Assembly (NCBI RefSeq): GCF_900445235.1
Contig: NZ_UFSM01000001.1
Coordinates: 2,061,501 to 2,125,500 of the forward strand
From: Aminobacter aminovorans
Lineage (GTDB): Bacteria; Pseudomonadota; Alphaproteobacteria; Rhizobiales; Rhizobiaceae
Length of the DNA: 64,000 nt
Direction of reading: 5' to 3'
Positions 1 to 64,000 of this stretch are shown here, one piece after another. The notes beneath the pieces are model-generated. The model worked only from the letters and a program-made list of their open reading frames with translations. It had not been told where the DNA came from and ran no database searches. A program made the position numbers and the translations under genes. Each line of letters opens with the position of its first letter. Position 1 is the first letter of the stretch.

Positions 1-1
1 C

Positions 2-1042
2 GGGCAGGCGTCGCATGAGGGGCATGGCGCTGCTGCAGCTCAATCGCCTTCTGGCGCCGATGCGTATCCGGCTTCGGCAGGGCACAGCGGCGCGCATGGC
101 GCGATGGTCACCGTCGGCGAAGTCGACAGTGCCCGCAACGGCTTCGACCCGGCCAAGATGCTGACCGACTGGGATGTCGGCACGACATCGAAGCTTCCTG
201 ACGGGCGCACGCTGCGGACCTTCGAGGTCGTTGCCGAGGACAAGGAAATCGAGATCGCGCCTGGCGTGATGTTTCCGGCCTGGACTTACAACGGCCGCGT
301 TCCCGGCCCGGCCCTGCGCGCCACCGAAGGCGAGCGCCTACGCATCGTGTTCAAGAACTACGGCTCGCATCCGCATTCGATGCACTTCCACGGCATCCAC
401 GCTGCGCGCATGGACGGCGTGCCGGGTGCCGGCCTGATCAATCCTGGCGATGAGTTCGTCTACGAGTTCGACGCCAAGCCCTTCGGCTGCCATCTCTATC
501 ATTGTCACGCGCTGCCGCTGAAGCGGCACATCCACAAGGGCATGTACGGCGCCTTTGTCATCGATCCCGATCCGGCGCGCCACCCTGAGCAGGCCGATGT
601 CGCCCGTTCGCGGCTCTACGGCTCGCCCGAAAATGCGCAGTGGCAGGAGTTCGTCATGGTGATGAATGCCTTCGACACCAATTTCGACGGCGAGAACGAG
701 TTCTACGCCGTCAACACGGTGGCACACACCTACATGAACACGCCGATCCGGATCGCCAAGAACAGGCCGGTGCGGATCTACCTGATCAACGTCGTCGAGT
801 TCGATCCAATCAACTCGTTTCACCTGCATGCCAATTTCTTCGATTATTTCGACCAGGGCACGACGCTGACCCCGACGCTCAAGACGGTCGACCTGATCAC
901 CCAGTGCCAAGCCCAGCGCGGTATCATCGAGTTCACCTTCGCCGAGCATGAGGCCGGCCTGTACATGTTCCACCCGCATCAGTCGGAGTTCACCGAATTG
1001 GGCTGGGTCGGCATGTTCGACGTCGTGGAGGACGTGGCATGA
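2..1042 (+). CDS. Two-domain multicopper oxidase, 5' end outside window
   Basis: The frame is open to the left edge, so this gene starts before the window; the ATG at 104 is internal. The visible N-terminal stretch is His- and Ala-rich, like a metal-binding linker after a signal peptide. Two cupredoxin domains follow. Domain 1 has HFHGIH near base 383 and the blue-copper loop HCH-x5-H ending in GM near 500-545. Domain 2 has FHLHANFF near 817 and a FHPHQ loop near 967. By family knowledge such enzymes oxidise Cu(I), Fe(II) or phenolics in the periplasm with O2 as acceptor; the substrate here is not evident. The stop overlaps the ZIP permease start by 4 bases (ATGA), which suggests coupled translation and a joint metal role. 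The fold could also be read as a nitrite reductase-like cupredoxin. Confidence 0.85.
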   Translation, partial: GQASHEGHGAAAAQSPSGADAYPASAGHSGAHGAMVTVGEVDSARNGFDPAKMLTDWDVGTTSKLPDGRTLRTFEVVAEDKEIEIAPGVMFPAWTYNGRVPGPALRATEGERLRIVFKNYGSHPHSMHFHGIHAARMDGVPGAGLINPGDEFVYEFDAKPFGCHLYHCHALPLKRHIHKGMYGAFVIDPDPARHPEQADVARSRLYGSPENAQWQEFVMVMNAFDTNFDGENEFYAVNTVAHTYMNTPIRIAKNRPVRIYLINVVEFDPINSFHLHANFFDYFDQGTTLTPTLKTVDLITQCQAQRGIIEFTFAEHEAGLYMFHPHQSEFTELGWVGMFDVVEDVA

Positions 1043-2244
1043 GGGACGCTCCGATCTCCGGGACCGAAGCCGAACTGCCGGGCACAACGCCTCCGCGCCG
1101 CGTGCTCTGGTGGATCATTCTGCCGTTGCTCGCCTTCGCTGCGGCGATTGCGGTCCTTGTTGCGACAAATCCGCTGGCACGCTTCAACAATGGCACGCCG
1201 CCCGTCGAGGACATCGCCTTCGAGCGCGTGATCCTCGGCAGCGACGGCATTCGTGTCCTGGTGCGTGCCGGCGGTTCGGAGCCGATGACGATCGCCCAGG
1301 TCCAGGTCGACGACGCCTACTGGCAATTCACCCAGGACCCGCCCGGACCGCTGGCGCGCGGCAGCTCGGCCTGGATCGAGGTGCCGTTCCCCTGGGTGCT
1401 CGGCGAAGCGCACGCGGTCAACCTGGTGACCAATACCGGTGCCACATTCGCCCACGACATCCCGGTTGCGGTGGCGACACCCGTCGCCAGCCGTTCCAGC
1501 CTGCTGTCGCAAGCTATTCTCGGCATCTTCGTCGGCATCGTGCCGGTGGCGATCGGCCTCATGTTCTATCCGGCGCTGCGCAGCGTCGGCCGCAACGGCA
1601 TGAACTTTCTGCTTGCCGTCACCGTTGGGCTGCTGGCCTTCCTGATGATCGATGCCATGGGCGACGCCTTCGAGCTTGCAGCAGAATCGGCAGCCATCTT
1701 CCAGGGCAACGCCATGGTTGTGCTGGCCGCGGCGGCGAGCTTCCTGATCCTGATGGGCATCGGCCGGCGCAATGGCGCGCCAAAGGGCCTGGCGCTTGCC
1801 ACCTACATCGCCATCGGCATCGGCCTGCACAATTTCGGTGAAGGTCTGGCGATCGGCGCTGCCTTTGCGGCAGGTGCTGCAGGCTTGGGCACCTTCCTGG
1901 TGATTGGCTTCACCTTGCACAACGTCACCGAGGGCATCGGCATTGCAGCACCGATCCTCCGCGAACGCATCGCGCTTTGGACCTTTGCCTGGTTGACGCT
2001 GCTGGCCGGCGGGCCGGCGGTGCTGGGCCTGTGGATCGGCAGCCTGGCGTTCGCACCGCAATGGTCGGCGTTGGCGCTTGCCATCGGTGCCGGCGCGATC
2101 CTTCAGGTCATCGTCGAGGTCACGGCGATGATGCGTCGCCGCCAAGGGCCAGACGGCAATGGCCTGTTCAGCCCGGCCATCATGAGCGGCCTCGCCGCCG
2201 GCGCCGGCTTCATGTACCTCACCGCGATGCTGGTGAAGATCTAG
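1039..2244 (+). CDS. ZIP family metal permease with extra periplasmic domain
   Basis: 401 aa. The C-terminal half carries the ZIP signature twice: HNFGEGLAIG (about residues 257-266) and HNVTEGIGIAAP (about 294-305), with the His/Glu metal ligands of transmembrane helices 4 and 5. ZIP proteins import Zn, Fe, Mn or related divalent ions. Unusually for the family, an N-terminal anchor (about residues 23-43) and about 100 residues of predicted extracytoplasmic sequence precede the membrane core. Translation is coupled to the multicopper oxidase by a 4-base overlap, so an oxidase/permease partnership is likely. The ion is unknown. The 3' end overlaps the convergent ABM-domain gene by 4 bases. Confidence 0.85.
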   Translation: MRDAPISGTEAELPGTTPPRRVLWWIILPLLAFAAAIAVLVATNPLARFNNGTPPVEDIAFERVILGSDGIRVLVRAGGSEPMTIAQVQVDDAYWQFTQDPPGPLARGSSAWIEVPFPWVLGEAHAVNLVTNTGATFAHDIPVAVATPVASRSSLLSQAILGIFVGIVPVAIGLMFYPALRSVGRNGMNFLLAVTVGLLAFLMIDAMGDAFELAAESAAIFQGNAMVVLAAAASFLILMGIGRRNGAPKGLALATYIAIGIGLHNFGEGLAIGAAFAAGAAGLGTFLVIGFTLHNVTEGIGIAAPILRERIALWTFAWLTLLAGGPAVLGLWIGSLAFAPQWSALALAIGAGAILQVIVEVTAMMRRRQGPDGNGLFSPAIMSGLAAGAGFMYLTAMLVKI

Positions 2245-2537
2245 CGCCCCAGCCCGAGGCCGCCGACCGGCTCGGTCTCGATGCTGGTTTCGAAGCCGGC
2301 GATGATCGGCATTGCCCGGCTGATCGCGGCCTGCACCTCGGGCAGTTGCAGCGAGGCCTTGTGGCTGGCGCTGCTGTCCCACACCTCGGAGATCCAAATC
2401 GCGTCGGCGTCGGCGGGATCCTTGGCAATGACATAGCTCAGGCAGCCCGGCATGGCGCCGGAGCTGTCGAGCAGAATGCCGAGAAGCTCGTCGCGCTTGC
2501 CTGTCCGCGCCCGCATCTTTCCGATCAATCCGTACAT
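2241..2537 (-). CDS. Antibiotic biosynthesis monooxygenase (ABM) domain protein
   Basis: 98 aa, the whole length of a single ABM ferredoxin-like domain. It starts MYGLIGKMRARTGKR and has the family's central W-S-E-V-W strand (IWISEVWDS). I chose the ATG at 2537 because GAGGT lies about 6 bases upstream; an in-frame ATG 15 bases further up is less likely. Relatives include quinol monooxygenases such as YgiN and heme-degrading enzymes, but many are uncharacterised, and no feature here fixes the substrate. It is convergent with the ZIP gene and separated from the upstream CDF gene by about 115 bases. Confidence 0.8.
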   Translation of the reverse strand: MYGLIGKMRARTGKRDELLGILLDSSGAMPGCLSYVIAKDPADADAIWISEVWDSSASHKASLQLPEVQAAISRAMPIIAGFETSIETEPVGGLGLGR

Positions 2538-2654
2538 ATCAGGACCTCGCATCGCCTCGTAGCCCCGATAGAGCTTGCGCGGCCGTGCTTGTCCAGCCGC
2601 GACAGCGCACGCCGACTGTTCAAGCCGACATCATCCTGACAAACGGGTCGAAGT

Positions 2655-3611
2655 TCAGGCGAAGGGGACCGCCACTGTGCCCTTGGGCAACTTGGCTTCG
2701 TCATCGGGCTCGACATGAATGATGATACGCACGGAGGGAATTTCCTCCCTCAGCGCATCCTCGATGCGGTCGCAGATGACGTGGCTTTCGCCGACGCTCA
2801 TGTCTGCGTCGACGACGAGGTGGAATTCGATGAAGGTGGCGCGGCCGGCAATACGGGTCTTGAGGTCGTGCACCTCGATCGCGCCCTTGGAGTTGGCCGA
2901 GATGATGTCGCGGATGCGCATGTGCTCTTCAAGCTCGACGGCGCGGTCCATCAGGCCGTTCATCGACGAACTCATCACGTGCCAGCCCTGCCACAGGATG
3001 TTGAGTGCGACGATGACGGCGAGCACCGGGTCGAGGATCGTCCAGCCGGTGGCGATGGCGCCGACAAGGCCAAGCAGCACGCCAGCCGACGTCACCACGT
3101 CGGTCATGATGTGATGGCCGTCGGCGACCATGGCTGGCGAGCGTTCGGCACGGCCGACGCGGATCAGCATGGTGGCCCAGAAGGCGTTGATGACGGCGGC
3201 AACACCGTTGATGCCGAGGCCGAGCCAGGGCTCGTCCGCATTCATCGGCACGCCCCAGCTGCGCCAGACCTCGAACAGGATCAGAAGTGCCGCGACGATG
3301 ATCAGCACGCCTTCGAGCACGGCAGAGAAATACTCGGCCTTGTGGTGGCCATGCTGGTGGTCGATGTCGGCCGGTTTGTGGCTGACCTTGATCGCCCAGA
3401 AGGCGGCCATGGCGGCGACGACGTTGACGATCGATTCCAGGGCGTCCGAGTAAAGCGCGACAGAACCCGTCAGCCACCAGGCGACGAATTTCAGCCCCAT
3501 CACGGCGGCGCCGATGATGATCGACCAAAAGGCCAGTCTTGCGACGCGCTTCTTGGCCGATGTCGGCTGGCTGCCGCTAGCTGACGATCGCTGCGTTTCG
3601 GTCTGGACCAT
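2655..3611 (-). CDS. Cation diffusion facilitator (CDF) efflux transporter
   Basis: 318 aa from the ATG at 3611 (MVQTETQRSS); a longer frame upstream lacks family similarity. About six membrane segments run through the first 205 residues. TM2 carries YSDALES and TM5 carries ADGHHIMTD, whose HxxxD pair is the usual CDF metal site. A His-rich HQHGHHKAE loop sits between helices. The last 80-90 residues form the cytoplasmic ferredoxin-like dimerisation domain (HDLKTRIAG, HVEPDD). CDF proteins exchange Zn, Fe, Mn or Co for protons. The gene lies 67 bases downstream of trpE(G) on the same strand and may be read from it. Confidence 0.9.
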   Translation of the reverse strand: MVQTETQRSSASGSQPTSAKKRVARLAFWSIIIGAAVMGLKFVAWWLTGSVALYSDALESIVNVVAAMAAFWAIKVSHKPADIDHQHGHHKAEYFSAVLEGVLIIVAALLILFEVWRSWGVPMNADEPWLGLGINGVAAVINAFWATMLIRVGRAERSPAMVADGHHIMTDVVTSAGVLLGLVGAIATGWTILDPVLAVIVALNILWQGWHVMSSSMNGLMDRAVELEEHMRIRDIISANSKGAIEVHDLKTRIAGRATFIEFHLVVDADMSVGESHVICDRIEDALREEIPSVRIIIHVEPDDEAKLPKGTVAVPFA

Positions 3612-3678
3612 GATCTCGCTTTGATGACTGGTGCCGCCCGCGGCCGGGAGACCGCGAGAGGGAAGGTTTTCGATGTGG

Positions 3679-5868
3679 CTAGGCCGCCTTGTCCTTGGCC
3701 TTGCGCGGCATATGGGCAACCACGTTCTCGATCATGCGCATGCCGGCGTCGTGGCCGAGCGTCATGATCGATTCGGGGTGGAACTGCACCGCCGCTATCG
3801 GTTCTTTCTTGTGTTCAAACGCCATGATGACGCCGTCCTCGGTTTCTGCAGTGACGACGAAGTCGCTTGGCAGGCGGACCGGATCGGCGAAGATCGAGTG
3901 ATAGCGGCCGACTGTCACTTCCTTGGGCAGGCCGGAGAAGACGATGCCCGGCTTGGAGATGCGGATGCGCGACGGCTTGCCGTGCATCGGCACGGCCAGT
4001 TGCCGGAGCTCGCCGCCATAGGCTTCGGCCAGCGCCTGCAGGCCCAGGCAGACGCCGAAGATCGGCAGGTCGCGCGCCCGTGCCTTCTTGATGGTGGCCG
4101 CCGTGTCGAAATCCTTCGGCGTGCCAGGGCCGGGCGAGAGCACCACGAGATCCGGCTTGATCCGGTCGAAGATCTCCTCGGGCACCGGCGAACGCACGGT
4201 CGAGACGTCGGCGCCGGTCTGGCGGAAATAGTTGGCCAGCGTGTGGACGAAGGAGTCCTCGTGGTCGACGAGCAGGATCTTGACCCCTTCGCCGACGCGC
4301 GCGGTGGCGCGTTCGGTGCCGGGAGCGTTGCCGGTCTTGGCGTCGCGGATGGCGGAAAGCATGGCTGAGGCCTTCAGTTCGGTTTCGGCTTCTTCTTCCT
4401 CGGGAACGGAATCGTAGAGCAGGGTGGCGCCTGCGCGCACCTCGCCGATACCGTCCTGGATGCGGATGGTGCGCAGCGTCATGCCGGTGTTCAGGTCACC
4501 GTTGAAATGCACCATGCCGATCGCCCCGCCATACCAGGCGCGCGGGCTCTTCTCGTTCTGTTCGATGAAACGCATGGCCCACAATTTGGGCGCGCCGGTG
4601 ACCGTCACCGCCCAGGCGTGGCTGAGGAAGGCGTCGAAGGCATCCATGCCCTCGCGCAGACGGCCCTCGATGTGATCGACGGTGTGGATCAGCCGCGAAT
4701 ACATCTCGATCTGGCGGCGGCCGATGACGCGTACCGTGCCTGGCTCGCAAACCCTGGACTTGTCGTTGCGGTCGACGTCCGAGCACATGGTAAGCTCGGA
4801 TTCGTCCTTCTTCGAATTGAGCAGCTTCAGGATCTGCTCAGAGTCGGAGATGGCGTCGTCGCCACGCTTGATGGTGCCCGAGATCGGGCAGGTCTCGACG
4901 CGGCGGCCGTTGACGCGGACGAACATCTCCGGCGAAGCGCCGATGAGATACTCGCCTTCGCCGAGATTGATGAAGAACGAGTAGGGCGAGGGGTTGATCG
5001 CTTTCAGCCGGCGCGAAATCTCCGACGGCACCGTCTCGCAGCGCTCGTAGAACATCTGGCCGGGTACGACCTCGAACAGGTCGCCGCGCTTGAAGCTGTC
5101 CATCGCCCGGCGCACCAATTGGGCATATTCGCCCGGCTCATGGTCGGCGCGCGGCGGAATGCGGTCGGACGGCTTGAACGGTTCCACGACGCTGTCGCGG
5201 GCGATGCCTACGGTCGAGAAGCCTGCGCCGGCATAGTCGTAGCGGTCATGCCAGGCCTTGGCCGAGTAATGGTCGACGACGAGAATTTCGTCGGGCAGGA
5301 ACAGCACCAGGTCGCGCTGGCTCTGCTTGCGCTCCAGCGTGTGCTCGACCGGGTCGAACTGGAAGGCGAGGTCGTAACCGAAGGCGCCGTAGAGGCCGAG
5401 ATTGCTGTCTTCGTCCGACTTGAACAAAGCTGTGATCGCGCGCAGCACGGTGAACACCGAAGGCACGCGCGAGCGTTCTTCCTCGGTGAAGACGCGACCG
5501 GGCGTCGGCACTTCCAGCGCGATCAGGCGCTTGGTCGTCTCCGTGATCGTCAGCTCTTCGAGCGGTGCGAGTGTGGCGCGGATCACCGGCAGCAGCACTT
5601 CGCCGCGGCCGTTCAGCGCTTCGATCTTCATCGAGCGTCCACGTGCCGAGATCACCACCGGTGGGTCGATGATGGCGGTGTCCCATCGCGTATAGCGGCC
5701 GGGATATTCGTAGTTGGAGGAGAACACCGCGCCGCGCCGGCTGTTGAGCCCGTCGAGATAGGTCTCGATCGCCCCGGAATAGGCGGTTTCGTGGCGTTGC
5801 CGGGTGATCGACACCCCGCCTGACGTCACGTAGCGCTCAGCGCCGTTTTCAAGCAATTCCAACGTCAT
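3679..5868 (-). CDS. trpE(G): Fused anthranilate synthase TrpE(G)
   Basis: About 729 aa. It converts chorismate and glutamine to anthranilate, the first step of tryptophan synthesis. Roughly the first 500 residues are the TrpE chorismate-binding part ([28 protein letters not shown]). A short linker leads to a TrpG-type class I glutamine amidotransferase starting at [13 protein letters not shown], with nucleophile Cys in FGVCLGLQ and the His-Glu pair in QFHPES. The single-chain TrpE(G) fusion is characteristic of Rhizobiales. The ATG at 5868 follows GGAGACGGGA; an in-frame ATG at 5880 is the alternative. Expression should be controlled by the leader peptide and attenuator just upstream. Confidence 0.95.
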
Positions 5869-5912
5869 TCCCGTCTCCATCTCTTGCAGTGGGAGCGTCC
5901 GGAGCCTGGTTC

Positions 5913-5953
5913 GAAAAAAGCAAATGGCCGCCCGGAAATCCCGTTGCGGCCAT
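5913..5953 (-). terminator. Attenuator terminator of trpE(G)
   Basis: On the minus strand ATGGCCGC (5953-5946) pairs with GCGGCCAT (5931-5924), followed by a T-rich run at 5919-5914. It sits between the Trp leader peptide and trpE(G). Upstream, a GGCC..GCT/AGC..GGCC hairpin spans the leader stop codon, and its GCGGCC segment (5988-5983) can instead pair with GGCCGC of the terminator. That gives the mutually exclusive folds expected of transcription attenuation. Confidence 0.85.
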
Positions 5954-5990
5954 CACAATTTTCACGCGCACGCGCTTCAAGAGGCCGCTG

Positions 5991-6035
5991 TCAGCTGGCC
6001 CGCCACCAAACATTCTGGAGCGAAGTCGTGTTCAT
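5991..6035 (-). CDS. trpL: Trp leader peptide TrpL
   Basis: A 14-codon frame reads MNTTSLQNVWWRAS and stops at 5991-5993. Two adjacent Trp codons lie four codons before the stop, and the terminator hairpin follows about 40 bases later. This is the layout of rhizobial trp leader peptides. Ribosome stalling at the Trp codons under tryptophan shortage would favour the antiterminator. In Sinorhizobium meliloti the released attenuator RNA and the leader peptide have been described as acting in trans; whether that holds here is unknown. Confidence 0.85.
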   Translation of the reverse strand: MNTTSLQNVWWRAS

Positions 6036-6111
6036 GGCGGAATGAATAGCGACGAATTCCGGGCCGCGCAACCGGATTTGCGTCGTCTTGCATTGCATTA
6101 CCAACTGACCC

Positions 6112-7170
6112 TCAATTTGTTGTCCGCCGCCGCATCAGGATGACAAAAGCGATGCCGCCGATCAGCCCGGTGACGATGCCGAGCGGCATGTCCTGGGGCG
6201 GCACGACGGTCCGCGCCGCCATGTCGGCGGCGATCAGGAAGATGGCGCCGACCAGCGCCGACAGCGGCAAGACCCGGCGATAATCACCGCCGACGAAGAA
6301 GCGCACAATGTGCGGGATCATCAGGCCGACGAAGGCGATGACGCCTGAGTAGGCGACGGCACAACCGGTCAACAGCGCGCAGACGACGAAGACCTTGAGC
6401 CGAAAGGCCTGTGCCGGGATACCGAGTGCGGTGGCGCTCTCGTCGCCCAGCGTCATGGCGTTGAGGTTGCGGGTTTGCGTCATCAACCAGGCACCGCCCA
6501 GCACGAGCGCGATCAGCGGGTAGGGCAGGTGGCTCCATTGCGCGAGGCCGAGGCCGCCTAGCATCCAGAAGATGGCGACATGCGCTGCCTTCGGGTCGCC
6601 GATGAAGATCAGAAGGTTGCCGGCGGCCGAAATTATGAAGCTCACCGCCACACCGGCGAGGATCAACTGGCCGGCCGACCGAACCCGCGCCAGATTGGCG
6701 ATGGCAAGCACCATTGCCGTCGCCGCCAGCGCACCGGCAAAAGCGAAGACCGGCACGGTGATGGCGCCAAACACCATGCCGGCATGAATCAGTGCCATGA
6801 TCGCGCCGAAGGCTGCGCCCGACGAAATGCCGAGCAGATGCGGATCGGCGAGCGGATTGCGTGTCACCGACTGTAACGACGCGCCGACCAGCGCCAGCGA
6901 GGCGCCGACGACGGCACCGAGGATGACGCGGGGCGCGCGCACGTCCCAGACGATGTTCTCGCGGCCGCTCGACCACGCCACCTCGACGCTTCCCGCCATC
7001 ACCTTGTTGGCGATGACGCCCCACACCGTCTCCAGCGGGATCGCCACCGGGCCGATGCCGACGGCGATGACCATGCTTGCGACGAGCACCACTGCGAGCC
7101 CCGGAATCAGGGCCGGCATGGCGTGGATGAGGACGTGCCGCGGCCCGGCGACGAGGTGGCGGTGCGACAT
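6112..7170 (-). CDS. FecCD/BtuC-type ABC permease, probable corrinoid importer
   Basis: 352 aa with about ten membrane helices, the size and pattern of the BtuC/FhuB/FecCD family. Family motifs include the ASLALVGASLQSVTRNPLAD region and the cytoplasmic ATPase contact near RNLNAMTLGDESA. It is the last gene of a three-gene operon (ATPase, binding protein, permease), starting 3 bases after the binding-protein stop. The upstream cobalamin riboswitch makes vitamin B12 or another corrinoid the likely cargo. Sequence alone would equally allow a ferric siderophore. Confidence 0.88.
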   Translation of the reverse strand: MSHRHLVAGPRHVLIHAMPALIPGLAVVLVASMVIAVGIGPVAIPLETVWGVIANKVMAGSVEVAWSSGRENIVWDVRAPRVILGAVVGASLALVGASLQSVTRNPLADPHLLGISSGAAFGAIMALIHAGMVFGAITVPVFAFAGALAATAMVLAIANLARVRSAGQLILAGVAVSFIISAAGNLLIFIGDPKAAHVAIFWMLGGLGLAQWSHLPYPLIALVLGGAWLMTQTRNLNAMTLGDESATALGIPAQAFRLKVFVVCALLTGCAVAYSGVIAFVGLMIPHIVRFFVGGDYRRVLPLSALVGAIFLIAADMAARTVVPPQDMPLGIVTGLIGGIAFVILMRRRTTN

Positions 7171-7173
7171 GTG

Positions 7174-8118
7174 TCAGTCGGCCCGCATCGCGGCGGCCAG
7201 CCGCTTGATCGCCGCGATGTTGCGCGGTCCCGGCGTCGCCTCGTTGTATTCGAGCACGAAGAAGCGGTTGTTCTTGACCGCCTCGATATCCTTGAAGGCC
7301 GGGTTGGTGCGCATGAACTCGATCTTCTGCTCGGCTGTCACCTCGCCGTAGTTGACGATCACCACCATGTCGGGGTTGCGCTCGATGACCGGTTCCCAGC
7401 CGATCTCGACCCAGCTCGACTCGACGTCGTCGGTGATGTTCTTGCCGCCTGCAGCCTCGATGATCGCAGTCGGCATGGCGTAGCGGCCGGCGGTGAAGGG
7501 CTTCTGCTCGCCGGAATCGTAGAGGAACACGTTGACCGGCTTGTCGAGCTTGGGCAGCGACGCCTGGAAGTCGGCGAGTTCCTTCTCGTAGCCCGTTACC
7601 AGTGCTGCCGCCTTCTCCCGCACGCCGAAGATGGCGCCGAGATTGAGCAGGTCGGCATAGACGTCCTGAAGCGACGACTTGTCCTTCTTCATGATGTGGA
7701 TGCAACTCTCGGTCAGTTCGTAGACCGCGATGTTGAAGGGCGCGAGCGTGTCGGGCGTGACGTCGCCGCCGACCTTCATGCCGTAGTTCCAGCCGGCGAA
7801 GAACAGGTCGGTGTCGACGCCGAGCAGCACTTCCTTGGTGACATATTTCGGCGCGAGTTCGGGCAATTCGCCGACGCCCTTGCGCAGGTTCTCGTCCAAG
7901 GTCTTCCAGCCCGAGATGCCGGAATAGCCGACCATATGGTCGGCAAGGCCGAGCACCAGCATCATCTCGGTCAGGTTGACGTCATGCGAGACGGCACGCT
8001 TGGGGGCTGCCTCGAAGGTCACGTCACGATTGCAGCTCTTGACGGTTACGGGGAAGCCGCTGGCCAATGACGAGGCGCAGGTGGCGAGCAGAGCGGCGGC
8101 GATGATGGGCAGGCGCAT
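7174..8118 (-). CDS. Periplasmic binding protein of cobalamin-type ABC importer
   Basis: 314 aa with a cleavable-looking signal (MRLPIIAAALLATCASSLAS). The rest is a BtuF/FepB-like class III binding protein: RAVSHDVNLTEMMLVLGLAD in the first lobe, a long connecting helix, and GWEPVIERNPDMVVIV in the second lobe. A good ribosome site (AAGGAGCC) precedes the ATG. It should capture the ligand in the periplasm and deliver it to the permease encoded 3 bases downstream. Together with the riboswitch at the head of the operon, a corrinoid ligand is inferred. Confidence 0.88.
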   Translation of the reverse strand: MRLPIIAAALLATCASSLASGFPVTVKSCNRDVTFEAAPKRAVSHDVNLTEMMLVLGLADHMVGYSGISGWKTLDENLRKGVGELPELAPKYVTKEVLLGVDTDLFFAGWNYGMKVGGDVTPDTLAPFNIAVYELTESCIHIMKKDKSSLQDVYADLLNLGAIFGVREKAAALVTGYEKELADFQASLPKLDKPVNVFLYDSGEQKPFTAGRYAMPTAIIEAAGGKNITDDVESSWVEIGWEPVIERNPDMVVIVNYGEVTAEQKIEFMRTNPAFKDIEAVKNNRFFVLEYNEATPGPRNIAAIKRLAAAMRAD

Positions 8119-8136
8119 GAAGGCTCCTTTTGATGT

Positions 8137-8952
8137 TCAGCGTTCGAGGTGGAAGGAAAAGCGCGGGCGCCCGGTGACCGGATGGTCGTCGAGGGTGGCA
8201 CCGACGGAAAAGCTGTCACGGATGCGCTCTGGCGTCAGTATGTCGGCCGGCGCACCACAGGCCACCGCGCGGCCGGCGTCCATCACCAGCACGCGGTCGG
8301 CATGAGCGGAGGCGAGCGCCAGGTCATGCAGGGAGACGACGACCGTGCAGCCGAGATTGCCGAGCAGTTCCAGCACCTCGAGCTGGTGGCGGATGTCGAG
8401 ATGGTTGGTCGGCTCGTCGAGGACAAGAAGGTCTGGCTTCTGTACAAGCGCCCGCGCAATCATTACGCGCTGCTTTTCGCCGCCGGACAGCGATCCGAAA
8501 TCGCGCGCCGCCAGCGCGGTGAGACCGAGTAGGGCGAGGGCTGCCTCGACCTTGATGTAGTCGTCGTCGCTGGTGCCGAAGCTCGTGACATGCGGGGTCA
8601 GGCCAAGCTCGATGATCTCGGCGACCGTCAGGCCGAAGTCGGAAGCGCTCTCCTGAAGCACTGTTGCGATACGGCGGGCGCAGTCGCGCGGCTTCATCTT
8701 CCAGATGTCGGTGCCGTCGAGGCGGACAGTGCCCGTCGTCGGCTTGTGATAGCGGTAGAGGCAGCGCAACAGGCTCGACTTGCCAGCGCCGTTGGGGCCG
8801 ACGATGGCAAGCAATTCGCCAGGAGCAACTGCAAGGCTGACCGGTTCGAGAATAGGCTGCGAGACGCGTGGTCCCCAGCTGACGCCGTCTAGTTCGAGCA
8901 GTGCCGGGGTGGTGCCTACGAGGTGGCTAGCGGCGTGGACGCGATCGAGCAT
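8137..8952 (-). CDS. ABC importer ATPase, probable corrinoid uptake
   Basis: 271 aa from the ATG at 8952, preceded by GGAGA; the frame is open further upstream but without domain similarity. Walker A is GPNGAGKSS, the signature is LSGGEKQR, Walker B is LLVLDEPT and the H-loop is VVVSLHDL, so all nucleotide-binding motifs are intact. It belongs to the FecE/BtuD/HmuV group that powers FecCD-type permeases. It is the first gene of the operon and lies about 120 bases downstream of the cobalamin riboswitch. Confidence 0.9.
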   Translation of the reverse strand: MLDRVHAASHLVGTTPALLELDGVSWGPRVSQPILEPVSLAVAPGELLAIVGPNGAGKSSLLRCLYRYHKPTTGTVRLDGTDIWKMKPRDCARRIATVLQESASDFGLTVAEIIELGLTPHVTSFGTSDDDYIKVEAALALLGLTALAARDFGSLSGGEKQRVMIARALVQKPDLLVLDEPTNHLDIRHQLEVLELLGNLGCTVVVSLHDLALASAHADRVLVMDAGRAVACGAPADILTPERIRDSFSVGATLDDHPVTGRPRFSFHLER

Positions 8953-9070
8953 GCCCTGTCTCCGCGATCGGGCGGAGGTGGCAGAACGATCCGGTGAGCG
9001 CGCCGGTACTGAAAAAGGCAGTCGCAACCATCATCATCTCCGCGGCACACCCCGGCCGGTTGAGTTAATC

Positions 9071-9256
9071 GGATGATGGCAGGTCTCCTGGCTTGCGGGT
9101 GATCGCGCCTCGGAGCCTTCCCGGCCTTTCGGCCAGTGGCATGTTTCCGAATTGCTATCCGCTCACAGTTGCGGGGGCAGCCACGGTTTCGCGTCAGGGA
9201 CGTCTCACCGTGTTCCCATTTAACCTGCTGCCCGAACCGGATAGCAGGAACCATCG
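9071..9256 (-). ncRNA. Cobalamin (AdoCbl) riboswitch
   Basis: Read on the minus strand, this leader has the conserved B12 box AGCCAGGAGACCTGCC (about 9093-9078). Upstream are ACATGCCACTGG and CCCCGCAACTG core blocks and a GGTTCCTGCTATCCGG 5' segment, all in cobalamin riboswitch order. It precedes the ABC importer operon, so excess adenosylcobalamin should shut the importer off. The expression platform lies in the roughly 120 bases before the ATPase start; I did not resolve its fold. Confidence 0.93.
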
Positions 9257-9293
9257 CTGTCGTGGCTACAGCAGCGACGGGTTGCTGACAATC

Positions 9294-9347
9294 GCTAAAG
9301 CGTCATGCCGGGCGCTAAAGCGTCATGCGGGGGCTAAAGCGTCATGC
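9294..9347. repeat. Three tandem copies of a 15-base sequence
   Basis: GCTAAAGCGTCATGC occurs at 9294-9308, 9314-9328 and 9333-9347, at 20- and 19-base spacing. The third copy contains the stop codon of the MFS gene, so the array looks like local duplication of that gene's end plus the next few bases. No hairpin with a U-run is evident here. Confidence 0.8.
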
Positions 9348-10508
9348 CGGCTGCTGAATTGCGTCACGCCGGTCGAGCGCGAAGGAAATGAGCGCGACGC
9401 CGAAGGCAGACAGTGCGATGGCCGCGCCGACGAAGGGCAGGTCGGCATAGCTCACGCCCATCGAAATCGCCGCACCACCGGCCCAGGCGCCGGCGGCGTT
9501 GCCGGCGTTGAAGGCGCCCTGGTTGAGGGTGGCCGCGAGGTTCGGTGCCTCCGAAGCGGTTTCGACGACGCGCATCTGCATCGGTGGCACGATGACGAAG
9601 GTGATAACGCCCCACATGAAGACGAGCAGGATCGCGGCGGGCGCCGAAGAGCTGAGTTCGGCGAAGGCGACGTGGATCGCCGCCATCACCACCAGCGCGC
9701 CGATGGCTGTGGGCATCAGCTTCCAGTCGGCCAGCTTGCCGCCGATGATGTTGCCGATCGTCATGCCACCGCCGAACAGCAACAACACCCAGGTGACCGA
9801 TTCAACAGAGAGGCCGCTGACGTCGGTCAGGATCGGCTTGATGTAGGTGAAGACCGCAAACAGGCTGCCCGAGGCGAGCGCCGAGATGATCATGGCGAGC
9901 CACACCTGGAGCTTGCCCAGCACCTTGACCTCGCCGGCGACGCCACCCTTGCCGGGAGGGGCGACGCCCGCAGGGACCAGCCAGGCGATGGCCGCCACCG
10001 AGAGCAGGCCGATGACGACGACGGCAAAGAAGGTTGCGCGCCAGCCATAGGCTTCGCCGAGTGCCGTGCCGCCGGGGACGCCGAGAATGTTGGCGAGCGT
10101 CAGGCCGGCAAACATCAGGGCAATCGCGCTGGCGCGCTTGTTGGCAGGAACGAGGCTCGCCGCCACCACCGAGCCGATGCCGAAGAAGGCGCCGTGACCA
10201 AAGGCGGTGATGACGCGGGCGATCATCAGCGTCCAGTAGGTGGGGGCGATGGCGCAGAGCAGGTTGCCGAGGACGAACATCATGGCGAGCCCGATCAGCA
10301 CCGGTTTGCGCGGCAGTTTCGCCGTGCCCACCGCGATGATGGGTGCGCCGATGACGACGCCTAGCGCATAGCCGGTGACCAGAAGACCTGCGGCGGGGAT
10401 CGACACGCCGAGGTCGGCGGCGACCTCAGGCAACAGGCCCATGATCACGAATTCGGTGGTGCCGATGCAAAAAGATGCAACGGCCAGAGCGAGGATCGGC
10501 AAGGGCAT
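9342..10508 (-). CDS. MFS transporter, DHA1 (AraJ-like) family
   Basis: 388 aa, about twelve membrane helices, the normal size for a drug:H+ antiporter-1 member. It starts MPLPILALAVASFCIGTTEF, the typical first helix of the AraJ/YdhP/chloramphenicol-exporter group (the GTTEF motif). A conserved loop reads GTAKLPRKPVLI between helices 2 and 3. Such proteins export sugars or drugs; the substrate cannot be read from sequence. The LysR gene follows upstream on the same strand with about 130 bases between, and no operon partner is obvious. Confidence 0.88.
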   Translation of the reverse strand: MPLPILALAVASFCIGTTEFVIMGLLPEVAADLGVSIPAAGLLVTGYALGVVIGAPIIAVGTAKLPRKPVLIGLAMMFVLGNLLCAIAPTYWTLMIARVITAFGHGAFFGIGSVVAASLVPANKRASAIALMFAGLTLANILGVPGGTALGEAYGWRATFFAVVVIGLLSVAAIAWLVPAGVAPPGKGGVAGEVKVLGKLQVWLAMIISALASGSLFAVFTYIKPILTDVSGLSVESVTWVLLLFGGGMTIGNIIGGKLADWKLMPTAIGALVVMAAIHVAFAELSSSAPAAILLVFMWGVITFVIVPPMQMRVVETASEAPNLAATLNQGAFNAGNAAGAWAGGAAISMGVSYADLPFVGAAIALSAFGVALISFALDRRDAIQQPA

Positions 10509-10641
10509 GGGCGGACTCGGGGGAACTGAAACGATTTAGGCCTACAATTTCCTCATGTCCGTCGCGGCACAAGCGACGTTGTCGCATTGCAGCAATGCAT
10601 CCGGCGCATGGCAGACATACGCAAGGCGCAAGCTACGACGA

Positions 10642-11499
10642 TCAGGTTTGCTGGGTGAGGTCGCGTCGGAGAAATTCGTAGAGCCGGTCGACTGCCGAAT
10701 TGGCGGCTTGCGGGTTGCGCAATATGCCGATTTCCATCTCGGGCAGCGGCGGCAGGCCCTCGTTTTCGCCAATGACGCGCAGGCCGGGGGGCACGCTGCG
10801 CTGGGCGAGCCCGGCCACGGCGAGACCCGCCTGAACCACGGCGATCAGACCTAGCAGGCTGGCGCTGGAATAGGTGCAGCGGAACGATCGGTCGGCGGCA
10901 CCCAGCACCTGCAGCACGCTCTTTCGCGCGACGCAACCGGGCTCGAACAGCGCAACAGGCAGCGGATCGATCTCCCAGGCGACATGGTTGGGCGAGGCGA
11001 CCCAGACCAGGCGCTCGCGCTGCAGCACCTCGATCGCCTGCTCCGGACCACGGGTGATGATGGCGAGGTCCAGCTTGCCGTCGGCGAAGGTCTTTACCAG
11101 CGATGTCGATTGTTCGCAGATCAACTCCACCGTCACCAGCGGGTGGGCGGCGGCGAAGCGCGACAGCACCGTCGGCAGCAGGAAAGCAGCATAGTCGTCC
11201 GGCACGCCGAGGCGTACGCTGCCGGCTTCCTCGGGCCGGGTAACGCTGGCCCAGGCTTCGTCGGACAGTTTCAGCAGCCGCCTGGAGTAGACCAGAAGCT
11301 CCTCGCCGATGGCGTTGGGCAGCACCGCGCGGGGGCCGCGCACCAGAAGTTTCTTGCCGACCGACTGTTCCAACCGCTGCATCTGCATGCTGATGGCCGA
11401 CTGGCTGCGCCCGACCCGCGCCGCGGCATGGGAGAAGCTGCCGCTGTCGGCAACGGCGACGAAGGTCCTGAGCAGGTCGAGGTCGAGCGGCATCGCCAT
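10642..11499 (-). CDS. LysR-family transcriptional regulator
   Basis: 285 aa. The N-terminal winged helix runs from LDLLRTFVAVADSGSFSHAA through GRSQSAISMQMQRLEQSVG, a canonical LysR DNA-binding domain. The rest is the periplasmic-binding-like effector domain. Two starts six bases apart (11499 and 11493) are possible; neither has a strong ribosome site. It is transcribed divergently from the EamA permease gene across about 100 bases containing a 7-base dyad, the normal arrangement for a LysR regulator and its target. Confidence 0.9.
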   Translation of the reverse strand: MAMPLDLDLLRTFVAVADSGSFSHAAARVGRSQSAISMQMQRLEQSVGKKLLVRGPRAVLPNAIGEELLVYSRRLLKLSDEAWASVTRPEEAGSVRLGVPDDYAAFLLPTVLSRFAAAHPLVTVELICEQSTSLVKTFADGKLDLAIITRGPEQAIEVLQRERLVWVASPNHVAWEIDPLPVALFEPGCVARKSVLQVLGAADRSFRCTYSSASLLGLIAVVQAGLAVAGLAQRSVPPGLRVIGENEGLPPLPEMEIGILRNPQAANSAVDRLYEFLRRDLTQQT

Positions 11500-11515
11500 G
11501 GCGCTATCAGCATTT

Positions 11516-11541
11516 CGAATAGGGTTCGCCAAATCTATTCG
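11516..11541. promoter_or_regulatory. Dyad between divergent LysR and EamA genes
   Basis: CGAATAG (11516-11522) and its reverse complement CTATTCG (11535-11541) are separated by 12 bases in the divergent intergenic region. The spacing suits a LysR dimer site controlling both genes. This is inferred from position and symmetry only. Confidence 0.5.
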
Positions 11542-11596
11542 TTTGAATGAATTCGTCAATCTGGGCTTGCTTGGCCATCGCCACCGGACGACGCTC

Positions 11597-12514
11597 ATGA
11601 CCAACGCTTCCCGATTTCCCGCCCTGAACCTCGCAATCGCCATGGCGATTGCTGGCACTGTCGGCGCCTTCGTCACAGAAGCAGGCGTCGACCCTGTCAC
11701 AACGGTGTTCTGGCGCTGCCTGTTCGGCTCGATGTTCCTCGGCGCCTGGTGCCTTGTACGCGGCTATCTTCCCGACCGGTCGTTGTCGCGGGGCCGTCTG
11801 GCACGCGCGGCACTTTGCGGCGTCTGCATGGTGCTGAGCTGGACGGCCTTCTTCGCCGGTTTCGCCAAGACCTCGATTGCGGTGATGACCATCGTCTATC
11901 ACATCCAGCCGTTCTTCGTGGTGCTGATCGGCGTTCTGTTCCTCAAGGAGCGCGTTACCAAAGACCAGATCGCCTGGATGGCCGCTGCCTTTTTTGGCGT
12001 CGTGCTGGCCAGCGGCCTCGTCGTCTCCGACAATCCGGTCACGACCACCTGGATGATCGGCATCGCCATGGCGCTCGGCGGCGCCTCCCTCTACGCAGTG
12101 GTGACGATCCTGGCCAAGGGCCTGGGCGAGCAACGGCCCGAGGTCACGGTGCTATGCCAGACGGCGGTCGGCGTGGCCATGCTGGCACCATTCGCCAACT
12201 TTTCCGATCCAATTGCGTTGACGTCCTGGGGCTGGCTGGTCGGCATCGGCGTTTTGCACACAGGCATCGCCTATGTGATGATGTTCTCGTCCTATCCGAG
12301 GCTGACGACGCCTGTCATCGGCGTGCTCACCTTCATCTACCCCGTCGTCGCCATCATCATCGACTGGACGGTCTACGGCCACCCGATCGGCATCGCCCAG
12401 GGCATTGGCATGGTCCTGATTGCAATCGCCACACTCGGCGTACGGCTTGGCTGGCGCGTTTCCGTTCGTCGGACGGGCACAGCCTTGGCCGCCAGAAATG
12501 AAAGGGGCGCCTGA
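11597..12514 (+). CDS. EamA-type (DMT superfamily) permease
   Basis: 305 aa from the ATG at 11597 (MTNASRFPALNLA), about ten membrane helices in two EamA repeats. The first repeat ends near VLFLKERVTKDQ and the second near WTVYGHPIGIAQ, both family landmarks. EamA proteins mostly export amino acids or other metabolites. Its expression is probably set by the divergent LysR regulator. The frame upstream of 11597 runs antisense through the LysR gene and is not coding. Confidence 0.88.
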   Translation: MTNASRFPALNLAIAMAIAGTVGAFVTEAGVDPVTTVFWRCLFGSMFLGAWCLVRGYLPDRSLSRGRLARAALCGVCMVLSWTAFFAGFAKTSIAVMTIVYHIQPFFVVLIGVLFLKERVTKDQIAWMAAAFFGVVLASGLVVSDNPVTTTWMIGIAMALGGASLYAVVTILAKGLGEQRPEVTVLCQTAVGVAMLAPFANFSDPIALTSWGWLVGIGVLHTGIAYVMMFSSYPRLTTPVIGVLTFIYPVVAIIIDWTVYGHPIGIAQGIGMVLIAIATLGVRLGWRVSVRRTGTALAARNERGA

Positions 12515-12524
12515 GGCGCCCCTT
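12504..12524 (+). terminator. Hairpin overlapping the EamA stop codon
   Basis: GGGGCGCC (12504-12511) and GGCGCCCC (12515-12522) flank the TGA stop as the loop, giving an 8-bp stem. The flanks are AAA and TT only, so the U-run is poor. It lies between convergent genes and could end both transcripts. Confidence 0.55.
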
Positions 12525-12545
12525 CCGATATCGATGACTTGAGAC

Positions 12546-14978
12546 CTAGTTCTGCTTCGGCAGCCTGTAGGCGACGATGTAGTCGCCGCGGTCGGGCGAC
12601 TGGCGCGCCCCGCCGGCGGAGATGACGACAAGCTGCGCTCCGCTTTCGGGCGAGACGAAGGTCATCGGCGTGGCCTGTGCGCCGACCGGCAGGCGGCCTT
12701 TCCACAGTTCCTTGCCGGTCTCGACGTCGAGCGCACGCAGATAGTAGTCCTGCGTGCCGGCGTAGAAGACGACGCCGCCGGAAGTGGCGATCGGGCCACC
12801 CAGCGTTGGCATGCCGATCGGGATCTGCAGGCCGGTCTTCATGCCGAGTGGGCCGGTGTCCTCCAGTGTGCCGGCCGGAACCTGCCAGACGATCTGGCGC
12901 GTCTTAAGGTCGATGCCGGTGAAGGTACCGTAGGGCGGCTGGTGGCAGGGAACGCCGAGCGGCGACATGAAGCCGTTCTTCATGGCGCCATAAGGCGTGC
13001 CTTTCTGCTGTGACAGGCCGTCATGGGCTGCCGAGCCGCCATAGTTGTCGGTCTCCTCGCGCGGCATCAACTGCGCAAACTGCGGCATGCGGATATCGTT
13101 GACGATCAGAAGGCCACGGGCCTCGTCGATCGCCGCACTGCCCCAGTTCATGCCGCCGTAATAGCCGGGATAGATGATCGAGCGGGTCAGGCCGGGAGGC
13201 GTGAATTCACCCTCGTAGCGCATCTTCTTGAACTCGATGCGGCAGTAGAGCTGGTCGTAGGGCGTTGCACCCCACATCTTGGCCTCGGTGAACGGCTCTG
13301 CACCGATCGCCGGCATGCCGACCGAATAGGGCTGCGTCGGCGACAGGAAGTCCTCCGGCACGCCGCCGGCCTGCGGCACCGGGCGCTCCTCGACCTCGGC
13401 GATCGGCTTGCCGTCGCGGCGGTCGAGCATGAAGATCTGCCCGCGTTTGGTGATCTGGATCAGCGCCGGAACGGTGCCGCCCTTGCCATCGGGCACGTCG
13501 AAGAGCGCCGGCTGGGCGGGAACGTCGTAGTCCCAGATGTCGTGATGCACGGTCTGGAATTTCCAGCGCTCACGGCCGGTTGCGATGTCGAGGGCGACGA
13601 CCGAGGCGGTGTAGTCCTCGGCGGCCTTCGAGCGATGTGCACCGAAGAAGTCGGGCGTGGCGTTGCCGGTCGGCAGGTAGACCAGGCCAAGCGCCTCGTC
13701 ATAGGCCGGCGTCGACCAGACGTTGGGCGTGCCGCGTGTGTAGCTTTCGCCTTCCGGCGGCAGCTTGGTGATGGCAGGATTGCCGAGATCCCAGGCCCAG
13801 ACCAGTTCGCCGGTGCGGGCCGAAAAAGCGCGCACGGCGCCCGAGGGCTCGCCCGTCTCGACATTGTCCCAAACCCAGCCGCCGACCATGATCAGGTCAC
13901 GCGCCACGGTGGGGGCCGAGGTCTGGAAGTAGAAGCCGTCCTTGATCTCGCCCATGCCGCTCTTGAGATCGACGATGCCGCCATTGCCGAAATCCTGGCA
14001 CAGCTCGCCGGTCTTGGCGTCGAGCTGGATCAGGCGGGCGTCGATGGTGGTCATGACGATACGGGCAGCACAGACATTGGGCGCAGCGTCCGGCATGTCG
14101 GGCGTCGGGGCAATGACGCTCTCCGGCGCCAGCGGATCGGCGGGGGCTGCGTTGGCCTCGACCGGCGCCGCAGTCGGCTCATAGTAGCTGACGCCCCGGC
14201 AGCGCTGCCACAGCGGCGACTTGGCCTTGGGGTCGAATTTCCACTTCACTTCGCCCGTATCCGGGTTCAGCGCATGGACGATGTTGTTGGGCGAGCAGGT
14301 GTAGAGCGTATCGTTGACAAAAAGCGGGGTGCTCTGGTCCTGCGCGGTGCCCGCGGGGACATCACCCGATTGGAAGGTCCATGCGACCTCAAGCTTGTCG
14401 ACGTTGTCGCGGTTGATCTGGTCGATCGGCGCGTAGCGCGTGCCTGCCGGCGTGCGGCCGTAGTGGCGCCAGTCGGTGGCGCTCGCGGCTGCCGGAGGAA
14501 CGGTCGGCTTGGGCTCGGTCGAGGCGAGCGTATTGCTGATGACGCCATGCGGGGTGAAGCCGTAGAAGGCGGTCGCCGCAAGTGCCGCGACAAGCAGGCC
14601 GGCAAGCGCGAACGGCGCCCGTTTGCCGGTGCTCGTCGGGAAGAGCGGGGCGAGCAGAAGCGCCGGGATGGCGATGACGGCAGGTGCTACGAGGCGCGGG
14701 ATCAAAGGCCAGAATTCGAGGCCGGATTCCCACAGCGCCCAGGCAATCGTTGCCAAAAACACCACGCCGTAGAGCCAGAGGCCCGCCTTGCGGCGCATGA
14801 CGTAGAGAATGCCGGAGGCGATGACGCCGAGACCGGCGAGCGCGTAATACCAGGACCCGCCCAGGCCAATCAGCTGGACGCCGCCATAGACGAGCGGTGC
14901 CCCGATGATGACCATGAGCAGGCCGAAAAGAACCAGAAGCCAGCCGCCGCTGCCTCTGGGTGTCTGTTGTTCTGCCAT
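12546..14978 (-). CDS. gcd: Membrane-bound PQQ-dependent glucose/quinate-type dehydrogenase
   Basis: About 810 aa, the usual size of membrane glucose dehydrogenase. The first ~140 residues form about five membrane helices (from WLLVLFGLLMVIIGAPLVYG). The remainder is a PQQ eight-bladed propeller with repeated W-motifs (GELVWAWDLGNP, GRERWKFQT, GKELWKGRLP) and the NWGSAAIDEA region. The enzyme oxidises aldoses such as glucose in the periplasm and passes electrons to ubiquinone; quinate/shikimate dehydrogenases share the architecture. The ATG at 14978 fits the family N-terminus (MAEQQTPRG); an upstream ATG at 15047 is less likely. Divergent from a MarR regulator. Confidence 0.92.
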   Translation of the reverse strand: MAEQQTPRGSGGWLLVLFGLLMVIIGAPLVYGGVQLIGLGGSWYYALAGLGVIASGILYVMRRKAGLWLYGVVFLATIAWALWESGLEFWPLIPRLVAPAVIAIPALLLAPLFPTSTGKRAPFALAGLLVAALAATAFYGFTPHGVISNTLASTEPKPTVPPAAASATDWRHYGRTPAGTRYAPIDQINRDNVDKLEVAWTFQSGDVPAGTAQDQSTPLFVNDTLYTCSPNNIVHALNPDTGEVKWKFDPKAKSPLWQRCRGVSYYEPTAAPVEANAAPADPLAPESVIAPTPDMPDAAPNVCAARIVMTTIDARLIQLDAKTGELCQDFGNGGIVDLKSGMGEIKDGFYFQTSAPTVARDLIMVGGWVWDNVETGEPSGAVRAFSARTGELVWAWDLGNPAITKLPPEGESYTRGTPNVWSTPAYDEALGLVYLPTGNATPDFFGAHRSKAAEDYTASVVALDIATGRERWKFQTVHHDIWDYDVPAQPALFDVPDGKGGTVPALIQITKRGQIFMLDRRDGKPIAEVEERPVPQAGGVPEDFLSPTQPYSVGMPAIGAEPFTEAKMWGATPYDQLYCRIEFKKMRYEGEFTPPGLTRSIIYPGYYGGMNWGSAAIDEARGLLIVNDIRMPQFAQLMPREETDNYGGSAAHDGLSQQKGTPYGAMKNGFMSPLGVPCHQPPYGTFTGIDLKTRQIVWQVPAGTLEDTGPLGMKTGLQIPIGMPTLGGPIATSGGVVFYAGTQDYYLRALDVETGKELWKGRLPVGAQATPMTFVSPESGAQLVVISAGGARQSPDRGDYIVAYRLPKQN

Positions 14979-15134
14979 GTCGATGTCTCGCGAAGATTGA
15001 ACCGAAAACCAGCCGCCCGGGCGGGCGGCGTCGGACGCGATCGTCATGCCGGCGCTTTACGGAGATCTCCTCGCCTCTATCTCCGCACAGACGTCGCGGC
15101 CGGGCTTCGGCCGAGAATCTGATCGCATCCTAAT

Positions 15135-15150
15135 AGATAATATGTTATCT
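15135..15150. promoter_or_regulatory. Palindrome before the MarR gene, probable operator
   Basis: AGATAA (15135-15140) and TTATCT (15145-15150) form a 6-bp dyad with a 4-base centre in an AT-rich stretch. It ends only 7 bases before the MarR start codon. MarR proteins bind such A/T-rich palindromes, so autorepression is likely; control of the divergent dehydrogenase is possible. Confidence 0.6.
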
Positions 15151-15157
15151 TTCTCGA

Positions 15158-15610
15158 ATGTCCAATGACGCTTCCGATCGCGCCGGTTTCGGCAGGAGCC
15201 TGCTCTCCGTGGCGCGGCTTTGGCGCCATGCCGCGGATCGCGCGCTTGACGATTGTGGCCTGTCGCATGCCACCGCCATGCCGTTGCTGACGCTGTCGCG
15301 GCTGGGTGACAACATCCGGCAGGGCGTGATCGCCGACCATCTTGGTTTCGAGGGTCCGTCGCTGGTGCGCATCGTCGATCTGCTTGCAGCCGACGGCCTG
15401 ATCACGCGCAGCGGCGACCCCGGCGACCGCCGCGCCAAGATTCTGTCGCTGACCGATGCCGGCCGCAGCCGGGTCGAGGAGATCGAGCGGATCCTCGAAC
15501 GCCTGCGCACCGATCTTCTGGCCGCCGAGGATACAGCGGAACTGAAGACTGCACTCGGCGTGCTCACGCGTCTCGAACAACGCCTGCTTGCTGCCGCCCC
15601 CGATGGTTGA
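15158..15610 (+). CDS. MarR-family transcriptional regulator
   Basis: 150 aa, single-domain MarR. The recognition region reads GVIADHLGFEGPSLVRIVDL and the wing reads SGDPGDRRAKILSLT, with the family's DxR(R) motif. No purine-rich ribosome site is visible before the ATG because the palindrome occupies that space, so the transcript may be leaderless or very short-leadered. It is divergent from the PQQ dehydrogenase gene, a plausible target besides itself. The ligand is unknown. Confidence 0.88.
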   Translation: MSNDASDRAGFGRSLLSVARLWRHAADRALDDCGLSHATAMPLLTLSRLGDNIRQGVIADHLGFEGPSLVRIVDLLAADGLITRSGDPGDRRAKILSLTDAGRSRVEEIERILERLRTDLLAAEDTAELKTALGVLTRLEQRLLAAAPDG

Positions 15611-15797
15611 CGGCGTGGCATCGTCCGGCTGATCTGGACCGCAACCGCTGCTCGTCCGTCACGGCATGGAAACTGCCGCGATGGTCCTGACCAAACAGCC
15701 TCCACCCTTGGCCACCCACTTATCGCATTCTGCGCCATGGCCAAGACGTCTCACGCTGATAGGTTCCGGCCCTCACTCATCCAGGAGGCGAAATTCC

Positions 15798-16565
15798 ATG
15801 ACCAGCCAAATCGACAAGGCCAAAGCCTTTCATGCCCTGCATGTGAAGGGCGACCCGGTGGTTCTGTACAACATCTGGGATCCGGGTAGCGCCAACATCG
15901 TCGCCAAGGCCGGCGCCAAGGCTATTGCCACGGGCAGCTGGCCGGTTGCTGCCGCCTTCGGTTTTGCCGATGGCGAAAAGATCCCGCTCGACCTGGCGCT
16001 CTCCAACATCCGCCGTATCGTCGCCGCAGTCGACCTGCCGGTCACGATGGACCTCGAGGGCGGCTATGGCGTCGAGCCCGAAGCGGTCGCTGCAACGGTG
16101 ACGCGCGCGCTGGCCGAAGGTGTCATAGGCTTCAACTTCGAGGACCAGGTCGTCGGTGCCGGCGGTCTGCACGACATCGCCATCCAGGCGAAGCGCATCG
16201 CGGCGGCGGCCGATGCCGTCAGGGCATCCGGCATCCCGGCCTTCATCAACGCCCGCACCGACATCTTCCTGAAGGCCAAGCCCGATGAGCACAATGACGC
16301 GCTGGTCGACGCAGCGATCGAACGCGCCGTGGCCTACGCAAAGGCCGGCGCGCACGGCTTCTTCGCGCCGGGCCTTGGCAACGAGGTGCTGATCGGCAAG
16401 CTCTGCAAGGCGGTATCGCTGCCCGTCAACATCATCGCGCTCGCCCATGTGCCGCCAAAGGCAAAGCTGGCCGAGCTCGGCGTCGGTCGCATCAGCTACG
16501 GTCCGGTGCCATACCGCCAGATGGCCGAGTGGCTGGAGGAGAAGGCGCGCGCAGCCTTCGAATAG
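15798..16565 (+). CDS. Isocitrate lyase/PEP mutase superfamily protein
   Basis: 255 aa starting at the ATG after AGGAGG (15783-15788). The TIM-barrel features of the family are visible: NIWDPGSANIVAKAGAKAI, the metal-binding strand VTMDLEGGYG, FNFEDQV and INARTD. It lacks the KKCGH loop of true isocitrate lyases. Relatives include PEP mutase, oxaloacetate decarboxylase, 2-methylisocitrate lyase and many uncharacterised C-C or C-P lyases. The reaction here is not decidable. No partner gene in the same direction lies close by. Confidence 0.82.
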   Translation: MTSQIDKAKAFHALHVKGDPVVLYNIWDPGSANIVAKAGAKAIATGSWPVAAAFGFADGEKIPLDLALSNIRRIVAAVDLPVTMDLEGGYGVEPEAVAATVTRALAEGVIGFNFEDQVVGAGGLHDIAIQAKRIAAAADAVRASGIPAFINARTDIFLKAKPDEHNDALVDAAIERAVAYAKAGAHGFFAPGLGNEVLIGKLCKAVSLPVNIIALAHVPPKAKLAELGVGRISYGPVPYRQMAEWLEEKARAAFE

Positions 16566-16609
16566 GCCGAACAGCAGGAGCTCGTCCCTGTCGAGGGGGC
16601 GGGCCGATC

Positions 16610-17992
16610 CTATGCCAGCGGCTTCAGCTCGATGGCAATCGTCGGCAGAAGCTCCGATACCGTGGGGTGAATGTGGACCGCGCGCTGCAACGTCTCGATC
16701 GGCGCCTTGGCGTACATGAGGTCGAGCACCGCATGGATGGTCTCGTCGCCGCCGGTGCCGAGCACCGAAGCGCCGAGGATCTGCCTGGTGTCGGCGTCGA
16801 CTAGGATCTTCATGAAACCCTGCGTCTCGCCTTTTTCGACCGCGCGGCCGACGCGTGTCATCGGCCGGTGGCCTGCCAACACCTTGCGGCCCGACTTGCG
16901 CGCGGCGGTCTCCGTCATGCCGGCGCGGCCGAGCGGCGGGTCGACATAGAGCGCATAGGCCTCGATACGGTCGCTGACCTTGCGTGGGTCGTTATCCAGA
17001 AGGTTGGCGGCAACGATCTCGAAGTCGTTGTAGGCAGTGTGGGTGAAGGCGCCCTTGCCGTTGCAGTCGCCCATCGCCCAGATATGCGGGACATTGGTCC
17101 GCAGTTGGTCGTCGACCTCGATATAACCACGCTTGTCCATCGCTACGCCCGCCTTGTCGAGGCCGAGATCGTCGGTATTCGGCTTGCGGCCGATGGCGAG
17201 AAGCACATGCGAGCCTGTCACCGCGCGGTCGCCAGATGTGCAGTCGACGCCTACTGTCACGCCGTCAGGATGGGGCGCAAAGCTGATGCATTCGGCGTTC
17301 AGCCTGAGCCCAATGCCCTCATGCTCGAGAATGCCCTTCACTGCCTCCGAAACATCCTCGTCCTCGCGCGAGATCAGCCGCGGGCCCTTTTCCACCACGG
17401 TCACTTGCGCGCCGAAGCGTCGGAACATCTGGGCGAATTCCAGCCCGATGTAGCTGCCGCCGACGACCACGAGATGGCGGGGCAGGAAATCCACCTCCAT
17501 CATCGATGTGTTGGTGAGATAGCTGATGTCATTGACACCTGGCATGTCGGGGATGTTGGCGCGGCCGCCGACATTGATGAAGATCCGCTCGCCATGGAGC
17601 AGTTCGTTGCCGACACGCACCTCGTGCGGTCCCTCGAAGCTGGCATGGCCGCGATAGAGCGCGCAGCCTTTCATGCCGCCGATCCAGTCCTCCAGCCCGC
17701 TGCGGGAATCGACTGTTACCTTGTCCTTGCGTGCCTTGACAGCTTTCATGTCGACCGAGACGCTGCCTGTCGAAACGCCATAGTCGGCGCCGGTGCGTGC
17801 CAGATGGGCGGCATAGGCGCTTGCCACCATCGTCTTGGTCGGCTTGCAGCCGGTGTTGACGCAGGTGCCGCCGACAAGCTTGCGCTCGAGCAATGCCACT
17901 GTCTTCCCCGCCGCCGTCAGCCGCCCGGCCAGCGGTGGCCCGGCCTGGCCGCAACCGATGATGATTGCATCGAACTTTTGCGCCGTGCTCAT
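16610..17992 (-). CDS. MerA/GR-like FAD pyridine nucleotide-disulfide oxidoreductase
   Basis: 460 aa, complete class I flavoprotein disulfide reductase. The FAD motif is IIIGCGQAG, the redox-active pair is GGTCVNTGCKPTKT, an NAD(P) motif reads VVVGGSYIGLEFAQ, the second FAD motif is GDCNGKGAFTH, and the C-terminal interface has HIHPTVSE with the catalytic His. It lacks the N-terminal HMA domain and C-terminal Cys pair of mercuric reductase, so it probably reduces another disulfide or quinone-like substrate. The start overlaps the stop of the DUF4126 gene by 4 bases, so the two genes are cotranslated. Confidence 0.88.
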   Translation of the reverse strand: MSTAQKFDAIIIGCGQAGPPLAGRLTAAGKTVALLERKLVGGTCVNTGCKPTKTMVASAYAAHLARTGADYGVSTGSVSVDMKAVKARKDKVTVDSRSGLEDWIGGMKGCALYRGHASFEGPHEVRVGNELLHGERIFINVGGRANIPDMPGVNDISYLTNTSMMEVDFLPRHLVVVGGSYIGLEFAQMFRRFGAQVTVVEKGPRLISREDEDVSEAVKGILEHEGIGLRLNAECISFAPHPDGVTVGVDCTSGDRAVTGSHVLLAIGRKPNTDDLGLDKAGVAMDKRGYIEVDDQLRTNVPHIWAMGDCNGKGAFTHTAYNDFEIVAANLLDNDPRKVSDRIEAYALYVDPPLGRAGMTETAARKSGRKVLAGHRPMTRVGRAVEKGETQGFMKILVDADTRQILGASVLGTGGDETIHAVLDLMYAKAPIETLQRAVHIHPTVSELLPTIAIELKPLA

Positions 17993-18450
17993 GCAACCAT
18001 GCTCACGATCCAGAGTGCTGCGAGGATCGCCACCGCATCCTCGATCAACGCTGCAGGCAGGTCCTTGCCGAACGATTTTGCGAGGCTTCCCCGCGCGGCC
18101 GCTCCCCCGAGCGTGCCGAGGATCGCGCCGATGATCCCCGCAGCCAGCCCGCCAACGACGATGCCGCCAGCGGTGCCGATGACGGCGCCGGTCAGCGCGC
18201 CCATGACGATGCGGGTGCCGAACTGGACCGGCACCTTGCGGCTCGGTGTCGACGGCAACTGATCGGTGACCAATTCGACGATGGCCAGCACGGTGAATAT
18301 GGCGACCGCTATCCAGTGGCCCATGAAGCCGGCCCAGGTGCCGGCCAACGGCAGCCAGCCGAGCCAGGCGCCCCAGGCGACTGCCGCCGGCGCGGTCATG
18401 GCCCTGAGGCCGGCAACAATACCGATGAGAAGCGCGAGCAGGTAGATCAT
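17989..18450 (-). CDS. DUF4126-like small membrane protein
   Basis: 153 aa from the ATG at 18450, which follows GGGGGAC; the frame upstream is not similar to the family. Several hydrophobic stretches (LLALLIGIVAGLRAMTAPAA, WIAVAIFTVLAIVELV, Gly-rich VIGTAGGIVVGGLAAGIIGA) suggest four membrane helices. The pattern LRAMTAPA near the N-terminus and TDQLPSTPSRK after helix 2 match what I recall of DUF4126. Function unknown. It is translationally coupled to the flavoprotein disulfide reductase downstream, which may act on the same stress or substrate. Confidence 0.72.
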   Translation of the reverse strand: MIYLLALLIGIVAGLRAMTAPAAVAWGAWLGWLPLAGTWAGFMGHWIAVAIFTVLAIVELVTDQLPSTPSRKVPVQFGTRIVMGALTGAVIGTAGGIVVGGLAAGIIGAILGTLGGAAARGSLAKSFGKDLPAALIEDAVAILAALWIVSMVA

Positions 18451-18599
18451 CCTTTGTCCCCCGTGGATGTGTCTGGTCTGGAAATGCACTTTGTCAGGAG
18501 GCTAGCACAGCCATCTGGTTTCGCCAGAGCCGCGAGGCTTCGACCTTTGCAGCATGGCCGGTTGTGTGGTTTGGCTGAACAAGCAGGAAGGACATTGAA

Positions 18600-19154
18600 A
18601 TGGCTCAGAGCGAACGCGAAAAGATGGCGGCCGGCGCCTGGTACAACTGCGTCGATGCCGAACTCGACGCACTCCGCGCAGCGGCGGCCGAGGCCGTCTT
18701 CCAGCACCGCTCGCTACCACCCGTGGAGCGCGGCGATATCGCGCCCCGGTTACGAACGTTGCTCGGCTCGGCGGGTGAGGGCGCACGCATCGAAGCGCCG
18801 TTCCACTGCGCCTATGGTTTCAACATCCATCTGGGCGAGGGCGTGTTCCTCAATGCCGGCTGCACCATCCTCGACACCGCGCCTGTAAAGATCGGTGAAG
18901 GCACGATGTTCGGCCCCGGCGTGCAGGTCTATTGTCCAGAGCATCACCGTGACGCGGCCCTGCGCCGTGCCGGGCTGGAGATCGGCCGGCCGGTCACCAT
19001 CGGCCGCAATGTCTGGATCGGCGGCAGCGCCATCCTGCTTGGCGGCATCGAGATTGGCGATGACGCCATCGTCGGCGCGGGCTCGGTGGTGACGAAAAGT
19101 GTTGCGGCGGGTGCGACCGTCGTCGGCAATCCGGCGCGGCCGATCAGTGGATAG
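18600..19154 (+). CDS. Maltose/galactoside O-acetyltransferase-type hexapeptide transferase
   Basis: 184 aa, full length for the Maa/LacA/NodL group. The N-terminal Maa domain (SEREKMAAGAWYNCVDAEL) is followed by left-handed beta-helix hexapeptide repeats (VFLNAGCTILDTAP, IGRNVWIGGSAILLGGIEI, VGAGSVVTKSV). These enzymes transfer acetyl from acetyl-CoA to a sugar hydroxyl. NodL of rhizobia is a relative, but no nod genes are nearby, so a general sugar acetyltransferase is the safer call. Confidence 0.88.
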   Translation: MAQSEREKMAAGAWYNCVDAELDALRAAAAEAVFQHRSLPPVERGDIAPRLRTLLGSAGEGARIEAPFHCAYGFNIHLGEGVFLNAGCTILDTAPVKIGEGTMFGPGVQVYCPEHHRDAALRRAGLEIGRPVTIGRNVWIGGSAILLGGIEIGDDAIVGAGSVVTKSVAAGATVVGNPARPISG

Positions 19155-19216
19155 AGAAACTATTATTCCTGTCATTGACAGGGCCGTTGCGCGCCGCCAT
19201 ATCGGATGGCGTTAAT

Positions 19217-19909
<693 letters not shown>

Positions 19910-19926
19910 CGCGATCGCACCGATCC

Positions 19927-19950
19927 GGCTCTCCTCTCTGGAGGAGAGCC
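19927..19950 (+). terminator. Hairpin after ribH2
   Basis: GGCTCTCCTC (19927-19936) pairs perfectly with GAGGAGAGCC (19941-19950) around a TCTG loop, 18 bases after the ribH2 stop. No U-run follows, so termination strength is uncertain. Confidence 0.5.
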
Positions 19951-20053
19951 GAGGCCCCCCGCGATGGCTCGTCGCACCAAAAGCGATAGGCTGGGCCTAT
20001 GCTTTTGAATGCTGGGGCTGCAGGATGCGCGAAGCATCATGCAAGGGGCTGCC

Positions 20054-20524
20054 ATGTCGTCCATTCCACTGCCGCTCAAGGGTTCCTGCCGTTGTGGCCG
20101 TGTCGAGATCGAAGTGTCCAAGGCACCGATCTGCACCGCCGCCTGCCATTGCCCCGGCTGCCAGAAGATGTCGTCCTCGGCCTATTCGCTGACGGCGATG
20201 GTGCCGGCAGACGGCTTTGCCGTCACCAAAGGCGAGACAGTCGTCGGCGGAGCGTATGGCGAGCAGTTGCACCATCAGTTCTGCGATCACTGCAAGACGT
20301 GGATGTTCACCCACGTCGTCGGTGTCGACTGGTTCGTCAATGTGCGGCCGACCATGCTGGACGACACCGCGTGGTTCCGCCCGTTCATGGAAACCTTTAC
20401 CAAGACCCGAATGCCCTTCGCCGTAACGGGTGCGGTCAGGAGCTTCGAGGAATTCCCCGAAATGGAGGAACTTGAGCCGTTGATGCACGCCTATCTCGCC
20501 TGGGCGGAAGCGGGCGAGAGCTAA
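20054..20524 (+). CDS. GFA/CENP-V family zinc protein
   Basis: 156 aa from the ATG at 20054, with AAGGGG upstream. The GFA fold's cysteine pattern is present: GSCRCGRV, CHCPGCQKMS and FCDHCKTWMF, which bind structural and catalytic zinc. Proteins of this fold were first named for glutathione-dependent formaldehyde activation, but most members have no proven activity. The gene converges on the HxlR regulator with a 4-base overlap of stop codons. It is not obviously tied to ribH2. Confidence 0.85.
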   Translation: MSSIPLPLKGSCRCGRVEIEVSKAPICTAACHCPGCQKMSSSAYSLTAMVPADGFAVTKGETVVGGAYGEQLHHQFCDHCKTWMFTHVVGVDWFVNVRPTMLDDTAWFRPFMETFTKTRMPFAVTGAVRSFEEFPEMEELEPLMHAYLAWAEAGES

Positions 20525-21213
20525 GATACCCGGCGCGTCAGCGGCGCGAAGCTGCTCAGGCCGAGCCAGGCCTGCATGGCGCGGGCGATCTTGTCGTCGC
20601 CATCGAGCTCCAACCGGCCGGAATCGAGTTCCTGGTTGAGTTTGGACAGACCCATCCAAACCGATGTCATGCTGCGCAGGGATCCCCTGACCTCGAGGTC
20701 GATGTCGAAGCCGGGGTCGGAATTGCAAAGGTCGACTGTCCCGTCGGCGACCACCAGCCACCAATTTTGCTGCGCTTTCGCCACTTCGGGGTACAGAAAG
20801 TGAATCGTGCAGCGTTTTGGCGGCAGGGGCTGCGGATTGAGGTTGCGGCGCATGTCCCACATCAGGAGCGAAGGGTCGAGATTCCTGAGGGTTAGCTGGG
20901 ATTCCACCCAGCGATGGCCCCAGTCGCCAAGGCCTAGGATGATCGGCCGCAAATCCTCTCCGGCCTCGGTCAGCCGGTATTCGACACTGCCCGCGCCACC
21001 ACGCTCGGCCTGGATCACGCCAGCGCGCTCAAGTTCCTTCAGCCGCTTGGACAACAGCGCCGGCGACATGCGTGGCACGCCGCGACGCAAGTCGTTGAAA
21101 CGGCTCGATCCCATCAGCATTTCGCGCACGACCAGTGTCGTCCAGCGCGTGCACAACACTTCCGACGCCATCGAAACCGGACAAAACTGGCCGTAACCGC
21201 CGCGATCGCTCAT
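20521..21213 (-). CDS. HxlR-family regulator with C-terminal SCP2-like domain
   Basis: 230 aa from the ATG at 21213 (MSDRGGYGQFCPVSMASEVL), the usual HxlR N-terminus; an in-frame ATG at 21261 adds 16 residues and has a slightly better ribosome site. The winged helix reads RFNDLRRGVPRMSPALLSKR, a canonical HxlR recognition motif. The last ~110 residues resemble an SCP2 sterol/lipid-binding domain, a common pairing that suggests a hydrophobic ligand. It is divergent from an acyl-CoA dehydrogenase gene, the likely target. Confidence 0.87.
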   Translation of the reverse strand: MSDRGGYGQFCPVSMASEVLCTRWTTLVVREMLMGSSRFNDLRRGVPRMSPALLSKRLKELERAGVIQAERGGAGSVEYRLTEAGEDLRPIILGLGDWGHRWVESQLTLRNLDPSLLMWDMRRNLNPQPLPPKRCTIHFLYPEVAKAQQNWWLVVADGTVDLCNSDPGFDIDLEVRGSLRSMTSVWMGLSKLNQELDSGRLELDGDDKIARAMQAWLGLSSFAPLTRRVS

Positions 21214-21304
21214 CTCGCACCATTCGCAGGAGACCTGCGTCTTATAGCGCAAAAGCCGCATGCTCGCACCTAGCCCATAGGGACGACAGGCGCGGTTGGC
21301 GATT

Positions 21305-21318
21305 CAGTTCCTGAACTG
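21305..21318. promoter_or_regulatory. Palindrome in the HxlR / acyl-CoA dehydrogenase intergenic region
   Basis: CAGTTC (21305-21310) and GAACTG (21313-21318) form a dyad with a 2-base centre between the divergent starts. Position and symmetry make it a candidate HxlR operator. Confidence 0.45.
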
Positions 21319-21380
21319 GACCGGAGCAGCGGTTGGCGCGATCCTTGGGCCTGACCTGCCGGTCAACAGGAGACGACTTG

Positions 21381-22553
21381 ATGAGAAGTCTTGATAACGC
21401 TGCGCTGGCACCTGCCGGCGTGACAGGTGCAATGCCGATAGATGTAGTCGCTGCGGCTCACGATCTGGTTCCGGCCCTTTCCGAGCGGGCACGGCAGTTT
21501 GACGAGGGCGATATCTTCGTCGCCGATAATTATGCCCTCTTGAAAAAGGCCGGCCTCGCCAGTGCCGGCGTGCCGCTCGAACTCGGTGGCGGCGGCGCCG
21601 ACATCGCCGAGCTTGCGGAAATGCTGCGCATCATGGCGCGGGCCTGTGGCTCGACCGCGCTCGCCTTTGCCATGCACACCCATCAGGTGGCCATTCCCGC
21701 CTGGCGCTGGCGCCACCAGAAGGTCGCCGCCGTCGAACCGTTGCTCAAACGTGTCGCCGCCGAAAACCTGATCCTGCTGTCATCAGGCGGCTCCGACTGG
21801 ATCGGCGGTTCGGGCAAGGCCGAGAAGGTCGAGGGCGGCTACCGCATCACCGCCCGCAAGGTCTTCACCTCAGGTGCTGCCGCGGGCGACATCCTGATGA
21901 CCGGGGCGATCGCCTGTGCCGACGACGGCAGTGAAAAGGTCATCCATTTCGGCGTGCCGATGCGGGCCCCCGAGGTGAGCGTCATGGACAACTGGCGCAC
22001 GCTCGGCATGCGCGGCACCGGCTCGAACGACGTCGTCATCGATGGGCTGTTCGTGCCCGACGCGTCGGTCGCCTTTTCGCGCGCGGCGGGGCACTGGCAC
22101 CCGGTGTTCCAGATCATCGCAACCGTTGCTTTCCCGCTGATCTACGCCGTCTATCTAGGCGTCGCCGAAAGCGCCCGCGATATCGCGCTGGAGGTCGCAA
22201 AGAAGAAGCCAACGAGCGAGACGGTGCTCAACCTTGCCGGCCGCATGGACATCGCCCTGCGCGCCGCCCAGATGGCGCATCGCGCGATGATCGAGGAGGT
22301 CGGGCGCAACAGCCCGTCGGCGGAAAGCGTCAATGAGGTGATGATCGGCCGCGCGCTGGTTGCGAGCCACGGGCTCGAGGTTGTCGAACTTGCCATGGAA
22401 CTCGCCGGTGGCTCGTCCTTCTACCGCGACAAGGGGCTCGAACGCCGCTTCCGCGACATGCAGGCCGCGCGCTTCCACCCGCTCCAGGCTGGCCCACAGG
22501 CACAGTATGCCGGCGCCATGGCGCTGGGGCTGCCGGTCGACACTATCTTCTGA
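21381..22553 (+). CDS. Acyl-CoA dehydrogenase family flavoprotein
   Basis: 390 aa from the ATG at 21381, preceded by CAGGAGAC. Domain order is that of acyl-CoA dehydrogenases: an N-terminal helical part (LVPALSERARQFDEGD), a middle beta domain (RKVFTSGAAAGDILM, NWRTLGMRGTGSNDVVIDGL) and a C-terminal helical bundle. A catalytic Glu at the usual place is not obvious, and the family also holds flavin-dependent monooxygenases (DszC type), so the reaction is uncertain. It is likely controlled by the divergent HxlR protein. Confidence 0.85.
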   Translation: MRSLDNAALAPAGVTGAMPIDVVAAAHDLVPALSERARQFDEGDIFVADNYALLKKAGLASAGVPLELGGGGADIAELAEMLRIMARACGSTALAFAMHTHQVAIPAWRWRHQKVAAVEPLLKRVAAENLILLSSGGSDWIGGSGKAEKVEGGYRITARKVFTSGAAAGDILMTGAIACADDGSEKVIHFGVPMRAPEVSVMDNWRTLGMRGTGSNDVVIDGLFVPDASVAFSRAAGHWHPVFQIIATVAFPLIYAVYLGVAESARDIALEVAKKKPTSETVLNLAGRMDIALRAAQMAHRAMIEEVGRNSPSAESVNEVMIGRALVASHGLEVVELAMELAGGSSFYRDKGLERRFRDMQAARFHPLQAGPQAQYAGAMALGLPVDTIF

Positions 22554-22569
22554 GCACCACTCCCAGGAC

Positions 22570-22603
22570 AATCGGCCGCCGCGAGACATCGCGGCGGCCG
22601 ATT
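22570..22603 (+). terminator. Strong hairpin after the acyl-CoA dehydrogenase gene
   Basis: A perfect 15-bp stem, AATCGGCCGCCGCGA (22570-22584) with TCGCGGCGGCCGATT (22589-22603), around a GACA loop 16 bases after the stop. A T-rich stretch (TTCATTCTTTC) follows. Confidence 0.8.
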
Positions 22604-22648
22604 TCATTCTTTCAACGCGGTTTCTACATGGCTTGATCCTCACGCGGC

Positions 22649-23443
22649 GTGAGGGATTACTCATTCGGTCCTGCGGAGGCGTGGTCGGATAAAAGCTTTC
22701 CCGTGGGTGACCGGGCGCGGCTTGCCGGCGTGACGATCCGGACGCTGCATCATTATCACGACATCGGTCTGCTCAAGCTCTGCTGTGTCGGTACAAACGG
22801 CTATCGCTGCTATGGCGAAGAGGAGTTGCTGCGGCTGCAGCAGGTGCTCATCCATCGCGAACTCGGCATCCCGCTCGGCGAGATCGCTGCAATTCTCAAT
22901 GCCCCTGGCTTCGACCGGCTTGCCGCACCCAGGCAGCAGCGCGGCCGGCTGGAAGCCGAGGCGAGCCGCTACCGCCGGCTTGTCAATACGATCGACCACA
23001 CGATCGCCAAACTCGAAGGAGATCGCGTGATGAATCATGCCGGACTTGTATAGGGGCTTTTCCGAAAAGCAGGCTGAGTATGAGGACTGGCTGTTCGAGT
23101 GTTATGGCGAGCCGATGCGCAGGACAATCGGGCAGGCGCCCAAGCTGGTTGAAAAGCAGTCCAAGGCCGCGATGGCCGAGTTGCGCGACATCGAGCAGTC
23201 GCTGCCCGCCGCAATGGAAAAGGGCGTCGTGCCGGAGGCGCGCGAACTCGACATTCTGGTCGAGCGCCACCACCGCTGGGTCAGCCGCATGTGGCCGCAG
23301 CCTTGCACGATGGATGCCTATTCAGGTCTCGCCGACATCTACGACCACCCTGACTTCGCCCGGCGCTACGAGACGATTGCGCCGTGCTTCGCCCGCTGGC
23401 TGCCCATGGCGATGAGGCCTTGGCACGGCGGCAAGCCGTCTGA
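22649..23443 (+). pseudogene. Frameshifted MerR-family regulator with TipAS effector domain
   Basis: The first frame (GTG at 22649) encodes a MerR winged helix and dimerisation helix (SFPVGDRARLAGVTIRTLHH, NGYRCYGEEELLRLQQVL) and stops at 23053 after MNHAGLV. The TipAS domain continues one frame over from about 23037 (DLYRGFSEKQAEYEDW to FARRYETIAPCFARW). One surplus G near 23043 (GCCGGACTTG where GCCGACTTG would read A-D-L) explains the break. The second frame then runs past a terminator, whereas the original frame has a TGA at 23441-23443 just before it, so a second compensating indel near the 3' end is likely. Intact TipA-like proteins sense ligands through TipAS. It is either a decayed gene or two sequencing errors. 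Confidence 0.75.
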
Positions 23444-23447
23444 ACGG

Positions 23448-23480
23448 AAAGGGGCAGGGCCTTTCGGCCTTGCCCCTTTG
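23448..23480. terminator. Bidirectional terminator between the MerR remnant and fhs
   Basis: AAAGGGGCAGGGCC (23448-23461) pairs with GGCCTTGCCCCTTT (23466-23479), with one G-U pair, around a TTTC loop. A/T runs flank both sides. It lies between convergent genes. Confidence 0.75.
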
Positions 23481-23505
23481 GACTGCTGCGAATTCCTGTC
23501 CGTTC

Positions 23506-25185
23506 TCAGAACAGTCCTTCGATCTGGCCGTGTTCGTTGAGGAAGATCTTCTCGGATGACGGTGCCTTGGGCAGTCCGGGCATTGTCATGATCTCACCGC
23601 AGATGGCGACGATGAAGCCGGCACCTGCTGCCAGGCGCACTTCACGCACCGGCACGACGTGGTCGACAGGTGCGCCCCTGAGGTTGGGGTCGGTCGAGAA
23701 CGAGTACTGCGTCTTGGCCATGCACACCGGCAGATGACCGTAGCCCGCCTGTTCCCAGGCATGCAGCTGGTCGCGCACCGACTTGTCGGCGATCGCCTCC
23801 GAGCCGCGGTAGATGCGCTTGACGATGGTGTCGATCTTGTCGAACAGCTTCATCTCGTCGGGGTAGAGCGGCGAGAACTGCGAGGCGCCGCTTTCGGCGA
23901 GCTGCACCACCTTGTGGGCGAGTTCCTCGATGCCGGCCGAACCCTTGGCCCAGTGCTTGCACAGGATCGCTTCCGCACCCATCGAAGCGACATAGTCCTT
24001 CATCGCCGCGATCTCGGCGTCGGTGTCGGAGACGAAGTGGTTCATCGCCACCACGACCGGCACGCCGAACTGCTTGACGTTCTCGATGTGGCGGCCAAGG
24101 TTGGCGCAGCCCTTCTTCACCGCATCGACATTCTCCTTGCCGAGCTCTTCCTTCTTGACGCCGCCATTCATCTTCATGGCGCGCACGGTGGCGACGATGA
24201 CGGCGGCTGCCGGCTTGAGGCCCGCCTTGCGGCACTTGATGTCGAAGAACTTCTCGGCACCGAGATCAGCGCCGAAACCGGCTTCGGTGACGACATAGTC
24301 GGCGAGCTTCAGTGCGGTGGTGGTGGCGACCACCGAGTTGCAGCCATGGGCGATGTTGGCGAACGGGCCGCCATGGACGAAGGCCGGGTTGTTTTCCAGC
24401 GTCTGCACCAGGTTCGGCTGGACCGCGTCCTTGAGCAGCACGGCCATGGCGCCATCGGCCTTGAGGTCGCGGGCATAGACGGCCGTCTTGTCGCGGCGAT
24501 AGGCAACGATGATGTCGCCCAGGCGCTTTTCGAGATCTTTCAGATCGGTGGCCAGGCACAGGATCGCCATGACTTCGGAAGCGACCGTGATGTCGAAGCC
24601 GGCTTCACGCGGAAAGCCGTTGGCAACGCCGCCGAGCGAGCAGTTGATCTGGCGCAGCGCCCGGTCGTTCATGTCCATCACCCGGCGCCAGACGACGCGG
24701 CGGGTGTCGATGCCGAGTTCGTTGCCCCAGTAGATGTGGTTGTCGATCAGCGCCGACAAAAGGTTGTGCGCGGTGGTGATGGCGTGGAAGTCGCCGGTGA
24801 AGTGGAGGTTCATGTCCTCCATCGGCACGACCTGGGCATAACCGCCACCGGCGGCACCGCCCTTGACGCCGAAGTTCGGCCCAAGCGACGCTTCACGGAT
24901 ACAGACGATCGCCTTCTTGCCGATGCGGTTGAGGCCGTCACCGAGGCCGACCGTGGTGGTGGTCTTGCCTTCGCCGGCCGGCGTCGGGTTGATCGCGGTG
25001 ACCAGGATCAGCTTGCCGTCCTTGTTCTTGCGCGCATTGGCAATGAACTCGGCCGAGATCTTCGCCTTGTCGTGGCCATAAGGCAGCAAATGCTCGGTCG
25101 GAATGCCGATCTTGGCGCCGACCTCCTGGATCTGCTTCTTCTTCGCCGCGCGGGCGATCTCGATGTCGGTCTTGAATTCGGCCAT
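23506..25185 (-). CDS. fhs: Formate-tetrahydrofolate ligase
   Basis: 559 aa, normal length. It makes 10-formyl-THF from formate, THF and ATP, feeding one-carbon metabolism. The nucleotide-binding loop is [14 protein letters not shown], followed by [20 protein letters not shown] and the FTGDFHAIT substrate region, all hallmarks. The ATG at 25185 ([12 protein letters not shown]) follows GGAGGAG; an upstream frame extension to 25242 is not conserved-looking. It appears monocistronic. Confidence 0.96.
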
Positions 25186-25361
25186 GATGGCTCCTCCGCG
25201 TGATTGTCCCGACGGCGCCACGGCCATCGCAGTCGTCGCCATAGAAGCGCGACATCGCTCTCGCTTGCCGTCTCAAAACAGCCGCCCAATGCACGGATTG
25301 CGACAGGGGCGGGACGAGCGAACAGGGAGCACGAAATAGCGAACAGTGAGTAAGAAGGAGC

Positions 25362-25384
25362 CGCGGCACGCAGGGCGTGCCGCG
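25362..25384 (-). terminator. Hairpin at the end of the AAA/DUF2333 operon
   Basis: CGCGGCACGC (25362-25371) pairs perfectly with GCGTGCCGCG (25375-25384) around AGG. On the minus strand it is followed by GGCTCCTTCTT. It sits 36 bases after the DUF2333 stop and is a plausible operon terminator. Confidence 0.55.
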
Positions 25385-25420
25385 CTGGCCACTGCCGCCT
25401 ATGCGCTGGTTACAGCTCGC

Positions 25421-26545
25421 TTACCTGCTGAGCACGTTGCTGATCTCGACGAGGTTCGAGCGGACGCGCAGGATGTAGAAGCCCATGGTGATCAGGTGCG
25501 AGGGCATGAACCAGCCATCCTCAGCGCCGTTGGAGACGATGAAGGGCTGGATGTTCAGCGCCGAGCGCGTCTGCTGCTCCATCGTGTCCCACAGATTGTC
25601 GAGATTGCGGGTGCGCAGCACGTCCTCGAAGTCGGCATGCGTTGCCTTAAGCAGGCCGTAATAGCCGTAGAGCTGGCCATAGGCGAACCAGAAGCGGTCG
25701 TCGGCGCGCGGGTCGAACCAGCCATTGTTGAAGTTCTCGGCCCGATCCTTGAGGATCGCAGATGTCGCGCCGATGTCGTTGGAGATGCGGTCGATGAACT
25801 GGATCAGATTGTCGGCGCGGGCGTCGAACACCGCCTGGCACTTCTCCAGTCGGGCGTTGAAATTGTTGAGGCTCTTGATGGCCGAACGGTAATAGCTCGG
25901 CGTCGGCGTTTTCGGGCCGAATGGCGTCAGGCCGAAATACCAGGTGTATTCATCGAACTGCATGTTGCCGCGGGCATCCTGCAGGTCGGAATCGACCTGG
26001 CTGGTACCGCGCACGCGACCGAGATTGTCGGCGAGTTCGGTCGTCGTGCGGCGGATTGCTTGGTTGATGCCGCGCTGGAACGAGGCCTTGTTGTCGAGGA
26101 ACGGCGTGTGATCCCATGGCAGGCCGAACAGGCCGGTCTTGTAGAGGATCATCGACGAGATCCAGGCGTTCTCGTTGACGTTGAAATTGGTCAGTTCGGC
26201 GGAGATGTCGGCGATCGCCGAGCGGCCGCAGGTCTTGGCCGTGTCGGTGCCGCCGCCAGCGACGATCTGCTCGCCGGCCGAGACGTTGCGGTTCTCGAAA
26301 TTATGCTTGGCGACATAGTCGGGATCGAAATTCGTCCAGGCTTGCGTGTTCCAGATGAAGTAGCCGTAGAGCGCAACCAGTCCGGCGATCGATGCACCAA
26401 CGACGGTCTTGAGGATGAAGCCGCGCTGCAGGTACCAGCGGCCAAGCCACATGAACGGCCACAGCAACAGACCGATGACGAAGCCGAGGCCGCGGCCGAT
26501 CAGCTGGAATATCCGGGTGAAGAAATTCACGATCGGATCAAGCAT
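25421..26545 (-). CDS. DUF2333 family membrane protein
   Basis: 374 aa from the ATG at 26545, which follows GAGGGGG. The N-terminus has an amphipathic or membrane region (LIGRGLGFVIGLLLWPFMWL) and a clear helix (TVVGASIAGLVALYGYFIW). The remaining ~300 residues look extracytoplasmic, with motifs NENAWISSMILYKTGLFGLP and FDEYTWYFGLTPFGPKTP. I recall this as DUF2333, a family without assigned function. It is the last gene of a tight four-gene set with the AAA ATPase. An anchored periplasmic domain could receive whatever the ATPase module remodels. Confidence 0.8.
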   Translation of the reverse strand: MLDPIVNFFTRIFQLIGRGLGFVIGLLLWPFMWLGRWYLQRGFILKTVVGASIAGLVALYGYFIWNTQAWTNFDPDYVAKHNFENRNVSAGEQIVAGGGTDTAKTCGRSAIADISAELTNFNVNENAWISSMILYKTGLFGLPWDHTPFLDNKASFQRGINQAIRRTTTELADNLGRVRGTSQVDSDLQDARGNMQFDEYTWYFGLTPFGPKTPTPSYYRSAIKSLNNFNARLEKCQAVFDARADNLIQFIDRISNDIGATSAILKDRAENFNNGWFDPRADDRFWFAYGQLYGYYGLLKATHADFEDVLRTRNLDNLWDTMEQQTRSALNIQPFIVSNGAEDGWFMPSHLITMGFYILRVRSNLVEISNVLSR

Positions 26546-26556
26546 ATGGAACCCCC

Positions 26557-27843
26557 TCAGTCGGTCAGGCCGTAGAGCTGTGCGCGGAACGCCGCCTTGT
26601 CTTTCAGATATGTGCTTTTCAGCGTGTCCACAACATTGGATCGCCACGTCTCGTTGAGCTCTTCATAGTCCTTGTAGAAACCCTGCTTGTTGAAGACGTA
26701 GCGCGAGACGAAATCCGACGGCACGAATTCGGAGATCAACCGGTTGGTCAGCCAGGCGTCGGGATGGTCGGTCTTGGCGCGCACCACGAGGAAGCGGTGC
26801 AGCGGAAACACTTCTTCCAGCCGCAACTGGCCCAACTGGGCTATTTCGCGCTTGGCGCCGTTTAGGAAGGGAAAAGTGCCGTCGCGGTTGATGGCATCGG
26901 CATGGCTGTGAATCCAGGTCTGCAGCCATACCTTGTCGACCTTGCCGATGTCGCGCTTCGGCTCAGCTTCGCGGATCAGCGCGCGCACCGCCATTTCGGC
27001 GCGGTGTTCGAGATAGCCGGAGCTTTCGACCCACGAGGCGCGGGGCAGGTCGAGCCGGCCGGTCGAGGCCAGGAACTTGAACACCTTGTCGGCGTCCTTG
27101 ATCGAGAGGTAGCTCACCTGCCACGGCCGCGAACGGCGGAAGCCGGGCGCCGACGGGTCGGAAATGACGGTTGTCACATCGGGATCGACGAAGACGTAGA
27201 GCCCGCCGAAATGGCTGGTCCAGAAGGCGTTGTGACGGAAGATCACCTGGTCGGGCACCAGCGCGTTCTCGCGGATGTCGCCGCAGACCTTGGCGAGCTC
27301 GACCATGCGTTGGAGCATGGTGTCGTCGCGCCAGGCTTCGGGCTCCTGCCTGAGCTTGTCGACAAGCTTGCCGAGCTCGGCCGCCTTGCCAAGCACATCC
27401 TCGGCCGACAGCACGCGGAACTCGACCTGGCTGATGGACAACAGGTCTTCGATGTCCTCGACCTTGGACACCGAATCCTCGATCTCGCCGTAGATCACGT
27501 CCTTGATCGTCAGCGCGTCGATGGCGCGCTGGTTCTTCGACATGAATTCGAAAAGCAGCTGCGAGGTGTTGGAGAATGCCGTGTGCACGACCGGCAAGTC
27601 GATCTGCGACGGCGTCAGGATGATGAAACGGCGGTTGACCTCGTTGGGGTCGAGATACTGGTAGTCGCCCAGTTCCTCGGCGATTTCGGGCGAGAATCCG
27701 GTGCGATCGATCTCGAAGCTTTTCAGCTTCGTCGGCTCCAGCCCGAACGCCTTCAGCGCCTTGTTGTAGCGATCGACCAGATGCGGTTCATCGACCGGCA
27801 GGAGGCGACCGTAGATGAGCTCGTTGTCGCGGAGGAGGTCCAT
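26557..27843 (-). CDS. DUF6638-like protein of unknown function
   Basis: 428 aa, no signal peptide and no membrane helix; probably cytoplasmic. It starts MDLLRDNELIYGRLLPVDEP and holds a long central segment (TIKDVIYGEIEDSVSKVEDI, VDKLRQEPEAWRDDTMLQRM). I recognise no catalytic motif. From memory it matches the rhizobial DUF6638 family, but I cannot confirm this. Its start is one base after the stop of the small two-TM protein and its stop is 11 bases before the DUF2333 start, so it belongs to the AAA ATPase operon. Confidence 0.75.
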   Translation of the reverse strand: MDLLRDNELIYGRLLPVDEPHLVDRYNKALKAFGLEPTKLKSFEIDRTGFSPEIAEELGDYQYLDPNEVNRRFIILTPSQIDLPVVHTAFSNTSQLLFEFMSKNQRAIDALTIKDVIYGEIEDSVSKVEDIEDLLSISQVEFRVLSAEDVLGKAAELGKLVDKLRQEPEAWRDDTMLQRMVELAKVCGDIRENALVPDQVIFRHNAFWTSHFGGLYVFVDPDVTTVISDPSAPGFRRSRPWQVSYLSIKDADKVFKFLASTGRLDLPRASWVESSGYLEHRAEMAVRALIREAEPKRDIGKVDKVWLQTWIHSHADAINRDGTFPFLNGAKREIAQLGQLRLEEVFPLHRFLVVRAKTDHPDAWLTNRLISEFVPSDFVSRYVFNKQGFYKDYEELNETWRSNVVDTLKSTYLKDKAAFRAQLYGLTD

Positions 27844-27844
27844 G

Positions 27845-28162
27845 TCAGAACATTCCTTCCAGCGGACGCATGCGGTCCAGCCTTTGAGGCAAGATCAGGT
27901 GGACAAAAATCAATAAAACAGAAGCGCCAATTACATATGGCCAAAGTTCCATCATCATGGATTTTGTTCGCCTCTTTAACCGCTGCATTTCACTGTTGGC
28001 GGGGTGTCCAGGATGAAGCGTTTGGAGAAGCTTAATGTCTTCCGCTGCTTCTCTATTCCAAACACGTGCCGCCAGAGCGAACAAATAGATGGAGGTCAAA
28101 AGAGAGATTGCGTTCTCGATAAGCTGAGAAGTGCTTAGTTCGGTCAGTGACGCCTCAAGCAT
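27845..28162 (-). CDS. Small two-TM protein, unusually AT-rich
   Basis: 105 aa. Two hydrophobic helices are visible, SLLTSIYLFALAARVW (about residues 20-35) and LWPYVIGASVLLIFVHLILP (73-92), separated by a charged cytoplasmic loop ending in RLKRRTKSMM. The start overlaps the AAA ATPase stop by 8 bases and the stop is one base before the DUF6638-like start, so it is embedded in the operon. By my count four lines of it (27901-28140) contain about 45% G+C against about 63% around it. The codon use therefore differs from its neighbours, as after transfer or replacement. Function unknown. Confidence 0.75.
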   Translation of the reverse strand: MLEASLTELSTSQLIENAISLLTSIYLFALAARVWNREAAEDIKLLQTLHPGHPANSEMQRLKRRTKSMMMELWPYVIGASVLLIFVHLILPQRLDRMRPLEGMF

Positions 28163-30065
28163 TCCACAGCCCCTTCGCCTTCAGCTCCTCCATCTCCTTC
28201 GCTGCGCGTTCGCGCAGACGCGCATCACGGAGCAGCTTCGACACTGCGGCATCGTCTGATTTATCGGAGTAGCGGAACTCGCTATCGGCGTAGCGGTTGA
28301 TCTCCTGCATCACCATGTCCATCGAGAACGGGCCGCGCAGTTCTTCGATCATCGCCTTCTTCTCGTCGTAACCCTTGTGCATGAAGGCCTCCTGCTTCTC
28401 GAACCACTCGTCAGGCAGCTCGATGTCCATGGCGCGCATCTTGATCGCGTCGGTGACGTTCTTGATGGCGCGACCGGTGAAGCGCGGCTCGGCTTCCTTG
28501 ATCATGTGCAGGTAGGTGCCGACGTCGGCCAGCGTCTTGGGCGCGCCATTGTCCTTCATGAAGCGGTCATAGACCTTTTCGAGCCCCTCTTCCTGCGGCT
28601 TGGCGTGTTCCTCATAGGCCTCGGTCACGGCGCGCTGGATCTCCTGCGCGGCGTAGAGCTCGTGCTCGCCGAGCGGGATCTTGTGGTTCTTGCCGGCGAG
28701 AAGGACGAAAATGTCGATGTAGTCGTCGCGGGTCTGCGGTCCATCGACCAGCCAGCGAGCGCCGGCGCGCTGGCGAAGCGCATCGTCGACATTCTCGGGA
28801 TAGTTGGAGAACATGCCGAACGAGCAGTTGCCGCGCACCACGGTGCCGGCGCCGGCGAAGGCGTCCATCAATACGCCGGTAATTTCCTGCTGGCCGGCAG
28901 AGGCGCGGTCGTCGGAGCGCTTGGCCGCGACCTGGTCGATGTCGTCGATGGTGCCAAAGCCGATGGCGCGCGGGTTGAGCACGTTGTTGATAAACTGGCG
29001 GCAGTTCTGGCCCGACTTGCCCTGGTAGGATGAAATCTGATCGACGCCGAAATTCTCATAGGCGAAGGGGTAGCCGGCGACCTGGCAGTAATTGTTGACC
29101 AGGCCTGCGATCATCTGGATCAGCGTCGTCTTGCCGGTGCCCGGCGCGCCGTCACCGATGAAGGTGAACAGGAAGCCGCCGAGCTCGACGAACGGGTTCA
29201 GTTCGCGGTCGAAATCATAGGCCATCAGCATCTTGGCCAGCCGGACCGACTGGAACTTGGCGATGTGGTTGCCGACGACCTCCTGCGGCTTCTTGAAGGT
29301 CATCACCAGCGGCTTCGACTTCTTGCCTGGCGCCACGTCGAAGCCGTCGAGGGTGAAGTCGTCGGCATCGATGCGGATATGGGCGTTCTCGAAGGCGCCA
29401 ATGCCGTCGAAGCGGCCCTTGCGCTGGAGCAGCCCTTCGATCGCGACACGGCCGAAGGCGCGGCCGCGTGTCAAAAGATCGGCGTCGTCCTTGGCGCCCG
29501 ACAGTGCCCGGTCGAGACCTGAAACGATCGACTTCACCGCATCCTGCGGCGTGTCGAACAGGAAGTCGGGTTCGCTTACGTCATTGGGCGCCTCCCCGTC
29601 GCTGTCGATCAGCTGTGCGAGGTAGGAGGCAAGGGTAAAGCCCGCGACATAGGCCGAGGCCGAAAGCAGCTTCTTGAAATGGCCGGCTTCGTCGCCCTCC
29701 AGCGGGCTGCGCGCGTTCTTGGCCTGCAGCGCCTCGAGATCGGTCGAGCGCGAAAACACGTCCGAAACGGCAAGCGCCACCGATATGCCGCGTCGGGCGC
29801 GGAACAGAAGCGTGTGCTGCGGGATCGACATCAGCTGGTCGTCGGGGCGTATGGCCGTGACGGTCTTCTGCAACTCGACTTCGCGTGTCTTGCGGATCGA
29901 GCCGGCCGACACCGTCGAAACGAAGCGCCTGTTGGTGCCGGCAAGTGCCGTGCCCGACTGGCCAGAGGAATCCTCCAGCACGACGATGCGGGTGATGAAG
30001 CTTTGCGCGGTGGCGCGGTGCTTTTCGATATCGGCTTCGGAAATCGTGGTCAGGCCGGTGTCCAT
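28155..30065 (-). CDS. AAA family ATPase with long N-terminal domain
   Basis: 636 aa. The AAA module lies at about residues 295-450: Walker A GAPGTGKTT (306-314), Walker B-like strand IGFGTIDDID with Asp-Asp (374-375) where most AAA proteins have Asp-Glu, sensor-1 Asn in FSNYPE (421), and an arginine-rich ALRQRAGAR (429-437) at the finger position. About 290 residues precede it without a domain I recognise. The C-terminal ~180 residues are mostly helical and end in a charged coil (RERAAKEMEELKAK). It resembles remodelling AAA+ proteins more than DNA-replication ones. The operon partners are a two-TM protein, a DUF6638-like protein and DUF2333. The substrate is unknown. Confidence 0.82.
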   Translation of the reverse strand: MDTGLTTISEADIEKHRATAQSFITRIVVLEDSSGQSGTALAGTNRRFVSTVSAGSIRKTREVELQKTVTAIRPDDQLMSIPQHTLLFRARRGISVALAVSDVFSRSTDLEALQAKNARSPLEGDEAGHFKKLLSASAYVAGFTLASYLAQLIDSDGEAPNDVSEPDFLFDTPQDAVKSIVSGLDRALSGAKDDADLLTRGRAFGRVAIEGLLQRKGRFDGIGAFENAHIRIDADDFTLDGFDVAPGKKSKPLVMTFKKPQEVVGNHIAKFQSVRLAKMLMAYDFDRELNPFVELGGFLFTFIGDGAPGTGKTTLIQMIAGLVNNYCQVAGYPFAYENFGVDQISSYQGKSGQNCRQFINNVLNPRAIGFGTIDDIDQVAAKRSDDRASAGQQEITGVLMDAFAGAGTVVRGNCSFGMFSNYPENVDDALRQRAGARWLVDGPQTRDDYIDIFVLLAGKNHKIPLGEHELYAAQEIQRAVTEAYEEHAKPQEEGLEKVYDRFMKDNGAPKTLADVGTYLHMIKEAEPRFTGRAIKNVTDAIKMRAMDIELPDEWFEKQEAFMHKGYDEKKAMIEELRGPFSMDMVMQEINRYADSEFRYSDKSDDAAVSKLLRDARLRERAAKEMEELKAKGLWNA

Positions 30066-30107
30066 CAGATCTTTCCCGCTATCGGTGCGTTAATCCTGCA
30101 AGGGCTT

Positions 30108-30246
30108 CTCCCACTCCGCCTCGCTCCGCTGAGCACCTCTCTCCCCTTCGGAGGGAGAGGAAAGGCGCGGCGCTGGGTGTCGGCATTCTCTCTCCTCCAT
30201 CGAACGGGGGAGAGGTGTCGAGGCGAAGCCGAGATGGAGTGGGGGG
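30108..30246. repeat. Intergenic inverted repeat
   Basis: The left arm around CTCCCACTCCGCCTCGCTCC (from 30108) is matched in reverse complement by AAGCCGAGATGGAGTGGGGG near 30227-30246. An inner pair is ACCTCTCTCCCC with GGGGGAGAGGT. The arms are imperfect. It looks like one of the dispersed palindromic elements common in mesorhizobial intergenic DNA, between the AAA gene and the upstream unknown gene. Confidence 0.65.
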
Positions 30247-30260
30247 CAATGCCTTTGCCC

Positions 30261-31409
30261 TCAAACATCGCTGATCACCTGTCCCTTCGACAGGATGTGC
30301 ACCTTGTAGCCCGCAAAAATCTTCTCGGCCTCGCCGGCGGCATAGAGCGCCTGGTAGGCCTCGTGCGGGATCAGTGCGTGCCTCTCGTAGCTCGACACGC
30401 CCTGGCGCGCGGCTTCGAGGTCGTCGGTGTTGATGAAGAATTCCTCGCTCGACGGCTCGCTCGACCACAAGCCCTTGCGGCCGGGCTTTTCGGCCTTGGA
30501 GTAGACCTCCTGGATGGTCCAGGTCAAAAGCCAGGCGTTTTCGGCCTTGCGCACCTTGGACAGCACCTCGCTGACCGTTGAATTATGCTCGGTGATGCCG
30601 GCCGAATAGAACGGTCCCAGCACCATGCGCCTGAGCTGCTTTGGGTGCAGGTCGGGAAAATCCTTGTCGAGGTTGGTTGCGACCGTCAGCGGCGACAGCG
30701 AATAGGCCGAGTTCTTCTCGGTGAAGTCGTCGAAGCGGTGGGCGAGATCGGGGTTGAGCAGGCCGTCGACCGGCAGCGGAATCTCGATCCTCTCGTTGAG
30801 CTTGCCGCTTGCGGTGTCGACAAGCTGCTCGACCATCGCCTCCGATGAATCCTCGACGGTCGCCATATAGATCAAGGGCAGGTTGGCGGTGCCGTCGAAG
30901 CTACCCCAGTGGACGAGATAATAGGGCCGCATCGACTTGGGATTGACCGATACCTTGGCTGTTTGCGCCAGGATGAAGGGCGAGAAGGTCGAGCCGTCCT
31001 TGACGTCCTCGAGATAGAGCCGCTCGGCCATCGAGCGCTGCAGCGCCTCGGGAAACTCCTTGTGGCGGAGGATGAAGTCGGCCATCTCCTCGCGCAGTTC
31101 GCCCGGCGGTGGGATGCTGGCCAGCCGCTGCGCCGCCGTCTTGCGGTCGTTTTCCAGCTCGAGCACGTTCTGGAACACCGGGAAGCCGCTTTCGGCACGC
31201 GAAATCTTGAACGTCTCCATGAAACCGAGACGGTTGCGCCAGCAGGCGAAGGACCGCTCCAGCCGCGAGATGTAGGCAGCCGCCACCTTCGCCACGATGC
31301 CGTGTCGATAGAGCGGCGAGCGGTCGTCGCGCATGAAGATTTCAAGCCCGCTGAGTGCCGCCGCAATCGCGTCGAAGTAGCGGACAGCGGGATCGTCGGT
31401 GGGGGTCAT
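30261..31409 (-). CDS. Conserved-looking protein of unknown function in the AAA operon
   Basis: About 382 aa from the ATG at 31409 (MTPTDDPAVRYFDAIAAAL); an ATG at 31433 is possible. There is no signal peptide or membrane helix. The N-terminal half is helical (YISRLERSFACWRNRLGF). The centre has YYLVHWGSFDGTANLPLIYM and the C-terminal part KAENAWLLTWTIQEVYSKAE. No catalytic motif is recognisable. It lies between the coiled-coil gene and the AAA ATPase on the same strand, but is separated from each by about 200 bases holding inverted repeats, so cotranscription is less certain than for the four genes downstream. Confidence 0.7.
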   Translation of the reverse strand: MTPTDDPAVRYFDAIAAALSGLEIFMRDDRSPLYRHGIVAKVAAAYISRLERSFACWRNRLGFMETFKISRAESGFPVFQNVLELENDRKTAAQRLASIPPPGELREEMADFILRHKEFPEALQRSMAERLYLEDVKDGSTFSPFILAQTAKVSVNPKSMRPYYLVHWGSFDGTANLPLIYMATVEDSSEAMVEQLVDTASGKLNERIEIPLPVDGLLNPDLAHRFDDFTEKNSAYSLSPLTVATNLDKDFPDLHPKQLRRMVLGPFYSAGITEHNSTVSEVLSKVRKAENAWLLTWTIQEVYSKAEKPGRKGLWSSEPSSEEFFINTDDLEAARQGVSSYERHALIPHEAYQALYAAGEAEKIFAGYKVHILSKGQVISDV

Positions 31410-31451
31410 GAACAAAGTCTCCGACGCAGGCACTCGACGTTGCCGCCGTCC

Positions 31452-31588
31452 GGCCTGCCGGCCATCTTCCCCTCAAGGGGAGAGATTAGGCGCTGGCGAG
31501 GGTGTCGCCAAGCAGCGACGAAGAAGTTTGGGCGGCGATGGACCCGACAGCTGATCCCCCCCTTTCTGGGGGAGATGGCCGGCAGGCC
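31452..31588. repeat. Intergenic inverted repeat with GGCCGGCAGG arms
   Basis: GGCCTGCCGGCCATCTTCCC (from 31452) is matched by the reverse complement of GGGGAGATGGCCGGCAGGCC (ending 31588) with one mismatch. About 95 bases lie between, containing CTCAAGGGGAGAG and CCTTTCTGGGGG sub-hairpins. This is a familiar type of rhizobial dispersed element. It sits between the unknown gene and the coiled-coil gene. Confidence 0.75.
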
Positions 31589-31633
31589 AGAGGGGGCCGC
31601 GACAGGGCGCAACATTTGCAGATGCTGGTCGGT

Positions 31634-32722
31634 TTACGACTGCACGTAGTCCGAAGCGTTGTGCTTCTTCAGCACCTCGTCGAAGCGGCGGGCGAAGGCG
31701 TCGTCGGCCAGCTTCTTGCGGCGCTGGATGTCCGCTGTGGCCACCATGTTCTTCTCGTGCAGTTCGAGCAGGTCGCCGATGTGCTTCTGCGCGGCGGCGC
31801 CGATACCGGCCATGGTCTCTTCGGCGGTGTTATCGACCTTCGAGCCCAGCGTGTTGATCTTGTGGGCAACGTCCTGCTGCGCTGCCGTCTTCAGCGAGTC
31901 TTCCAGCGCCTTGTAGAGCACGATGCGTTGCTCGGTATCGATGGTCAGCTTGTTGATCAGCGTTGCCTGGGCAGCGATCTGGTTGTTCAGCGAATCGACG
32001 AAGGTCTGGAACATCGAGGTATAGCGTTCGAGCGTCTGGCTCTCGGCCAGGATCTCCTGTTCCTTCGCCTGCTTCTCGTTATATTCGGTGGCGAGCTTGG
32101 AGCGCTCGGATTCGAGCTCGGTGCGTTCCTTCTGGCTGGTCGACGCCGCGATCTTGTTTTCGATGTCGAGCAGCAGCGGGTTCAGTTCCTCAATGCGCTT
32201 CTGGGTCGCTTCGAGGTTGGACATCGTCACCTTGCGGCGCTCGATCACCTGGGAAAGGCTGGCTTCCGAGGTCTTATAGCGCTCGTCGAGCACCTGCTTC
32301 TGGGCCTTCAGGATGCCGACGATGGTGTCCGACTTGACCAGCAGTTCCTGCAGATTGCCGGCCAGCGACATGTTGCGAACGCGGTCGGTGCGCATGCGCT
32401 GCTTGCTGGCGTCGGAGAAGATGCCGACGAAGGTTTCCCAGCCGGTGAAGCTCTTCATGCTCTCGAATTCCGAGCCGAAGACGTTGGTGGCGTCTTCCAG
32501 GCCGATGATGAGGTCGGCGATGTTGCCCTCCATCACCTTCTGCTGCTTGAGCACGTCCTGGATGCGCGCATTCTCGATGTCGAAGTCGGAGGCGCCGATC
32601 TTGGCGTCGGTCGCGGCAATCTTGTCGAGCACGGTGCCCGATTGCTCGATCTTGCTCCGCATGTCGTCCACGACCTGCTTTGTCTTGGCGATCTCGGCAT
32701 CGAAATTCTGCAGCGTTGCCAT
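31634..32722 (-). CDS. Coiled-coil protein of unknown function (TelA-like architecture?)
   Basis: 362 aa, almost entirely helical, start after GGAGGAACGT. There is no signal peptide or membrane helix. Heptad-rich stretches run through VLDERYKTSEASLSQVIERR, IEELNPLLLDIENKI and ERTELESERSKLATEYNEKQ. The end (HEKNMVATADIQRRKKLADD) loosely recalls the toxic-anion-resistance TelA/KlaA family, but the likeness is weak and I would not assign it. It heads the gene set that leads to the AAA ATPase and could be the scaffold or substrate that the ATPase acts on. Confidence 0.7.
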   Translation of the reverse strand: MATLQNFDAEIAKTKQVVDDMRSKIEQSGTVLDKIAATDAKIGASDFDIENARIQDVLKQQKVMEGNIADLIIGLEDATNVFGSEFESMKSFTGWETFVGIFSDASKQRMRTDRVRNMSLAGNLQELLVKSDTIVGILKAQKQVLDERYKTSEASLSQVIERRKVTMSNLEATQKRIEELNPLLLDIENKIAASTSQKERTELESERSKLATEYNEKQAKEQEILAESQTLERYTSMFQTFVDSLNNQIAAQATLINKLTIDTEQRIVLYKALEDSLKTAAQQDVAHKINTLGSKVDNTAEETMAGIGAAAQKHIGDLLELHEKNMVATADIQRRKKLADDAFARRFDEVLKKHNASDYVQS

Positions 32723-32828
32723 ACGTTCCTCCGGTGTCGAATGCGGGACAGTGGCGCCGAATATATGTGGCGCATCTTGCGATTGAAAGACACGGAGCGG
32801 CAGGCGAAAGCAATTAAGGCGAGGCTAC

Positions 32829-33443
32829 TTAGCCTGGCGTCGCAAATCCGATGAAGTCGTCGGGCTGGGCGCGGCCCATTTCCTCCTCCCAGTGGCGCCG
32901 GCACAGCGAGACATAGACGTCCTTGCCGATCGCCACCTGTTCGCCCTGGCGGGCGACCTTGCCGTCGGGGCCGAGCCTTACCACCATGGTCGCCTTGCGG
33001 CCGCAGCGGCAGATGGTGCGCACCTCGCGCAGGTCGTCGGCGATGGCGAGAAGCGCGCGCGAGCCTGGGAACAGGTTGCCCTGAAAGTCGGTGCGCAGGC
33101 CATAACACATGACGGGAATGCCAAGCCTGTCGGCGACGCGCGCCAGCTGCCAGACCTGTTCTTCTTCCAGGAACTGCGCCTCGTCGACGAAGACGCAGTG
33201 AACGGTCGTGTGCTGGTGATGCTCGGCGATGCGGGCATAAAGGTCGTCGCCGCCACGGAACATCTCGGCACCGGCTTCCAGCCCGATGCGCGAGGAGATG
33301 TAGCCGGTGTCGCCCTTGCGGTAGTGACCGGCGACGAACAGCATCGTCGTCATGCCGCGCTCGCGATAGTTGTATGACGCCTGCAGCAGCATCGTCGTCT
33401 TGCCGGCATTCATCGTGGCGTAATGAAAATAGAGCTTGGCCAT
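32829..33443 (-). CDS. tdk: Thymidine kinase, type II
   Basis: 204 aa. It phosphorylates thymidine with ATP (salvage). The P-loop is MNAGKTTML, the DE motif is CVFVDEAQFLEEEQV, and the zinc-binding lasso has CRCGRKAT with the second half SLCRRHWEEE. These are the features of the bacterial/vaccinia-type enzyme. It is upstream of and on the same strand as the coiled-coil gene, with about 105 bases between, so an operon link is possible but not shown. Confidence 0.95.
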   Translation of the reverse strand: MAKLYFHYATMNAGKTTMLLQASYNYRERGMTTMLFVAGHYRKGDTGYISSRIGLEAGAEMFRGGDDLYARIAEHHQHTTVHCVFVDEAQFLEEEQVWQLARVADRLGIPVMCYGLRTDFQGNLFPGSRALLAIADDLREVRTICRCGRKATMVVRLGPDGKVARQGEQVAIGKDVYVSLCRRHWEEEMGRAQPDDFIGFATPG

Positions 33444-33656
33444 GGTTCTTCTAATCAGAAGCCGCTGGACGCGGGGAGGGGCCAGCTCCTACCATCCACC
33501 GCAAAAAACCTCTGCGATGTCGCTGATGGATCAGTCGGCGGCGTCTGTCGCTGCGTCATGTCACTTGAATCCAAAGGAAAATGGTGTTTGGCTCGCGACA
33601 AAGACGAACAACAACAATACCGCGTTGCCGTCAAAAATACGAATGGGAGATTCCAT

Positions 33657-34592
33657 ATGTCGCGCATGAAACTACTCGCCGCCGCATTCGGTGTGTCGGC
33701 GGTCATGACCGCCGGTGCCGCCTTTGCGGGCGATGCCGAAAGCTGCAAGAAGGTGCGCCTGTCCGATGTCGGCTGGACCGACATCCAGGCCACAACCGGT
33801 GTCGCTTCGGTGCTTCTGACCGCACTCGGCTACGAACCGGAGGTCATCCAGCTGTCGGTGCCGGTCACCTACGCCTCGCTGAAGAACAAGGATCTCGATG
33901 TATTCCTCGGTAACTGGATGCCGTCGATGACCGCCGACATCAAGGAATATGTCGCCGACGGCTCGGTCGAGACCATCGGCGAAAACCTGTCCGGCGCCGG
34001 CTACGGCATCGTTGTGCCGAGCTATGTCGCCGAAGGCGGGGTCAAGACGCTGACCGATCTCGGCAAGTTCAAGGACAAGTTCGGCGGCAAGATCTATGGC
34101 ATCGAAGCCGGCAATGACGGCAACCGCATCATCCTCGACATGATCTCCAAGCCCGAAAACAATCTCACCGGCTTCGAGCTGGTCGAATCATCGGAAGCCG
34201 GCATGCTGACCCAGGCCGAGCAGTCGATGAAGTCGAACGAGTGGATCGCCTTCCTCGGCTGGACGCCGCATCCGGTCATGGGTGCGATGAAGATCGCCTA
34301 TCTCGATGGCATGGGCGATTCGGGCTTTGGCGCAGCTACCGTCAGCACCAACGTGCGCAAGGGCTATGTCGCCGAGTGCCCGAACGTCGGCAAGTTCCTT
34401 GGCAATCTGAAGTTCAACCTGGAGATGGAAGGCACCATGATGGATGCCATCCTCAAGGGTGGTAACGCCAATGACGTAGCCAAGGACTGGCTCAAGGCCA
34501 ATCCGGATGCAGCAACGCCCTGGCTCAACGGCATCACCACTTTCGACGGCGGCGACGCTTCGGCAGCGGTGAAGGCTGCTCTGGCGAGCTAA
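33657..34592 (+). CDS. choX: Choline ABC transporter substrate-binding protein
   Basis: 311 aa from the ATG at 33657 (after GGGAGA), with a signal peptide ending near AGAAFA. It is an OpuAC-type binding protein for quaternary amines. Aromatic residues expected for the choline cage are present in DVGWTDIQ, LGNWMPSM, GAGYGIVVPSY and FLGWTPHPV. Together with the downstream permease and ATPase it matches the rhizobial ChoXWV importer, which supplies choline as a carbon source and precursor of glycine betaine and phosphatidylcholine. Confidence 0.93.
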   Translation: MSRMKLLAAAFGVSAVMTAGAAFAGDAESCKKVRLSDVGWTDIQATTGVASVLLTALGYEPEVIQLSVPVTYASLKNKDLDVFLGNWMPSMTADIKEYVADGSVETIGENLSGAGYGIVVPSYVAEGGVKTLTDLGKFKDKFGGKIYGIEAGNDGNRIILDMISKPENNLTGFELVESSEAGMLTQAEQSMKSNEWIAFLGWTPHPVMGAMKIAYLDGMGDSGFGAATVSTNVRKGYVAECPNVGKFLGNLKFNLEMEGTMMDAILKGGNANDVAKDWLKANPDAATPWLNGITTFDGGDASAAVKAALAS

Positions 34593-34623
34593 AGCCGGCG
34601 TCCTGCCTGCAAATGACATGATG

Positions 34624-34655
34624 AAGGGCAGCGAAGCGAGACAGCTGCCCTTTTT
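34624..34655 (+). terminator. Terminator between choX and choW
   Basis: AAGGGCAGC (34624-34632) pairs with GCTGCCCTT (34644-34652) and a run of five T (34651-34655) follows. Being inside the operon, it probably acts as a partial terminator, giving more binding protein than membrane components. Confidence 0.8.
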
Positions 34656-34720
34656 CGTATCAAGTTAAGCGAGAAGCGCCGGCGCGACCGGCGCCTGCGA
34701 AAGCAATAGAGAGGGGACAG

Positions 34721-35575
34721 ATGGATCCGGTATCGAACTTGCTGGCTGCCTACAAGATTCCGATCGGCCTGTGGGGCAAGGCGTTCTTCACCTTCCTGAC
34801 CGACAATTTCAACGCCATCTTCCGCGGCTTTTCCAACGGGCTCAACCTGTTGCTCGACGGGCTCGTCGACGGGCTGCTGCTGCTGCCTCCGGTTGTGGTG
34901 GTGGCGCTAGTCGCGGCTCTCGCCTGGTATCTTCAGCGTTCGCGGGCACTGGCTATCGGTGTGGCGCTCGGCCTGCTGTTCATCATCAACCAGGGCCTTT
35001 GGAAGCAGACCGTCGAGACGCTGGTGCTGGTCGTTGCCGCTGCTGCCGCCTCGATGGCCATCGGCGTGCCGCTCGGCATCTGGGCTGCCCACAAGCCCAA
35101 GGTCTACCGCTTCATGTTGCCGGTGCTCGACCTGATGCAGACACTGCCGACCTTCGTCTACCTGATCCCTGTGCTCACCTTGTTCGGCCTTGGCAACGCG
35201 CCCGGCCTGATCGTCACCATCATCTTCGTCATCCCGACGGCGGTGCGCCTGACCCATCTCGGCGTCACCTCGGTGCCGACCGCGATCATCGAGGCCGGCC
35301 AGGCCTTTGGCGCCACCAAGCGCCAGCTGCTGTGGAAGGTCGAATTGCCTGCGGCACTGCCAACCATCATGGCGGGGCTCACCCAGTGCATCATGCTGTC
35401 GCTGTCGATGGTGGTGTTCGCCGCCCTCATCGGCGCGGGTGGCCTCGGCACCGAAATCAACCGCGCGCTCGGTTCGCGCAAGATCGACCTCGGACTTGAG
35501 GCGGGCCTGGCCATCGTCGTGCTCGCCATCGTTCTGGACCGCATGACGCGCATCGGCGTGGGAGGCAAGAAATGA
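34721..35575 (+). CDS. choW: Choline ABC transporter permease
   Basis: 284 aa, about six membrane helices, BetaW/ProW-type permease. The ATPase-coupling EAA-like loop reads IIEAGQAFGATKRQLLWKVE. A strong ribosome site (GAGAGGGGACAG) precedes the ATG. The stop overlaps the ATPase start by 4 bases. It forms the membrane channel for choline with ChoX and ChoV. Confidence 0.93.
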   Translation: MDPVSNLLAAYKIPIGLWGKAFFTFLTDNFNAIFRGFSNGLNLLLDGLVDGLLLLPPVVVVALVAALAWYLQRSRALAIGVALGLLFIINQGLWKQTVETLVLVVAAAAASMAIGVPLGIWAAHKPKVYRFMLPVLDLMQTLPTFVYLIPVLTLFGLGNAPGLIVTIIFVIPTAVRLTHLGVTSVPTAIIEAGQAFGATKRQLLWKVELPAALPTIMAGLTQCIMLSLSMVVFAALIGAGGLGTEINRALGSRKIDLGLEAGLAIVVLAIVLDRMTRIGVGGKK

Positions 35576-36753
35576 ACGTTGCCGTCGATTTCAAGAATGT
35601 CGACATCGTCTTCGGTGCCGACACCAACGCTTCGCTCGCCATGCTCGACAAGGGTGCCACCCGCGCCGAGATTCTCGAGAAAACTGGCAACGTGCTGGGT
35701 TGCGCCGGCGCCAATCTGACGATCAACGAGGGCGAGATCTCCGTCCTGATGGGCCTGTCGGGATCGGGCAAGTCGACGCTGCTGCGCGCCGTCAACCGGC
35801 TGAACATCGTCTCGCGCGGGTCGGTCATGGTCAAGGACGGCGACAAGATGGTCGACGTCGTCTCCTGCGACGAGGCGACCTTGCGCCGCCTGCGCCAGCA
35901 CCAGGTCGCCATGGTGTTCCAGCAGTTCGGCCTGCTGCCCTGGCGCACGGTCGAGGAGAATGTCGGCCTCGGCCTCGAACTGGCCGGCATGCCCGACGCC
36001 GAGCGCAAGGCAAAGGTCGGCAAGCAGCTCGACCTCGTCAACCTGACGCCCTGGGCCAAGAAGTACGCTCACGAGCTGTCCGGCGGCATGCAGCAGCGTG
36101 TCGGCCTGGCCCGCGCCTTCGCAACGGAAGCGCCGATCCTGTTGATGGACGAGCCGTTTTCGGCACTCGACCCGCTGATCCGCACCAAGCTGCAGGACGA
36201 GCTGTTGCAGCTGCAGAAGACGCTGAAGAAGACCATCATCTTCGTCAGCCATGATCTTGAGGAAGCACTCAAGATCGGCAACACCATCACCATCATGGAG
36301 GGGGGGCGCATCGTCCAGTCCGGTCCGCCGGAGGACATCGTGCTCAGGCCGGCCAACGACTATGTCCGCGACTTCATCGCCAATGTGAATCCGCTGTCGG
36401 TGCTGACTGCCTGGAACGTCATGCGCGACCGCCGCGATCTGGAAGATGCGGGCGAAGGCTGGCTCTGGCTCGATCGGCGCAAGACCACGCGCTTCAAGAT
36501 CGACGCGCAGGGCCTGGTTGCCGCCGCCGAGCGCAACGGCCAGCCGGCTGTCTGGGTTTCGGTCGACGACATCGACAAGTCGGCCGACGAGGCCTCGCAC
36601 GTCTTCTGGGCGAAGCCGGGCACATCGCTCAAGCTGGTGATGCTCGCCATGCACCGCTCGCAGACATCGCCCGTGGCGCTGTTCGACGACCAGTCCCGCT
36701 TCGTCGGCGCCATCGGTATCCGCGACGTGCTGAGCGCGGTGCTGCGCCGATGA
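35572..36753 (+). CDS. choV: Choline ABC transporter ATPase
   Basis: 393 aa, ProV-type. Walker A is GLSGSGKSTLLRAVNRL, the Q-loop is VFQQFGLLPWRT, the signature is LSGGMQQRVGLARAFA, Walker B is ILLMDEPFSALDP and the H-loop is IIFVSHDL. The last ~120 residues are a CBS-like regulatory tail, as in glycine betaine/choline importers that sense ionic strength. It is the last gene of choXWV. Confidence 0.94.
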   Translation: MNVAVDFKNVDIVFGADTNASLAMLDKGATRAEILEKTGNVLGCAGANLTINEGEISVLMGLSGSGKSTLLRAVNRLNIVSRGSVMVKDGDKMVDVVSCDEATLRRLRQHQVAMVFQQFGLLPWRTVEENVGLGLELAGMPDAERKAKVGKQLDLVNLTPWAKKYAHELSGGMQQRVGLARAFATEAPILLMDEPFSALDPLIRTKLQDELLQLQKTLKKTIIFVSHDLEEALKIGNTITIMEGGRIVQSGPPEDIVLRPANDYVRDFIANVNPLSVLTAWNVMRDRRDLEDAGEGWLWLDRRKTTRFKIDAQGLVAAAERNGQPAVWVSVDDIDKSADEASHVFWAKPGTSLKLVMLAMHRSQTSPVALFDDQSRFVGAIGIRDVLSAVLRR

Positions 36754-36755
36754 CA

Positions 36756-36932
36756 GCTCTCTTCTCCCCGTGAATGGGGAGGTGAGATGAGTTTCGCGTA
36801 GCCGACGAAAAGCCGGCTGCTTGGCTTTTCGATCATCCGACGCCGGCACGCAGATGAGGGGCAGCGCTAGCGTCTCAGAGTTCGCACTGCCCTTCGGGCC
36901 ACCTTCTCTCCTGTGAACGGGGAGAAGGAAAG
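36756..36932. repeat. Intergenic inverted repeat after choV
   Basis: CTCTTCTCCCCGTGAATGGG near 36756-36780 is imperfectly matched in reverse complement by CTCTCCTGTGAACGGGGAGA near 36906-36926. It fills the gap between convergent choV and the secreted-protein gene. It resembles the other dispersed rhizobial elements in this window. No other gene is visible here. Confidence 0.6.
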
Positions 36933-36936
36933 CCTT

Positions 36937-37443
36937 TCACTCTTGTTCATCACCCAGAAGCTCGTCCAGCCTGGCCGCATAAGGTTGTACGGCGTTGATA
37001 TATTGCGCGCCTTCGGCGCGCAGGGCCCGCGTCTCGGCGATCTTTTCCTCGACGAAGCTGCGCATTTCGGTTTTCTGCTCGGCATTCAGGTCGCTGGCAT
37101 CGACCTTTTCCGTAAGGCCAGAGAAGGTCGCTTCGAAGCGTTCGGCGGCGATCGTCGCGAGATAGCCGCGGAAGGTGGCGCCGACCGCTTCCTTCCAGCT
37201 TTCCCTGTCGAAGCCGGCCTTGGCAATGCGGCCGTCGAGCCCGGCATCGTCGTCGAACCAACGGTCGGCCTCCTCCTCGTCATAGGCGAAGCGACCAAGC
37301 TCGGGCTCAAGTTCACCCAATAGCTGCACCACCTTGCCGGCCTCTTCGAGCGTCAACGCGCGGGCTGGCAGCACCAGGGCGCCAAGCGCCAGGCTCGCCG
37401 CCAACAGGCCCGTGGCGATGCGGCGTCCGAGTATGGCGCTCAT
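36937..37443 (-). CDS. Secreted protein of unknown function
   Basis: 168 aa with an evident signal peptide (TGLLAASLALGALVLPARAL). The mature part is acidic and helical, with RFAYDEEEADRWFDDDAG and a C-terminal helix (VEEKIAETRALRAEG). I recognise no family. Its ATG overlaps the stop of the lipoprotein gene by 4 bases, so both are made together and probably work in the periplasm. Confidence 0.75.
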   Translation of the reverse strand: MSAILGRRIATGLLAASLALGALVLPARALTLEEAGKVVQLLGELEPELGRFAYDEEEADRWFDDDAGLDGRIAKAGFDRESWKEAVGATFRGYLATIAAERFEATFSGLTEKVDASDLNAEQKTEMRSFVEEKIAETRALRAEGAQYINAVQPYAARLDELLGDEQE

Positions 37444-37793
37444 CCCATGCACTCCGCATCGAGTGCCTTGTCGGCGTCGTTCTGCGCTTTGGCCTGAACC
37501 AGCGAGCCGCCAACCGAGGCCACCGAGCCCGCGATCGCGCCGCCGCGGCCAAGTCCGCCGAAGCCGCCGACCATCGACAGCGCGCCGCCGAGCATGGCGG
37601 CATTCGTCTGCGCCTGGGTCGCCTTGCGCATGGCTTCGTCGCAGCGCTGTGCTGCCGTCTGGTTCTTGCCCTTGGTGGCCAGCTGCGCCGCCGTCTTGGG
37701 CGCGCCTGCCGTTGTCGTGGTGCTGGTTGTCGATGTCGTCTGGCTGCAGGCGGCAAGCACGCCGCACATCATCAATGCAATCGCTCTTTTCAT
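37440..37793 (-). CDS. Small lipoprotein with Gly-rich segment
   Basis: 117 aa from the ATG at 37793 (MKRAIALMMCGVLAACSQTT). The lipobox is LAAC, so Cys at about residue 16 should be lipidated. After a Thr/Ser-rich linker comes a Gly-rich hydrophobic stretch (AMLGGALSMVGGFGGLGRGG) like a glycine-zipper. Function unknown. It is translationally coupled to the secreted protein downstream. Confidence 0.75.
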   Translation of the reverse strand: MKRAIALMMCGVLAACSQTTSTTSTTTTAGAPKTAAQLATKGKNQTAAQRCDEAMRKATQAQTNAAMLGGALSMVGGFGGLGRGGAIAGSVASVGGSLVQAKAQNDADKALDAECMG

Positions 37794-37837
37794 GGATCTC
37801 TCGATTTCGCTGGAGAAGGCGCGAACTCCGTGGGCGG

Positions 37838-37886
37838 GCCATGCGCGGACCGTCGACTCTGCCCAGTCGACGGTCCGGCGATGGCC
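37838..37886. repeat. Long near-perfect hairpin upstream of the lipoprotein gene
   Basis: A 13-bp perfect stem, CGGACCGTCGACT (37846-37858) with AGTCGACGGTCCG (37865-37877), loop CTGCCC. It is extended, across a GCG/GCG internal bulge, by GGCCAT (37838-37843) with ATGGCC (37881-37886). There is no U-run. It lies about 45 bases before the lipoprotein start, in a 327-base gene-free stretch that otherwise holds only the palindromic element at 38029. Confidence 0.75.
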
Positions 37887-38028
37887 GGCCTCGCATACGT
37901 TCGAAGAGCGCCCCCGCCCGTCGGATGCATCGGTCCGCCACGGCGCCGATTTACGACAGCAGCACAAATGTCGTCTTGGCGTGTGGCGAACAGGTGCGGT
38001 CTGGAGCGAACAGGGCGCTGCGCCTAAC

Positions 38029-38070
38029 GCATCGGCCGAGAACCCGAACCGATTTTCGGCAAGCCGATGC
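38029..38070. repeat. Rhizobial-type intergenic palindrome
   Basis: GCATCGG (38029-38035) and CCGATGC (38064-38070) bracket CCGAACCGATTTTCGGC. The same CCGATTTTCGG theme recurs in inverted form at 51664-51710, so the two appear to belong to one dispersed family. Confidence 0.55.
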
Positions 38071-38120
38071 GAAGCCTCAATGAGGTTGAGCGTCTTTCAT
38101 GCGTCGGGAGGCACGGCGCT

Positions 38121-39074
38121 TTATTGACAGCGGCGCAGCGCTGCCGCCTTGATTTCCGACGGTGTCACGCCGAAGCGCTGCCTGAAGGCACGGTTGAAAT
38201 GCGACAGGTCGTTGAAGCCGGCATCGAAGGCGATCGCCGACACCGTACTGGCGCCGGCAAGGTCGAGCGCGTTGTAGGCGAGGTCGAGCCGAGCATCGCG
38301 CAGGAACTCGGAGAAGGTGATTCCTTCCTGCTCGAACAGTCGCTGGATGTAGCGCGGGGTCACGCCCTGGCGCCGCGCAATCGCGGTGACTGTAAGCTCT
38401 GGATCGGTCAGCTGGCGCAACATCTCGGCCTTGATCAGTTCCAGCCGCGCGGCGCCAAGGCTGGCGCGCACCGGTTCGGCGTTGGCTGAGGTCGCGCCTT
38501 GCACGACGAGGGCGGCGAGATCGTAGATGTGATTGCCGGCAAGCCGGCGGCCGGCCTCGCCCTCGGGTGCCTGCGACCGCAACAAGTCGGCATAACCCGT
38601 CAGCAGCCCGGCGCCGGCAGCGTCGGCACGGATATGATGAAACGCCTTCTGACGTATGCGCGGCGCAAGCGCTGCCAGCCTCGCCTCGTTCAAGGACACG
38701 ACCTTCAGCAGTGTGTTGGGCAAGGCGAAGGCCATGGACGTGGCCTCGTTGAGCAGCGTGATGTCGCCGGCCTTGATCGACAAGGGGGGCTTGCCTGCGA
38801 CCGCCACCTCGTAGTCGGTGGTGTGGATGGTCATCAAATAGTCCTGGCGGCCGTCGGCCGCCATCAGGTCTTTTGGGCGCTCGCCGAGCACGGCCGAATA
38901 GCAGGCAGTACCGACCGTCGTGCCGGCGTCGAGAAAGTACGCGGAAACGTCGAAGGCAAAGTTGTCGGCATCTTGCGGCCGAAAGCGCAGGCCGGCGACA
39001 TGGCGGGCGACAAAGTCGTGCAGGTAGGCGAGGCGGTCGCGCGCGGGAACATCAAAGGTCGAAAGGCGCTGCAT
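38121..39074 (-). CDS. AraC-family transcriptional regulator
   Basis: 317 aa. The N-terminal ~190 residues are an AraC-binding-like sensor (DYLMTIHTTDYEVAVAG, GDITLLNEATSMAFAL). Two helix-turn-helix units follow: LTVTAIARRQGVTPRYIQRL and VSAIAFDAGFNDLSHFNRAF, with the signature FRQRFGVTPSEIK. The ligand and target are unknown; it has no close divergent partner. DUF1428 lies upstream on the same strand. Confidence 0.9.
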   Translation of the reverse strand: MQRLSTFDVPARDRLAYLHDFVARHVAGLRFRPQDADNFAFDVSAYFLDAGTTVGTACYSAVLGERPKDLMAADGRQDYLMTIHTTDYEVAVAGKPPLSIKAGDITLLNEATSMAFALPNTLLKVVSLNEARLAALAPRIRQKAFHHIRADAAGAGLLTGYADLLRSQAPEGEAGRRLAGNHIYDLAALVVQGATSANAEPVRASLGAARLELIKAEMLRQLTDPELTVTAIARRQGVTPRYIQRLFEQEGITFSEFLRDARLDLAYNALDLAGASTVSAIAFDAGFNDLSHFNRAFRQRFGVTPSEIKAAALRRCQ

Positions 39075-39227
39075 CGAACGGTTCCATCCCAGCTTGCATC
39101 AACTACCTATACGCGAAAGTTGTTGCGTATTCAGCCTATGCGGGTCGCTGTTATTCACGGAACGGTTGGTGCGGTCAAGCCGGCGGCCGCCGACTGCTGC
39201 CGGCAACCGCCATTGCGTCGAGCGGGA

Positions 39228-39581
39228 TCAGCTTTCGATGAACGGCTTGAAGCCGCCATAGATCATGCGCTTGCCGTCGAACGGCCATGACGCCGGATCG
39301 CCCTCCAAGCGCGGGTCGGCCATCACCTTCTTCATGATCTGGTCGCGTTCCTCACGCGAGCGGTAGACGATCCATGAGAAGACGACAATCTCGTCGTCCG
39401 TGGCCTGCACCGCCCGGGGAAAGGAGGTGACTTCGCCATAGGGCACGTCGTCGGCCAGGCACTCGACATAGGCGATTGCGCCGTGGTCCTTCCAGACCTC
39501 GCTCCCGAGGCGCGCCATTTCCTTGTAGGCCTCTATATTGCCTTTCGGCACCGCGAGCAGGAACCCATCGACATAAGACAT
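39228..39581 (-). CDS. DUF1428 family protein
   Basis: 117 aa from the ATG at 39581, preceded by GAGGAGAAGAAAC. It starts MSYVDGFLLAVPKGNIEAY and contains GAIAYVECLADDVPYGEVTS and the end KRMIYGGFKPFIE, all typical of DUF1428. The family has an ABM-like ferredoxin fold of unknown role, related to YbaA. It stands alone about 150 bases upstream of the AraC gene. Confidence 0.87.
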   Translation of the reverse strand: MSYVDGFLLAVPKGNIEAYKEMARLGSEVWKDHGAIAYVECLADDVPYGEVTSFPRAVQATDDEIVVFSWIVYRSREERDQIMKKVMADPRLEGDPASWPFDGKRMIYGGFKPFIES

Positions 39582-39770
39582 GTTTCTTCTCCTCGTGTTG
39601 TGACGTTGCAAGGACGAATGACTGCCGGCCGATCCTACAATACCGGCCAAAACTTCTTGCAGGCGTTCTCCAGCGCATAATGGGCGGGTATAGCGCCGGG
39701 TTCCGAAACCGTTGCGGCGCGCTGCGATCAACCCCATACTATGGCGAGGTGAGCATGAGGCGCGATTGCC

Positions 39771-40076
39771 ATGCCCGAAACCACCACGGCTCGACGCACG
39801 AAACTCCGTCCCAAGACCGAGCGGCCGAAGCTGCACAAGGTCATTCTCGTCAATGACGACTTCACCCCGCGCGACTTCGTCGTCACCGTGCTGAAGGGCG
39901 AGTTTCACATGTCTGAAGACCAGGCATACCGGGTGATGATCACCGCCCATCAGCGTGGCGTCTGCGTCGTTGCCGTGTTCACCAGGGATGTCGCCGAGAC
40001 CAAGGCGACGCGGGCGACGGAAGCTGGCAAGGCCAAGGGCTATCCGCTGCAGTTCACGACAGAACCCGAGGAGTGA
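39771..40076 (+). CDS. clpS: ClpS2-type N-end rule adaptor
   Basis: 101 aa. ClpS proteins bind N-degrons and deliver substrates to ClpAP. The core reads KVILVNDDFTPRDFVVTVLK, with NDDFTP forming the substrate pocket, then MITAHQRGVCVVAVFTRDVA and ETKATRATEAGKAKGYPL. This matches the alphaproteobacterial ClpS2 paralogue rather than ClpS1. No clpA follows in the window, which also fits ClpS2. Confidence 0.92.
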   Translation: MPETTTARRTKLRPKTERPKLHKVILVNDDFTPRDFVVTVLKGEFHMSEDQAYRVMITAHQRGVCVVAVFTRDVAETKATRATEAGKAKGYPLQFTTEPEE

Positions 40077-40183
40077 GGAGCGTCCGCGCAGCAGACGAGA
40101 AGCCTAAAATTGGCTTTCAAACGTCGAAGGCCCGGAGCCAAAGCAGGGGGCAAGGTGGCCGCAGGCAAGCCGCCGCCGATCAG

Positions 40184-40414
40184 CTACGACGTTGTCGGTT
40201 CCGTACCCGAGGCGGGGCCGACATAGAGTTGGCGTCCGCCCCAGTCGCAGATGCGGACCTGGTCTGGCACCTGCGGCATGGCGAGCGTATGGAAAAGCGA
40301 GCTGGCGACATCGACGGCCGCGTCGATATCCGGCGCTTCAAGCGAAACCCGGTCGAGCGTTGCGTGGGCGCCGTCTTCGTCGCGCAGGCGATAGAACTCG
40401 ATGACGAAATTCAC
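40184..40414 (-). CDS. Small protein of unknown function
   Basis: 76 aa from a GTG at 40414 preceded by GGAGG. It reads MNFVIEFYRLRDEDGAHATL and later VRICDWGGRQLYVGP, a pattern I associate with small rhizobial proteins of no known role. No signal or membrane segment. It heads or joins a run of small minus-strand genes down from 41131. Confidence 0.6.
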   Translation of the reverse strand: MNFVIEFYRLRDEDGAHATLDRVSLEAPDIDAAVDVASSLFHTLAMPQVPDQVRICDWGGRQLYVGPASGTEPTTS

Positions 40415-40443
40415 ATCTGCCTCCAGCCGCCTTTGCGGATAGG

Positions 40444-40584
40444 TCAGCCTTTCGGCTTGCCTTTGTAGGATGTGGTCTCTGCCTGCTTGACCTGCGAACC
40501 GAAGGTGGACGCGGCTTTGACTTCGACCTTTTCCTTCTTGGGCTTTCTGGTTTCGCGGTTGCTGCGTTGTTGGCCTTTGGCCAT
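40444..40584 (-). CDS. 46-aa basic protein
   Basis: ATG at 40584 preceded by AGGAAGGA; stop at 40444-40446. The peptide starts MAKGQQRSNRETRKPKKEKV and ends KGKPKG, strongly Lys/Arg-rich. Similar short MAKGQxRSNRExRKPKK proteins are familiar from rhizobial genomes. Nucleic-acid or ribosome association would fit the charge, but that is a guess. Confidence 0.65.
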   Translation of the reverse strand: MAKGQQRSNRETRKPKKEKVEVKAASTFGSQVKQAETTSYKGKPKG

Positions 40585-40613
40585 GGTCGTGTCCTTCCTG
40601 TTGCGAAGCGGGC

Positions 40614-40868
40614 CTATTCGGCGACCGCTTCGACTCCCTCGAGATTGTCTTCAGTGGTGACCCGCTCGTGGTTTTCGCGGTCGCTGCGGATGCGGTATTG
40701 CGGCGAGCCGTCCTTGGCCGGCAGCGTCGCCTTGACGTGGAAGGTCTCGGCGTCCTTCACCGCGATGCCGATTCGGCTCTTTATCCGCACCATCTGGCCG
40801 ACGGTGAAGCGATGCGACGGCTTTTCCACGCGCGAAGCTGAAGCCGGTCCCTTTGTGAACCTGATCAT
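40614..40868 (-). CDS. Small protein of unknown function
   Basis: 84 aa from the ATG at 40868, preceded by AGGAAAAGG. The central part reads HRFTVGQMVRIKSRIGIAVK, then PQYRIRSDRENHERVTTED, which suggests a small SH3-like beta barrel. Its start overlaps the stop of the 88-aa protein by 4 bases, so the two are coupled. Function unknown. Confidence 0.7.
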   Translation of the reverse strand: MIRFTKGPASASRVEKPSHRFTVGQMVRIKSRIGIAVKDAETFHVKATLPAKDGSPQYRIRSDRENHERVTTEDNLEGVEAVAE

Positions 40869-41131
40869 GCTGCCTTTTCCTGGTCCCGCCGCAACGCGGC
40901 TTCGAGTTCGGCATGGTCGATGGCGAGAACCTGGCTGGTCAGCAGGTTGGATGACCGCGCGGGCAGGTGCATGTAGGTGGCGACGCGCCGGTAGGCGATC
41001 CACGAGATGCCGTCGATCAGCTCTTCGTCCTGGTCGATGTCGTAGTCGCCTGCCGGCTGGACCTCCTCGATCCCGCGCAAGGCGAACGGCCTGTCGAAAT
41101 GGACGGTTGAACGTTTGGTGCGCCCGGTCAT
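40865..41131 (-). CDS. Small protein of unknown function (KTSC-like?)
   Basis: 88 aa from the ATG at 41131 (MTGRTKRSTVHFDRPFALRG). It contains the acidic stretch DYDIDQDEELIDGISWIAYR and then YMHLPARSSNLLTSQVLAID. No membrane segment. It is the first gene of the coupled pair with the 84-aa protein. No family is assigned with confidence. Confidence 0.65.
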   Translation of the reverse strand: MTGRTKRSTVHFDRPFALRGIEEVQPAGDYDIDQDEELIDGISWIAYRRVATYMHLPARSSNLLTSQVLAIDHAELEAALRRDQEKAA

Positions 41132-41255
41132 CGATATCTCCCGAAATGAACGAAAAGCGGAGCTATGCCCCGCTTTTGCCGCTTCAAGCGTGCCTGGATC
41201 GGATCGACGCTGCCAGTACATCCGTGGTCAGCGTCCTCGATCCGATAAAATGAAA

Positions 41256-41462
41256 CTAGAGCAGCTGAAGATTCGTGGCCGACTCGCGGCCCTTGCTGTC
41301 GCGCTCCAGCTCGAAATTCAGCTTCTGGCCTTCGGCCAGGCCGGAGAAGCCGGCGCGCTCGAGCGCGCTGACATGGACGAAAACGTCCTTGCCGCCGCCG
41401 GCCTGCTCGATAAAGCCAAAGCCCTTCTGGCCATTGTAAAACTTCACGGTTCCAGAGTTCAT
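41256..41462 (-). CDS. cspA: Cold-shock domain protein
   Basis: 68 aa, a single cold-shock domain. RNP1 is KGFGFIE and RNP2 is VFVHVSAL, so it binds single-stranded nucleic acids as an RNA chaperone or antiterminator. The ATG at 41462 starts MNSGTVKFYNGQKGFGF. A long AT-rich leader region lies upstream, as usual for csp genes. Confidence 0.93.
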   Translation of the reverse strand: MNSGTVKFYNGQKGFGFIEQAGGGKDVFVHVSALERAGFSGLAEGQKLNFELERDSKGRESATNLQLL

Positions 41463-41805
41463 GTGAGTAACTTTCGAATGATAAAAGCCGTCGCGCGGCA
41501 AGTATTGCCGCGCATCAACAGATCGACGATTTGGAAAGAGTTTGGCGGGTCGAGAACCTCTGACGCCGCGATAGCCAAGCTGGCCCAAAAAACGATTTGT
41601 TATTTCTAGGCCTTAATTGCGGTTTATGTAAGGTGTTTTTTGCCGACTTGGTTCTATTTCAAAATTTATTTCGGATCGTGTCCGTCTAGCAGCGGTCGTG
41701 GAATGCTGATACCGTCTCAGCACTAGCAGACAATTGGCAGTTGCTTTCCCGCAGGACCGTCGGTCCTTCGCGGCGGACTGCATTCCCCCATGCGAGGACA
41801 AAGCC
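41463..41805. promoter_or_regulatory. Gene-free AT-rich region between cspA and a divergent small gene
   Basis: 343 bases without a convincing gene. The part from about 41580 to 41700 is clearly AT-richer than the surroundings (runs such as AAAAAACGATTTGTTATTTC and TTTCAAAATTTATTTC) and probably holds the cspA promoter and the start of a long structured 5' leader. I did not identify exact promoter boxes. Confidence 0.5.
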
Positions 41806-41976
41806 ATGATGTTCACGAAAAGGCCGAAGACCTCGGTCGTCAAAGTTTCTGCGCCGCTGGCCAAGCCGGTCAAGCTGACCGCGCGCAAGGACGAAATCGC
41901 GCGTCTGCGGCTCGCCGACAGCGATGGCTCGCGACGTCGCGATCTGCAAATGATGGAAGACAACCGCCTGCGCTGA
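41806..41976 (+). CDS. 56-aa protein of unknown function
   Basis: Starts MMFTKRPKTSVVKVSAPLAK after a GCGAGGAC ribosome-site-like sequence and ends DLQMMEDNRLR. Basic N-terminal half, charged C-terminal half, no membrane segment. Its base composition is that of a coding region in this genome, but nothing else supports it. It stops 15 bases before the convergent membrane-protein gene. Confidence 0.45.
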   Translation: MMFTKRPKTSVVKVSAPLAKPVKLTARKDEIARLRLADSDGSRRRDLQMMEDNRLR

Positions 41977-41990
41977 CAGATTTCGAGGGG

Positions 41991-44072
41991 CTACCGCCCC
42001 TCGCGGTACCACATTCCGCCGAGCGCCAGCAGCAGCAAACCAAGGCCGAGGAAGCCGCCGAAGAGCGGCACCCGCGACACCGATTTCAACACACTGTCGT
42101 CGGTGGTGCGGAAGCCAAGCCAATCGCGGCCGGAGGCGTCGGCGTTGCCGCGCACCGGCACGACGCTTGGCAGCGAGATGCCGTTGGACAGGGCCGATAT
42201 GCCGGTCGCGGCAAGGCGGCGCACATCGCCGCCGGTTGCCTCAGCCGCCGGACGCAGCACATTCTCGGTCGACACCACGTCGGCGAATTCAGGTGCGTTG
42301 ACCGGACCGACATGGGCGAGGGCGGTCAGGTCGCCATTGCCGACCTGGTAGAGGCCGATCTCGCCGACCTCGACACTGCCGGTGAAGATGCCAGGGTCGC
42401 TCTTGACGAGCTGGACATCGAGCGTCTTGCCGGACGGCGTGATGACGCGGGCCGGACCAGCTTCGTCGCGCATCGTCTGGCGGCGGATATCGAGCACCAT
42501 GCCGCGGCCGTCGGCGGTCAGGCGCTCTTCCTCCAGCTCGGGCTCCTTCATCAGCCAATGCGCGATGCGGCGGTAGAGCGAGACATGCGGGCCGCCACCC
42601 TCGAAGCCGCGTGCCCACAGCCAGCCCTGGTCGGACAGGAACATGCCGACCCGGCCTTCGCCCTTGCGGTCGAGCAGGAGCAGGGGCCTGTCATCGGCAC
42701 CCTTCATCACCACTTCGCCCTCCGGTTGTTCGATGCCGATCTGGCGGAACCAGCGGCTCCAGCGCGGCGGCTCCAGCGCCGAACCCTCTAGCCCGCGCGT
42801 CACCGGGTGGCGCTGGCCGAGCTCGGTCAGGCGCGGATAAAACGCCTTCTCGATGACGTCACCATTGGGCATCGCCGGCAGCGCCGAAATCAGCGGCGTG
42901 TTGGCGATCGACTGCTCGCCGGCATATTCGGGGCCGGCGGCTATCAGCAGCGCGCCGCCTTTTTCAACGTATTCGGCGATGTAGTCGTAATAGAGGATCG
43001 GCAGCACGTCGCGGTGCTGGTAGCGGTCGAAGATGATCAGGTCGAAGTCGTTGATGCGCTCGACAAACAGTTCGCGCGTCGGAAATGCGATCAGCGACAG
43101 TTCGTTGATCGGCGTGCCGTCCTGCTTTTCAGGCGGCCGCAGAATGGTGAAATGAACGAGGTCGACCGAGGCGTCGGACTTGAGCAGGTTGCGCCAGGTG
43201 CGCTCGCCGGCATGCGGTTCGCCCGAGACCAGAAGCACGCGCAAATTCTCGCGGATGCCGTCGACGAGGGCTATGGCACGGTTGTTTGTGTCGGTAAGCT
43301 CGCCCGGAACACGGTCGATCGACAATTCGACGATGTTGCGCCCGGCACTCGGAACGGTGATCTGCAGCGGCATTTCCTGGCCGACAAAGGCGCGCTGCAC
43401 CGACACCTGGTTGCCGTTGATCGAGACCCGCACGTCGACCGACCCGGCCTCGCCTCCGGTGTCGATCACCCGATAGGTCATGTCGAGCGGCTTGCCGACG
43501 ATGCCAAAGCGGGGAGCGTTCTCGAAGCGGATGCGGCGGTCGCGCTCGTTCTCCTCGCCGGTGATGAGGGCGTGCAACGGCGCGCTCATCGCCGCTGTGC
43601 CGGGCACGTCGTGCACCTGGCCATCAGTCACCATGACGGCACCGCCGATGCGCGACGGCGGCACATCGCGGAACGCACCTTCGAGTGCCGCAAACAGCCG
43701 CGTTTCCGTGCGGTCGTCGGCGGCGTCGGCGCGGCCGGCCTCGATCACACGCACCTCGAACTGCTTGAAGCGCGCCAGCCGTTCCTTGAGGCCCTCGACT
43801 GCGGCATTGGTCTGGGCGGTACGGTCGCCGATGTCTTGGCTCTGGCTGCGGTCGACGACGATGGCGACGACACTTTTCAGCGGTTCGCGTTCCTCGTCGA
43901 GGATGACCGGGTTTGCCAGCGCCAGCCCCAGCGCGCCAAGCGCCACCAGCCGCAGCCAGGCGCCGCGCTGGCGGAACCACAGGCCGACAAGCGCGAGCAG
44001 GGCAAGCGGCACGAGCAGGACGGCCAGCAACGACCACGACAACAGGGGCTCGAAAGCGACGGACCAGTTCAT
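41991..44072 (-). CDS. Large membrane protein of the MoxR/DUF58 operon (glutamine amidotransferase-like)
   Basis: 693 aa. Two N-terminal helices (SWSLLAVLLVPLALLALVGL, LRLVALGALGLALANPVIL), a VWA-like segment (SVVAIVVDRSQSQDIGDRT, IGGAVMVTDGQVHDVPG), a region resembling a class I amidotransferase-like fold (LIIFDRYQHRDVLP, GGALLIAAGPEYAG), and a C-terminal helix (FLGLGLLLLALGGMWY). The start is one base after the stop of the DUF4159 protein. It is the last gene of the conserved rhizobial operon; the R. leguminosarum counterpart (RL3499-RL3502, from memory) is needed for cell-envelope integrity. Confidence 0.85.
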   Translation of the reverse strand: MNWSVAFEPLLSWSLLAVLLVPLALLALVGLWFRQRGAWLRLVALGALGLALANPVILDEEREPLKSVVAIVVDRSQSQDIGDRTAQTNAAVEGLKERLARFKQFEVRVIEAGRADAADDRTETRLFAALEGAFRDVPPSRIGGAVMVTDGQVHDVPGTAAMSAPLHALITGEENERDRRIRFENAPRFGIVGKPLDMTYRVIDTGGEAGSVDVRVSINGNQVSVQRAFVGQEMPLQITVPSAGRNIVELSIDRVPGELTDTNNRAIALVDGIRENLRVLLVSGEPHAGERTWRNLLKSDASVDLVHFTILRPPEKQDGTPINELSLIAFPTRELFVERINDFDLIIFDRYQHRDVLPILYYDYIAEYVEKGGALLIAAGPEYAGEQSIANTPLISALPAMPNGDVIEKAFYPRLTELGQRHPVTRGLEGSALEPPRWSRWFRQIGIEQPEGEVVMKGADDRPLLLLDRKGEGRVGMFLSDQGWLWARGFEGGGPHVSLYRRIAHWLMKEPELEEERLTADGRGMVLDIRRQTMRDEAGPARVITPSGKTLDVQLVKSDPGIFTGSVEVGEIGLYQVGNGDLTALAHVGPVNAPEFADVVSTENVLRPAAEATGGDVRRLAATGISALSNGISLPSVVPVRGNADASGRDWLGFRTTDDSVLKSVSRVPLFGGFLGLGLLLLALGGMWYREGR

Positions 44073-44073
44073 G

Positions 44074-46899
44074 TCATTGCCCCAGCCGTTCGAGCAGCAC
44101 GGGTACGTGTACCTGGTCGGATTTGTAGTTGCCGGTCAGCATGTACATCATGATGTTGACGCCGGCGCGCAGCGCGTAGATTCGCTGCATCGGATCCGAG
44201 GGCACCGTCGGCAGCATCGGGTCCCCGTTCTCGTCGATTGCCCAGGCCCCGGCGAAATCATTGGCGGTGATCATGATCGGGGTCACGCCGTCACCGGTGC
44301 GCACCGGCCGGCCCTCCGCGTTCGAAGCCTCAAGCGACGCCTCGACCCAGAGTGGGCTGCCGTTGAAGCGGCCTGGGAACTCCGGAAGGATGAAGAACGC
44401 CTTGGTCAGCACATGATCGGCCGGCACCGGCTCCAGTGGTGGCACGTTGAGACTGGAAAGGATATCGCGCAGCCGCTCGGTCGCCGGGCTCGCTGCATCG
44501 GCGCCAATGCCATTGGCGAACTGGTCGCGGGTATCGAAAAGCACGGTGCCGCCCTGCTTCATGTAGGCGTCGACGCGGGCGATCGCCGCTTCGCTCGGCA
44601 TCGCGGCGGCCGGGTCGATCGGCCAGTAGATCAACGGGTAGAAGGCAAGTTCGTCCTTGGCGATGTCGACGCCGGCCGGTTCGCCCGGTTCGAGCGCGGT
44701 CTTCTCGATCAGGAATTTTGTCAGCCCGGCGATGCCGGCACGGCTGATGGCGTCGACCGAGGCTTCGCCGGTCAGAACATAGGCGACGCGGGTCTTCGAG
44801 ATTGCCTCGACCGCCTCGACGTCGCCCGGCTTGGCGTCGTCGGCACGCGCCAGATCCGGCTGCGCCATCAGCGCGCCGAGGCATAGCAACACTGCCGCGG
44901 TCGTGCCGGCCGTTCGCCCGCGTCTCGCGCCACGCCGCGAGAACATGCCGCCCATCCAAAGCACGGCGAGCGTGTCGAGCGCCATCAATGCCAGAGCTGC
45001 TGCCACAAGCGAGCCTTTCAGATCGCGCGATTCGTCGAAAGCGTAACGTATTTCGGTCACCGGCGCAGAAAGCTGGGGTCGCACCAGCGGCGACAGCGTG
45101 CTGTCGGATTTCAGCAGATTGTGGGCGAGCACACCTTCTTCGCTGCCATAGAGGCCGGGCGGGTTTTCGAGCGTGACGGGCAGGACGCCGGCGCTTGCGA
45201 GCAGAGGCCGGGCATCCGGCGTCGGCGGAACGATACGTCCGTCGGCCGAAATCATCCGGTACGGCGCCAGCGACGCCGGCTTGCCCTCGACGCCCGCGGT
45301 TGCCGCGCCCTGGTTGCGCGACAGCTGCACGATCCGGCGCAGCATCTCGACGAAGCTGCCCGATATCGGCAGGTTCGACCATGTCGCCTGTGGCGCGATG
45401 TGGAACAGCACCAGCGTTCCCTTGCCGCGGCGGGCGCCAGTTACCAGCGGGGTACCGTCGGCGAGATTGGCCCAGGTGCTGGCGGCAAGGTCAGGCGTCG
45501 GCTCTGCCAGCACCTGCTTGCTTACAGTCACCTCGTTGGGCGGCGACAGGTCGGCAAACGGGCCGGCGTTGGGGAAGTCGCTGACCGGTTGCGGTGCCGT
45601 CCATGATAGAGCGCCGCCGAGCGAGCGTTCGCCGAGCCTGAGCCGCACCGGCAGCAATTCCTCGTCATTGCCGGCCGCAGCGAGGCGGGAGCCGGCAAAA
45701 CGCACCAGCGTGCCGCCCTCCTTGAGCCAGGTCAGCAATTTTTCGCGCGCCTGCGGCGGGATGGTGCCGACGTCGGCCATGACAATCATTGCCGGCTTCT
45801 GCTCCAGCATTTGCGGGATCGCCTCGGCGAGATCCGAACTCGTCGGCTCGCTCAGGTCAGCAAAGGGTTCGAGGGCGCGGCGAATGTAATAGAGCGGCGC
45901 CAGCAGCGGCTGCGAGTCGTCGGCGTCCGACTGCGAGAGCAGCCCGACGCGGCGACGTTTGGAGCTATCGTCGAGCACTCGCACCGCGCCCGCCTGGCCC
46001 TGGCCGTCGAGCGCGATCGAAGCAAAATCGTTGCGCAGTTCGAAAGGCACGGTCAGCGTGCCGGTCGCCACCGTCTCGCCCGGCGCGAAGGTCAGCGTGG
46101 CGTCGGCGATGCGGCGGCCCTTGTCGTCGAAGGCACCTGCCGTCACGGCCCCCGGAGCGGGGTCGCCCGGGGCGCGGATCGCCGTCAGCGCAAAGCCGTC
46201 CATCTCGTTTTCGGCTGATGTCAGGCCCTTGGCGTCGAGCCGTTCGGGCGACGCCCACAGCACATTGGCTGGGCTCTGGCCAAGCAGCGTCGAAAACGCT
46301 TGTTCGTCGCCTTCACCCGCCAGCCCGTCGTCGAGAACGGCTATGCTCGTGCCGGGCAAAGTTGCCAGGACGGTGGCGACGCGTGCGTAAACCGGTCCCC
46401 TGTCGGTCGGCACCGGCCGCGGTTCGGCGGCGCGCAGGCGATCGAGCGCTGCCTGCGCGTCGAACGGACCGATCTCGGCATTGGGTTTTTCGGCAGTGAA
46501 GGCCAGCACGACCGGCTGTCCGGCGGCACCGGCATCGGCGATCAGCCGTTCGGCCGTGGCAACGCGTCGTTTCCAGTCCGGTGCGCTCGACCAGCCATTG
46601 TCGACCACAAGTGCAAGGGCAGCACCACCCGTCGGCAGCTTCTCGCGCGGATTGAAGATCGGCTCGGCCAGTGCCAGCACCACCAGTGCCGCCATCAGCA
46701 GGCGTAGCAGGGTGAGCCACCACGGGCTCTGATGCGGCGTCTCTTCCTTCTTGAACACCCGTGCCAAGATCTTCAGCGGCGGAAAGATTTCGGCCTGTGG
46801 CTTTGGCGGAGTCAGCCTGAGCAGCCACCAGATGACGGGCAGGGCGAGCAGGCCCCACAGCACAAGAGGAAATCCGAACGATAGCGGCAGCCAGTTCAT
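44074..46899 (-). CDS. BatA/DUF4159 membrane protein
   Basis: 941 aa from the ATG at 46899, which overlaps the DUF58 stop by 4 bases. The N-terminal ~80 residues are a BatA-type membrane module (FPLVLWGLLALPVIWWLLRL, LTLLRLLMAALVVLALAEPI). A VWA-like domain follows (LALVVDNGWSSAPDWKRR). A further helix lies near LAALALMALDTLAVLWMGG, and the last ~200 residues are DUF4159 (RVAYVLTGEASVDAISRAG, YMKQGGTVLFDTRDQF). Role: envelope-associated partner of the MoxR ATPase, mechanism unknown. Confidence 0.88.
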   Translation of the reverse strand: MNWLPLSFGFPLVLWGLLALPVIWWLLRLTPPKPQAEIFPPLKILARVFKKEETPHQSPWWLTLLRLLMAALVVLALAEPIFNPREKLPTGGAALALVVDNGWSSAPDWKRRVATAERLIADAGAAGQPVVLAFTAEKPNAEIGPFDAQAALDRLRAAEPRPVPTDRGPVYARVATVLATLPGTSIAVLDDGLAGEGDEQAFSTLLGQSPANVLWASPERLDAKGLTSAENEMDGFALTAIRAPGDPAPGAVTAGAFDDKGRRIADATLTFAPGETVATGTLTVPFELRNDFASIALDGQGQAGAVRVLDDSSKRRRVGLLSQSDADDSQPLLAPLYYIRRALEPFADLSEPTSSDLAEAIPQMLEQKPAMIVMADVGTIPPQAREKLLTWLKEGGTLVRFAGSRLAAAGNDEELLPVRLRLGERSLGGALSWTAPQPVSDFPNAGPFADLSPPNEVTVSKQVLAEPTPDLAASTWANLADGTPLVTGARRGKGTLVLFHIAPQATWSNLPISGSFVEMLRRIVQLSRNQGAATAGVEGKPASLAPYRMISADGRIVPPTPDARPLLASAGVLPVTLENPPGLYGSEEGVLAHNLLKSDSTLSPLVRPQLSAPVTEIRYAFDESRDLKGSLVAAALALMALDTLAVLWMGGMFSRRGARRGRTAGTTAAVLLCLGALMAQPDLARADDAKPGDVEAVEAISKTRVAYVLTGEASVDAISRAGIAGLTKFLIEKTALEPGEPAGVDIAKDELAFYPLIYWPIDPAAAMPSEAAIARVDAYMKQGGTVLFDTRDQFANGIGADAASPATERLRDILSSLNVPPLEPVPADHVLTKAFFILPEFPGRFNGSPLWVEASLEASNAEGRPVRTGDGVTPIMITANDFAGAWAIDENGDPMLPTVPSDPMQRIYALRAGVNIMMYMLTGNYKSDQVHVPVLLERLGQ

Positions 46900-47810
46900 C
46901 GGCGCCCTCCGGGACCGTGGCCTTCGGCGGTCAGTGCCATATGCACGTGCACCAGCGCGTCCGAGGCAAGGCGGTCTGTGTGGTTGACCGTGTAGCTCCA
47001 GCCAAGCCGCTTGCACCAGGCGGCCAATTCCTCGCGCCGAGCGGCGTACAGGTTGCGATAGGCTTCCGACAATTGCTCGGCGCGTCCGGCGGTCAGCTTT
47101 TCGCCCGTTTCAGGATCGGTGAATTCGGTGCGGCCGGCATAGGGGAAACTCTCTTCCGCAGGGTCGGCGACCTCGATCAGATGCGCGCGCGCGCCGTGGC
47201 GGGCCAGGGTGTCCAGCCAGGTCATCGTCTCTTCGACCGGGTCGAGGAAGTCACTGATGATGACGATATCGGAGAAGCGGCGGATGCTGGAAAGGTCAGG
47301 CTTCGCCGGCAGCGAAACCGCCTGCGCGAGATGCGAGGCCAGGCGTTCGGCGCCGTTGCGGGCGCTGAACGGGTCGGTCAGTCCCGGCCAGGCGATGCGC
47401 TCGCCGCTGCGCGACAGAAGCTCGGCCAGCGCAAAGACCAGGACCAGCGCGCGCGATTCCTTCGACACGGTCGCCGTCTTCGACTTGTACAGCATCGAGT
47501 GCGACAGGTCCGCCCACAGCCAGACGGTGTGCGCCGCTTCCCATTCGCGGTCGCGCACATAGGTATGGTCGTCTCGGGCCGAGCGGCGCCAGTCGATGCG
47601 CGCCATAGCCTCACCCTGCACATAGGGCCGGAACTGCCAGAAATTCTCGCCGATGCCGCGCTTCTTGCGGCCATGCCAGCCGGCGATGACAGTATTGACG
47701 ATGCGGCGGGCCTCGACCAGCAGGTCAGGCACAAGCGAGGCGCGCAACCTGCCACGGGCAAGCGCATCGCTGGTCGCAACCGGTGCCGATGCCTCGCCGA
47801 TGCGCGCCAT
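46896..47810 (-). CDS. DUF58 protein
   Basis: 304 aa, cytoplasmic. The DUF58 core is clear: VRGRxR-like start ([20 protein letters not shown]), [20 protein letters not shown], and [15 protein letters not shown], a VWA-type metal site. It overlaps MoxR by one base and the DUF4159 gene by four, so the operon is translated as a block. DUF58 proteins pair with MoxR ATPases in chaperone-like complexes. Confidence 0.92.
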
Positions 47811-48814
47811 CAGATGTCTTTGACCAGCCGCGCCACCACGTCGCGGACCGTCATGCCTTCGGCACGGGCGGCGAAGGTCAGCGCCATGCGGTGCTGAAGC
47901 ACAGGCTCCGCCAGCGCGCGGATGTCGTCGATCGACGGTGCAAGGCGCCCGTCATAGAGCGCGCGGGCCCTGGCGCACAGCGTCAGCGCCTGGCTGGCGC
48001 GCGGGCCGGGGCCCCAGGAGACGTGCTTGTCGGTCTCGGCATTGCCCTGGCCTGGGCGCGCCGAGCGCACAAGCTTGAGGATCGCCTCGACTACGGTTTC
48101 GGACACCGGCATGCGCCGGATCAGGTGCTGGACGTCCTTCAGCCGCTCGGGGTCGAGCACATTCTGTGCCCTGGCGTCCTCGATGCCGGTGGTTTCCAGC
48201 AAAATGCGACGCTCGGCCTCGATCTCGGGATAAAGGATGTCGACCTGCATCAGGAAGCGGTCGAGCTGGGCTTCCGGCAGCGGATAGGTGCCTTCCTGCT
48301 CGAGCGGGTTCTGGGTTGCCAGCACATGGAAAGGAGTGGGAAGGTCGTGGCGCTCGCCGGCCACCGTCACGTGGTACTCCTGCATCGCCTGCAGCAGCGC
48401 CGACTGGGTGCGGGGGCTAGCGCGGTTGATCTCGTCGGCCATCAGCAATTGCGCGAAGATCGGCCCTGATATGAAGCGGAAGGAGCGCTTGCCCTGGTCG
48501 TCCTGCTCCATCACCTCGGAGCCGAGGATATCTGATGGCATCAGGTCGGGCGTGAACTGGATGCGCCGCGAATCGAGGCCGAGCACGATGCCGAGCGTCT
48601 CGACCAGCTTGGTCTTGGCAAGGCCGGGCACGCCGACAAGCAGCGCATGGCCGCCGGCCAACAGCGCCACCAGAGTGCGTTCGACGACGCTTTCCTGGCC
48701 GAAGATGACGCGTCCGACGCCGGCGCGGATCTTGGCGATGTCGGCAAGCGCACGTTCGGCTGCGGCGATCATCTCGCTCTCGCTCATCGCCGTTTCCTTG
48801 ATCATCACGCTCAT
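47810..48814 (-). CDS. MoxR-family AAA+ ATPase
   Basis: About 334 aa from the ATG at 48814 (AAGGATCC upstream); nearby ATGs at 48805 and 48787 or one at 48889 are possible. Walker A is [12 protein letters not shown], Walker B is [15 protein letters not shown], sensor 1 is [20 protein letters not shown] and the arginine finger region is LDRFLMQV. MoxR ATPases act as chaperones with VWA proteins. It is the first gene of the four-gene envelope operon. Confidence 0.94.
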
Positions 48815-49133
48815 ACGGGCCGGATCCTTCTTCTGGCGCGGGGTCTTGAAATCGAAAGCGATTCCCGGACCGCCGATGCGCTCACTCAAAATGCTACAGC
48901 GTGCCTCTCTCGTCCATCAGAACAGGGAGCCGCTTCGTCAATCTACAAGGATTATTTGCCTCTTGGTCCGGTGCGTCGTCCGTGCGGACGTCGTGCCTGC
49001 CGCCCAATCCCCAGAGGTCAAACGATCCCGGGCGTCGCGATCTCCTTGGCCCGCACCTTTGCGTGGTCATGGCATTGAACTTAAATCACTTGCCTATGCT
49101 GACAAGCGCAACAACAGTGACTATTTCGTGACC
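48815..49133. other. Gene-free region between divergent MoxR and DUF1285 genes
   Basis: 319 bases that should hold both promoters. The segment near 49076-49130 is relatively AT-rich. I see no gene, repeat or clear palindrome. Confidence 0.5.
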
Positions 49134-49778
49134 ATGACTGGTGACCTCGACCATAGCCGCGAGGCGGCAACCGACCTTGGACTGGCCCGCGCCGGCGATG
49201 CGGCCGGCCTCGAGGCGCTGATCTCGCGCGCCGCCCGCGCCGGCAAGGGTCTGCCGCCGGTCGAGCGCTGGAACCCCGCTTTCTGCGGCGATCTCGACAT
49301 GGAGATCAAGCCCGACGGGACCTGGTTCTATTTGGGCACGCCGATCGGTCGTATGCCGCTGGTGCAGCTGTTTTCGACCGTTCTGCGCAAGGACGAGGAT
49401 GGCAAGACCTACCTGATCACCCCGGTGGAAAAGGTCGGCATCCGCGTCGTCGACGCGCATTTCGTCGCCGTCGAGATGAACGTCACGGGCGAAGGCGCCG
49501 ACCAGGTCCTGACCTTTCGCACCAATGTCGGCGATGTCGTCGAAGCCGGGCCCGAGCATCCGCTGCGTTTCGTCGACGAGCCCGAGACCGGCGGCCTCAA
49601 GCCCTACCTGCTTGTGCGTGGCCGGCTCGAGGCGCTTGTCGCCCGTCCTGTCATGTATGAGCTGGTCGAATATGGCGAACGGGTCAAAATATCACGCAAG
49701 GACATGTTTGCCGTACGTTCGAAGGGTGAGGTCTACCCCATAATGCCCTGGGACAGGCTGGAGCGGCTGAGCGCGTGA
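49134..49778 (+). CDS. DUF1285 protein
   Basis: 214 aa from the ATG at 49134 (MTGDLDHSREAAT). Family features include PPVERWNPAFCGDLDMEIKP, DGTWFYLGTPIGRMPLVQLF and the ending KGEVYPIMPWDRL. DUF1285 has a two-domain beta structure with no known activity. It is the first gene of a set with a Nudix hydrolase and the CCA-adding enzyme, divergent from the MoxR operon, an arrangement I associate with Rhizobiales. Confidence 0.9.
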   Translation: MTGDLDHSREAATDLGLARAGDAAGLEALISRAARAGKGLPPVERWNPAFCGDLDMEIKPDGTWFYLGTPIGRMPLVQLFSTVLRKDEDGKTYLITPVEKVGIRVVDAHFVAVEMNVTGEGADQVLTFRTNVGDVVEAGPEHPLRFVDEPETGGLKPYLLVRGRLEALVARPVMYELVEYGERVKISRKDMFAVRSKGEVYPIMPWDRLERLSA

Positions 49779-50410
49779 TGGTTGATGCCCCGACAGCGCA
49801 TTATTCGGCGCAGGATTTTCGCCAGCGCGCCGCACAGGAGCATCTCAACGATGCCGTTGCCGACTATGGCGACCACGTGCTCAATCCGGACATGCGCGAA
49901 CTGTTCGTACATGACCGGTTGCGCGACGCCGCCGTACTGATCCCGGTCGTCGACCATGGCGACGCCTCGACAATCATCCTGACCAAGCGCGCCGAGAAGC
50001 TGAAGAGCCACTCGGGCCAGATCGCCTTCCCCGGCGGACGCATCGACCCGACCGACGTCTCGCCCGAGGCGGCGGCGCTGCGGGAAACAGTCGAGGAGAT
50101 CGGCATAACCTCCGACTACATCGAAATCATCGGGCGCTTGCCGGATTATGTCACCGGCAGCGGTTACCGCATCGCGCCGGTGCTTGGCATCGTGCGTCCC
50201 GGCTTCCGCCTGACAGTCAACGAGGGTGAAGTGGACGACGTCTTCGAGGTGCCGCTCGGCTTCCTGATGGATCCGGCCAATCATGGCCGCGCCAGCCGCA
50301 CCTGGCAGGACCAGGAGCGTTTCTTCTATGCCATGCCCTATGAGGAGCGTTACATCTGGGGCGTCACCGCCGGCATCATCCGCGCGCTCTATGAAAGGCT
50401 CTACACATGA
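49778..50410 (+). CDS. CoA pyrophosphatase-type Nudix hydrolase
   Basis: 210 aa. The Nudix box runs from GGRIDPTDVSPEAAALRETV into EEIGI, with the catalytic REx2EE. The preceding KSHSGQIAFPGG is the CoA pyrophosphatase (NudL) signature, so it probably cleaves CoA derivatives to phosphopantetheine and 3',5'-ADP. The ATG at 49778 overlaps the DUF1285 stop by one base; a GTG at 49775 is the alternative. The stop overlaps the next start by four bases. Confidence 0.92.
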   Translation: MVDAPTAHYSAQDFRQRAAQEHLNDAVADYGDHVLNPDMRELFVHDRLRDAAVLIPVVDHGDASTIILTKRAEKLKSHSGQIAFPGGRIDPTDVSPEAAALRETVEEIGITSDYIEIIGRLPDYVTGSGYRIAPVLGIVRPGFRLTVNEGEVDDVFEVPLGFLMDPANHGRASRTWQDQERFFYAMPYEERYIWGVTAGIIRALYERLYT

Positions 50411-51663
50411 GCGCAACTATCGCCGGCGCCTCCTGGCTGAACGATCCGCAGCTGCAGAAACTGCTCGCCGTCCTCAACGCCGATGACGGCGAGGCGCGCA
50501 TCGCCGGTGGTGCCGTGCGCAATACGCTGCTCGGTGAGCCCGTCGCAGATGTCGACATCGCGACCACCAACTTGCCTGACGAGACCGTCCGCCGCGCCGA
50601 AGCGGCCGGCTTCAGGACCGCACCCACCGGCGCCGAGCATGGCACCATCACCGTTATTGCCGGCGGCAAGCCGTTCGAGGTCACCACCTTGCGCGCCGAT
50701 GTCGAGACCGATGGCCGCCGGGCCAAGGTCGTTTTCGGCAACGACTGGACGGCGGACGCCGAGCGGCGCGATTTCACCATCAACGCGCTTTACGCGCTGG
50801 CCGACGGCAGCGTGATCGACCTTGTCGGCGGGCTGACCGATCTCGAAAGCCGCACGCTGCGCTTCATCGGCGATGCCGAGACACGCATCCGCGAGGACTA
50901 TCTGCGGATCCTGCGCTTTTTCCGCTTCTTTGCCTGGTATGGCAAAGGCCGTCCTGATGCCGAAGGGCTCAAGGCCTGCGCTCGGCTCAAGGACGGGATC
51001 GCGCGGCTGTCCGCCGAGCGCGTATGGTCGGAGCTGAAGCGGCTGCTTGGCGCGCCCGATCCGTCGCGCGCGCTGTTGTGGATGCGCCAGGCTGGCGTTC
51101 TGACCGCGGCTCTGCCCGAAAGCGAGAAGTGGGGCATCGATGCCATCCACGCACTGGTCCGGGCGGAACACGATCTTGGCTGGAAAGCCGACCCGCTGCT
51201 GCGGCTCGAATCGATCGTGCCGCCAGATGCGGCGCGCATGAAAACGCTTGGCGACCGGCTGAGGCTCGCCAATGTCGAAACCGACAGGTTGGTCCAGTGG
51301 GCGGCAACCGCCAAGGTCGAGCCTGTCGCCACCGAGGGCGAACTGGCGAAGCGTCTCTATCGCGGCAATGTCGAGGCCCTTGCAGACAGGCTGCGTCTCG
51401 ATCTCGCCTCGGCGCGCGGTCGCGCCGAACAGGACGACAAGGCGTTGATCGAGGCGGGCGGCTACTTCCGCCTGCTGTCCTTTAGCGACAAATGGCAAAA
51501 ACCCGACTTCCCTCTGCGCGGCGGCGACCTGGCACCGCTCGGCGTCGAGGGAGCGGCACTCGGTTCGTTGCTCAAGGCTGTGGAGCGGGAGTGGGTCGAC
51601 AGTGGCTTTACACTCGGGCGCGACGCGCTGCTCGAGCGCGCCGCCGAAAGGCTGAAAGCCTAG
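50407..51663 (+). CDS. cca: CCA tRNA nucleotidyltransferase
   Basis: 418 aa. It adds or repairs the 3' CCA of tRNAs, or at least belongs to the poly(A) polymerase/CCA class II head domain. Motif A is GGAVRNTLLGEPVADVDIAT with the DxD metal ligands, then RRDFTINALYAL, FIGDAETRIREDYLRILRFF and the ATP-selecting region. Coupled by a 4-base overlap to the Nudix gene. Confidence 0.93.
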   Translation: MSATIAGASWLNDPQLQKLLAVLNADDGEARIAGGAVRNTLLGEPVADVDIATTNLPDETVRRAEAAGFRTAPTGAEHGTITVIAGGKPFEVTTLRADVETDGRRAKVVFGNDWTADAERRDFTINALYALADGSVIDLVGGLTDLESRTLRFIGDAETRIREDYLRILRFFRFFAWYGKGRPDAEGLKACARLKDGIARLSAERVWSELKRLLGAPDPSRALLWMRQAGVLTAALPESEKWGIDAIHALVRAEHDLGWKADPLLRLESIVPPDAARMKTLGDRLRLANVETDRLVQWAATAKVEPVATEGELAKRLYRGNVEALADRLRLDLASARGRAEQDDKALIEAGGYFRLLSFSDKWQKPDFPLRGGDLAPLGVEGAALGSLLKAVEREWVDSGFTLGRDALLERAAERLKA

Positions 51664-51710
51664 CGCATAGGCCCGAAAATCGGTTTCGATGTTCCGAAAG
51701 CACCATATGC
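51664..51710. repeat. Rhizobial-type intergenic palindrome after cca
   Basis: Contains GGCCCGAAAATCGGTTTCGA and a TTCCGAAAGC half. It shares the CCGAAAATCGG theme with the element at 38029-38070. It starts directly at the cca stop and could serve as a transcript end. Confidence 0.5.
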
Positions 51711-51722
51711 AAGATTCAGGAG

Positions 51723-51908
51723 TCAGGCCGCGTCGCGGACCTTCTCGATACGCGAGCGAATCGCTTCGATCATCGTCTCGCGGATGATGGTTTCGCCGTG
51801 AGTCTCGCGCATATGCTCGGCCACGCGGCGAATAATTTCAGCTTCATCCTCGTGGCGGGTGTGCCACTGGCAGCCGGGGACAAGCGACCCGCATTGAAAT
51901 TCCTTCAT
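51723..51908 (-). CDS. DUF1059 small protein
   Basis: 61 aa from the ATG at 51908, preceded by AGGAGACATCC. It starts MKEFQCGSLVPGCQWHTRHE and includes IIRRVAEHMRETHGE, the Cys/His pattern of DUF1059 (CG..VPGC and a later HxxxxH). Probably a small zinc-binding or redox protein; function unknown. Confidence 0.85.
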   Translation of the reverse strand: MKEFQCGSLVPGCQWHTRHEDEAEIIRRVAEHMRETHGETIIRETMIEAIRSRIEKVRDAA

Positions 51909-52101
51909 CGGATGTCTCCTTCCTCGTCCGTTTCGGGGGTGCACTATAACACGCAATCGGGCGATTGGTTGCGCTTGGTGGTGGGCCAGCCGACAGTTTG
52001 AGATGGGTCGCCTGCGCATCCGCGCAAAAGACCCACCTTATCAGTGCGTTGCCGCAGCGCGTTGAAAAAATGATTCCGCCGGCCTGCGGTGGGGATCAAT
52101 G

Positions 52102-52134
52102 AAAAAGGGCGGAACCTCGTGCTCCGCCCTTTTT
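52102..52134. terminator. Rho-independent terminator after the DUF1344 gene
   Basis: AAAAAGGGCGGA (52102-52113) pairs perfectly with TCCGCCCTTTTT (52123-52134). On the minus strand the A-run gives the U-tract for the DUF1344 transcript; the structure is symmetric and could work both ways. Confidence 0.88.
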
Positions 52135-52153
52135 GCAGCGCGCGGCTTTGGCG

Positions 52154-52414
52154 CTACTTCACGATCTTGACGGATTCCGCCACCTTGTTTGCGCCGCTCA
52201 TGTCCCACATGACCGAAACCTTTTCGCCTGCCTTCAGGCCAGGATCCTTGAACTTCTTCGACAGCACGAAGGCGGTGCCGTCGTTGAGCGTCAGGCTCAT
52301 CGCCTTGGCGTCGAATGTCTTGATCGTCCCGTCCGTATGCTGGACGGCGGCGAAGGCTACGGCAGAGGTTGCAAAAATGGCAGCAGCGGCTGCCGGAACA
52401 AGAAGCTTGCGCAT
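52154..52414 (-). CDS. DUF1344 secreted protein
   Basis: 86 aa from the ATG at 52414. A signal peptide (MRKLLVPAAAAAIFATSAVA) precedes a small beta domain (HTDGTIKTFDAKAMSLTLND, KFKDPGLKAGEKVSVMWD) typical of DUF1344, a family I know mainly from rhizobia and Brucella. Periplasmic, function unknown. A strong terminator follows 20 bases after the stop. Confidence 0.85.
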   Translation of the reverse strand: MRKLLVPAAAAAIFATSAVAFAAVQHTDGTIKTFDAKAMSLTLNDGTAFVLSKKFKDPGLKAGEKVSVMWDMSGANKVAESVKIVK

Positions 52415-52684
52415 GGCATGCTCTCCGACGAATGCGGGCGCCCGAACGGGGCTAACCCGCCTTTTGAAGGGCCGTCCGGTCACGTCGCGTCGCGGTCGAG
52501 GAGGTCGAACCGCCGGCGTTTCCCGGCCCCGTCGACAGAGATAGACCTGTCTCGCCGGAGGCATATTAGACGAAAAACATATTTAGAAACGGCGACTTAG
52601 CCACATTCGACGCCAGATTTTCGCTTTGTGGCATCGATTGTGGCACACGCCGGTGCAGCCAAAAGCCGCAGCCGGCAGGCGTCG

Positions 52685-54529
52685 TTATTCGCCGAACTTC
52701 TTCTTCGGCTTGTACTTCTTGGCAGCGCCCGCTGGCTTGTCGTAGGCGGGCTTGTCGCCTGCACGGTTTTCGTACGGCTTCTTTTCGTACGGCTTCTTTT
52801 CGTACGGCTTTTTCTCGTAAGGCTTCTTCTCGAAGGCCTTCTTCTTGAAGGGCGGCTTGTCGGAAGGGTCGTACTGGCCCTTGCGATGCTGCTTCTTCGG
52901 CTTGCCGGCACTGTCGCCGCCGCCGGGTGCGCCCGCGAGCCGCTTGATGTCGACACCTTTTTCGCCTGACCCGTTCTGTTCGACGGTGCGGGCGTAGTTG
53001 TCGGCGCGGTTGGCCACGATTTCGAAATGTGATTCGGTGTCGAAGATGCGGATCGAGCCGATCTCGGTCTTGGTCACGTGACCCGCCTTGCACAGCAGCG
53101 GCAGCAGCCAGCGCGGCTCGGCGCGCTGCTTGCGGCCGACCGAGACCGAGAACCACACGCCGTCGGTGAAGCGGTTGTCGGGACGCTCGGCCTTTGCTGC
53201 ATCGAAAGCCGGGATCGGGCGATCGGAAAGCTCTTCAGCCGCCGGGCGCGATGCCATCTGCTGGCGCAGCCAGGCGAGAGCTAGTGTCTCGGGCGAGTGT
53301 GCTGCCAGGACCTCGGCGACGATGGCCGCCTCGTCCTCACCCGCCGCCTCGATATCGTTGAGTTCGGCCAGCATGCGCTCGCGGTTGCGCGCGTCGATCT
53401 CGGCTGGTCCGGGTGCCGACTGCGTCGTTGCCTCAAGCTTGGCCAGCTTGAGCAGGCGCGTCGCGCTGCCACGGCGATGGAACGGCACGATCAGCACGCA
53501 CACGCCCTTGCGGCCGGCACGGCCGGTACGGCCCGAGCGGTGCAACAGCGTGTCCGGGTTGGTTGGCAGGTCGGCATGGATGACCAGGTCGAGATTGGGC
53601 AGGTCGATGCCGCGGGCGGCAACGTCGGTAGCAACGCAGACGCGGGCACGGCCATCGCGCATCGCCTGCAGCGCGTTGTTGCGCTCGGCCTGGCTCAGTT
53701 CACCCGACAGTGCCACCACGGCAAAGCCGCGATTGGCAAGCCGGGCCGAGAAATGCTTGACCGCTTCACGAGTCGCACAGAACACCATGGTGCTCTGGGC
53801 ATCGAAATACAGCAGAGTGTTGATGATGGCGTTCTCGCGCTCCGGCGGCGCGACAAGAACCATGCGGTATTCGATGTCGTCGTGCTGGCGGCTTTCGCCG
53901 GCTGCGGTGATGCGCAACGCGTTGCGCTGGAAGCGCTTGGCCATCTGGGCGATCTGCGGCGGCACGGTTGCCGAAAACAACAGCGTGCGGCGTTCCTGCG
54001 GTGCTGCCGCCAGAATGAATTCCAGGTCTTCGCGGAAGCCGAGGTCGAGCATCTCGTCGGCTTCGTCGAGGACCACGGCGCGCAGGCCGGAGATGTCGAG
54101 CGAGCCGCGGGTGATGTGGTCGCGCAGGCGGCCCGGCGTGCCGACGACGATGTCGACGCCGTCGTTGAGCGTGCGGCGTTCCTTGCTCATGTCCATGCCG
54201 CCGACGCAGGAGGCGATGCGCGCGCCGGTCCCGGCATAGAGCCATTCGAACTCGCGGCGCACCTGGATGGCGAGCTCGCGGGTCGGTGCAATGATGACGG
54301 CACTTGGGGCGCCGGCACGGTCGAAGCGCTCGCGGCCGTCAAGCAGCGTCGGCGCGATGGCGATGCCGAAGGCCACCGTCTTGCCCGAGCCGGTCTGCGC
54401 CGAGACCAGAAGGTCGACGCCGTCGGCCTCCGGTGCCAGCACCGAGGACTGCACGGGGGTGAGCGTTTCGTAGCCACGCGCGGCGAGCGCCCCGGCCAGC
54501 GCCGGAACCATGTTGTCGAAAATCGTCAC
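52685..54529 (-). CDS. DEAD-box RNA helicase with DbpA-like domain and KKPYE repeat tail
   Basis: 614 aa. Helicase motifs: Q-motif TPVQSSVL, I AQTGSGKT, Ia APTRELA, II LDEADEML, III LFSAT, V ATDVAARGID, VI HRSGRTGRAG. Residues about 460-530 resemble the DbpA C-terminal RRM that targets 23S rRNA hairpin 92 (FSVSVGRKQRAEPRWLLPLL). The tail is Lys-rich with five pentapeptide repeats of the KKPYE type. Probably acts in ribosome assembly or cold-linked RNA remodelling. The repeat tail is an RNA-binding, likely disordered, extension. Confidence 0.92.
   Translation of the reverse strand: MTIFDNMVPALAGALAARGYETLTPVQSSVLAPEADGVDLLVSAQTGSGKTVAFGIAIAPTLLDGRERFDRAGAPSAVIIAPTRELAIQVRREFEWLYAGTGARIASCVGGMDMSKERRTLNDGVDIVVGTPGRLRDHITRGSLDISGLRAVVLDEADEMLDLGFREDLEFILAAAPQERRTLLFSATVPPQIAQMAKRFQRNALRITAAGESRQHDDIEYRMVLVAPPERENAIINTLLYFDAQSTMVFCATREAVKHFSARLANRGFAVVALSGELSQAERNNALQAMRDGRARVCVATDVAARGIDLPNLDLVIHADLPTNPDTLLHRSGRTGRAGRKGVCVLIVPFHRRGSATRLLKLAKLEATTQSAPGPAEIDARNRERMLAELNDIEAAGEDEAAIVAEVLAAHSPETLALAWLRQQMASRPAAEELSDRPIPAFDAAKAERPDNRFTDGVWFSVSVGRKQRAEPRWLLPLLCKAGHVTKTEIGSIRIFDTESHFEIVANRADNYARTVEQNGSGEKGVDIKRLAGAPGGGDSAGKPKKQHRKGQYDPSDKPPFKKKAFEKKPYEKKPYEKKPYEKKPYENRAGDKPAYDKPAGAAKKYKPKKKFGE
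52771..52845. repeat. 15-base tandem repeat inside the helicase gene
   Basis: Five 15-base units: CGTACGGCTTCTTTT twice (52771-52800), then CGTACGGCTTTTTCT, CGTAAGGCTTCTTCT and CGAAGGCCTTCTTCT. On the coding strand they give KKPYE-type pentapeptides. Divergence increases toward the upstream part of the gene, so the last units look like recent duplications. Confidence 0.9.
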
Positions 54530-54651
54530 GAAAATCTTCCAATGAGAGCAAGGCCCGTCACATGAGGACGAGGGCCAAGGAAAGCGGGCTCTCTAAAGCT
54601 TTGCTGCCCGCACGTCAATGCAACGGCGGGCAGGGCAGCCATGCGTCGGGC

Positions 54652-55566
54652 TCACGGCCACCTGACTTCGGGCGGCATGCTCGACAGGATCGAGGCGATG
54701 TTGCCGCCGGTCTTCAGCCCGAAGATCGTACCGCGATCGTAAAGCAGGTTGAATTCGACATAACGGCCGCGGCGCACCAGTTGTTCGTCACGGTCGCCAT
54801 CGGTCCAGTTGGTGTTGAAGTTCTGCCGCACCAGATGCTGGTAGGTGACGAGGAAGGCGCGGCCGACGTCCTGGACGAAGCGGAAGTCTGCATCCCAGCC
54901 GCCCTTCTCCTCAGGCGAATGCTGCCAGTCGAAGAAGATGCCGCCGGTGCCGCGAGGCTCGTTCCGATGCGGCAGGAAGAAGTACTCGTCGCACCAATCC
55001 TTGTATTTCTGGTGGTCGGCGACAGCAGCGTGCTTGGAGCAGGCAAACTGCATCGCCTTGTGGAAAGCGACAGTATCGGCGTCGTCCTGCGTGCGGCGGC
55101 GGTCGAGCACCGGCGTAAGGTCAGCACCGCCGCCGAACCACCAGCGCGAGGTTGCCACCATGCGCGTGTTCATGTGGACTGCCGGCACGTTCGGGTTCTG
55201 CGGATGGGCGATCAGCGAAATGCCCGAGGCCCAGAAGCGCGGGTCTTCCTCGGCGCCCGGCATCTGCTTGCGGAACTCTGGCGAGAACTCGCCATGCACG
55301 GTCGAGGTGTGCACGCCGACCTTCTCGAAGACGCGGCCATGCATCATCGACATGATGCCGCCGCCGCCCTTGCCTTCATCGCGCTGCCAGGGCGTGCGCT
55401 CGAAGCGGCCGGGCGCCCACGACGCCAGCGGTCCTTCGACCTGATCCTCCAGCGCCTCGAAGGCGAGACATATGCGGTCGCGCAGCTCCTCGAACCAGGC
55501 GCGGGCGCGCGCCTTCCTGTCTTCGATGTCGGCCGGCAGTCCCGCCGGGATTTCAGGACGCTGCAA
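54652..55566 (-). CDS. hemF: Oxygen-dependent coproporphyrinogen III oxidase
   Basis: 304 aa. It converts coproporphyrinogen III to protoporphyrinogen IX with O2 in heme synthesis. Signature regions: [49 protein letters not shown] and [19 protein letters not shown]. Starts [11 protein letters not shown]. It is divergent from a small gene of unknown function. Confidence 0.96.
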
Positions 55567-55644
55567 TTTAGGCTCCGCACAAATGACTCGTAATTGTCCG
55601 GCGCGATCCCTAATCTCCTTCTCGCAAGGGTCAAGGAGTTCTTT

Positions 55645-55902
55645 ATGGGCACACCGACCAGACCGCCGCTGGGGGATCTCGCCAAGAGGCTCCAGCGCAG
55701 CCGGGCCGAACGTGAGCGCAGGCCGCGCGACGGGTTCCTGCGCGAGACCTTCGTGTTGCCGCGCAACGACGCACGGCTCAAGGCGCAGGAGTGGTTCTCG
55801 CGCTGGCCGAAGCAGGCTTACTGGACCGAGATCGAAAGCTGGTTCGAGCGCCCCGGCGACGTCATCGAGTTCACTATCCGCCGCCTGCCGACATCGGACT
55901 GA
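55645..55902 (+). CDS. 85-aa protein of unknown function
   Basis: ATG at 55645 preceded by CAAGGAG. It reads [20 protein letters not shown], then [20 protein letters not shown], and ends [18 protein letters not shown]. Basic, soluble, no known domain. Similar short proteins next to hemF are plausible in Rhizobiales, but I cannot assign a family. Confidence 0.7.
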
Positions 55903-55998
55903 TCTTCTCTAACCGAGACTGAGTCGGGCTGCCGCGCAACCGCAGCTGATGGCTGCAAGCCATTGGTGCGGGATTCAAAACAGCTTTCGGTGCCCTGG

Positions 55999-56721
55999 CT
56001 AACCAGCCGGCCGTTTCGCAAATCCCTTGACCAGGATCGGTCCCGTCGGCTTGCCGGTCGGCGAGCCCGGGCGTGGTTCGAGCGTGATCTCGTAGAGCTG
56101 GTCGGCCGCGGGCACAGGCAGCGTCTGGCCCTTGAGCGTGGTCACCTCGGCGCTGGACAGCGTGCCCAGCGAAACCGGGCCGACCGAGGCGTCGTAGAGC
56201 GTCCACACCTGCATGATCTTGTCCTGCGGCACCTCGAAATCGGCAAGCGGGATGATCTTGAGGCTGTTGTCGGCAAAGGCCTCGAACACCGCTCCCGTGG
56301 TGTTGTCGGGCGTCTGCAGCACCACGAGCACAACCGGCTCCGGCGTCGTCTTCATGACGAAGCCGCCGGCATAGCCGAGGCCGAACGCGGCCGCGAGCGA
56401 CGCTGCCAGGGCGAGTTTGCGCCAGGGGGGCGCCTGCGTCGCGCTGTTTTGATTGGCAGCGCTTTGTTCCGGCGGCGAAGCGCCGTGGTCCTGCGGCAAG
56501 GTTGCAATCTTGCCCAGGATTTCGTCCCACATGCCGGCAGGCACCTCAGTGGGCTTCGCCGTGTGGTCGAGGCTGGACATGCGTTCGGCGAGCCGTCGCA
56601 CGGTCTCGGCAAATTCCGGGTCGCGCTCCATCTTGCGCTCCGCTTCGGCGCGTGCGTCGTCATCCAGCAGACCGAGCACATAGTCGCCGGCGTGGGCAAG
56701 GCGTTCGCTGTCGCTGCTCAT
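55999..56721 (-). CDS. RskA-type anti-sigma factor
   Basis: 240 aa from the ATG at 56721. The cytoplasmic N-terminus (HAGDYVLGLLDDDARAEAER) is the anti-sigma K head, one membrane helix follows (LALAASLAAAFGLGYAGGFV), then a periplasmic RskA C-terminal domain (IMQVWTLYDASVGPVSLGTL). It should hold the ECF sigma factor inactive until a periplasmic signal. Overlaps the sigma gene by 4 bases. Confidence 0.9.
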   Translation of the reverse strand: MSSDSERLAHAGDYVLGLLDDDARAEAERKMERDPEFAETVRRLAERMSSLDHTAKPTEVPAGMWDEILGKIATLPQDHGASPPEQSAANQNSATQAPPWRKLALAASLAAAFGLGYAGGFVMKTTPEPVVLVVLQTPDNTTGAVFEAFADNSLKIIPLADFEVPQDKIMQVWTLYDASVGPVSLGTLSSAEVTTLKGQTLPVPAADQLYEITLEPRPGSPTGKPTGPILVKGFAKRPAG

Positions 56722-57269
56722 GACAGGCACTCCTGCAAGGCGATGACGCCACGGCGAATCCAGGCTTTGACTGTGCCCAGCGGCGCGTTCAGTTTCGCTG
56801 CGATCTCGCCATGCGTGTAGCCCAGCACATAGGCCAGCAGGATCGACCTGCGCCGTGGTTCGTCCAGTTGCCTCAGGCAATGCTTGAGCGCGTCGGCCTC
56901 GTCGAGAGCCTCGAAGGCCGCGTCGGCGCTGCTGTCGCTTTCGCCGTGCCTGGCCATGTCGTCGCCTGTCAGATGCAGGCGCTGGCCGTCACGCAGCATG
57001 TTGAGCGCGCGGTTGCGGACGATGGTGGTCAACCAGGCGCGGGCACTGCCGCGCGCCGGGTCGAAGCGCGGCGCATGCTTCCAGGCGGCGATGAAGCCTT
57101 CCTGCACTGCTTCCTCGGCGAGATCCTTGCGGCGCAGGATGCGGCGGGCGATGGCGATCAGCCTGCCGGCCTCGCTGGCGAAAAGGTCGCCGAGCGCCTC
57201 GCGGTCGCCGCTTGCGACCCGAAGCATCAGGCCGTCACAGAATTGGTCGCTTCGTTCGACAGCCGACAT
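56718..57269 (-). CDS. ECF sigma factor, SigK-like
   Basis: 183 aa from the ATG at 57269. Region 2 reads LAEEAVQEGFIAAWKHAPRF and ARAWLTTIVRNRALNMLRD; region 4 reads RRRSILLAYVLGYTHGEIAA, KLNAPLGTVKAWIRRGVIAL. The overlap with an RskA-type anti-sigma gene fits the SigK/RskA group. Divergent from a secreted DUF4394 protein, its probable target; matching promoter-like elements face both ways between them. Confidence 0.92.
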   Translation of the reverse strand: MSAVERSDQFCDGLMLRVASGDREALGDLFASEAGRLIAIARRILRRKDLAEEAVQEGFIAAWKHAPRFDPARGSARAWLTTIVRNRALNMLRDGQRLHLTGDDMARHGESDSSADAAFEALDEADALKHCLRQLDEPRRRSILLAYVLGYTHGEIAAKLNAPLGTVKAWIRRGVIALQECLS

Positions 57270-57282
57270 GCGGTCCCTTCTC

Positions 57283-57382
57283 GCCCGTTTGCAATGATAC
57301 ACGCCGGATGCATCTGGGGATGCAAGCCCTTTTGAGAAATTTGCCGCGTTCCTGCATCCAGAACCCGATCCCGTGGGTAAGG
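57283..57382. promoter_or_regulatory. Paired ECF-type promoter candidates between sigma factor and DUF4394 genes
   Basis: On the minus strand GCATCC (57323-57318) is followed after 17 bases by GTATC, ending about 30 bases before the sigma start. On the plus strand GCATCC (57354-57359) is followed after 17 bases by GTAAG (57377), about 55 bases before DUF4394. Equal box and spacing in both directions suggest sites for the same ECF sigma factor. Confidence 0.5.
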
Positions 57383-57437
57383 CCGGCGAGCGACGCAAAA
57401 TCGCCAGCGCTCACCGACCAACGAGAAGGAGATCGAC

Positions 57438-58211
57438 ATGAACCGCATCGCACTGCATATCGCCCTTGCCGGCACAATGCTCGCCGGCTTTTCCGCAGCG
57501 GCAGTGGCTGCTCCGGCGCTTGGCCTTTCCGGCGACAAGACCTTGATCTGGTTCGACACCGACAAGCCGGGCGAGGCCAGGAAGATCGAGGTGACCGGGG
57601 TCGACAAGCTCCATGGAATCGACCTGCGATCGTCCGATAACATGGTCTATGGCCTGGCCGGCGACGGCTCGCTGGTCACCATCAACCTCGACACCGGTGC
57701 GGCTGCGGCGGTGTCGAAGCTGTCCAAGCTGCCGCCCGAGGGCGCCAAGGTCAGCGTCGACTTCAATCCGGCAGCCGACAAGCTGCGCGTTATTGCGTCC
57801 GACGGCACCAATCTGCGTGTCGATCCCGCGACCGGCGCGGTGACCGAAGACGGCAAGCTCGCCTTCGAGGCAGGCGATGCGAGCGCCGAGATGCCGACCG
57901 AAATCATTGCCACCGCCTATACCAATTCCTTCGGCAAGCCCGAAAAAACGGCAATGTACGACATCCATGCCGGCGGGATGTTCCTGCAGCAGACCAAACC
58001 GAATGACGGTACGCTGAAGACGATCGGCAAGCTCGGCATCGAGCCAGGCGACGCCGTCGGCTTCGATATCCAGACGTCGGAAGATGGCGCCAACACCGCG
58101 TGGCTGGCCACAGGCGGCATGCTCTACAAGGTCAACATGGAGAGCGGTGCTGCTGAAAAGGCGGGCGAGGGCCTCGATGCCGGCTTGCGCGACCTGGCTA
58201 TCCTGCGCTGA
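57438..58211 (+). CDS. Secreted DUF4394 beta-propeller-like protein
   Basis: 257 aa from the ATG at 57438, with GAAGGAG upstream. A signal peptide ends near AAAVAAPA. The mature part has repeated short beta motifs (LHGIDLRSSDNMVYGLAGDG, GAKVSVDFNPAADKLRVIAS, GTNLRVDPATGAVTEDG), the DUF4394 pattern. Periplasmic or exported; function unknown. Divergent from the ECF sigma gene, as often seen for SigK regulon members. Confidence 0.87.
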   Translation: MNRIALHIALAGTMLAGFSAAAVAAPALGLSGDKTLIWFDTDKPGEARKIEVTGVDKLHGIDLRSSDNMVYGLAGDGSLVTINLDTGAAAAVSKLSKLPPEGAKVSVDFNPAADKLRVIASDGTNLRVDPATGAVTEDGKLAFEAGDASAEMPTEIIATAYTNSFGKPEKTAMYDIHAGGMFLQQTKPNDGTLKTIGKLGIEPGDAVGFDIQTSEDGANTAWLATGGMLYKVNMESGAAEKAGEGLDAGLRDLAILR

Positions 58212-58261
58212 CGCATCGAATACCACCGATCCGGGACGGCAACGCCCCGGATCGGCCGTTT

Positions 58262-58699
58262 TCACTCCACCAGCAGCCGCCGCGGCCCTGGGCCCTGGCG
58301 CGCCAGCCGGTCCTCGCGGTTCCGCAGCGGGCATTTGTCGATCGACATGCAGCCACAGCCGATGCAGTCGGTCAGGCCGTCACGCAGCTTCTTCAATTGT
58401 TCGATGCGGTGGTCGAGGTCGTGGCGCCAACCCGTTGAAAGCAGACTCCAGTCCTCGCGTGTCGGCGTGCGTCCGTCGGGCAGGGCGGCGAAGGCTGCGG
58501 CAATGTCTGCCAGCGATATGCCGACATCCTGGGCGATCCTGATCACCGCCACCCGCCGCAGCACATCACGCGCATATCGCCGCTGGTTGCCTGAAGTCCT
58601 GTGGCTGTGGATCAGCCCGCGCGTCTCATAGAAGTGTAGCGCCGAGACGGCGACTCCGCTGCGCTTGGCGACCTCGCCGACAGTCAATTCGCTTGCCAT
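58262..58699 (-). CDS. soxR: Redox-sensitive regulator SoxR
   Basis: 145 aa, MerR family. The winged helix reads [20 protein letters not shown]; the [2Fe-2S] cluster site is [12 protein letters not shown] with the four expected cysteines. SoxR activates promoters with 19-base spacers when the cluster is oxidised by redox-cycling compounds. Its own start lies 17 bases from a canonical SoxR box facing the other way. Confidence 0.95.
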
Positions 58700-58711
58700 C
58701 GAAATTCCTGC

Positions 58712-58742
58712 TTGACCTCAATATTAGTTGAGGTTGTACGAG
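58712..58742 (+). promoter_or_regulatory. SoxR-dependent promoter with SoxR box
   Basis: CCTCAA (58716-58721), a 6-base centre and TTGAGG (58728-58733) match the 18-base SoxR box of enterobacteria and pseudomonads. It sits between a -35 TTGACC (58712-58717) and a -10-like TACGAG (58737-58742) with the 19-base spacing of MerR-family promoters. It points right, away from soxR. Confidence 0.85.
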
Positions 58743-58862
58743 GATATCCTTCACCGTGCAAGGAAGGATAACGATATGGCGAGACCGGCTTCAGACAACT
58801 GGAACGACAGTGCGCCGGGAGGCTGTTTCACTGCGGCAGTGCAGCGTATGGCGGCCGCCTTG

Positions 58863-59321
58863 TCAGCCGAGCTGGCGCATCGCCTCGCCGGTCACCATCG
58901 CCGCACTCAACGCGACGTTGAGGCTGCGACCGCCGCCGGGCATCGGGATCAGCAGCCGCTCGAAGGCGAGATCGTGGACGTGGTCGGGCACCCCGGCCGA
59001 TTCGCGGCCGACCATGACGATGTCGCCCGGTTCGAAGCGGAAATCCGTGTAGGCCACGGTGGCTTTCGTCGACAGCAGCACCAGGCGACGGCCTTCATGC
59101 TTACGCCAGTCCTCGAAGCGGTCGAAGTCGACATGCCGGGTCAAGGTCGCCATTTCGAGATAATCCATGCCGGCGCGTTTCAGCGATCGGTCGGAGATGT
59201 CGAAGCCGGCGGGTTCGATCAGGTCGACGGCGATGCCGAGGCAGGCCGCCATGCGCAGGATCGTGCCGGTGTTGCCGGCGATGTCGGGCTGGTAGAGGGC
59301 GATGCGGAATTTGCCGTTCAT
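58863..59321 (-). CDS. trmL: tRNA (cytidine(34)-2'-O)-methyltransferase
   Basis: 152 aa, the small SPOUT methyltransferase TrmL, which methylates the wobble ribose of tRNA-Leu. Motifs: LYQPDIAGNTGTILRMAACL, GDIVMVGRESAGVPD and a C-terminal knot region GGGRSLNVALSAAMVTGEAM. Length matches the family. No convincing partner gene in the 280 bases upstream. Confidence 0.93.
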   Translation of the reverse strand: MNGKFRIALYQPDIAGNTGTILRMAACLGIAVDLIEPAGFDISDRSLKRAGMDYLEMATLTRHVDFDRFEDWRKHEGRRLVLLSTKATVAYTDFRFEPGDIVMVGRESAGVPDHVHDLAFERLLIPMPGGGRSLNVALSAAMVTGEAMRQLG

Positions 59322-59601
59322 GTCGATGTCCTAATCTGTGGCGGCAAGGCCACAGCAAGTCGTGCCCAAGCAAAAAGTGACGATGATGCTGTGGCGTTCT
59401 GCCGCGAAGGGGAGTATACGGCCTGCATTGTCAACCCGAACCGATGGAGGGGTACATGATGTTGCTTGACACACACCGCCCCGACTGTGGGCGACGTACT
59501 GCCTGAGGGCGGACCGGTTCGACGACTTTTCCTGACAATTCCAGGTATTTTCGCATCGCGGTCCGCAGAAGCCCTTATCCGGTTTTCGAAGGACAATTCC
59601 G

Positions 59602-59919
59602 ATGTTTGCCAACATCCCCAACGGGCACAATGCCCGTAACGAACACGACTCTGCATTTTCTGCCCACCGCAACGAGATAGCCGAAGCCAGGCATCGTGCC
59701 ATGATGCTGGCGCTCGGCGCGCATCAGCCAAAGGCGAACCCTCCGGTTCGCCAGCGACCGCATCGCGGCATGCTGCCCGACGTCGACATGAGCAATGTCG
59801 TCGTCGACCCCAGCTACCGGCCGCTGTTCGGCCGCATCAAAGCCCTGATCGGCCGGCTTGTCGGCCGCTCGGGTGCGGCCCGGCCTGCTGCCAGGCCGGT
59901 GTCAGGAGGCAACCGCTGA
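59602..59919 (+). CDS. 105-aa protein of unknown function
   Basis: ATG at 59602 follows GAAGGACAATTCC. The N-terminal half is polar and His/Asn-rich (MFANIPNGHNARNEHDSAFS), with a helical EIAEARHRAMMLALGAHQP segment. The end is basic and Ala/Arg-rich (RIKALIGRLVGRSGAARPAA). No domain recognised. A strong hairpin overlaps its stop. Confidence 0.65.
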   Translation: MFANIPNGHNARNEHDSAFSAHRNEIAEARHRAMMLALGAHQPKANPPVRQRPHRGMLPDVDMSNVVVDPSYRPLFGRIKALIGRLVGRSGAARPAARPVSGGNR

Positions 59920-59942
59920 GGATTCGCCGAATCCTCAGCGGT
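59912..59942 (+). terminator. Terminator overlapping the stop of the 105-aa gene
   Basis: ACCGCTGAGGATTCG (59912-59926) pairs perfectly with CGAATCCTCAGCGGT (59928-59942), one-base loop in this drawing; TCTTCT follows. Confidence 0.75.
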
Positions 59943-60069
59943 CTTCTACATTCCGAGGGCCCCCGCCGTGGTTAAGATGATCCGGCGCATAATGGCCGTG
60001 CCAGTGGCTCTCCAAGATACGTCCCACGCGGAATTCGCCACGTGCCGCATACCGAACTGAGAGACTGAG

Positions 60070-61950
60070 ATGTTCCGCTGGTTTGAAAACAGACTGAATC
60101 CGTTCCCCGTGGAGGAACCGGTCGAACCGCCGAAGACGCTTGTCGCCTTCTGCCTGCATTACACCAAGGGCGCCTGGACCTATATCGTCATTGCCGCCGT
60201 GCTGACGTCGCTGATCGCGCTCGCCGAAGTGTGGATGTTCGGCTTCCTCGGCAACATCGTCGACTGGCTGTCGAACCAGAACCGCGAGACCTTCCTGCAG
60301 AACGAAGGCTGGAAGCTTGCCGGCATGGCCTTCATCGTCATGGTCATCCTGCCGGGCATGGTGGTGCTGCAGTCGCTGGTCAACCAGCAGACGCTGATGG
60401 GCAATTATCCCATGCGCATCCGCTGGCAGGTCCACCGCTACCTGCTCAAGCAGTCGATGAGCTTCTACCAGGACGAGTTCGCCGGCCGCATCGCCACCAA
60501 GCTGATGCAGACAGCGCTCGCCGTGCGCGAATGCGTGGTCAAGCTGATCGACGTACTCAACTACGTCATCGTCTATTTCCTCGGCGTGCTGTTCATCGTC
60601 GGCTCCGCTGACATCAGGCTGGCAGCACCCTTGATCGTCTGGCTCTGCTGCTACGTGCTGTTGCTGCGCTATTTCGTGCCGCGCTTGGGCAAGCTCGCCG
60701 AGGAGCAGGCCGACGCACGCTCGACAATGACCGGCCGCGTCGTCGACAGCTACACCAACATCCAGACCGTCAAGTTGTTTTCCCATTCGCGCCGCGAAGC
60801 GTCGTTCGCCCGCGAAGGCATGTCGCTGTTCATGGACACGGTCTACCGATCGATGCGGCTGGTGACCTCGCTCTATGGCGCGCTCTACCTACTCAACTCG
60901 ACGCTGCTTCTGTCGGTGGGCGCCCTGTCGATCTCGCTGTGGCTCAATGGTGCGGTCTCCATCGGCGCGGTTGCCGTCGTACTCGGCCTCGTGCTGCGCC
61001 TCTGGGGCATGTCGCAGTGGATCATGTGGGAGGTCTCGGGCCTGTTCGAGAGCATCGGCACCGTCCAGGACGGCATCACCTCGATCTCGATGCCGCGCCT
61101 GGTCGAAGACAGGCCCAACGCCAAGGAGATCGTCGTCGACAAGGGCGCGATCGCCTTCGACAATGTGCGCTTTCACTATGGCAAGAAGAAAGGCGTCATC
61201 GAGGATCTCAGCCTGACCGTGAGGCCAGGCGAGAAGGTCGGCATCGTCGGCCGCTCGGGTGCCGGCAAGTCGACCCTGGTCAACCTGTTGCTGCGCTTCT
61301 ACGACATCGAGGGCGGCCGCATCCTGATCGACGGGCAGGACATCTCGGCCGTCCAGCAGGACAGCCTGCGCGCACGGATCGGCATGGTGACGCAGGACAC
61401 CTCGCTGCTGCACCGCTCGGTCGCCGACAACATCCTCTATGGCCGTCCCGACGCCACCGAAGAGATGATGATCGAAGCGGCACGCCGCGCCGAAGCGCTC
61501 GACTTCGTCGCCACCCTTGCCGACCCCAAGGGCCGCAAGGGCTTCGAGGCGCATGTCGGCGAGCGTGGCGTCAAGCTGTCCGGTGGCCAGCGCCAGCGCA
61601 TCGCCATTGCCCGCGTCATGCTCAAGGACGCGCCGATCCTGATCCTCGACGAAGCGACCTCGGCGCTCGATTCTGAAGTCGAAGCCGCGATCCAGGAAAA
61701 CCTCTACCGTCTGATGGAGGGCAAGACCGTCATCGCCATCGCACATAGGCTGTCGACGATCGCGGCGATGGACCGGCTTGTGGTCATGGACAAGGGCCGT
61801 ATCGTCGAACAGGGCAGCCATGACGAACTGGTGGCCAGGGGTGGCATCTATGCCTCGCTCTGGCAGCGCCAATCCGGCGGCTTCCTGCTTGACGACGTCG
61901 CCGCCGACGCGGCCAACGACGCTGAAGCCAAGGGCCAGGCGGCGGAGTAG
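60070..61950 (+). CDS. ABC exporter, fused membrane and ATPase domains (first of two)
   Basis: 626 aa. About six membrane helices in the first 310 residues, then the ATPase: Walker A GRSGAGKST, signature LSGGQRQRIAIARV, Walker B ILILDEATSALDSE and H-loop IAHRLST. It is a half-transporter of the MsbA/multidrug type that works as a dimer. The next gene encodes a paralogue with intact motifs, so a heterodimer or two homodimers are possible. Substrate unknown. Confidence 0.92.
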   Translation: MFRWFENRLNPFPVEEPVEPPKTLVAFCLHYTKGAWTYIVIAAVLTSLIALAEVWMFGFLGNIVDWLSNQNRETFLQNEGWKLAGMAFIVMVILPGMVVLQSLVNQQTLMGNYPMRIRWQVHRYLLKQSMSFYQDEFAGRIATKLMQTALAVRECVVKLIDVLNYVIVYFLGVLFIVGSADIRLAAPLIVWLCCYVLLLRYFVPRLGKLAEEQADARSTMTGRVVDSYTNIQTVKLFSHSRREASFAREGMSLFMDTVYRSMRLVTSLYGALYLLNSTLLLSVGALSISLWLNGAVSIGAVAVVLGLVLRLWGMSQWIMWEVSGLFESIGTVQDGITSISMPRLVEDRPNAKEIVVDKGAIAFDNVRFHYGKKKGVIEDLSLTVRPGEKVGIVGRSGAGKSTLVNLLLRFYDIEGGRILIDGQDISAVQQDSLRARIGMVTQDTSLLHRSVADNILYGRPDATEEMMIEAARRAEALDFVATLADPKGRKGFEAHVGERGVKLSGGQRQRIAIARVMLKDAPILILDEATSALDSEVEAAIQENLYRLMEGKTVIAIAHRLSTIAAMDRLVVMDKGRIVEQGSHDELVARGGIYASLWQRQSGGFLLDDVAADAANDAEAKGQAAE

Positions 61951-61964
61951 GACAGGTAAAGATC

Positions 61965-61996
61965 GAGGCCTTCCGCCGGAGTGGAGGGCCTCTTCA
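61965..61996 (+). terminator. Hairpin between the two ABC exporter genes
   Basis: GAGGCC (61965-61970) with GGCCTC (61987-61992), extended by TTCC/GGAG pairing, followed by TTCATT. It would lower or stop read-through between the tandem exporters. Confidence 0.6.
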
Positions 61997-62152
61997 TTCC
62001 AAGGGCCAGACCGGCCCTCATCGTAATGTGAACGCACCGCCCAACATTCGCCCGGCTTGGCGGCACGTTTCTCCTGCCAAGCTGTGGTTGCCTCCGCAAC
62101 CTGTTTGGGCCGAAAATAGTGAGTCGTTGCCGCCAGATAGCCCAGAGTGCTG

Positions 62153-64000
<1,848 letters not shown>

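Follow-up and report, generated by a model that had tools for sequence, protein, structure and literature searches.

What are the members of the AAA ATPase operon of Aminobacter aminovorans, and on what might the encoded machine act? The window, by which we mean the whole 64,000-nucleotide stretch of DNA analysed here, lies on a 5.0-Mb contig of a 5.9-Mb genome, and the nearest relatives of its AAA protein are AAA proteins of Aminobacter. A sequence-only reading had proposed that four tightly packed genes, encoding an AAA ATPase, a small two-TM protein, a soluble DUF6638-like protein and an anchored DUF2333 protein, have the parts of a machine that would transmit ATPase work across the inner membrane. 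The four open reading frames are indeed found on the minus strand with gaps of -8, 1 and 11 bases, and hydropathy gives 2, 0 and 1 TM stretches for the last three proteins, respectively, as had been read. As a complete unit, however, the four genes do not stand, since two upstream genes, for the long-helix protein and P5, also belong. The features discussed below are the following:

25421..26545, minus strand: DUF2333 protein, 374 aa if started at ATG, 408 aa as the alternative GTG ORF; PF10095, E 7.5e-23
26557..27843, minus strand: DUF6638 protein, 428 aa, soluble, proposed adaptor; PF20343, E 3.7e-71
27845..28162, minus strand: two-TM gene, 105 aa, variable cargo in the slot between AAA and DUF6638
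28155..30065, minus strand: AAA ATPase, 636 aa; PF00004, E 8e-11, residues 306-436
28941..28946, minus strand: Walker B Asp374-Asp375 of the AAA ATPase (Asp for the usual Glu)
29127..29156, minus strand: Walker A of the AAA ATPase, GDGAPGTGKT, residues 304-313
30066..30260, no strand: gap between P5 and AAA with palindromic repeat-like DNA (by eye)
30261..31409, minus strand: P5, soluble, 382 aa from ATG (GTG ORF to 31433), proposed adaptor
31434..31633, no strand: gap between long-helix gene and P5 with palindromic repeat-like DNA (by eye)
31634..32722, minus strand: long-helix protein (P0006), 362 aa, opening the conserved operon; client or scaffold in the proposal below
31763..31882, minus strand: residues 281-320 of the long-helix protein, proposed ATPase/adaptor contact, conserved in full systems and partly absent in reduced ones

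The unit reads, on one strand, long-helix, P5, AAA, DUF6638 and DUF2333. Its first four genes were present in all 21 loci of a first set (20 relatives and the window), together with DUF2333 in 17/21, and the two-TM gene was seen in the window only. In a larger set, consisting of the best 80 of 526 confirmed loci and therefore not a random sample, all five genes occur in order and on the same strand in 71/80; eight of the nine exceptions stop at a contig edge, and the ninth, L152 from Pseudogemmobacter, is without DUF2333. Taken singly, the long-helix gene was retrieved in 74 and P5 in 76 of these 80 loci, and the two-TM gene in none. Of the four genes grouped earlier, AAA, DUF6638 and DUF2333 are co-conserved, a grouping that is beyond chance, and the two-TM gene is not.

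The genes also come and go together between genomes. DUF6638 was found in 2/142 genomes of the class sample and in 28 of the 150 genomes of the order sample, where all 27 AAA-bearing genomes fall within those 28; in one of them (G274) the AAA match is a mere fragment of 37 residues, and G234, the remaining DUF6638 carrier, has no AAA match. The phylum sample (n=299) contained 24 genomes with the long-helix gene and 20 with DUF6638, all 20 being common to both. Within the family sample (n=199), in which long-helix, DUF6638 and DUF2333 were searched for, these genes were detected in 123, 117 and 156 genomes, respectively. Both long-helix and DUF6638 occurred in 116 genomes, long-helix only in 7 (G164, G387, G527, G538, G672, G701 and G730; G672 is 68% complete), DUF6638 only in 1 (G704, 83% complete) and neither in 75, a co-occurrence with a Fisher p of 2.6e-45 when kinship among the 199 genomes is ignored. 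DUF2333 was present in every carrier of either gene and in 32 genomes without both, leaving 43 with none of the three. These counts point to a nested presence, in which DUF2333 is the widest, followed by long-helix and then by the AAA-P5-DUF6638 block. The named carriers belong to Rhizobiaceae, Phyllobacteriaceae, Ahrensiaceae, other Hyphomicrobiales and Pseudogemmobacter (Paracoccaceae), and one further carrier is a genome of another class (G339). The case for the five-gene set and its joint inheritance is strong. In many rhizobia and their relatives it makes up a small, widespread AAA system that has apparently not been described before.

The AAA protein consists of an N-terminal region of ~280 aa without a family match, in agreement with the large N-terminal domain noticed earlier, followed by a classical AAA core. 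The Asp-Asp of its Walker B (GTIDDID), also noticed then, is invariant in 64/64 aligned rows (window included), as are the Gly, Lys and Thr of Walker A, and the protein scores 42.9 bits on its Pfam model (cut-off 21.2) despite lacking the Asp-Glu ending of Walker B. Equally invariant in the 64 rows are Asn421, which we take to be sensor-1, and Arg431, Arg433 and Arg437, presumably the Arg fingers of the second region of homology. The protein is accordingly filed as a putative classical AAA ATPase with a variant Walker B. It shares Walker A, Walker B, the sensor-1-like Asn and the conserved Arg residues with proteasomal Rpt/PAN, i-AAA and Cdc48/Afg2 ATPases, but differs from them in the Asp-Asp, in the unmatched N-terminal region and in residing in an operon without a protease gene, whose other products have no known function.

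The partners offer few clues from their families. Both DUF6638 (240.7 bits on PF20343, cut-off 27) and DUF2333 (81.4 bits on PF10095, cut-off 22) are members over the cut-off of families that Pfam names as uncharacterised or of unknown function. The AlphaFold2 model of the DUF6638 protein has a pLDDT of 89.4 and a pTM of 0.83, and its sequence gave no PDB match at E<=0.001; P5 yielded no family match over the cut-off in Pfam/NCBIfam scans, and a search of PDB sequences with it was empty at E<=1. Our literature searches retrieved no published role for DUF6638 or DUF2333, the latter family being called uncharacterised in the literature retrieved, so that the earlier statement that members of the AAA/DUF6638/DUF2333 set lack a published role is borne out. 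The DUF2333 protein has a single TM stretch (residues 42-60, hydropathy), a domain of ~310 residues that is probably periplasmic, and two cysteines, Cys106 and Cys236, invariant in 13 aligned rows. In all ten loci without DUF2333 whose contig continues (L074, L075, L076, L078, L152 and L221-L225, three of which are profile seeds), a DUF1523-type membrane protein takes its place after DUF6638; the L078 copy is DUF1523 with an E of 6.5e-68 in a Pfam scan, and L221 belongs to the carrier outside the class. An envelope-protein gene therefore follows DUF6638 in both versions of the full set. Hydropathy showed no TM stretch in long-helix, P5, AAA or DUF6638. What survives of the proposed ATPase-membrane system is thus the company that the ATPase genes keep with a gene for an envelope protein, the two-TM protein having no part in it. 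The idea that ATPase work is transmitted through the inner membrane finds no support, as the four core proteins are without TM stretches and the envelope partner is DUF2333 in most loci and a DUF1523-like protein in the ten others.

Seven reduced loci from four genera (L217-L220, L240, L241 and L228) place the long-helix gene next to DUF2333, and AAA, P5 and DUF6638 are all absent from the stretch examined. One of them, L228 in G584, carries a divergent long-helix gene, which came to light when 16 of the 32 DUF2333-only genomes were inspected at the level of ORFs, and a whole-genome AAA search of one reduced-system genome (G164) found none. A thymidine kinase gene lies directly upstream of the long-helix gene in 6/7 reduced loci, upstream on the same strand in 7/15 other DUF2333-only loci, and also precedes the operon in the window. 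The place is thus often stable, with the ATPase module coming and going inside it.

The long-helix protein of the window matched no model over the cut-off in Pfam/NCBIfam scans, and its AlphaFold2 model is all helical, at modest confidence (pLDDT 72.6, pTM 0.54). When the 7 reduced copies were aligned with 21 full ones, residues 281-320 emerged as the most eroded part in the former, with gap fractions of 0.56 (281-300) and 0.44 (301-320) against 0.00-0.29 in the other blocks. The adjoining block 261-280 is the best conserved in full copies (0.85). Part of 181-220 is also missing from the reduced copies (gap fractions 0.29 and 0.26), and the loss of 281-320 could reflect general decay in seven copies from four genera.

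We propose that this chromosomal operon encodes a remodelling machine driven by the AAA ATPase, with the long-helix protein as its target and an envelope anchor as its site of action. The AAA protein would form a ring that pulls on, or disassembles, long-helix assemblies; P5 and DUF6638 would be dedicated adaptors; and the long-helix protein would work at the inner membrane with DUF2333 or, in the other version, with the DUF1523-like protein, its contact with the ATPase module lying in residues 281-320. Toxin and nuclease genes within the operon would be passengers using its expression. NSF acting on SNAREs and Vps4 acting on ESCRT-III may serve as analogies. PspA and Snf7 do not figure among the 25 listed of the 81 Pfam families matched at E<=10 by 16 long-helix members, nor among the structural matches listed for the long-helix protein, where other rows could hold them. 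We advance this mechanism tentatively, as a little short of evenly balanced, because it rests on joint loss and one eroded block. DUF2333 itself may be only a frequent neighbour, given its presence without long-helix and DUF6638 in 32/199 genomes and its replacement by DUF1523-like proteins. With the gene membership of the system corrected and a 40-residue stretch named, the mechanism becomes directly testable.

It is also possible, though unlikely, that the AAA module unfolds envelope or membrane proteins for quality control. The long-helix protein would then serve as a scaffold or sensor instead of a client, and DUF2333 would provide one of the docking sites. The best matches of the AAA core in a PDB sequence search, an i-AAA protease and proteasomal Rpt2, would suit such a function, and long-helix and DUF2333 persist without the ATPase as a scaffold could. 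Nevertheless, the scans made revealed no protease-family match among the five conserved genes, and a scaffold need not lose 281-320 when the ATPase goes.

The junction between AAA and DUF6638 is a hotspot for inserts. With an insert defined as at least 200 bp, this junction is occupied in 43/80 loci, compared with 14/73 for long-helix-P5, 7/73 for P5-AAA and 1/76 for DUF6638-DUF2333 (all among the best 80 of 526). Gap sizes there are bimodal: 37/80 measure 69 bp or less, 20 of them being overlaps of 1-13 bases, and none falls at 101-199. Toxin-antitoxin genes or DUF559 endonucleases account for 35 of the 43 inserts (DUF559 alone 11, Phd+PIN 9, Phd alone 1, ParE+Xre 7, ParE+RHH 7), with 8 unassigned; the families were Pfam-confirmed on one example per type, as matching Phd, PIN, ParE, RHH, HTH_3 and DUF559/MTES_1575. 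What sets the cargo apart from these families is its position at one junction within a conserved operon. Profiles seeded from the slot matched nothing in the sequence upstream (377 kb) or downstream (349 kb) and detected a single DUF559 in a P5-AAA gap. Inserts average 4.1 GC points below the flanking genes, 39/43 being lower. The two-TM gene fits this pattern, with a GC of 0.478 against a mean of 0.638 (SD 0.034), a single relative at 99% among 7 candidates scored, two TM stretches by hydropathy and nothing over the cut-off in a Pfam scan; two congeners of the window (L246 and L247) hold DUF559 in its stead. Judged by these features, it is a local insert and no component of the machine. A quickly built AAA tree with 83 rows (the 80 loci, the window and the two congeners), some branches of which are long or open, requires no fewer than 32 changes among the six slot states, against a mean of 42.8 after shuffling. 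DUF559 calls for 12 changes and Phd-PIN for 10, with 9 each forced by the starred branches, and the ParE pairs differ between L136 and L141, which are near-identical sisters. Such an intra-operon hotspot provides a natural experiment on what decides where toxin-antitoxin genes settle. By eye, the L117 insert opens with a near copy of the DUF6638 gene start, as if the junction had been duplicated.

The operon could accordingly be imagined as a defence platform, in which the AAA module senses infection or damage and a toxic effector, open to exchange, comes from the slot. The nature and turnover of the cargo agree with this, as do two slots of the DUF1523 version, holding a HEPN-like/DUF4145 gene (sub-threshold matches) and a DUF3825 gene, and the weak PADLOC matches to TRIP13 (2.8e-5) and IetA (4.4e-4) that the AAA core gives. 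Those matches, however, fall in the common AAA core of P0001, and P0002 to P0006 have none at E<=0.1, so that comparison of the AAA protein and its partners with the PADLOC models did not place them in a known anti-phage system. Moreover, 37/80 loci carry no insert, the toxin is accompanied by its own partner in 23/24 toxin-antitoxin slots (the 24th being the lone Phd antitoxin), and the locus often stays beside thymidine kinase. We regard a defence role as improbable. A bolder reading would make the slot an effector bay, with the stably placed AAA module as sensor and regulator and the ATPase controlling swapped toxins or their antitoxins, the cargo comprising PIN, ParE and HEPN-like genes, DUF559 nucleases and orphan membrane proteins such as that of the window. 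Although decidedly improbable in our judgement, it would, if true, describe a platform for defence or stress that stays in place while its effectors are exchanged, and we know of no described system resembling it.

That the long-helix protein is a diverged TelA or PspA, and the operon a stress system of that type, appears very improbable. TelA is a helical protein without TM, the long-helix protein is likewise helical and free of TM stretches, and by eye its C-terminal third has some likeness to TelA. Yet profile-profile comparison with 18 TelA rows returned a probability of 1.1%, the TelA model (PF05816) hit nothing at E<=0.001 in the genome of the window, neither TelA nor PspA figured among the 25 listed of 81 Pfam families mentioned above, and true TelA genes exist elsewhere in operon-bearing genomes (e.g. 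G022, G209, G245 and G276). Unrelated neighbours, brought together by chance or shared expression, would explain the separability of DUF2333 but are scarcely credible in view of the constant order and strand across families and the joint presence and absence.

The DUF559 genes themselves, encoding what we take to be a Vsr-type endonuclease, display an additional peculiarity. Slot copies have long inverted palindromes on either side, 10 of the 11 scoring 27-52.5 and that of L167 giving no score. None of the papers listed in our literature searches evidently describes such an arrangement. Thirty DUF559 loci were also scored in 21 related genomes, with two slot copies among them; 17 lie above 13.0, the 95% point for 168 other short ORFs (maximum 18). 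Random places (n=563) reach a maximum of 45, with a 99% point of 14.5. DUF559 and its palindromes may therefore constitute a palindrome-linked mobile unit.

The junction between the AAA ATPase and DUF6638 genes is repeatedly occupied, inside the operon, by toxin-antitoxin genes and DUF559 endonucleases, and its contents change fast across the fetched loci (L102-L181).

Window 27844-28154, operon on the minus strand: AAA/DUF6638 junction, compared across loci L102-L181.

Inserts are also carried at this junction in two loci of the DUF1523 type (L224 and L225), the genes involved being a DUF4145/HEPN-like gene (sub-threshold match) and a DUF3825 gene.

Long inverted palindromic repeats were found on both sides of the DUF559 gene in all ten scored junction copies (L143, L151, L157, L158, L165, L168, L169, L171, L174 and L177), as well as around 17 of 30 further DUF559 loci (L248-L277, two of which are themselves junction copies) that exceeded the 95% point (13.0) of 168 other short ORFs. 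This association suggests that the DUF559 gene and its flanking palindromes may constitute a palindrome-linked mobile unit.

Small proteins with two transmembrane stretches are encoded in relatives too, either 3' of DUF6638 or inside the junction:

L078, 8757-9023: small two-TM protein.
L225, 14511-14777: small two-TM protein.
L163, within the junction: small two-TM protein.

A profile of the window's two-TM protein had no match in the named loci, the best 80 of 526 confirmed, L163 included.

One internal stop was listed for the DUF6638 match in eight sampled genomes (G696, G704, G605, G617, G571, G710, G629 and G743); in the two loci inspected, L244 and L245, the match merely extends past the gene's own stop codon.

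By eye, palindromic repeat-like DNA occupies two gaps of the window's operon, between P5 and the AAA gene (30066-30260) and between the long-helix protein gene and P5 (31434-31633).
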